IMG/VR virus record: IMGVR_UViG_3300032144_000045 | Span: 1-20,684 of that record | Reading direction: 5' to 3' (one strand) | Origin: a virus | DNA length: 20,684 nt | Shown: one piece after another, positions 1-20,684 of the stretch | Numbering within the stretch: position 1 is the stretch's first letter | How the letters are laid out: each line of letters starts with the position of its first letter | Position numbers and translations under genes: made by a program | Notes under the pieces: generated by a model | What the model saw: only the letters and a program-made list of their open reading frames with translations | Databases searched by the model: none | Told to the model about the DNA's origin: nothing

Positions 1-65
1 GAGATGGTCTTCCCGACACCCAGGTGCGACAAAGCAAAGTTTGCAATCTCAGTTGAGCTCGGCAT
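1..65 (-). CDS. Probable head-tail adaptor protein, N-terminal fragment (runs off the left edge)
   Basis: Only the first 21 codons are present. The ATG is at 63-65 on the minus strand and is preceded by GGAGG (70-74), a strong ribosome binding site. The peptide begins MPSSTEIANFALSHLGVGK. An N-terminal stretch of the type 'TEIANxALSHLGVGK' is what I associate with phage head-to-tail adaptor or tail-tubular-like proteins; that is recall of a family, not an alignment. The start is one base from the stop of the ParB-like gene, so it is the next cistron of the virion operon. The position after the capsid and tail-protein genes suits a connector, but too little is visible to be sure. Confidence 0.5.
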   Translation of the reverse strand, partial: MPSSTEIANFALSHLGVGKTI

Positions 66-66
66 A

Positions 67-468
67 CTACCTCCGTTCAATTCCTTCAGCGGCCTCGGCC
101 CTTCGATGGCACAAGATCACGCCGACGTTTACGACACCTCGTCGTTTATAGGCTTCAAGGCGATGCCGGCCGTTGTAGACTTCGCCGGTTTCTGCATCGA
201 TCATGGGCGGGTCAACCACTTCTGCCCGGGCGATCTTGCCCTCATATTCAGCGACCGCCACTGCGTCCAGTTCTTCGGCCTTGACCTCGATCGAGTCAGA
301 ACGCCGATTGACCAGCTCGAATGTCTCAAATTTGTGCATCGTGATCCGCCCCAAAAAGTCGATTAGTGCTTCACTCCCGCCGCGCATAATCCACCCAGCA
401 CGCGCATTCGGATGAGCCGTTCTTCCAGTGTTTGCATCAAGCCTGTCCTGCACGGGCTTCGGCATCAC
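67..468 (-). CDS. ParB/sulfiredoxin-fold-like protein, 133 aa
   Basis: The C-terminal half has a short acidic/hydrophobic stretch (DPPMIDAETGEVYNGRHRLE) followed by AYKRRGV. The GRHRxEAxxxxG element resembles the 'D-G-(N/R)HR-xxA' signature of ParB N-terminal/Srx-like domains, which bind or hydrolyse nucleotides in characterised members. The N-terminal 60 residues are not recognised. The start ATG overlaps the stop of the upstream lectin-like gene by an ATGA-type junction, so translation is probably coupled. A ParB-like fold among tail genes is unexpected; it might be a regulator or a DNA-handling protein carried in the virion. The assignment rests on one motif and is tentative. Confidence 0.5.
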   Translation of the reverse strand: MMPKPVQDRLDANTGRTAHPNARAGWIMRGGSEALIDFLGRITMHKFETFELVNRRSDSIEVKAEELDAVAVAEYEGKIARAEVVDPPMIDAETGEVYNGRHRLEAYKRRGVVNVGVILCHRRAEAAEGIERR

Positions 469-1268
469 AGGCCAATCTCCGGGTACTCTTCGGCGATCTT
501 TTCGTAAATTAGTGTCCGCGTCGACGGCTGGATCGACCCTTCGCCAATCAGCATCAAGCCAAAGGCCTGGACCATTCCTAGTTCGTCTGATATCGAGTTC
601 GGGTATCTGTTTATCGACAGGTTGTCCACCGCGAGAAGATCACCGAACCAGTCGCCATTGTTCAGTCCAGACACAACGGTCATGGTCTCGGCCGCATTGT
701 TGACCCGCATAGACCACCCCGTCCCAGACGATTGCACTTCGAAAGCGAATGTCCCGCCGGTGTTGATATTTGTGTTGCCGCGAATGACATTCGGAGTACC
801 GCCGCCAGCCCTGTGGTCAAATGCGAGCCTGAAATCTCCGCCGCCCATTGCAATGGCTTTCATGCCCATATGGGTGCCGCCCAGGAACGAGTAGCCCTGG
901 GTCCACATCCATTCGCCATCGACAGCTGGCGCCGGCAGCGTTACGTAGATCACCCACCCGTTTGTGTCGTCTGATGGCATAGTCGCCAAGTCAACGCTGC
1001 GCAGGTATTGCGTTGGGTCGAATAGACTCGCGCCTTCATTTGCAAAGAGCGTCGGCGCCGGGAAGAACGTAACATCGCCGGTCGCGATCATTCTCAGACC
1101 GAGAACTCGATCGGTCTGTTCGCTGATTATCAGCCCTCCGTCGTAGGTGACGAACGAGTCGTCCTTCGATTGCAGCCAATATCTAACACCCGGAATCTGG
1201 CTATAGTTGAACTCAGAAGTGACGCTGACGTTGTTGCCGTACAGCAGTCGCCGCTTTCCACTGATCAT
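465..1268 (-). CDS. LamG/concanavalin-like lectin-fold virion protein, 267 aa
   Basis: The N-terminal part has the pattern PGVRYWLQSKDD...GG...Q-TD, which resembles the opening strands of phage proteins with laminin-G/concanavalin-type jelly rolls. The middle is rich in Gly, Thr, Asn and alternating hydrophobics (beta structure). The end reads EGSIQPSTRTLIYEKIAEEY, like the closing helix 'S..er..i..YLa.kyg' of such domains. Known lectin-fold phage proteins bind surface glycans or decorate tails; a role in host contact is inferred. It overlaps the upstream beta-propeller gene by 4 bases (ATGA, 1265-1268) and the downstream gene by 4 bases. No catalytic residues are evident. Confidence 0.62.
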   Translation of the reverse strand: MISGKRRLLYGNNVSVTSEFNYSQIPGVRYWLQSKDDSFVTYDGGLIISEQTDRVLGLRMIATGDVTFFPAPTLFANEGASLFDPTQYLRSVDLATMPSDDTNGWVIYVTLPAPAVDGEWMWTQGYSFLGGTHMGMKAIAMGGGDFRLAFDHRAGGGTPNVIRGNTNINTGGTFAFEVQSSGTGWSMRVNNAAETMTVVSGLNNGDWFGDLLAVDNLSINRYPNSISDELGMVQAFGLMLIGEGSIQPSTRTLIYEKIAEEYPEIGL

Positions 1269-2713
1269 GGAACGGAGATCACGAACACCTGTGAAGACTC
1301 GATCACCACGTCGTTGTTCGACGTCGCCTCACCTGTGATGCGTAGATTGACTGCGCCCGTAATGTTGTTCTGGTCCAGATTGGTCACCACAGCTGGCAAC
1401 GAGACGAGCAGGGCATCCGTTGACACGATGTGTGCCCAGGCCTTCTGCGTCGCGGCCCCGGTGCGGATAATCTCGCCTTCCAAAAGCCATGATCCTGCGC
1501 CAGTGATACCGAGAGATGTCGTATCCAGAATGAGGGACGTTCCAGAACTTCCAAAACGTACACGGATCCGCTTGTTGTTTGCGCTCGCGCTGAACGTTCC
1601 AGACGCCGAGAACAACAGGCGGTCGCCGTTCTTGGCGAGCGTGCCAATGGGAATCGAGTGAGAATGCAGATCGTCTTCGCCGACTCCCACGTTTCCGACT
1701 TGGGTCGTCAGTTCAGAAATTCGCTGAACGAGGTTCGGCGATCGCCGCTCGCAGATTACGAGCTCATTGCCTTCAGAAGACAGAAACAGATACTGCCCGT
1801 CGGGCGACACATCGATACCTTCCGACTGCCCATGCGTGGCCACATTCAGACCAAGATCGTCTGGAAAGTTGTTCCACGTTTCGAGAATCGTGCCCGTATA
1901 GGGATCTACGCGAATGATGTCCTGATTGTTGTTCGACGCTCCGGTCTGGTCGCCAATAATTAATAGTGTTCTGGTCGCTCGATCGAACGCCATGTCGTTG
2001 ACGGCAGGCATCGTCGCGGACCACAGTGTCTCAGCGTCGAATGGTTCCGTAGCCGCTGGCGATGCAGACCCATCTAAGGGAATAACGCGGAAATCAAAAG
2101 GCGTGTCCTGTTTGCAACAATAAAGGACGTTGCGGTAGGGGTCATATGCGATCGACTCCATGCCAAGAGTCGCGTCGTCAGTCCACATACCAGTCGGCGT
2201 CAGCAGAACGGCGTTGACCAAGGCGCTCTTATTGATCGTCTGGCTGATCGTCGTCAAGCTGATCGTCGCGATGACAACATCGTTCGTTTGTTCTTCGGTT
2301 ATGCAGATCACAGCCTGAACAGGACGACGGTCGGCATCGTAAATGTTGTACATCCATTTACACGACTCTGGATCAGTGAAGTTCGTCAGGGTGATGTTGC
2401 CGACCTCTGCCCCGCCGATATCAAATGCGTTGTACACGCTGATGTTCAGGGCGTTGTTGTCGACCAACAGCATCAATTCGGCTTCTGGAATGAAGCAGCA
2501 GCCCGAGATCCCGACGCCACCGGTTATGGCTGCGTTGCTCGTCTTGATCTTGAACTGGTTGAGCGGCAGACGAGTCATGAACGCCTTCTGTGAATACATC
2601 AGTTCAGAGAGCGTGTAATTCGGCGTTGGGATTCCGGCCGCCGTGTACTTGTTCTGAGCTCCGTCTTTGAAACGGAAATTGTTCATATCTAGGTCGTTGT
2701 TTAGAGTTGGCAT
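1265..2713 (-). CDS. Tail/receptor-binding-type protein: beta-propeller plus C-terminal jelly-roll-like domain, 482 aa
   Basis: I chose the ATG at 2711-2713 because GAGGAG lies 4 bases upstream; a longer frame from 2767 lacks a ribosome binding site. Residues ~60-320 have propeller-like repeats, including MESIAYDPYRNVLYCCKQDT, VNDMAFDRATRTLLIIGD and SEGIDVSPDGQYLFLSSEGN, resembling SdiA-regulated/YjiK and NHL-type propellers. Residues ~335-482 (GVGEDDLHSH...NGDRLLFSASGTF...NNKRIRV...GSWLLEGEIIRTGA...GEATSNNDVV) match a beta-sandwich module I know from the C termini of phage tail-spike and fibre proteins. The opening MPTLNNDLDMNNFRFK resembles N-terminal attachment segments of such proteins. 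Host adsorption is the likely role; the ligand is unknown. Confidence 0.68.
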   Translation of the reverse strand: MPTLNNDLDMNNFRFKDGAQNKYTAAGIPTPNYTLSELMYSQKAFMTRLPLNQFKIKTSNAAITGGVGISGCCFIPEAELMLLVDNNALNISVYNAFDIGGAEVGNITLTNFTDPESCKWMYNIYDADRRPVQAVICITEEQTNDVVIATISLTTISQTINKSALVNAVLLTPTGMWTDDATLGMESIAYDPYRNVLYCCKQDTPFDFRVIPLDGSASPAATEPFDAETLWSATMPAVNDMAFDRATRTLLIIGDQTGASNNNQDIIRVDPYTGTILETWNNFPDDLGLNVATHGQSEGIDVSPDGQYLFLSSEGNELVICERRSPNLVQRISELTTQVGNVGVGEDDLHSHSIPIGTLAKNGDRLLFSASGTFSASANNKRIRVRFGSSGTSLILDTTSLGITGAGSWLLEGEIIRTGAATQKAWAHIVSTDALLVSLPAVVTNLDQNNITGAVNLRITGEATSNNDVVIESSQVFVISVP

Positions 2714-2777
2714 AAACTCCTCGGTACCGAAATTATTTGAGAGTATCCTTCGCTTGAGCCCATACATTGGATGTCGC

Positions 2778-2792
2778 GGTAGCCTGGCTACC
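2778..2792 (-). other. Short inverted repeat just after a stop codon
   Basis: GGTAGCC and GGCTACC are separated by one base (a 5-bp hairpin with a 5-base loop when folded realistically). It begins 3 bases after the stop of the 142-aa gene on the minus strand. No T-run follows, so it is not a classical rho-independent terminator. It may stabilise the upstream mRNA or be chance. Confidence 0.3.
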
Positions 2793-2794
2793 CG

Positions 2795-3223
2795 TTAGGC
2801 TGGATTCTTCCGAAGCCACAGCGTGATGTCATACGTTGCGCCGGATGAACCGCCGTTCGTCGTCAGAAGAATGTCGCCAGCACCACCAGCCGATCGCGGA
2901 TCCTTAAGGCCTTCCAGTCTTGCCCGCGGGGGAGCACCAGAATCCAATCCACGGAAATCGTCATAACCGCTTCCACAGAGAACCAAAGCCACATCGTCCG
3001 TCGCGTGATCCCAGAGAATGCGCACACTCGTAAATCCCTGAATCGCCCAGCGCACCTGCTGAATATCAAGGCTCGCTGGCTCTGCCAAATCGCTCGCGAT
3101 CAGCGTTGACTTGTCTACTTTGATGACCGCCGATTCGCCGGTTCCATCACCGATGTTCGTCAGATGCACGACATAGTGATCTGGCGTCTGGTCAATTACA
3201 TTTGTTGTTACTGCGTCTGCCAT
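2795..3223 (-). CDS. Conserved-looking phage structural-region protein of unknown function, 142 aa
   Basis: The ATG at 3221-3223 follows GGGAGG at 5-6 bases. The protein begins MADAVTTNVIDQTPDHYVVH and continues with a beta-rich pattern (VHLTNIGDGTGES, RILWDHATDDVALVLCGSG) and ends GGSSGATYDITLWLRKNPA. I recognise this general pattern from unannotated proteins in phage head-tail operons, but know no function. There is no signal peptide or membrane segment. Its place between the cement-protein region and the tail/receptor gene, with its own strong ribosome binding site after a structured spacer, suggests a virion component made in quantity. That is inference. Confidence 0.6.
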   Translation of the reverse strand: MADAVTTNVIDQTPDHYVVHLTNIGDGTGESAVIKVDKSTLIASDLAEPASLDIQQVRWAIQGFTSVRILWDHATDDVALVLCGSGYDDFRGLDSGAPPRARLEGLKDPRSAGGAGDILLTTNGGSSGATYDITLWLRKNPA

Positions 3224-3243
3224 AAATCCTCCCGTTCGATGAA

Positions 3244-3287
3244 GAGCAGCCGGGGCCCAGCCAGGGGGACTGGTACCCCGACTGCTC
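3244..3287 (-). other. 12-bp RNA hairpin in the virion operon spacer
   Basis: The arms at 3244-3255 and 3276-3287 pair over 12 bp when read as minus-strand RNA: GAGCAGUCGGGG against CCCCGGCUGCUC, with one G-U wobble. The same position would be an A-C mismatch in plus-strand RNA, which favours the minus strand as the functional one. Inside the 20-base loop CCAG (3257-3260) and CTGG (3270-3273) form a second helix. No U-run follows. It fills the 70-base gap between the stop of the 81-aa gene and the ribosome binding site of the 142-aa gene. A processing site, mRNA stabiliser or partial terminator that steps down expression are the options. Confidence 0.6.
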
Positions 3288-3293
3288 GGTCAT

Positions 3294-3539
3294 CTATATT
3301 TCTTCGGATTCACCGACCGCTTCCGCGACCGGTTCATCCTTAGGCTTGACTTCTTTCTTCACGGCTTTGGCATCGACGGCTTCCATCCACATTGGATTGA
3401 AGGCGATGACCTGCCCTTCACGCTTGTGCCCTTTCGAGAACTTCGCGTCCGATATGTTGAGGATTTCGCCGAGCCTCGGCCGCCGGCCGGGTTCACCGAC
3501 CGGTTGCCAGAAGCCTTTACCTATAACTCGAACCTTCAT
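3294..3539 (-). CDS. Small hypothetical protein with acidic/basic tail, 81 aa
   Basis: The start is supported by GGAG 6 bases upstream (AAGGAGTAGCGCATG), placed directly over the stop of the cement-protein gene. The N-terminal half (MKVRVIGKGFWQPVGEPG...RLGEILNI) looks like a small beta-barrel-type fold. The C-terminal 30 residues are low-complexity Lys/Glu/Val/Ala (VKKEVKPKDEPVAEA) and probably disordered. I do not recognise the family. Position immediately after the capsid cement gene suggests a head-completion or accessory capsid role, which is inference from order only. Confidence 0.6.
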   Translation of the reverse strand: MKVRVIGKGFWQPVGEPGRRPRLGEILNISDAKFSKGHKREGQVIAFNPMWMEAVDAKAVKKEVKPKDEPVAEAVGESEEI

Positions 3540-3549
3540 GCGCTACTCC

Positions 3550-4023
3550 TTAGCTGATGGTGATCGCGTCAGGATAGACGTTGTGGATCGGAACCGACTT
3601 CAACGGAACCAGGTGAGCGCTCACCGTGATCGTCGGGGTGTTACCCGCGGTCACATACCGAATCCCGAGATACCTTTCGCTTTCGCTAAGGGCTGTCGGG
3701 GGGATCGGAATGGCGAACACATAGCCAGCAACCAAGAGGTCGGCATCCTGCGCCGGCGCAGTTGGTGTGCCTGACTCGAAGATGCGGCGACCGATAAGCT
3801 GGCGGCCGGTTGTCTGAGCGGCGTCCGACGCGTATTCAACGTCGAACGTGTAGTCTTCGTCGCCACTGGTTTGGTCGGCGGCCACTTCCACGTTGAACAC
3901 GACTGCCAACGGTTCACCGTTTCCGATGGACCGGTCTACACTGAGGTCGATGACATTCGTCCCGACCGCGCTCGCTGTAACAGCTTGTGAATTTGAGAAC
4001 TGTCCTTGGGCGTCTAAGATCAT
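3550..4023 (-). CDS. Bbp16-like capsid cement (decoration) protein, 157 aa
   Basis: I took the ATG at 4021-4023 because GGAG lies 8 bases upstream and because a longer frame would invade the capsid gene. The protein starts MILDAQGQFSNSQAVTASAV and is beta-rich, with NVIDLSVDRSIGNGEPLAVVF, a pattern I know from the Bbp16 family. In phage BPP-1 the cement protein sits on the outside of the capsid and staples capsomers. The gene follows the capsid gene by 22 bases, the family's normal place. C-terminal residues AGNTPTITVSAHLV suggest a final beta hairpin. The assignment combines recognised sequence pattern and exact gene order. Confidence 0.8.
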   Translation of the reverse strand: MILDAQGQFSNSQAVTASAVGTNVIDLSVDRSIGNGEPLAVVFNVEVAADQTSGDEDYTFDVEYASDAAQTTGRQLIGRRIFESGTPTAPAQDADLLVAGYVFAIPIPPTALSESERYLGIRYVTAGNTPTITVSAHLVPLKSVPIHNVYPDAITIS

Positions 4024-4045
4024 ATTTTTGTCTCCTTTTTCAGAC

Positions 4046-5038
4046 TTAAGCGATCGCCGTTTCGCCTTGAGTGAGCGCGTCAACGGTGCGGCATGGAATC
4101 CCGCGGAACGACGACTGACGTTTGCCGTCAACCGTGTCCCAGGTCAATCCGCCGCCACTGATGATGTCGTTGCGACGGAGCAGGTCAAGCCGCTGGTGAA
4201 GGGTCCGGTTCATGTAGAACACGGGCTTGCCCATCCCCATCGAGGGAATGCGGTGAACCGCTTTGATCATCAGTTCAACGAGATCGGCGTTGTCGGCCGA
4301 CAGGTCGATGTTCGCGATGCGAACAGCAAACCGCCAGTCGCGAAGCGAAATGCCGCACTTCCACTGCCACCGATCGCGATACCCCATCATGCGATTCCCA
4401 GCGACGCCAGCGGTGGTTTCCACCACTTGCAGGCCGAGGTCGTCATGTTGAAGACCGGCTTTCGACCCTTTCGGGAAGATGCCGTGGATGGTTTGCGCAC
4501 CCCACACGACGAGCCAGATCGACATACAGTCGGTCTGTCCGCCAGCCGCGCCACCGAGGATCACGTTCTGACCGTTGCCGGCAGACGAGGATGCGTAGCG
4601 TGGAGACAACCCCGTGAATTCTTCGGGGTCTGTGCCGCTGTTTCCGTAGAAGATCGTCGAGGCCATTTCTTGATTCATGGCTTCGATGAAGGCTCCGGCT
4701 TCGGACAAGCGGAACGCAGCGGTGTTGCCGTTGAGTTCTGCCAAGTCCTTGTCGACTTCTGACCAGGCTTCGAGCATGCCGCAGGCTTCGTCGATCTGAG
4801 CGGTCGTGGACTTCGACGGTGTGACGCCGTTGTTCAGCAAGCGCCAGGTCGCAGTCGGAAGACCGGTGCGAACCGTGGTGCGATCGCCAGTCGGGAGGTT
4901 GCCTTCCTTCCAGAGCATGTCTGAGAGGATTTCGTTGCTTTGTGCTAAGAGCTCAACAATAGATGGAACTTTGCCGTCGGGGTCGAGCCGTTTCGCCCAA
5001 TCGGCCAGCGTGAGAACGTTAGCTGCGAGTGTTGACAT
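4046..5038 (-). CDS. Major capsid protein (Bbp17-like), 330 aa
   Basis: The protein starts MSTLAANVLTLADWAKRLDP and contains a stretch about bias toward unfinished loops (SNEILSDMLWKEGNLPTGDR), then RTGLPTATWRLLNNGVTPSKS, a pattern I associate with BPP-1-type major capsid proteins. The middle has FIEAMNQEMASTIFYGNSGTDPEEFTGLSPRY and an HDDLGLQVV segment, also typical. The length of 330 residues is normal for an HK97-fold shell protein made without a cleaved N-terminal arm. GGAG precedes the ATG. It lies between the scaffold-like and cement genes. The C terminus (SFRGIPCRTVDALTQGETAI) fits the family's closing beta strand. Confidence 0.88.
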   Translation of the reverse strand: MSTLAANVLTLADWAKRLDPDGKVPSIVELLAQSNEILSDMLWKEGNLPTGDRTTVRTGLPTATWRLLNNGVTPSKSTTAQIDEACGMLEAWSEVDKDLAELNGNTAAFRLSEAGAFIEAMNQEMASTIFYGNSGTDPEEFTGLSPRYASSSAGNGQNVILGGAAGGQTDCMSIWLVVWGAQTIHGIFPKGSKAGLQHDDLGLQVVETTAGVAGNRMMGYRDRWQWKCGISLRDWRFAVRIANIDLSADNADLVELMIKAVHRIPSMGMGKPVFYMNRTLHQRLDLLRRNDIISGGGLTWDTVDGKRQSSFRGIPCRTVDALTQGETAIA

Positions 5039-5044
5039 AGCGTG

Positions 5045-5662
5045 TTACTCCTTTTTGTCGGATTTCTCGCCGTAGAAGATTTCTTCCATCGACTTTTTGG
5101 TCGTACCCGTTTGTGCGCCAGGCACAACCAATTGGTCTTCGGACATCGCCTTCCCGATGCGAGTTACGAACTTGAACATCGCTGGGTGGTTTCCGTAACC
5201 CATCTTGTCCAGTTCTGCTTGCAGTTCGCCGCTTGGGTCAAAGCGCTGAACAACTCGCTTGGCGAGCTCGGCGTTCACCGTGAACGCGTCTCCACCAAAC
5301 TCCTTGTCGCCCTTGACAGCTTCGAACCACGACTTCTTTCTTTCCTCGACGAAGGTCGCAACACTCTGGTTTTGCTCGTTGAGAAACGATTGCGCTTCTT
5401 CCTGGGACATGCCTCGCTCTTTGGCAATCGCAGCGATTCTGTCCACAACGCTCGTTTCTAAAATCGAACCGTCCGGCAGCTTCAGGTCGTACTTCTCGGG
5501 CACGACTTTCGCTGGCGGTGCGTCCTCGGTCTTCGGAGGTGTGGCTGGTGTGTCTTTTGGCTTGGCCGGTTCCGTCGGCGGTTTCTGATCCGCTGGCGGT
5601 GTTGCCGGTGGTGTTTCCTTACCGGACTCGGCCGGGTTCGGGGTTTCAATTGGTTCAGGCAT
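5045..5662 (-). CDS. Scaffold-like protein (Bbp18-type), 205 aa
   Basis: Residues 1-55 are Pro/Lys/Glu/Thr-rich and low in hydrophobics (repeated PPATPP/PAKP elements), so probably disordered. Residues ~60-200 are helical and charged, with AIAKERGMSQEEAQSFLNEQ and VEERKKSWFEAVKGDKEFGG, a pattern common in phage scaffold proteins encoded just before the capsid gene. GAGAGG precedes the ATG, and the start overlaps the end of the Bbp19-like gene by 8 bases. The six-base gap to the capsid gene suggests coupled production. A scaffold that is lost after assembly is the most likely role; the exact family is inferred from order and composition. Confidence 0.75.
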   Translation of the reverse strand: MPEPIETPNPAESGKETPPATPPADQKPPTEPAKPKDTPATPPKTEDAPPAKVVPEKYDLKLPDGSILETSVVDRIAAIAKERGMSQEEAQSFLNEQNQSVATFVEERKKSWFEAVKGDKEFGGDAFTVNAELAKRVVQRFDPSGELQAELDKMGYGNHPAMFKFVTRIGKAMSEDQLVVPGAQTGTTKKSMEEIFYGEKSDKKE

Positions 5663-5960
5663 TGTTTACCTCTCTTTTTTCGGCTTCTTGTGCCATCTGA
5701 ACGTAGGCTTCGGGCTTGGCCTGCATCACATCAGCGAGCAGCTTCAGTCCGATATCTCTCCGTCCTTCGTTGAAAAACGTTGTGTTGTTGCCGGTGAAAC
5801 TGGTCTCGAAGATCCCGGCCTTCTCCAAGTAGCGCCAGACAAAGCGTCGTCCGGCCGGAAGTTCGAGGATCGTTCGCACGTCCTCGAGCTCTTGCTTGTT
5901 GCGGAACCGCTCTTTGCGGCCCGCAGCCTGTACCTGCTCTGCGTCTGCGGCGTTGGCCAC
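5655..5960 (-). CDS. Bbp19-like phage protein, 101 aa
   Basis: Short helical protein with ELEDVRTILELPAGRRFVWR, YLEKAGIFETSF, and NEGRRDIGLKLLADVMQAKP, ending in MAQEAEKREVNN. This pattern (…LP.GRR..W..L..aGif…F……t.f.EG.R..g..ll..) is the one I know as Bbp19-like from BPP-1-type phages; its molecular role has not been established to my knowledge. GTG start at 5958-5960 forms a TAGTG overlap with the stop of the upstream exported-looking gene. Position between portal and scaffold genes is conserved in this phage type. Confidence 0.82.
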   Translation of the reverse strand: MANAADAEQVQAAGRKERFRNKQELEDVRTILELPAGRRFVWRYLEKAGIFETSFTGNNTTFFNEGRRDIGLKLLADVMQAKPEAYVQMAQEAEKREVNNA

Positions 5961-6820
5961 TAGCGCATCCTGATCTTCACGCGCCCGCCAGCAGCTGTTC
6001 CTGCCGACATCGCAATGCCTACTTCAGCGCCAGTCGTGGGAGTCGTGTCCGCACCGAGATAGCCACGCACTGTGTTCGTGGACACGAGTGTGTCTCCCGG
6101 GTTCACCGTGCCTGTCGTGAGCGCGAGAACAAATCCGTCGTAATAGACATCGACGATCGAACCTGTGGATGCAGCCGCCTTCGCGATACCGAACCAGGTC
6201 GTGACATCGATCGTCAGCGTCGAGACCATGACGGCTGGGCCGCAGCCCGCCACCGCATGCGTCGAAACCAGAAGGTGTCCTTCGATAGCGGCAAGATTCC
6301 CAGATAGACACATCGGGATCGAGTTGCCGAGACTGGTTCCAGAAGTTGTTGCCGTGCTCGGCAGCACACCCGTGCTTTCAAAGTTGCCCGCAACGCGCAT
6401 GCTCTCATCGTTGATCTGAACGACCGGAAGTCCCTTGTGATTCGCGATGGTCTGAACGGGATCGTCAACGTCAGCAATCTGGGTGATGTAGACCTGGCCA
6501 ACGGTGATCGTCGACACCTGGAACCGGAAGAAGGTCGCGCGACTTTCGGCACGAACAGTGCCGCTCCAAGCGATGTTGCCCGCTGTGACCGATGTGGCCA
6601 CGACGTCCCAGGTGGCCATATCCCTGCTTCTCTGCAAAGCGATCGTTCCGGTCGATAGACCAGCGACAGACCACGTGGCCGATTCGCCAACCTGCAACTG
6701 AATCGGCGGGGTCGCCGTGTCTGCAGCTGTCGTCGAACTGATGGTGACAGCCTCTGAGGCAGATGCACCGGCCAGCCACAAGAGAGCGGCAAGCGCGGTT
6801 GTTCCAAATACCTTCTTCAT
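5960..6820 (-). CDS. Virion-region protein with Sec signal peptide and decoration-like C terminus, 286 aa
   Basis: The N terminus is a textbook signal peptide: two Lys, a hydrophobic core (VFGTTALAALLWLAGA) and a small-residue cleavage region ASASEA around residue 24. The start ATG has GGAG 8 bases upstream. Residues ~30-110 form a beta-rich Ser/Thr region; residues ~120-160 are repeat-poor. The C-terminal ~60 residues (VNPGDTLVSTN...GYLGADTTPTTGAEVGIAMS...GRVKIRM) resemble small beta-barrel capsid-decoration modules of the DUF2190 kind. Only two Cys are present after the signal, which could pair in the periplasm. A signal peptide on a gene between portal and capsid genes is odd. It may be an exported phage factor rather than a capsid part. 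The family is not identified. Confidence 0.62.
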   Translation of the reverse strand: MKKVFGTTALAALLWLAGASASEAVTISSTTAADTATPPIQLQVGESATWSVAGLSTGTIALQRSRDMATWDVVATSVTAGNIAWSGTVRAESRATFFRFQVSTITVGQVYITQIADVDDPVQTIANHKGLPVVQINDESMRVAGNFESTGVLPSTATTSGTSLGNSIPMCLSGNLAAIEGHLLVSTHAVAGCGPAVMVSTLTIDVTTWFGIAKAAASTGSIVDVYYDGFVLALTTGTVNPGDTLVSTNTVRGYLGADTTPTTGAEVGIAMSAGTAAGGRVKIRMR

Positions 6821-6831
6821 ATTAAGTTCTC

Positions 6832-8607
6832 CTATTGCTGGACGGGTGCGCCGGCCTGCGCGGCTGCCATCAGCCGGTTGAGCGCGGTATCCCCTTCCAT
6901 GCTTGTCTCTGACAAATCTTTCGCGGTCTTCGCCATCGGTGGCAGTGTCTCGGCCACCTGGCTCGCCTGCGCAGCCTTCTGGCGTTCAGCACGGATCTCG
7001 GCCACCTTCTCGTCGGTGCGCACGATGTCCGGTTCGATGCCGAGGCGATCTGCGTAGCGGTCGATGAACTGGTCGAAGTCCACCTTGTCGCCGATCGAGT
7101 TATCGCCCGTGGTCTTGATCGTGTTGCCGACGAAGCCCAAGAAGCGTTCGTGCCCGGCGATGCCCACAAGTTTCTGGGCCTGGGCCATGACCGACTGGTA
7201 TTCGACTTTCAGCTTCACGCCTTCAAGTTCTTCGGGCGGCTCGGGGATCAGCCCCTGCCGCTCCAAGAAGTTGAAGGTCAAATCAATGAGAGGATCGAGA
7301 AGGTCCTGGTTCAGCTGCTCGAGGACTGGACCAAGCGCCAGCAGTTTTTCTTCGTGGCGTTCCTCAACCTCTCGTGCCGTGATCTCGCGCCGGTCAGACT
7401 GGGCGAGCATCAGGAACAGGTCTTCATAGAACGACCGCTGGATCCGCATCTGGTGCTCGCGGATGTCCTCGACGAGCTCGCCAATCCGGGGGTCAACCTC
7501 GTGGATCGGACGCAGACCCTTCTGGCCATCACGTTCCGCTGCATAGGTGATGTCGCCCGGCAAGAGCGAGACTTTCGTCGTTCTCAGTTCAGGCGGGCCC
7601 GCAAGCGGTGGATTTACCAGCTTCTCGATCGCCTGAGCCTTGCGCTTGTGCATCGTCTGCAAGGCTTTGATGTCGCCCAAGGCGATCATGCCCGGGCACT
7701 CAGTTCCGTAGGCGTCCTCGCCCGTGACTTCCCAGCGAGGGGACAGGCTTGGGAAATAGTCGTAGCCGGACTCGCGCAGATAGCGATCGTCGTCGGCGCC
7801 AGTCAGGTAGGGCTTGTTGTCGCCCATGAAACCCTTCTCGTAATAGCAGGACGAGAACCGCTTATACCGCGATGACAGTTTCGTCGGGTCGAACTCGTCG
7901 TTGGGCTGCACCACGTGACAGACATCGATCCACGTTTCATAGTGGCCGTTGTCCCAGGCGTTCTTCACGTGCTCAGAGAACTTGGACCAGTCGGGCTGAC
8001 CGTTCGGTTTCATCACGCCGAACTTGCGAACAAGCTGGCGGACGGTGTAGCGAAATTCGCGGAAGAACACAGCGACCTTGTTCTTCTCGTCGTTGGCAAT
8101 CATGTACGACCCGATCGGCATCGGGTAGCAGCGCAGCACGTCTTCCAGGTCTTCCTCGATGAACATCGATCCGGTCGCGAACACGCCGATGTCGCCATAG
8201 ACGATTGGCAGTGCGTTGTACAGATTCGAGCGGAGGAAGGCAGTCGACATCCGCTGGCTGACTTCGTGCAACCACTCTTTGACAGGACCGAACTCGGCCA
8301 TGTCGGGGTCGGGCGTGGTGAGCCGAAACCACGGTCGCGCGGGGGATGTGACGCCGCCCATCATGCCCGATCGAAGAGTGCGCGCCGCAAGCGTTGCGGT
8401 GGAATCGATGATCTTCTGATTGCGTCGATCACCGCGGTTCGTGTCCGTGATCATGAAGCGCGGACGCCGCGGTAAAATGAAATCGCCCAGATCGCGCCAG
8501 TGCTGCAGAAATGACGAGCGCTCGATCTCAAGCTGAGAGCGAAGCAGTTCGTTCTTCTCGCGTTTGCTCTGCGCTTTGTACGCGTGATTGACGAGGACGT
8601 CGGCCAC
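6832..8607 (-). CDS. Portal / head-to-tail connector protein, 591 aa
   Basis: The length and sequence fit the bacteriophage head-to-tail connecting protein family used by podoviruses (T7- and BPP-1-type). Characteristic stretches are near the N terminus: FILPRRPRF, then KIIDSTATLAARTLRSGMMG and GVTSPARPWFRLTTPD (residues ~42-95), later GDIGVFATGSMFIEED and, in the second half, REHQMRIQRSFYEDLF with the tunnel-helix region. The last 60 residues are Ala/Gln/Lys-rich and probably extended. GTG start with TAGGAG 6 bases upstream, directly abutting the stop of the preceding small gene. The dodecameric portal sits at one capsid vertex, where it accepts the terminase and later the tail. Confidence 0.93.
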   Translation of the reverse strand: MADVLVNHAYKAQSKREKNELLRSQLEIERSSFLQHWRDLGDFILPRRPRFMITDTNRGDRRNQKIIDSTATLAARTLRSGMMGGVTSPARPWFRLTTPDPDMAEFGPVKEWLHEVSQRMSTAFLRSNLYNALPIVYGDIGVFATGSMFIEEDLEDVLRCYPMPIGSYMIANDEKNKVAVFFREFRYTVRQLVRKFGVMKPNGQPDWSKFSEHVKNAWDNGHYETWIDVCHVVQPNDEFDPTKLSSRYKRFSSCYYEKGFMGDNKPYLTGADDDRYLRESGYDYFPSLSPRWEVTGEDAYGTECPGMIALGDIKALQTMHKRKAQAIEKLVNPPLAGPPELRTTKVSLLPGDITYAAERDGQKGLRPIHEVDPRIGELVEDIREHQMRIQRSFYEDLFLMLAQSDRREITAREVEERHEEKLLALGPVLEQLNQDLLDPLIDLTFNFLERQGLIPEPPEELEGVKLKVEYQSVMAQAQKLVGIAGHERFLGFVGNTIKTTGDNSIGDKVDFDQFIDRYADRLGIEPDIVRTDEKVAEIRAERQKAAQASQVAETLPPMAKTAKDLSETSMEGDTALNRLMAAAQAGAPVQQ

Positions 8608-8925
8608 TTACGCTCCTAGGAGGGTCTTGCCCGCGCCAGTTGCTTGGCCGGTGACACCGAGAGGCGTCGTCAGAATCGTGCTGCTCTTGCCCTGGCCTGA
8701 ACCTCGAAGCGCGGTGTTGCGTGCTTGCTGGCGAGCTCGGTTCGCGTTGGCTTCTTCCTGATCCGCGTGAGCCTTCGCTTCTTGCTCGAGTTTCGCCTGG
8801 TTCTGTTCCTGTTTCTTTTTCTCTTTCTTCGCTTCCTTCTTCGCCCTCTCGGACTCGCTCACTGAGTAAGCGGTTCCGGCGACAGCGACAGCAGCACCAA
8901 CAACAGCAGCAGTTACAGCAGCCAT
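8608..8925 (-). CDS. Small portal-adjacent virion protein, Ala-rich membrane-like N terminus, 105 aa
   Basis: I chose ATG 8923-8925 (GAGGT about 10 bases upstream) over an in-frame GTG at 8938-8940. Residues 2-22 are Ala/Val-rich and could span a membrane. Residues ~27-75 are a charged Lys/Glu/Gln coiled-coil-like segment. The C terminus (GKSSTILTTPLGV...GAGKTLLGA) matches the 'STIL T...KTLLGA' ending I know from small proteins encoded next to the portal gene in podoviruses. Such proteins are thought to be ejected or internal virion proteins, but function is unproven. It follows the acetyltransferase by one base and abuts the portal start. Confidence 0.72.
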   Translation of the reverse strand: MAAVTAAVVGAAVAVAGTAYSVSESERAKKEAKKEKKKQEQNQAKLEQEAKAHADQEEANANRARQQARNTALRGSGQGKSSTILTTPLGVTGQATGAGKTLLGA

Positions 8926-8926
8926 A

Positions 8927-9406
8927 TCAGATGACCTCACACAAATACGACCGCTCTTGCAGACGAAAGCCCCGTTTCAGCAGGCTCGTCTCTTTGATCG
9001 GCGTACGAGATTCCAAAGCGATAGTGATCCAGTCGGCGTTCCTCTTGCCCCAGGCGATGAACGCATCAAGAAGAATGGCGCCTGCGCGTGTGCCGCGATG
9101 TTCCTCGGGCACCCACCAAAATGTTTCGGCGAGAACAGTGATGTCGGGATTAAACAAATGCGGCGTGACAACGCCGGCGATGAGGCCCATGCGTTCGCCG
9201 GTCTCGCGATCGTAGGCAATGAGCACAAGGTGTTTTTGGATCAGGTCGGTGATGCCCTTGCGGGCGAATTCGTCGGTGGGGAAAAGCGGGAGCTCGCTGG
9301 CAAAGAAGTCGGAAAAATCCTTCAGCTGGATGACGAGCCAGTCCAAGTCATCAAGTGTTGCGGGGCGAACGAGAACGCCCTGACGTTCTACGACCGATGT
9401 GTCCAC
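8927..9406 (-). CDS. GNAT-family N-acetyltransferase, 159 aa
   Basis: The protein has the GNAT layout: N-terminal strand and helix (VLVRPATLDDLDWLVIQL), a central strand pair (ERMGLIAGVVTP), and the acetyl-CoA motif region TFWWVPEEHRGTRAGAILLD (residues ~95-114), where HRGTRAG corresponds to the pyrophosphate-binding R/Q-x-x-G-x-G/A loop. The final strand (SLLKRGFRLQERSYL) completes the fold. Length is normal. Acetyltransferases at this site between terminase and portal occur in other phages; the substrate is unknown. The GTG start is not preceded by a clear ribosome binding site but lies 6 bases from a promoter-like -10 element, so a leaderless transcript is possible. Confidence 0.8.
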   Translation of the reverse strand: MDTSVVERQGVLVRPATLDDLDWLVIQLKDFSDFFASELPLFPTDEFARKGITDLIQKHLVLIAYDRETGERMGLIAGVVTPHLFNPDITVLAETFWWVPEEHRGTRAGAILLDAFIAWGKRNADWITIALESRTPIKETSLLKRGFRLQERSYLCEVI

Positions 9407-9412
9407 GGGCGA

Positions 9413-9442
9413 AGTATTGCGAATATCGCATCATGTTGTCAA
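9413..9442 (-). promoter_or_regulatory. Leftward sigma70-like promoter before the acetyltransferase gene
   Basis: On the minus strand TTGACA (9437-9442) is followed after 18 bases by AATACT (9413-9418). Only 6 bases separate the -10 from the GTG start codon, so transcription would begin at about the start codon. A TTGAT-A-ATCAA dyad at 9454-9464 lies just upstream and could be an operator. Prediction from consensus only. Confidence 0.45.
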
Positions 9443-9453
9443 TGGCTAAATGG

Positions 9454-9464
9454 TTGATAATCAA
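9454..9464. promoter_or_regulatory. Small dyad TTGAT-A-ATCAA, possible operator
   Basis: Perfect 5-base arms around a central A, 11 bases upstream of the -35 element of the acetyltransferase promoter in the 93-base gap after the terminase gene. It could be a repressor or activator half-site pair; arms this short also arise by chance. Confidence 0.25.
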
Positions 9465-9499
9465 TGTGTTTGGAGAATCCGAACGGGTCTACCGTCGAT

Positions 9500-10987
9500 C
9501 TACCTGAACGGATCCCAGTCGGAGACCGTCTTGTTTCCGCCCGCCGCGAGGCTGGGGTGGACGGCCGCAATCGAAGCGGGCATCTCGACAAAGGCGAAGG
9601 TCAGCGCAAGCCCATCGGCTTCATCCGGTGAGAACTTGAGGCGCTTTTTGATCTGGTCTTTTTCCTCGAGCCTGAACTTCCCGTTGTGGAACGTGTAGGT
9701 CGGTGCGGTCAATTCCTTGAGCAAGCCTGGGCGCCGAGGCAGCGATCCGCCCTTCTTCACCCAGTCAGCCATTCTGAACCACATCTCCGAACGCTTGTTG
9801 AAGTAACGCGCATCATCGGCCTTGCCAGAAAAGTTGACCGGTACCGGCGCGTAGCCAGCCAGCTGATAGGCGTCGATCACCGAACCACCGAATCCACCGG
9901 TGTCGTCGATGAACACATTCTCGACGGGCACCATGTCCTTCGCCTGCCAGTTGCTCTGAGCGAGCGCAATGCGCGAGGCCACGTCCTGGCCCTTAGCGTT
10001 ACGCATCTCGATCGGCTTGATCTTCGCGTGCAGACCCTGTCGCGGGAAGATAATTGTTCGATCGTCACCCTCGCGAGCCACGTCGACACCGAATCGCTTC
10101 TGCGAGAAGTCGTATTGATTGGGCTTGAGCATGCGTTCCATCGCGGCCTCGACGTCTGCGACCGTGATCAGCTGATTGAACCCACCAGGCGGAAAGAGGC
10201 CGAGGATCGTGGCCATGACCCACGGGTTGTCACGACCGTAGAGTTTGAGCTGCGCACGCGCGTCGTCAGCGGCTTGTGGTCCGAACCGCGGCGAATAGAA
10301 GAATGCCTTCGCATCATCCGGGTCACCCGTGATCGTGATCACGACCCAGAGCTCACGCGCAATCGTGCTGATGTGGTAGAGCAGTCCCGTCAGGCTTGTC
10401 GGGTTGCCTGCTGCGGCAATCAGTGCATCGACAGGGCCACCCGTGAAAATCTGTTCCGCCTTCTGACCAACCTCGACCGGCATGTCGCCCGTCTCATCCA
10501 AGAGAACGAACGGGTATCGCGAGTGCAGGCCTGACAGTGCGCGACCAATCGCTTCAGAGTCGGCATCCTTGGCATACGATCGCGCGGACAAGAACCAGGT
10601 CTCTGCGTGATCCTTGGCGAAGATGCGTTCGACGTTCAGAGCGAATGCGCGCTTCAGGAACTCTGATCGTTGCTGCCACTTGGCGAGCTCGGCCCAGAGG
10701 TTGTCACGTAGGTTGTCGCGGCCTTCACCCGAGAGCGCTGCGCCCTTCGGATGCTCACCCTTATCGGCGAAGCAGGCGAGGCGGTGCCAGCCAATCCATG
10801 CGAGCACAGCGGATTTGCCGGGACCAGTGCAGGCCTTCATTCCGAGGCGTCGACGCGGATTCACCCCGCCGGCGAGGGCGTTGAGCGTGTCGGCTTGCCA
10901 TGGATCAGGCGAGGCCTTGAGTTCAGTGGTGACGAAATAGAGAGGGTCTTCGCGCCAGCGACGGATCTTCTCTTGGGCTGGGGTCAC
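9500..10987 (-). CDS. terL: Terminase large subunit (TerL), 495 aa
   Basis: The packaging motor. Residues 52-59 (ACTGPGKS) are the Walker A loop, and 160-165 (FVLLDE) the Walker B strand with catalytic Glu. The C-terminal nuclease half shows the acidic residues of the RNase H fold: D302 in FGVDVAREGDD, the Asp pair in VFIDDTGGFGG (361-362) and D457 in DEADGLALTF. Known TerL enzymes bind TerS and portal, hydrolyse ATP to pump DNA and cut the concatemer. The GTG start lacks a visible ribosome binding site and follows the TerS stop by 22 bases. Length is typical and all key residues are present. Confidence 0.93.
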   Translation of the reverse strand: MTPAQEKIRRWREDPLYFVTTELKASPDPWQADTLNALAGGVNPRRRLGMKACTGPGKSAVLAWIGWHRLACFADKGEHPKGAALSGEGRDNLRDNLWAELAKWQQRSEFLKRAFALNVERIFAKDHAETWFLSARSYAKDADSEAIGRALSGLHSRYPFVLLDETGDMPVEVGQKAEQIFTGGPVDALIAAAGNPTSLTGLLYHISTIARELWVVITITGDPDDAKAFFYSPRFGPQAADDARAQLKLYGRDNPWVMATILGLFPPGGFNQLITVADVEAAMERMLKPNQYDFSQKRFGVDVAREGDDRTIIFPRQGLHAKIKPIEMRNAKGQDVASRIALAQSNWQAKDMVPVENVFIDDTGGFGGSVIDAYQLAGYAPVPVNFSGKADDARYFNKRSEMWFRMADWVKKGGSLPRRPGLLKELTAPTYTFHNGKFRLEEKDQIKKRLKFSPDEADGLALTFAFVEMPASIAAVHPSLAAGGNKTVSDWDPFR

Positions 10988-11009
10988 TTAGTATTTCGGT
11001 CGGCGTGGT

Positions 11010-11576
11010 TTACGCGGCTTCATTCGGTTGGTCCTTCGACCCGGCCACAAGGTCTTCGAGTCTGAGCGTGCCTTCGACTTTCAGCTTGGGCGTAAAGATC
11101 CCGAGCTCTTTGCCGATTTCCTTCAACGCTTCGATCTTGGGCCAGAGCTTTAGTTTCTTCGTGTCGCCTACGCGCTCACGATCGGGGCCACGGCCCTCGT
11201 AGAGTTCATCGGATTCGACGGCAGCGATCGCGGCCGCAAGTTCGGCGGGCATTTGTTTAATCGGCAAGATGTTCCCGTTCTCGTCGTAGGCGTCGCGAAT
11301 GTCGACGAGGGCGATGCGCTTCATTTCTTTGAGCACACGCTGGCGGGCCCACTCATTGCCGGCTTCGACTGCAGCGGCAAGGCGTTTCGGGCGTTCACCG
11401 CTGCGATCGTAGCGAAGCCAATCGGATAGATCGGAATAGCGGATGTCCCAGGATTTGGAGAGTTCGATGAGGTCGCCGCCTTCAACCAAGTGCTTGCACA
11501 CTTCGTCGATGAGGCCCGGCTTCTCGAGCAGAGCCTTCAGGCGGTCTTCGTAGGTTGGTTCTTTCTGCTTCACCAT
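11010..11576 (-). CDS. terS: Terminase small subunit (TerS), 188 aa
   Basis: Residues ~15-85 form a helix-rich DNA-binding part (LIELSKSWDIRYSDLSDWLR resembles a helix-turn-helix, with a second helical pair after it). The later part contains YDENGNILPIKQMPAELAAA, then VGDTKKLKLWPKIEALKEIG and KELGIF, the pattern of the oligomerising and C-terminal region in Terminase_2-type small subunits. TerS recognises the packaging site and hands DNA to TerL, whose gene is next. The ATG has no clear ribosome binding site, but a good -10 element ends 9 bases upstream, consistent with a leaderless or nearly leaderless message. Confidence 0.88.
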   Translation of the reverse strand: MVKQKEPTYEDRLKALLEKPGLIDEVCKHLVEGGDLIELSKSWDIRYSDLSDWLRYDRSGERPKRLAAAVEAGNEWARQRVLKEMKRIALVDIRDAYDENGNILPIKQMPAELAAAIAAVESDELYEGRGPDRERVGDTKKLKLWPKIEALKEIGKELGIFTPKLKVEGTLRLEDLVAGSKDQPNEAA

Positions 11577-11585
11577 CGCCCGGCA

Positions 11586-11614
11586 AGTATAGATAACCGG
11601 TGCGATTTTCGCAA
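11586..11614 (-). promoter_or_regulatory. Leftward sigma70-like promoter before terS
   Basis: Minus-strand TTGCGA (11609-11614), an exact 17-base spacer, then TATACT (11586-11591), one base from the TATAAT consensus. The terS ATG is 9 bases beyond the -10. It sits in the 42-base gap between the zinc-ribbon gene and terS, suggesting that packaging and virion genes can be started separately from the zinc-ribbon gene. Confidence 0.55.
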
Positions 11615-11618
11615 CGGG

Positions 11619-11984
11619 CTAGGCAATACGTGTCACGCGCAAGCCCAGCGGCTCTGGCTCACGCCGGAACTGTTTGTTGTAGCGCTGCTCTTCCTGGCGA
11701 ACGCAGCGACCGATGCTGGCATTGCGTCGCTCATCAGGCTGGCCGTTGGGCATGGCGTGCCACTTGATCAGCATCGACTCGCCAACTTCCAGCTTGTCGA
11801 TCGGATAGAGGCGTCGGCTTTCGATGGCCGCGCGTCTGATCGACTGAGGCCGGAGCTCGAGCGGCTTGTCCCAGTTCTCGCGCTTGCAGCGGGCGCAGTA
11901 ACGGGGTGGCTGCGGCAGGCGTGACACCCAGATCCAGCCGCAGTGCAGGCAGGTGCAGTGATGAATGTGTGAGGGTGCGTTCAT
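11619..11984 (-). CDS. Zinc-ribbon protein of a phage late-region family, 121 aa
   Basis: The N terminus carries two Cys pairs in zinc-ribbon spacing: CTCLHCGWIW (CxxC) and YCARCKREN (CxxC), about 15 residues apart. The second half contains YPIDKLEVGESMLI and ends RYNKQFRREP...GLRVTRIA, which resembles the short 'YPfdkmevGdsF...r..Fttr...ggvRvwRi' domain I know from many phage proteins of unknown function. DNA binding or transcription control is plausible but unproven. I chose ATG 11982-11984; an upstream in-frame TTG (12024-12026) would overlap the promoter. This is the first leftward gene after the control region, so an early or regulatory job fits. Confidence 0.68.
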   Translation of the reverse strand: MNAPSHIHHCTCLHCGWIWVSRLPQPPRYCARCKRENWDKPLELRPQSIRRAAIESRRLYPIDKLEVGESMLIKWHAMPNGQPDERRNASIGRCVRQEEQRYNKQFRREPEPLGLRVTRIA

Positions 11985-11992
11985 GGTCGCGG

Positions 11993-12019
11993 AGCATACA
12001 AAAAAAGAGGCCTTGTCAA
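11993..12019 (-). promoter_or_regulatory. Leftward promoter-like site at the head of the left operon
   Basis: Minus-strand TTGACA (12014-12019) is a perfect -35 match; TATGCT (11993-11998) follows after 15 bases, shorter than the usual 17. A run of seven T fills most of the spacer. The ATG of the zinc-ribbon gene is 8 bases after the -10, so the message would be leaderless. The short spacer makes strength uncertain, and an activator may be needed. Confidence 0.45.
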
Positions 12020-12102
12020 CAACCAATGGTCAGAAATAGCGACCAGTTGCCTTCTGCTTACTCAAGACCTCATTTTCGAAAAGAACGATTTAAACGCATT
12101 TC

Positions 12103-12297
12103 TTCCACTTCTTCCGGGTGCCTTCCACTGGATTTCTTAGGAATCCTAACAAGACGGTCGTGTATCTGCCTATTGGTTGGTAGGTCAGTATCTTTAACCC
12201 ATTACATATCTATATATATATTCTTTATGGAAGGTAGTGGAATAGTGGAAGAGTATATATAGATCAACGGTTTTCGCCTTCCGCATACCTTCCGGGT
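12103..12297. repeat. AT-rich repeat region: candidate replication origin or early switch
   Basis: No gene is seen between 11985 and 12461. TTCCACT occurs twice on the plus strand (12103-12109, 12123-12129) and twice on the minus strand (12236-12242, 12244-12250), the pairs facing each other across an AT-rich tract. CTTCCGGGT occurs at 12111-12119 and 12289-12297. ATCTATATATA (12208-12218) and TATATATAGAT (12254-12264) are an 11-base inverted repeat with a 35-base spacer. A TTAGGA-A-TCCTAA dyad lies at 12137-12149. Repeated binding sites beside an unwinding-prone stretch are typical of phage and plasmid origins; multi-site operators are the alternative. Confidence 0.5.
12137..12149. promoter_or_regulatory. 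Dyad TTAGGA-A-TCCTAA, possible operator
   Basis: Six-base perfect arms around a central A inside the control region, 8 bases after the second TTCCACT motif. The size suits a dimeric helix-turn-helix repressor. No promoter directly overlaps it, so it may act at a distance or belong to the origin-like array. Confidence 0.35.
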
Positions 12298-12396
12298 CAT
12301 CCACATTCTGGTTTCCCCATAGGATCGAGCGAATGAAGCACCATTTTGGCCACGGCCGACGGCGTGTAAGGGCCTGATTTAGTTCAGAAATAGTTC

Positions 12397-12425
12397 TTGA
12401 CACACCACAGGTTATAACCTATATG
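12397..12425 (+). promoter_or_regulatory. Rightward early promoter with embedded 12-bp palindrome
   Basis: TTGACA (12397-12402), a 17-base spacer, then TATATG (12420-12425). The spacer holds the perfect palindrome AGGTTATAACCT (12409-12420), well placed for a repressor to block RNA polymerase. TTGACACACCA at the -35 is nearly mirrored by TGGTGTCAA downstream of the -10, differing by a two-base insertion, so a larger operator or a 5' hairpin is possible. The transcript would start near 12432, about 30 bases before the first gene, which has a good ribosome binding site. This is the best promoter for the eleven-gene plus-strand operon. Confidence 0.68.
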
Positions 12426-12461
12426 TATGGTGTCAACGGTCACAACACAGGGGGCACAATC

Positions 12462-12767
12462 ATGTTCGAAACCACGATGAAGAAGACGGCGAAGTTTGCC
12501 TTTTACTGGAAAGAGCCAAGCACGACTGAGACGCTGGCGATGTACCGACTGAGCACAGAGTTCGGCGAAACCGAAGTCAGCGCCTACGGCCTGAACGTCG
12601 CGAGCGTTGCGATCCCGCTGACGCCCACGTTCGAGACCTGGAAGACGATGGTGTGCTCCTTCAAACGCTGCGGTTTCTGCTGGACCGAGTTGAACGGAAC
12701 ACCTGAAGCGACAGCCGCGCACGTTGAAGCCACTCATCCAGAGCATCGGCGCCTGGCCGCGGTCTAA
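12462..12767 (+). CDS. Early protein with C2H2-like zinc finger, 101 aa
   Basis: The ATG at 12462 is preceded by AGGGGG; an in-frame ATG at 12423 lies inside the promoter and cannot be used. Residues ~70-92 contain CGFCWTELNG...HVEATH, a Cys-x2-Cys...His-x4-His arrangement typical of a small zinc finger. The N-terminal two thirds (FAFYWKEPSTTETLAMYRLS) is not recognised and looks like a beta-alpha fold. First gene of the rightward operon, therefore probably expressed soonest after infection. DNA or protein binding is inferred from the finger. Confidence 0.65.
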   Translation: MFETTMKKTAKFAFYWKEPSTTETLAMYRLSTEFGETEVSAYGLNVASVAIPLTPTFETWKTMVCSFKRCGFCWTELNGTPEATAAHVEATHPEHRRLAAV

Positions 12768-12777
12768 GGAGGATCCT

Positions 12778-12990
12778 ATGATTGTTACACCTTTGATGAT
12801 GGCCATTACTTCTGTGATTGCGCTCTCGTACAACGCTCTGGCTGCGCGTCCGCGTCTGAGTGAGCCGCCGGCGATTGTCTGCTCGAGCGATCGGAACAAC
12901 CACGCGAAACACCCTGGCATCGACTGCCAGTGGCAGAGCCGCTATCGAATTAGCGAGGACGGAACCTATCGCCGGGGGGTGAGACCGTGA
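12778..12990 (+). CDS. Small exported or membrane-anchored early protein, 70 aa
   Basis: AAGGAGG precedes the ATG at 12778 at ideal spacing, the strongest ribosome binding site in the operon. Residues 1-22 (MIVTPLMMAITSVIALSYNA) are hydrophobic with an LAA end, like a signal peptide or anchor although it lacks N-terminal Lys/Arg. The remaining ~45 residues are polar, with two Cys (IVCSSDR, GIDCQW) that could form a disulfide after export. No family is recognised. Early phage proteins of this shape can alter the envelope, for example to exclude other phages, but that is only a suggestion. GTGA overlap with the next gene. Confidence 0.55.
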   Translation: MIVTPLMMAITSVIALSYNALAARPRLSEPPAIVCSSDRNNHAKHPGIDCQWQSRYRISEDGTYRRGVRP

Positions 12991-13358
12991 AGTGCCGAGA
13001 AGATCATAACTGTGGATTGGACGTACCGAAGGGTCATCCGAAAGAAGCGCAGCACACGCCGACGTACGGAGTTGAGGAAGTAACCTGGCTAGAAGGAATT
13101 GCATTGGGCCTTCGGTTCGCCGTTCGCACGATAGATCCGCTAAGCGGCGTCATCAATGGTGGCTCTACCACGTTGACGTATTGTTGCACCCGCGAACAAG
13201 CAGAAATCATCGTCCGCGCCGTCAACTCGTATGAGGAATTGAGCGAGATAAAGAATCTACTTCTAAAAGCCAAGGAACGATTCGATCAGGGCTTACCCAT
13301 GGAGTATTCAGAGCTAGTCCAGAAGGCCATCGCCCAGGCCGAAGGTCGTTGGTCATGA
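12987..13358 (+). CDS. Conserved-type early phage protein, 123 aa
   Basis: GTG start overlapping the preceding stop by 4 bases, with a GGGGGGTGAG stretch upstream as ribosome binding site. The middle holds YCCTREQAEIIVRAVNSYEE and the end LVQKAIAQAEGR, patterns I know from short phage proteins of unknown function ('..nA.fIvrAvNshd.L...', 'A+akAeGr'). The N terminus has a Cys/His group (KCREDHNCG) that could bind metal. Soluble, no membrane segment. Function unknown. Confidence 0.62.
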   Translation: MKCREDHNCGLDVPKGHPKEAQHTPTYGVEEVTWLEGIALGLRFAVRTIDPLSGVINGGSTTLTYCCTREQAEIIVRAVNSYEELSEIKNLLLKAKERFDQGLPMEYSELVQKAIAQAEGRWS

Positions 13359-13432
13359 ACACCTATTTCTTGCAGGACGCTTGGGAAGCGCTTGTCTGGT
13401 GCGAAAAATACGGACTGGAAGTTCTATCGTGA
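13355..13432 (+). CDS. 25-aa micro-ORF coupling two early genes
   Basis: ATG at 13355 overlaps the preceding stop (ATGA), and its own TGA (13430-13432) overlaps the following GTG (GTGA). The peptide starts MNTYFLQDAWEALVWCEKYG and is amphipathic with three aromatic residues. A weak GAAGG lies upstream. The exact four-base overlap at both ends, shared with other junctions of the operon, argues that it is translated, perhaps mainly to pass ribosomes on to the next gene. It could instead be chance within a gap filled by an alternative TTG start (13381) of the next gene. Confidence 0.5.
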   Translation: MNTYFLQDAWEALVWCEKYGLEVLS

Positions 13433-13782
13433 ACCGCCCATATCGAAAGCCCAAGTCGTACGCGAACATCACCGACCCGTGGCAACCTTCAAAGAAACCC
13501 TGGAAACCAGGCGACATCGTTGAGCGCGGCTACTTACCTTGCCAAGACTGCGGCCGGCCTCACGATCGAATCGCGGTCAGCGACAACATGGCCCTCTGGC
13601 ACGCCAAGGACGGACACATCTACCGACCGATTCGCCAAGTCGACTACCTGCACGCGATGGTCGGGGTGTTATTGGATCTCTGCAAGCGTCTCCACATCGA
13701 GAAATGCAAAGGCGCCCGCGGTGGCTGCAGCAGCTGCATCGACATCGCAGTAGCCGAACACAACTACAGGGCGCAGCCATGA
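13429..13782 (+). CDS. Early protein with multiple Cys pairs, probable zinc binder, 117 aa
   Basis: I chose the GTG at 13429 because it overlaps the preceding stop and has GGAAG upstream; TTG at 13381 is the alternative. The basic, Pro-rich N terminus (NRPYRKPKSYA...PSKKPWKPG) is followed by YLPCQDCGRPHDR (CxxC) and a later KCKGARGGCSSC group, which could bind one or two zinc ions. No known family. The basic start and metal sites suggest nucleic-acid or protein binding. ATGA overlap with the next gene. Confidence 0.6.
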   Translation: MNRPYRKPKSYANITDPWQPSKKPWKPGDIVERGYLPCQDCGRPHDRIAVSDNMALWHAKDGHIYRPIRQVDYLHAMVGVLLDLCKRLHIEKCKGARGGCSSCIDIAVAEHNYRAQP

Positions 13783-14147
13783 TGCCCATCGAACGCCAGG
13801 TCTGCAGCCTCGAGCTCGCGAAGCGCCTCCGTGATCTGGGCGTGAAGCAGGAAAGTCTATGGTATTGGGTCATCGGACATCCCAAATTAGATGCGTTCCT
13901 CACGCATTATGAAGACTACACAGGACCGAACATCAAAAGCTATTCCGCCTTCACCGTCGCCGAACTCGGCGAGATGCTGCCGGTCGCCCCATTTCACTGT
14001 GAATGTTATGTGTCCAAGGGGCAGAGGAAACGGCTGATTACCGAACGCATTACAAGTGCCTTCCACACAGAGTTCAGTGACACCGAAGCCGACGCCCGCG
14101 CCAAGATGCTCATCTACTTGATCGAGCAAAAGTTGGTGACGCCATGA
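13779..14147 (+). CDS. Conserved phage protein of the 'SLELAKRLRDLGVKQES' type, 122 aa
   Basis: The N-terminal CSLELAKRLRDLGVKQESLW, the middle SYSAFTVAELGEMLP and the C-terminal TEADARAKMLIYLIEQ are highly characteristic of a family seen in many phages and prophages whose function I do not know. Start at 13779 from the ATGA overlap; a second ATG follows directly. Soluble and mostly helical. It ends in an ATGA overlap with the next gene. Confidence 0.75.
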   Translation: MMPIERQVCSLELAKRLRDLGVKQESLWYWVIGHPKLDAFLTHYEDYTGPNIKSYSAFTVAELGEMLPVAPFHCECYVSKGQRKRLITERITSAFHTEFSDTEADARAKMLIYLIEQKLVTP

Positions 14148-14407
14148 GCCCTGAAATAAAGATGTGTTCCCACACTCGATTCCATTTCGACAATGAACTT
14201 CCCAATCCGAACTGTCACTTATGCTTGCAGGAAGGGCTAGACGCCGCCACCGAACTGATACGGGAGCTAAGGGATAATGCAGATAACTTTGCTTGCGCTA
14301 TGGCTCCTAATTTTAGTGATGAGGAAAAGAAGGAACGGTGGGAAAGGCTTAGTAAGGCCATCGAAAAAGCCTCTGCCTATCTCAACGGCAAAGAGGCGAA
14401 GACGTGA
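14144..14407 (+). CDS. Small early protein with Cys pairs and helical tail, 87 aa
   Basis: ATG overlaps the previous stop. Residues 8-28 carry C-x-H...CHLC, a possible zinc site; residues ~30-87 are an amphipathic charged helix (DEEKKERWERLSKAIEKASA). Unknown function. Codon use is slightly more AT-rich than its neighbours at 14250-14360, a possible sign of recent acquisition. Confidence 0.6.
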   Translation: MSPEIKMCSHTRFHFDNELPNPNCHLCLQEGLDAATELIRELRDNADNFACAMAPNFSDEEKKERWERLSKAIEKASAYLNGKEAKT

Positions 14408-14619
14408 CTCCGCGCAACTATTTGAACTGGGGCAAGGGCAAACGCCTGAAGCTGTTCTACGGGCGCGAGGCCACGATCTTGGAGGACGGACAGTACGTCG
14501 CCAACGACAGCGCCGGCCTCTGGGTTTACCAGATTCGCTACACCGACACGGGAGAGGAATCACGTTGGATTCCCTGCGTCGGCGACAAAATAATTGATGA
14601 TAGGGGGAAAAATGAATGA
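14404..14619 (+). CDS. Small early protein, SH3-like pattern, 71 aa
   Basis: GTG start overlaps the preceding stop (GTGA). The sequence alternates short beta strands (RLKLFYGREATILEDGQYVA, LWVYQIRYTD, SRWIPCVGD), compatible with a small SH3-like barrel. No catalytic or metal-binding residues are evident. No family is recognised. Confidence 0.58.
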   Translation: MTPRNYLNWGKGKRLKLFYGREATILEDGQYVANDSAGLWVYQIRYTDTGEESRWIPCVGDKIIDDRGKNE

Positions 14620-15004
14620 CGGATTCTTACACGCAGAACCAGAAGTGACGGGGCCGCGACGAGCTCAATTGCAGACCAAGCCCGGCGAGCCGAGATTCCC
14701 TGAGCGAATTTCCGAACTTGCGGACAAGATCGGCCAAGACAATCCCGCACTCAACCGCGAGCAGTGCGTTGTCGTCGCCGTGGCAGAGATGGTCGAAGAC
14801 GAGATTAAGGCTATTCGTCGAGAAGGCAACCTCGTCCGTGGCGGCCTCACCGAGCGCAAGTGGTTTGCGGGTCTAGCAATGGAAGGGATGCTTGCGCACT
14901 CATGCGATCAGGCGCCAGACCAGCGATACGAGAAGGCCGAAGAGCTCGCTGCGCGTGCCTACAAGATGGCCGACGCCATGCTCAAGGAAGGTGCGAAATG
15001 TTGA
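14612..15004 (+). CDS. Conserved-type phage protein (…TERKWFAGLAMEGML…), 130 aa
   Basis: I chose ATG 14612 (GGGGGA upstream) over an in-frame ATG at 14594. The C-terminal half has LTERKWFAGLAMEGMLAHSC and EELAARAYKMADAML, a pattern recurring in phage proteins annotated only as hypothetical. The N-terminal half has PALNREQCVVVAVAEMVEDE, typical helical material. Soluble. The start overlaps the preceding stop by 8 bases and the stop overlaps the next start by 7. Confidence 0.68.
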   Translation: MNDGFLHAEPEVTGPRRAQLQTKPGEPRFPERISELADKIGQDNPALNREQCVVVAVAEMVEDEIKAIRREGNLVRGGLTERKWFAGLAMEGMLAHSCDQAPDQRYEKAEELAARAYKMADAMLKEGAKC

Positions 15005-15234
15005 ACCGCGACGAGATCAAAGAATTTGGCGAGGCCATGAACAAAACGCTTGCCAATGACCTACGCAACAAACTCATCCTCGCTGGCGCCTCGATTCTTA
15101 TCTGTCATCGCTGCGGCAACGGCTCGAACCCGGCCAAGCCTTGGATCCAACGCCGCCCGCAGCCACCAAAGCAGTGTTGGGCGTGCAACTCGCCCTATTG
15201 GCAAACGCCCCGTCGGGCGAAGAAGGCGGCGTGA
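14998..15234 (+). CDS. Zinc-ribbon microprotein, 78 aa
   Basis: Start ATG 14998 is set by overlap with the previous stop (ATGTTGA). A helical N terminus (LNRDEIKEFGEAMNKTLAND) is followed by ICHRCGNG and CWACNS, two CxxC pairs 24 residues apart, and a very basic end (TPRRAKKAA). This is a zinc ribbon with a nucleic-acid-binding tail. The basic Pro-rich linker (WIQRRPQPPKQ) is not enough to name a family. Confidence 0.66.
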   Translation: MLNRDEIKEFGEAMNKTLANDLRNKLILAGASILICHRCGNGSNPAKPWIQRRPQPPKQCWACNSPYWQTPRRAKKAA

Positions 15235-15238
15235 GGCC

Positions 15239-15541
15239 ATGACCATCAAATCACTAAAGGAAGCGAGGGAAATCATTGTGAACTGGAACAAAATGTTCCC
15301 CGAAGAAGGTCATCGTCATGAAATAGCGAATGGCGCATCCGATGGCCATGAATACTGGCAAGCCAAAGGAGCCCTCGCAGCGATGGAGTTTGAAGAGGTG
15401 AAGGGGTTGGCGTGGGCCATAGAATATTTTTTGAGTGAGAAAAATGCCCCTGTTAAGGACTTAGTTCTAATGAGGGATTCTGTTGAAAAACTAAGTGAAG
15501 CCCTCGCCAAATTCAAGAGCAGTTTAGGAAAGGAGTCTTAA
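15239..15541 (+). CDS. Last gene of the rightward operon, helical, 100 aa
   Basis: ATG at 15239, four bases after the preceding stop; GTGAGG is a weak ribosome binding site. The protein is mostly helical (TIKSLKEAREIIVNWNKMF, LSEALAKFKSSLGKES) and not recognised. The last third uses more AT-rich codons than its neighbours. The stop is 4 bases before the first tRNA-like gene, so the RNA probably forms the 3' part of the same transcript. Confidence 0.6.
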   Translation: MTIKSLKEAREIIVNWNKMFPEEGHRHEIANGASDGHEYWQAKGALAAMEFEEVKGLAWAIEYFLSEKNAPVKDLVLMRDSVEKLSEALAKFKSSLGKES

Positions 15542-15545
15542 GATT

Positions 15546-15627
15546 TGAGGATTAGCTTAGTGGAAAAGCACTGGTGGTACCTGTAAAACAGTATCCAGTT
15601 TCAGAGGTTCGATTCCTCTATCCTCAA
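15546..15627 (+). tRNA. tRNA-like gene with enlarged anticodon arm
   Basis: Acceptor stem TGAGGAT/ATCCTCA (15546-15552, 15620-15626), T8 and A9, D-stem GCTT/AAGC with a GG-containing loop, and T-arm AGAGG-TTCGATT-CCTCT (15603-15619) are all canonical. The anticodon arm is not: CTGG/CCAG (15571-15574, 15595-15598) closes 20 bases instead of about 9. The best fold adds GTAC/GTAT after a two-base bulge, leaving a 10-base loop CTGTAAAACA. That loop contains CTGTAAA, the usual tRNA-Tyr (GUA) loop, plus three extra bases, so the decoded amino acid cannot be assigned. No CCA is encoded. It could be an unusual functional tRNA, a processed RNA, a nuclease decoy or a decayed gene. Confidence 0.6.
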
Positions 15628-15633
15628 TATTTA

Positions 15634-15775
15634 GCTAGTGCGGCGTGGACGGTGACACGCAGTCGCCTATAAGGAGAGACTGAGATTCCAAACGGCCCAG
15701 TTGCCCCAGTGGGGTGACATGCAATGGAAAGCCAAGGCAGGAATCCGATAGCCGGTTCAATTCCGGCCACTAGCA
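15634..15775 (+). ncRNA. Giant tRNA-like RNA with structured variable region
   Basis: Seven bases after the first RNA, GCTAGTG (15634-15640) pairs perfectly with CACTAGC (15768-15774). D-stem GCGT/ACGC (15643-15646, 15657-15660) and T-arm GCCGG-TTCAATT-CCGGC (15751-15767) are tRNA-like. The anticodon position is AGTC/GACT (15661-15664, 15678-15681) enclosing CCT/AGG, with no proper 7-base loop. Between it and the T-arm lie about 69 bases closed by GATTCC/GGAATC (15684-15689, 15740-15745). Inside is CCA-g-TTGC paired with GCAATGG and a small CCC/GGG hairpin. Total length is 142 against ~75-95 for tRNAs. Positions 8-9 are CG and CCA is absent. It may be non-decoding, or a tRNA interrupted by an insertion. 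Confidence 0.55.
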
Positions 15776-15781
15776 ACAGAT

Positions 15782-18007
15782 TTAAAACGGCACCAGTTCT
15801 TCCTGAGCGTCAGCCTTCCGCCACACTCGTCGCTGTGACCCACCGTTCCATTCCTTAGAGCTCTTCCATCCCAGAGTCGTCAGCACCGCGCCAATCCGCC
15901 GCTGCACACCGACGTCGAGTTTGCCTAAATCGATGTGCAGGCAGTCCGTCGCAATGTCGCGAACCATGACCTCGCCCTTGCCCAACAGGTAATCGTAGAT
16001 CGCGCCTTCCCACTCGTCGGCCTGGCGCCGCTCTTTCTGTTCCTTCTCGGTCTCGTCCTTCGGCATCTCGTACCAGGTGTCGCCGCGCTTGAACTTGGCC
16101 ACGGCCTCAGCGAAGAACTGTTCGCGATCGGTCCGAATCATTTCCTTGTTGATATCCCGGCACTTGATCGGCCAGAAGCGCCGGCCGCCCGTCGAGTCCC
16201 TTAAATAGTTCGTCTCGTTCGTGGTTCCGACGAAGATCGACATGCGCGGGTGGTCTTCTGCGACCCGTCCGTAGGGCGCGCGATAGCGATCGGTTCGGCA
16301 GGTTATGACCTGCTTGATGCGCGTGACTTCCGCGCGCGAGAACGAATCGAGCTCCGCGATTTCGATGATCATCTTCCCGTGCAGGACCATGAAAAAGTCC
16401 TTGTTCGTCACCGATTCGTGGGCCTCTGCGTACCAGCTGCGGCCGATGATGTCGAGCGCTGTCGATTTGAACGTGCCCTGGGCCCCCTCGAGGACGACCA
16501 TGTTATCGACCTTGCAGCCCGGCTCATGAATGCGCGCGACCATCGAGATCCAGAAGTTGCGTCCGACAGCCCGGGTGTAGGGCGTGTCCTCGGCGCCGAA
16601 GCAGTCGATGAAAAAAGGTTCGATCCGTTCCTTTCCGTCCCAGGTCAGAGTCGACATCCAGTCGAGCGGCGCATTCTTCGAGTTGCGGTGACCGTAGAGG
16701 ATCACCGCCTTGTAGACGATATCGTCGGACATTTTGTGCAAACCGATCTCGCGCTGCATGAACTCGGCGAGAGCGATCGAGTCCTTGTCGCCCCACTCTC
16801 TGAACGGACCGCCCCAGGTCGTGAAGTATTTGCGGTGGAAGACGTCGTACCAGATGCGGCCGGTCAGATCCTGATGCCTGTCGATCACACGCATGGCGTT
16901 GTCGACGTTGATATAAGGCGTGCCGTTGTTGTTCGAGGCCAGGGCCAGCTGGTCGTATAGGGCATAAAGGCTGGGTGAACTATCTTGGTCGTCGCCCGTA
17001 TTGACCGTGACGTGGACGTTTGCTTGGGCAGCGGCGAGAGTATTGCCACCTCTCTCCACAACCGCGGTGGCCTGGGCAAACACCGATGCGCGAGGCTTTG
17101 CCCAGTCCCTGAAACTCGGCCAAGTCCAGCCATCGGCTACCGCGTCAGCTGCATCCCACCCTTCAGGTTGCCCATTTGTATCGATCAACTTTAATTCGGG
17201 GCAGTGCGGTGAAAGGATGCGACCTATTGCTTTAATCGCTTCGAGCCCGGGTTTGTCCGCATCCGGCCAGATCAGAATCTTGCGCCCGTGCAGCGGCGCC
17301 CAATCCGCCTTGTCCCAGGCCTTCGCCCCGTTCGGCCACGTCACCACCACGTACACATGGCCGGCGATCTTGCGCGCTGCGTCGGCCGCCTTCTCGCCTT
17401 CGACCAAAAGCACCGCTGCATCCGGGCGTTCTGCCAAGAGCTCGAGCCCGTAAAGTGGACGCGGACTTGGGAAGCCCTTCTGAACCCATCGTCCTACGCT
17501 CGCACTCCACGCCCAGGGCGAGAATTCCTTGCCGGTAGGGGTGTCATAGCGGGCCACGTAGAAAATGGGCTTCCCGGCCGAATCTCGGTAGGGCCAGGTG
17601 GCCACAGGCTGACCGTGCCTGACATGGACCATGGGCGGAACAATCACGCCATCGGGCGGTGCGGTTATCTGATGCTCTTTGGGAGGTTGCTTGGCAGGTT
17701 CTTCGGCAGGACTGAGTTGGAAACCAATTTGGGCGGCCAGTTGTTTGGCGGCCGCAGCTTGAGTGATGTTCTGGATCGCAGCGTAGAGGCTGACGAGATC
17801 GCCACCCCGTTCATCGCCGGCGAAGTCCGACCACTTCCCAGTTTCAAAATTTGCTTTACAGGATTCTCCGGGCCCGCCGCGTAGCGATGCGCAGGTCCAT
17901 TCCCGGCCGATGAGTTTTCCACCGGGTAACCATTGCGGAATGAACTCGCGCGAGCGCGCAAGTAGGGCCTCCGACAGTCCCTTAAAATCAAGAAGTTTTT
18001 TTGGCAA
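15782..18007 (-). CDS. Primase-helicase of the VirE/D5 type, 741 aa
   Basis: N-terminal primase-like part with WTCASLRGGPGESCKANF and GKWSDFAGDERGGDL, then a TOPRIM domain with the Glu of VEGEKAAD (~202-209) and the DxD of WPDADKPG (~247-254). The C-terminal half is a VirE-type SF3-like helicase: Walker A GAQGTFKS (~508-515), Walker B IIEIAELD (~547-554), FVGTTNETN and TGGRRFWP. Such proteins lay primers and unwind DNA at the phage fork. I chose the TTG at 18005-18007, with AGGGGGG four bases upstream; a TTG at 18050-18052 would overlap the nuclease gene by 65 bases. It overlaps that gene by 20 bases. All key residues are present. Confidence 0.87.
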   Translation of the reverse strand: MPKKLLDFKGLSEALLARSREFIPQWLPGGKLIGREWTCASLRGGPGESCKANFETGKWSDFAGDERGGDLVSLYAAIQNITQAAAAKQLAAQIGFQLSPAEEPAKQPPKEHQITAPPDGVIVPPMVHVRHGQPVATWPYRDSAGKPIFYVARYDTPTGKEFSPWAWSASVGRWVQKGFPSPRPLYGLELLAERPDAAVLLVEGEKAADAARKIAGHVYVVVTWPNGAKAWDKADWAPLHGRKILIWPDADKPGLEAIKAIGRILSPHCPELKLIDTNGQPEGWDAADAVADGWTWPSFRDWAKPRASVFAQATAVVERGGNTLAAAQANVHVTVNTGDDQDSSPSLYALYDQLALASNNNGTPYINVDNAMRVIDRHQDLTGRIWYDVFHRKYFTTWGGPFREWGDKDSIALAEFMQREIGLHKMSDDIVYKAVILYGHRNSKNAPLDWMSTLTWDGKERIEPFFIDCFGAEDTPYTRAVGRNFWISMVARIHEPGCKVDNMVVLEGAQGTFKSTALDIIGRSWYAEAHESVTNKDFFMVLHGKMIIEIAELDSFSRAEVTRIKQVITCRTDRYRAPYGRVAEDHPRMSIFVGTTNETNYLRDSTGGRRFWPIKCRDINKEMIRTDREQFFAEAVAKFKRGDTWYEMPKDETEKEQKERRQADEWEGAIYDYLLGKGEVMVRDIATDCLHIDLGKLDVGVQRRIGAVLTTLGWKSSKEWNGGSQRRVWRKADAQEELVPF

Positions 18008-18353
18008 TCGCCCCCCTGATGAGCGAAATTGCTTCCTCGGGGGATCGTGCAATCCCTGCTATCCCACCGGCTTCGTCGACGACGTTCAAAAATTGTTGTT
18101 GCTCTACTGTGATTCGACCGGTGGGCGTCTTCACTTCGATCGCTACAAACACTGCGATTTTCCTGCCGACCATCTCGGGTGTTACAAAAACGGTTTGCCA
18201 ACCTACAACATCAGAAGAACCTTTGCAAAGTCCTGACGATAAATATCCGCCGGCCTTTAGCTCATACGTTCCGACTTGATTTCGGAAGACGCGCGCACCC
18301 ATCTTTGCGAGCGCAACCATGACGCGACGAAGTATTGGTGTTTCCGTCGACAC
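17988..18353 (-). CDS. VRR-NUC domain nuclease, 121 aa
   Basis: Stand-alone VRR-NUC protein of the usual phage length. Catalytic pattern: GTYELKAGG...GSSDVVGW supplies the Asp, AIEVKTPTGR supplies the E-x-K, and VEQQQFLNVV the later Gln, as in PD-(D/E)xK enzymes. Known members act as Holliday-junction or structure-specific nucleases in phage replication. GTG start with GGAAG upstream; it starts one base after the stop of the small Cys-rich gene and overlaps the primase-helicase start. Confidence 0.87.
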   Translation of the reverse strand: MSTETPILRRVMVALAKMGARVFRNQVGTYELKAGGYLSSGLCKGSSDVVGWQTVFVTPEMVGRKIAVFVAIEVKTPTGRITVEQQQFLNVVDEAGGIAGIARSPEEAISLIRGAIAKKTS

Positions 18354-18354
18354 G

Positions 18355-18582
18355 TCACTTCCGCGCGAATCGGTACGCGTCCTCGCGCACAGATAGAACT
18401 GCGTCTTTCATCGCATCGATAAACTCTTGCGCCACGATCACACCGCGACTGTAGCCGGGAATGTAGGCGTCGCAGATCCGTTCCTTGATCGACCGCGGCA
18501 CACGTCGCCAGTGGCGCATGCACATAATCTTCGATTTCGAGATCCGTTGATCGCACTCGGGAATGATGCACGCGTTGATCAT
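18355..18582 (-). CDS. Small Cys-rich phage protein (…CMRHWRRVPR… type), 75 aa
   Basis: ATG at 18580-18582 overlaps the stop of the membrane microprotein (ATGA); longer frames run into the helicase gene and are not needed. CIIPECDQRISKSKIMCMRHWRRVPRS matches in outline small phage proteins with 'C..C.......MC.kHWr.vP..l' that are encoded near helicase and nuclease genes. Cys at residues 5, 10 and 21 plus His 24 suggest a zinc site. Function unknown; a replication accessory is likely from context. Confidence 0.7.
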   Translation of the reverse strand: MINACIIPECDQRISKSKIMCMRHWRRVPRSIKERICDAYIPGYSRGVIVAQEFIDAMKDAVLSVREDAYRFARK

Positions 18583-18680
18583 CCCCATAGAAGCCAACCG
18601 AAGAGAAAGCCCATGATTGCACCGGAGAAACCGGCCACCATGAATCCGATGACTACCGCTGAATCGTTCGGGTCGTTCAT
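18579..18680 (-). CDS. 33-aa single-span membrane microprotein
   Basis: ATG at 18678-18680 overlaps the helicase stop by 3 bases (ATGA), and the TGA at 18579-18581 overlaps the next start (ATGA), so it exactly fills the gap between two genes. The peptide begins with a polar MNDPNDSA and continues as an uninterrupted hydrophobic helix of about 24 residues with GxxxG-like spacing (VAGFSGAIMGFLFG). It lacks Cys and ends LLWG. It would be an inner-membrane peptide; effects might include membrane anchoring of replication or lysis/exclusion functions. It is easily missed because of size. Confidence 0.65.
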   Translation of the reverse strand: MNDPNDSAVVIGFMVAGFSGAIMGFLFGWLLWG

Positions 18681-20074
18681 ACGATGCGTCCTTCTGCCAG
18701 CTTCCGTCGCTGGCGTGCCTGAAATACGTGATGAGCCCATGCGTAGGGTTTCTTGTAGCCGCGCTGTTTACCAATTGCGATCAGGTCTTGGAGCGTTTCT
18801 GCCCTGCCTTGTTCGCGGCGTCGCTGCGCCTGGATGACCGCCGGATCGACTTCCACGAGATCGCCATCGACGTGATCCACTTGTCGCGGCTTCGTTTCGA
18901 ACGCCGTCCCGCAGAACTGGCACGTTGTGCGCGCGAAGAACTGCGCCGCGAAGCAGCGTGGACAAATACGCACGCTGGGCCCAGCGTCACCGTTTTGCTT
19001 GTGGCCGGAGTCCCGTCCGAGCAGTGACCAAACTCGATCCTCGTCGGGGAGGCCGTGCTGCTGGCAGTTCCCGGCGTGATCAAGGATGATGGCTTGGGCC
19101 TTCCCCGGAGAAGGCCGCAACGCACGCCCGACTTGCTGTAGGTACAGTCCAAGACTTTGTGTTGGCCGAAGAAGAATTGCCGCCTCAATCGCCGGTAGAT
19201 CAAATCCTTCCCCGAAGAGTTCGACATTGGACAGAACTCGCACATCGCCTCTCTCAAACTTTTTAATTGCTGCATCTCTCTCTGCGACATCGGTCTCACC
19301 GTCCACGTGGGCAGCGGGAATTCCCGCCGCTTGGAATTGGCTGACCACGTGCTTGGAGTGCTCGATCGAGACGCAGAACACAACCGCGCGTTTGCCAGCC
19401 GCGTACTTCACATAATGTTTGATCGCATCGCCGGTGATCGTCGGGCGGTCAACGACGGCCGCGAGTTCAGACTTCACGTAGTCGCCCATCTTGGTGTGGA
19501 CGCCAGAGACATTCACCGACGACGGGGCATAGAGGCGATAGGGTGCGAGGTATCCGTTCTCGATCAGCCACGCCACCGACGGACCGTTGATCATCTCTTG
19601 GAAGAAGTCGCCGAGACCCTTGCCGTCCAGCCTCTCGGGCGTGGCGGTCAGTCCAATATGGAATGCGTCAGGAAGGGACTTATGGATCGCGGCCCAGCTG
19701 CCGGCGGCGATGTGGTGGCACTCGTCCCAGATGATCAGTCTCGGTCTGCGTAGCCTCTGATAGCGACGAGCAAGCGTTTGGATCGAGGCGATCTGGATCG
19801 GTGCCCGGGGTGCCTCGAAGAATCCTGCGGCGACGACCCCAAAGCGAATACCAACGTCGTTGAACGTCCTTATCGACTGCTTCACGAGCTCGCGGCGATG
19901 AACCGTGAACCATGAGGACATCCCCTTTGACGCTGCAGTTCCGAGCATGTGAGCGGTGAGAAGCGTTTTGCCACTGCCGGTCGGCGATTGAATGAGCATT
20001 GAGCGCACGCCGCGCTGCATGAGGTCGCGCGCCTGGTCGATGATCACGGTCTGGTAGGGACGGAGGACGGTCAT
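18677..20074 (-). CDS. SF2 DEAD/H-box helicase with C-terminal zinc ribbon, 465 aa
   Basis: Helicase motifs in order: RPYQ near the start, Walker A QSPTGSGKT (residues 29-37), Walker B DECHH (117-121), TATPERLDG (143-151), then the second RecA domain with FGEGFDLP (288-293) and motif VI QQVGRALRPSPGK (313-325). Residues 371-388 hold CPRC...CQFC, a zinc ribbon. Similar phage helicases (SSL2/UvsW-like) remodel forks and recombination intermediates. The last ~60 residues (LQDLIAIGKQRGYKKPYAWA) are a short domain often found after such ribbons. The start overlaps the methyltransferase stop in TAATG. Confidence 0.9.
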   Translation of the reverse strand: MTVLRPYQTVIIDQARDLMQRGVRSMLIQSPTGSGKTLLTAHMLGTAASKGMSSWFTVHRRELVKQSIRTFNDVGIRFGVVAAGFFEAPRAPIQIASIQTLARRYQRLRRPRLIIWDECHHIAAGSWAAIHKSLPDAFHIGLTATPERLDGKGLGDFFQEMINGPSVAWLIENGYLAPYRLYAPSSVNVSGVHTKMGDYVKSELAAVVDRPTITGDAIKHYVKYAAGKRAVVFCVSIEHSKHVVSQFQAAGIPAAHVDGETDVAERDAAIKKFERGDVRVLSNVELFGEGFDLPAIEAAILLRPTQSLGLYLQQVGRALRPSPGKAQAIILDHAGNCQQHGLPDEDRVWSLLGRDSGHKQNGDAGPSVRICPRCFAAQFFARTTCQFCGTAFETKPRQVDHVDGDLVEVDPAVIQAQRRREQGRAETLQDLIAIGKQRGYKKPYAWAHHVFQARQRRKLAEGRIV

Positions 20075-20684
20075 TATGATTTCGCCTGTAGCGGTGCGAG
20101 AATCGCATCAACCTGGGCAATGCGAGAACCGATCCAAGCCATGCACGGTACCGCCATGGAATTTCCGAGTGCTTTGTAGCGAGGTCCGTCCGCAGCTGGC
20201 TTGCCGCGGTACTTCACCAACGTGTAGTCATCCGTGAACCCTTGAAGGCGTTCGCACTCTCGAGGCGTGAGCCGACGAACCGTGGCCGAGTGAGAGACGG
20301 CCTGGCCCTGCGCTTGGTCAAGCGTGTGAGCCACGTTATCGGCGATGCCGTGTCCGTTGGCGCTGGTGTTTGCTGTTCGAACAGCCACAGCCTTAGTCGA
20401 GCTCCGATCAAGCGGTGGCGAGTGGTCTTCGCTGATCCCAAGCCCATCGTTGGCTTCACCATAGCCGCCACCGTTCTGCCAGTTGAAAGCGATGGGGATC
20501 AAATGACCAGCCTTGGTGTCGCTGTCGGCGCCCTTCGCGTCGCGTTCTTGAAGGCACCAGGCAATGTCAGGAACGAGCGGTGTGCCGCGCCCAGTCCCGT
20601 CTTCGCTTGCATCAAAACCGTCGGCGCGCAACGCATGGGTTACTTCAAGAGGGTTTAAAGGGTTTCCGTCTCCGCTGACGAAGG
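20074..20684 (-). CDS. DNA cytosine-5 methyltransferase, C-terminal part (runs off the right edge)
   Basis: The open frame continues to the window edge with no stop and no real start: residues upstream of the first possible start (GNPLNPLEVTHALRADGFDA) belong to the protein, so the gene begins beyond 20684. Visible parts are the target-recognition region and motifs IX-X: RRLTPRECERLQGFTDDYT and RYKALGNSMAVP, typical of C5 enzymes. The catalytic PC motif is outside. It would methylate cytosines in phage DNA, protecting against host restriction; no partner restriction endonuclease is visible. Confidence 0.88.
   Translation of the reverse strand, partial: FVSGDGNPLNPLEVTHALRADGFDASEDGTGRGTPLVPDIAWCLQERDAKGADSDTKAGHLIPIAFNWQNGGGYGEANDGLGISEDHSPPLDRSSTKAVAVRTANTSANGHGIADNVAHTLDQAQGQAVSHSATVRRLTPRECERLQGFTDDYTLVKYRGKPAADGPRYKALGNSMAVPCMAWIGSRIAQVDAILAPLQAKS

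Follow-up and report, generated by a model that had tools for sequence, protein, structure and literature searches.

Non-decoding RNAs of phages that resemble tRNAs constitute a known class, at the far end of which the family described here is rated to lie, and the question of their purpose dates from the stable RNAs of phage T4. Equally, tRNA-like genes of phages are usually either tallied as tRNAs or overlooked. The T4 species 1 RNA (rnaC, 139 nt) and species 2 RNA (rnaD, 119 nt), which adjoin tRNA genes and are annotated as small stable RNAs, were compared as single T4 copies with no wider family. The closest known RNA is rnaC, which shares with the new family a perfect terminal tRNA T arm (CCGGG-TTCGAAT-CCCGG) and extra folded RNA within a tRNA-like frame, but folds without a clean 7-bp acceptor stem or the GCGTG/CACGC D arm; a search of the T4 tRNA region with the covariance model R2 gave no match at E<=1, and homology to rnaC was not found by it. 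Class II tRNAs (Leu, Ser, Tyr, Sec) are alike in acceptor stem, GG-bearing D arm, which in the new family is nearest to that of tRNA-Leu, and T arm. However, these tRNAs possess an anticodon arm followed by a 10-25 nt variable arm, whereas the family carries C8 rather than U8, lacks an anticodon arm in most members and accommodates at that site an unrelated folded RNA of 34-211 nt. Similarly, tmRNA joins a large other domain to a tRNA-like acceptor and T arm, but has no paired D stem and contains a coding stretch and pseudoknots. In laboratory tRNA-scaffold vectors of the Ponchon and Dardel type, a foreign RNA reportedly replaces the anticodon arm and is thereby protected in the cell; those vectors are man-made, whereas the like layout of the new family is natural and varies by phage. 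By analogy only, adenovirus VA RNA and the tRNA-like structures of plant viruses are likewise viral non-decoding structural mimics, although from other viruses and with other folds, with no relation in sequence or structure shown.

The window, that is the whole stretch of 20,684 nucleotides analysed, is a 20.7-kb IMG/VR virus record (IMGVR_UViG_3300032144_000045) that encodes terminase, portal, primase/helicase and methyltransferase proteins. The last early gene on the plus strand stops at 15541 and the primase gene on the other strand at 15782; the gap of 240 bases between them is filled by two tandem RNAs, RNA1 and RNA2, with the following features:

15545-15628 (+): RNA1, a second tRNA-like RNA adjoining RNA2; Rfam tRNA score 51.8 bits, insert in the anticodon loop
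15634-15775 (+): RNA2, the entire tRNA-like RNA of 142 nt, identified by R2 and R3 model scores and a fold z of -3.2
15634-15640 (+): 5' strand of the acceptor stem, GCTAGTG; 7/7 pairs with 15768-15774, all seven covarying in the family
15641-15642 (+): C8-G9 linker, hallmark of the family; C8 in 28/28 unconstrained members and 70/70 in A5
15643-15660 (+): D arm GCGTG-GACGGTGA-CACGC with GG in the loop; 5/5 pairs, stem covarying in model-found copies
15661-15681 (+): hairpin AGTC..GACT behind the D arm, with a 13-nt loop, at the site of the anticodon arm; predicted fold
15684-15745 (+): folded cargo domain of 62 nt closed by GATTCC/GGAATC; -22.6 kcal/mol, z -2.2, in this phage only
15751-15767 (+): T arm GCCGG-TTCAATT-CCGGC; 5/5 pairs, 4/5 covarying in the family
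15768-15775 (+): 3' strand of the acceptor, CACTAGC, then unpaired A73, without an encoded CCA; read from the sequence

The minimum-energy fold of RNA2 (-56.1 kcal/mol, z -3.20), equalled in stability by none of 200 shuffles, recovers the acceptor, the D arm, the T arm and the GATTCC/GGAATC helix. The 7-bp acceptor GCTAGTG/CACTAGC (7/7) and the 5-bp T stem GCCGG/CCGGC (5/5, loop TTCAATT) are present where the first-pass annotation had placed them, and its proposal that the extra sequence is folded and closed by GATTCC/GGAATC is reproduced by the fold. Its variable region of about 69 nt is indeed a folded insert, but the size has to be corrected, as 90 nt extend between D arm and T arm, 62 of them (15684-15745) closed by the helix. 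On the other hand, the inner pairing suggested for this insert, CCA-g-TTGC/GCAATGG together with CCC/GGG, is unfavourable at -9.6 versus -22.6 kcal/mol for the best fold, which contains an 8-pair hairpin GTTGCCCC-AGT-GGGGTGAC, and the perfect 5-bp D arm at 15643-15660 had been overlooked. The anticodon arm of a decoding tRNA (5-bp stem, 7-nt loop, U33) is lacking in RNA2, which bears out the earlier comment on the absence of a normal 7-base anticodon loop; the hairpin behind the D arm (15661-15681), with its loop of 13 nt, is weak when taken alone (z -1.14). An A precedes the T stem of RNA2 as in 59 of 70 members.

Such a T arm is combined with a matching acceptor at only two sites on either strand of the window, RNA2 and, at 15546-15626, RNA1. 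No Rfam 15 family matches RNA2 even at E<=10, the Rfam tRNA model applied to 15500-15850 at E<=10 has RNA1 as its sole match, ARAGORN calls no tRNA at RNA2, and neither ARAGORN nor Rfam detects a tmRNA in the window. RNA1 itself has normal acceptor, D and T arms with a 20-nt region in place of the anticodon loop, and in the family model search it falls outside the new family. A call of RNA1 as tRNA-Gly(ACC) by ARAGORN was rejected, as it depends on a mispaired stem.

RNA2 served as the seed sequence in the search for the remaining family members. In IMG/VR, five contigs matched a D-arm pattern that left two positions free; in four of them a matching acceptor precedes the D arm, and a T arm with the second acceptor strand follows it. 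A shorter 16-base D-arm pattern matched 73 contigs and revealed the full frame in 28 distinct sequences. Extension by a free-D-loop pattern and R2 yielded at least 105 distinct members of 78-271 nt among the matches listed, which is a lower bound, the true family being larger. RNA2 itself scores 85.7 bits with R2 and 77.1 bits with R3, being a training row in both models. With compensatory changes in the scaffold of these relatives and the absence of the family from Rfam, the earlier suggestion of a new phage non-coding RNA on a tRNA scaffold is supported, and RNA2 almost certainly belongs to a large phage RNA family with the anatomy given above. The D arm alone worked as a search key; exact patterns taken from the insert, or from the T arm together with the acceptor, matched nothing. 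In a negative set of 100 loci of terminase- or primase-related phages, the window was the sole match. Rfam reported only ordinary tRNAs on the member loci. Short-query BLAST against 50,697 GenBank phages produced no convincing match, and short D-arm queries against GenBank phages and plasmids produced chance-like matches mostly within genes, which is weak evidence of absence. In 398 Pseudomonadota genomes, searched by model and pattern with only some candidates scored per genome, the matches were ordinary tRNAs or weak D-arm matches that were not accepted, which does not prove absence. An RNA family on a tRNA scaffold of this kind was not found in Rfam or in the papers searched, which comprise open-access literature as distinct from subscription papers and most preprints, and priority is unproven.

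The members reside mostly in phage contigs with few proteins in common (97 loci compared). Among these loci no constant neighbouring gene or protein partner was found, the commonest neighbours being replication and recombination genes (Pfam: methylase/helicase, AAA, YqaJ, DNA polymerase A, RecT). The RNA does not track phage ancestry, for no copy was present at the 45 terminase, 82 primase and 33 genome loci taken from related phages. Across 1.86 Mb of DNA from related phages, a structural scan found one other comparable RNA at a similar place, a 96-nt tRNA-like RNA in an AT-rich relative (L032:877-972, minus strand; Rfam tRNA 44.1 bits), which has a 9-nt anticodon loop and a variable-region hairpin and occupies, as in the window, a position upstream of the terminase genes. 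Among 297 genomes sampled from Acidobacteriota, the phylum of the Acidobacteria locus L156, one further sequence was accepted as a member (L385, 50.5 bits), the remaining genome matches being ordinary tRNAs or weak matches:

1501-1632 of L385 (-): family member with T loop TATCAAGC, in a Mu-like prophage with portal, terminase, GemA and endolysin genes

This member is followed by a strong intrinsic-terminator sequence, GCCCCGC-ACCC-GCGGGGC-TTTTT; terminator sequences are not enriched downstream of members overall (1/106). Several phages harbour two to four copies, often with identical acceptor stems and different inserts. Four members are located within 1.4 kb on both strands of a single AT-rich phage (L291:6221-7571), one of which, at 7121-7292, contains the hairpin ACGGA-TTTTAAA-TCCGT, whose loop would correspond to an anticodon UUA. 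In L208, two paralogues share the acceptor GCCCGGT, the one at 10483-10618 long and without an anticodon arm and the one at 11341-11418, of 78 nt, a callable tRNA-Arg(CCT); they are a natural before-and-after pair. In L168, another tRNA-like unit (AGGGCGG ... CCAACCCGCCCT, T loop TATCGAAT) adjoins a member on the minus strand directly after 9111, with a D region that resembles a long hairpin rather than a D arm.

The scaffold is a folded RNA under selection, as computed from an alignment of 70 members. Acceptor, D and T stems are paired in 98.1% of cells versus 74.6% after shuffling, and changes on both sides occur at 14 of 17 pairs (seven in the acceptor, three in the D stem and four in the T stem). 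The covariation score of 0.566 compares with 0.108 for shuffled alignments and was reached by none of 500 shuffles, while slid structures score 0.047-0.075; an alignment of 20 members agrees in its covariation result. Since the D arm was the search key, its conservation is in part built in, but further copies that the model picked up within the same contigs bear other D stems such as CAGTG/CACTG, GCATA/TATGC and GTGTG/CACAC. Position 8 of tRNA is U almost without exception. In contrast, C8 is found in 28/28 members from the second scan, in which this position was unconstrained, and in 70/70 in A5. Furthermore, types of D and T loop associate, GGG or CGGT loops with TTCRA, GACAGG or GAAAGG with TGCAA, and GAGGGA or GATGGA with TATCAAG, an association that is consistent with the expected contact of D and T loops as in the tRNA elbow. 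CCA is encoded in only 6 of 110 members, and the discriminator base and the acceptor sequence vary, so that neither charging nor a single binding partner is implied. Apparent long acceptors of 8-19 bp are mostly near chance, with the exception of L167.

In the insert, structure is kept and sequence is not. Inserts of about 26-211 nt are unrelated between most phages, that of RNA2 included, and none of their k-mers exceeds shuffles. Their structure does exceed shuffles (mean z -0.89, n=105 listed members), and insert helices exhibit compensatory changes among the close relatives L349/L372/L293, L328/L373, L310/L312 and L321/L371, so that scaffold and insert alike behave as functional RNA. Nine inserts of the members listed have a second, complete T arm nested in them (0.24 in shuffles), accompanied in L212 and L327 by a nested acceptor, and the insert of L333 contains a canonical D arm; certain inserts therefore are other tRNAs or derive from them. 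No relative has the insert of RNA2, similarity to that of L356 (CAGTCGCCTAT..GACTG) being only borderline, and with no homologue the GATTCC/GGAATC helix has no covariation support. An anticodon-type hairpin occurs in just 5 of 105 listed members against 1.3 by chance; decoding is therefore not the general role, which is in line with the doubt raised in the first-pass annotation.

The reading that we favour, with a probability of roughly 0.6, is a family of stable non-decoding RNAs that combine a constant tRNA top half with a phage-specific folded domain and may act as decoy or docking RNAs. Its scaffold would consist of acceptor stem, C8-G9, D arm and T arm, the folded domain replacing anticodon arm and variable loop. 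RNA2 in particular is very probably a stable non-decoding RNA, the function of which we infer. The acceptor and T arm of tRNA are read by RNase P, 3' tRNA nucleases, the CCA-adding enzyme and EF-Tu, and RNase P also reads the elbow; since tRNA enzymes recognize these parts, RNA2 should be excised and stabilized like a tRNA. Transcribed along with the neighbouring early genes and RNA1, it might be released by host enzymes acting on tRNA ends (RNase P, RNase Z or exonucleases) and receive CCA from the host, giving a stable RNA. Its elbow and acceptor could then recruit or occupy host factors that recognize tRNA top halves, while the fast-changing insert would meet host-specific partners and differ by host or opponent; the large arm, as had been proposed, may be a binding site for a protein. 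Among the functions considered, a decoy or docking role is ranked first, if only tentatively. A broader picture is more doubtful still, namely a common modular class of phage RNAs in which the constant tRNA top half recruits tRNA-handling factors of the host and interchangeable domains counter host defences or rewire the tRNA enzymes of the host, with exchange among unrelated phages and with assembly in part through the nesting of tRNA-like units in one another.

Alternatively, members could be decaying genes, former class II tRNAs with a lower half that has drifted and been enlarged by insertions. The tRNA-Leu-like D arm, the weak detection of cellular tRNA-Leu and tRNA-Cys by the family models and near-normal paralogues in some phages, the callable tRNA-Arg(CCT) at L208:11341-11418 and L304:6126-6225 with its tRNA-Leu-like D arm, are compatible with this. 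Decay, however, does not preserve the three stems of the scaffold through compensatory changes, as seen across 70 diverse members, nor would it do so in the cargo helices; hence decay is not likely and has been given a very low weight. An origin from a class II tRNA is nevertheless likely, since the D arm is tRNA-Leu-like and the L208:11341 and L304:6126 RNAs look intermediate. Equally hard to credit is a decoding tRNA with an intron-like insert removed by splicing, as entertained in the first-pass annotation. In silico removal of the 62 nt plus six loop nucleotides leaves a 74-nt molecule that ARAGORN calls as a tRNA, and L291:7121-7292 contains a plausible anticodon arm, but excision of the folded arm alone results in no callable tRNA. 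Moreover, the rarity of anticodon hairpins among listed members speaks against a spliced tRNA, no halves of a split anticodon stem flank the insert, a helix joining the insert ends is not enriched (31/100 versus 22.9 shuffled, range 14-34), and inserts have no common intron signature and are mostly below the size of known self-splicing introns.

The layout of a fixed scaffold and a variable insert is also that of guide RNAs, whereby the scaffold would stabilize a guide directed against mRNAs of phage or host. Yet the longest complementarity to the surrounding phage DNA is 10.28 nt versus 10.05 nt shuffled, and inserts are structured rather than open; with no complementarity to the phage itself found, antisense regulation ranks lower than a decoy or docking role and appears improbable. 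Genes for tRNAs are common integration sites, and a DNA element such as an attachment or recombination site that merely resembles tRNA might be envisaged, with an integrase gene 67 bp from the member in L349 and T arms nested in nine inserts suggestive of recombination between tRNA-like units. Compensatory changes in three helices, the association of D and T loops and a tRNA-like elbow indicate a folded RNA instead, and an integrase is not a constant neighbour, which leaves this explanation with next to no credence.

Neither RNA2 nor a typical relative is reported by ARAGORN or Rfam. A family of at least 105 members with a fixed tRNA top half and an ever-changing insert means that phages use the tRNA body beyond decoding. 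The models, the conserved D arm, members with paralogues and the prophage copy provide a handle on the purpose of non-decoding phage RNAs that resemble tRNAs. If members of the favoured family of stable non-decoding RNAs act as decoys, they may reveal tRNA-binding host factors or tRNA-cutting defences that phages must disarm.

Two protein-coding features were observed besides. In the window, a gene for a GNAT-type acetyltransferase (8927-9406, minus strand; PHROG 1249) is located between the terminase and portal region. In L025:8900-11281, the terminase large subunit is broken after residue 59 by about 300 intein-like residues that end in VTHN ahead of S, with an equal gap in L019 and L020.
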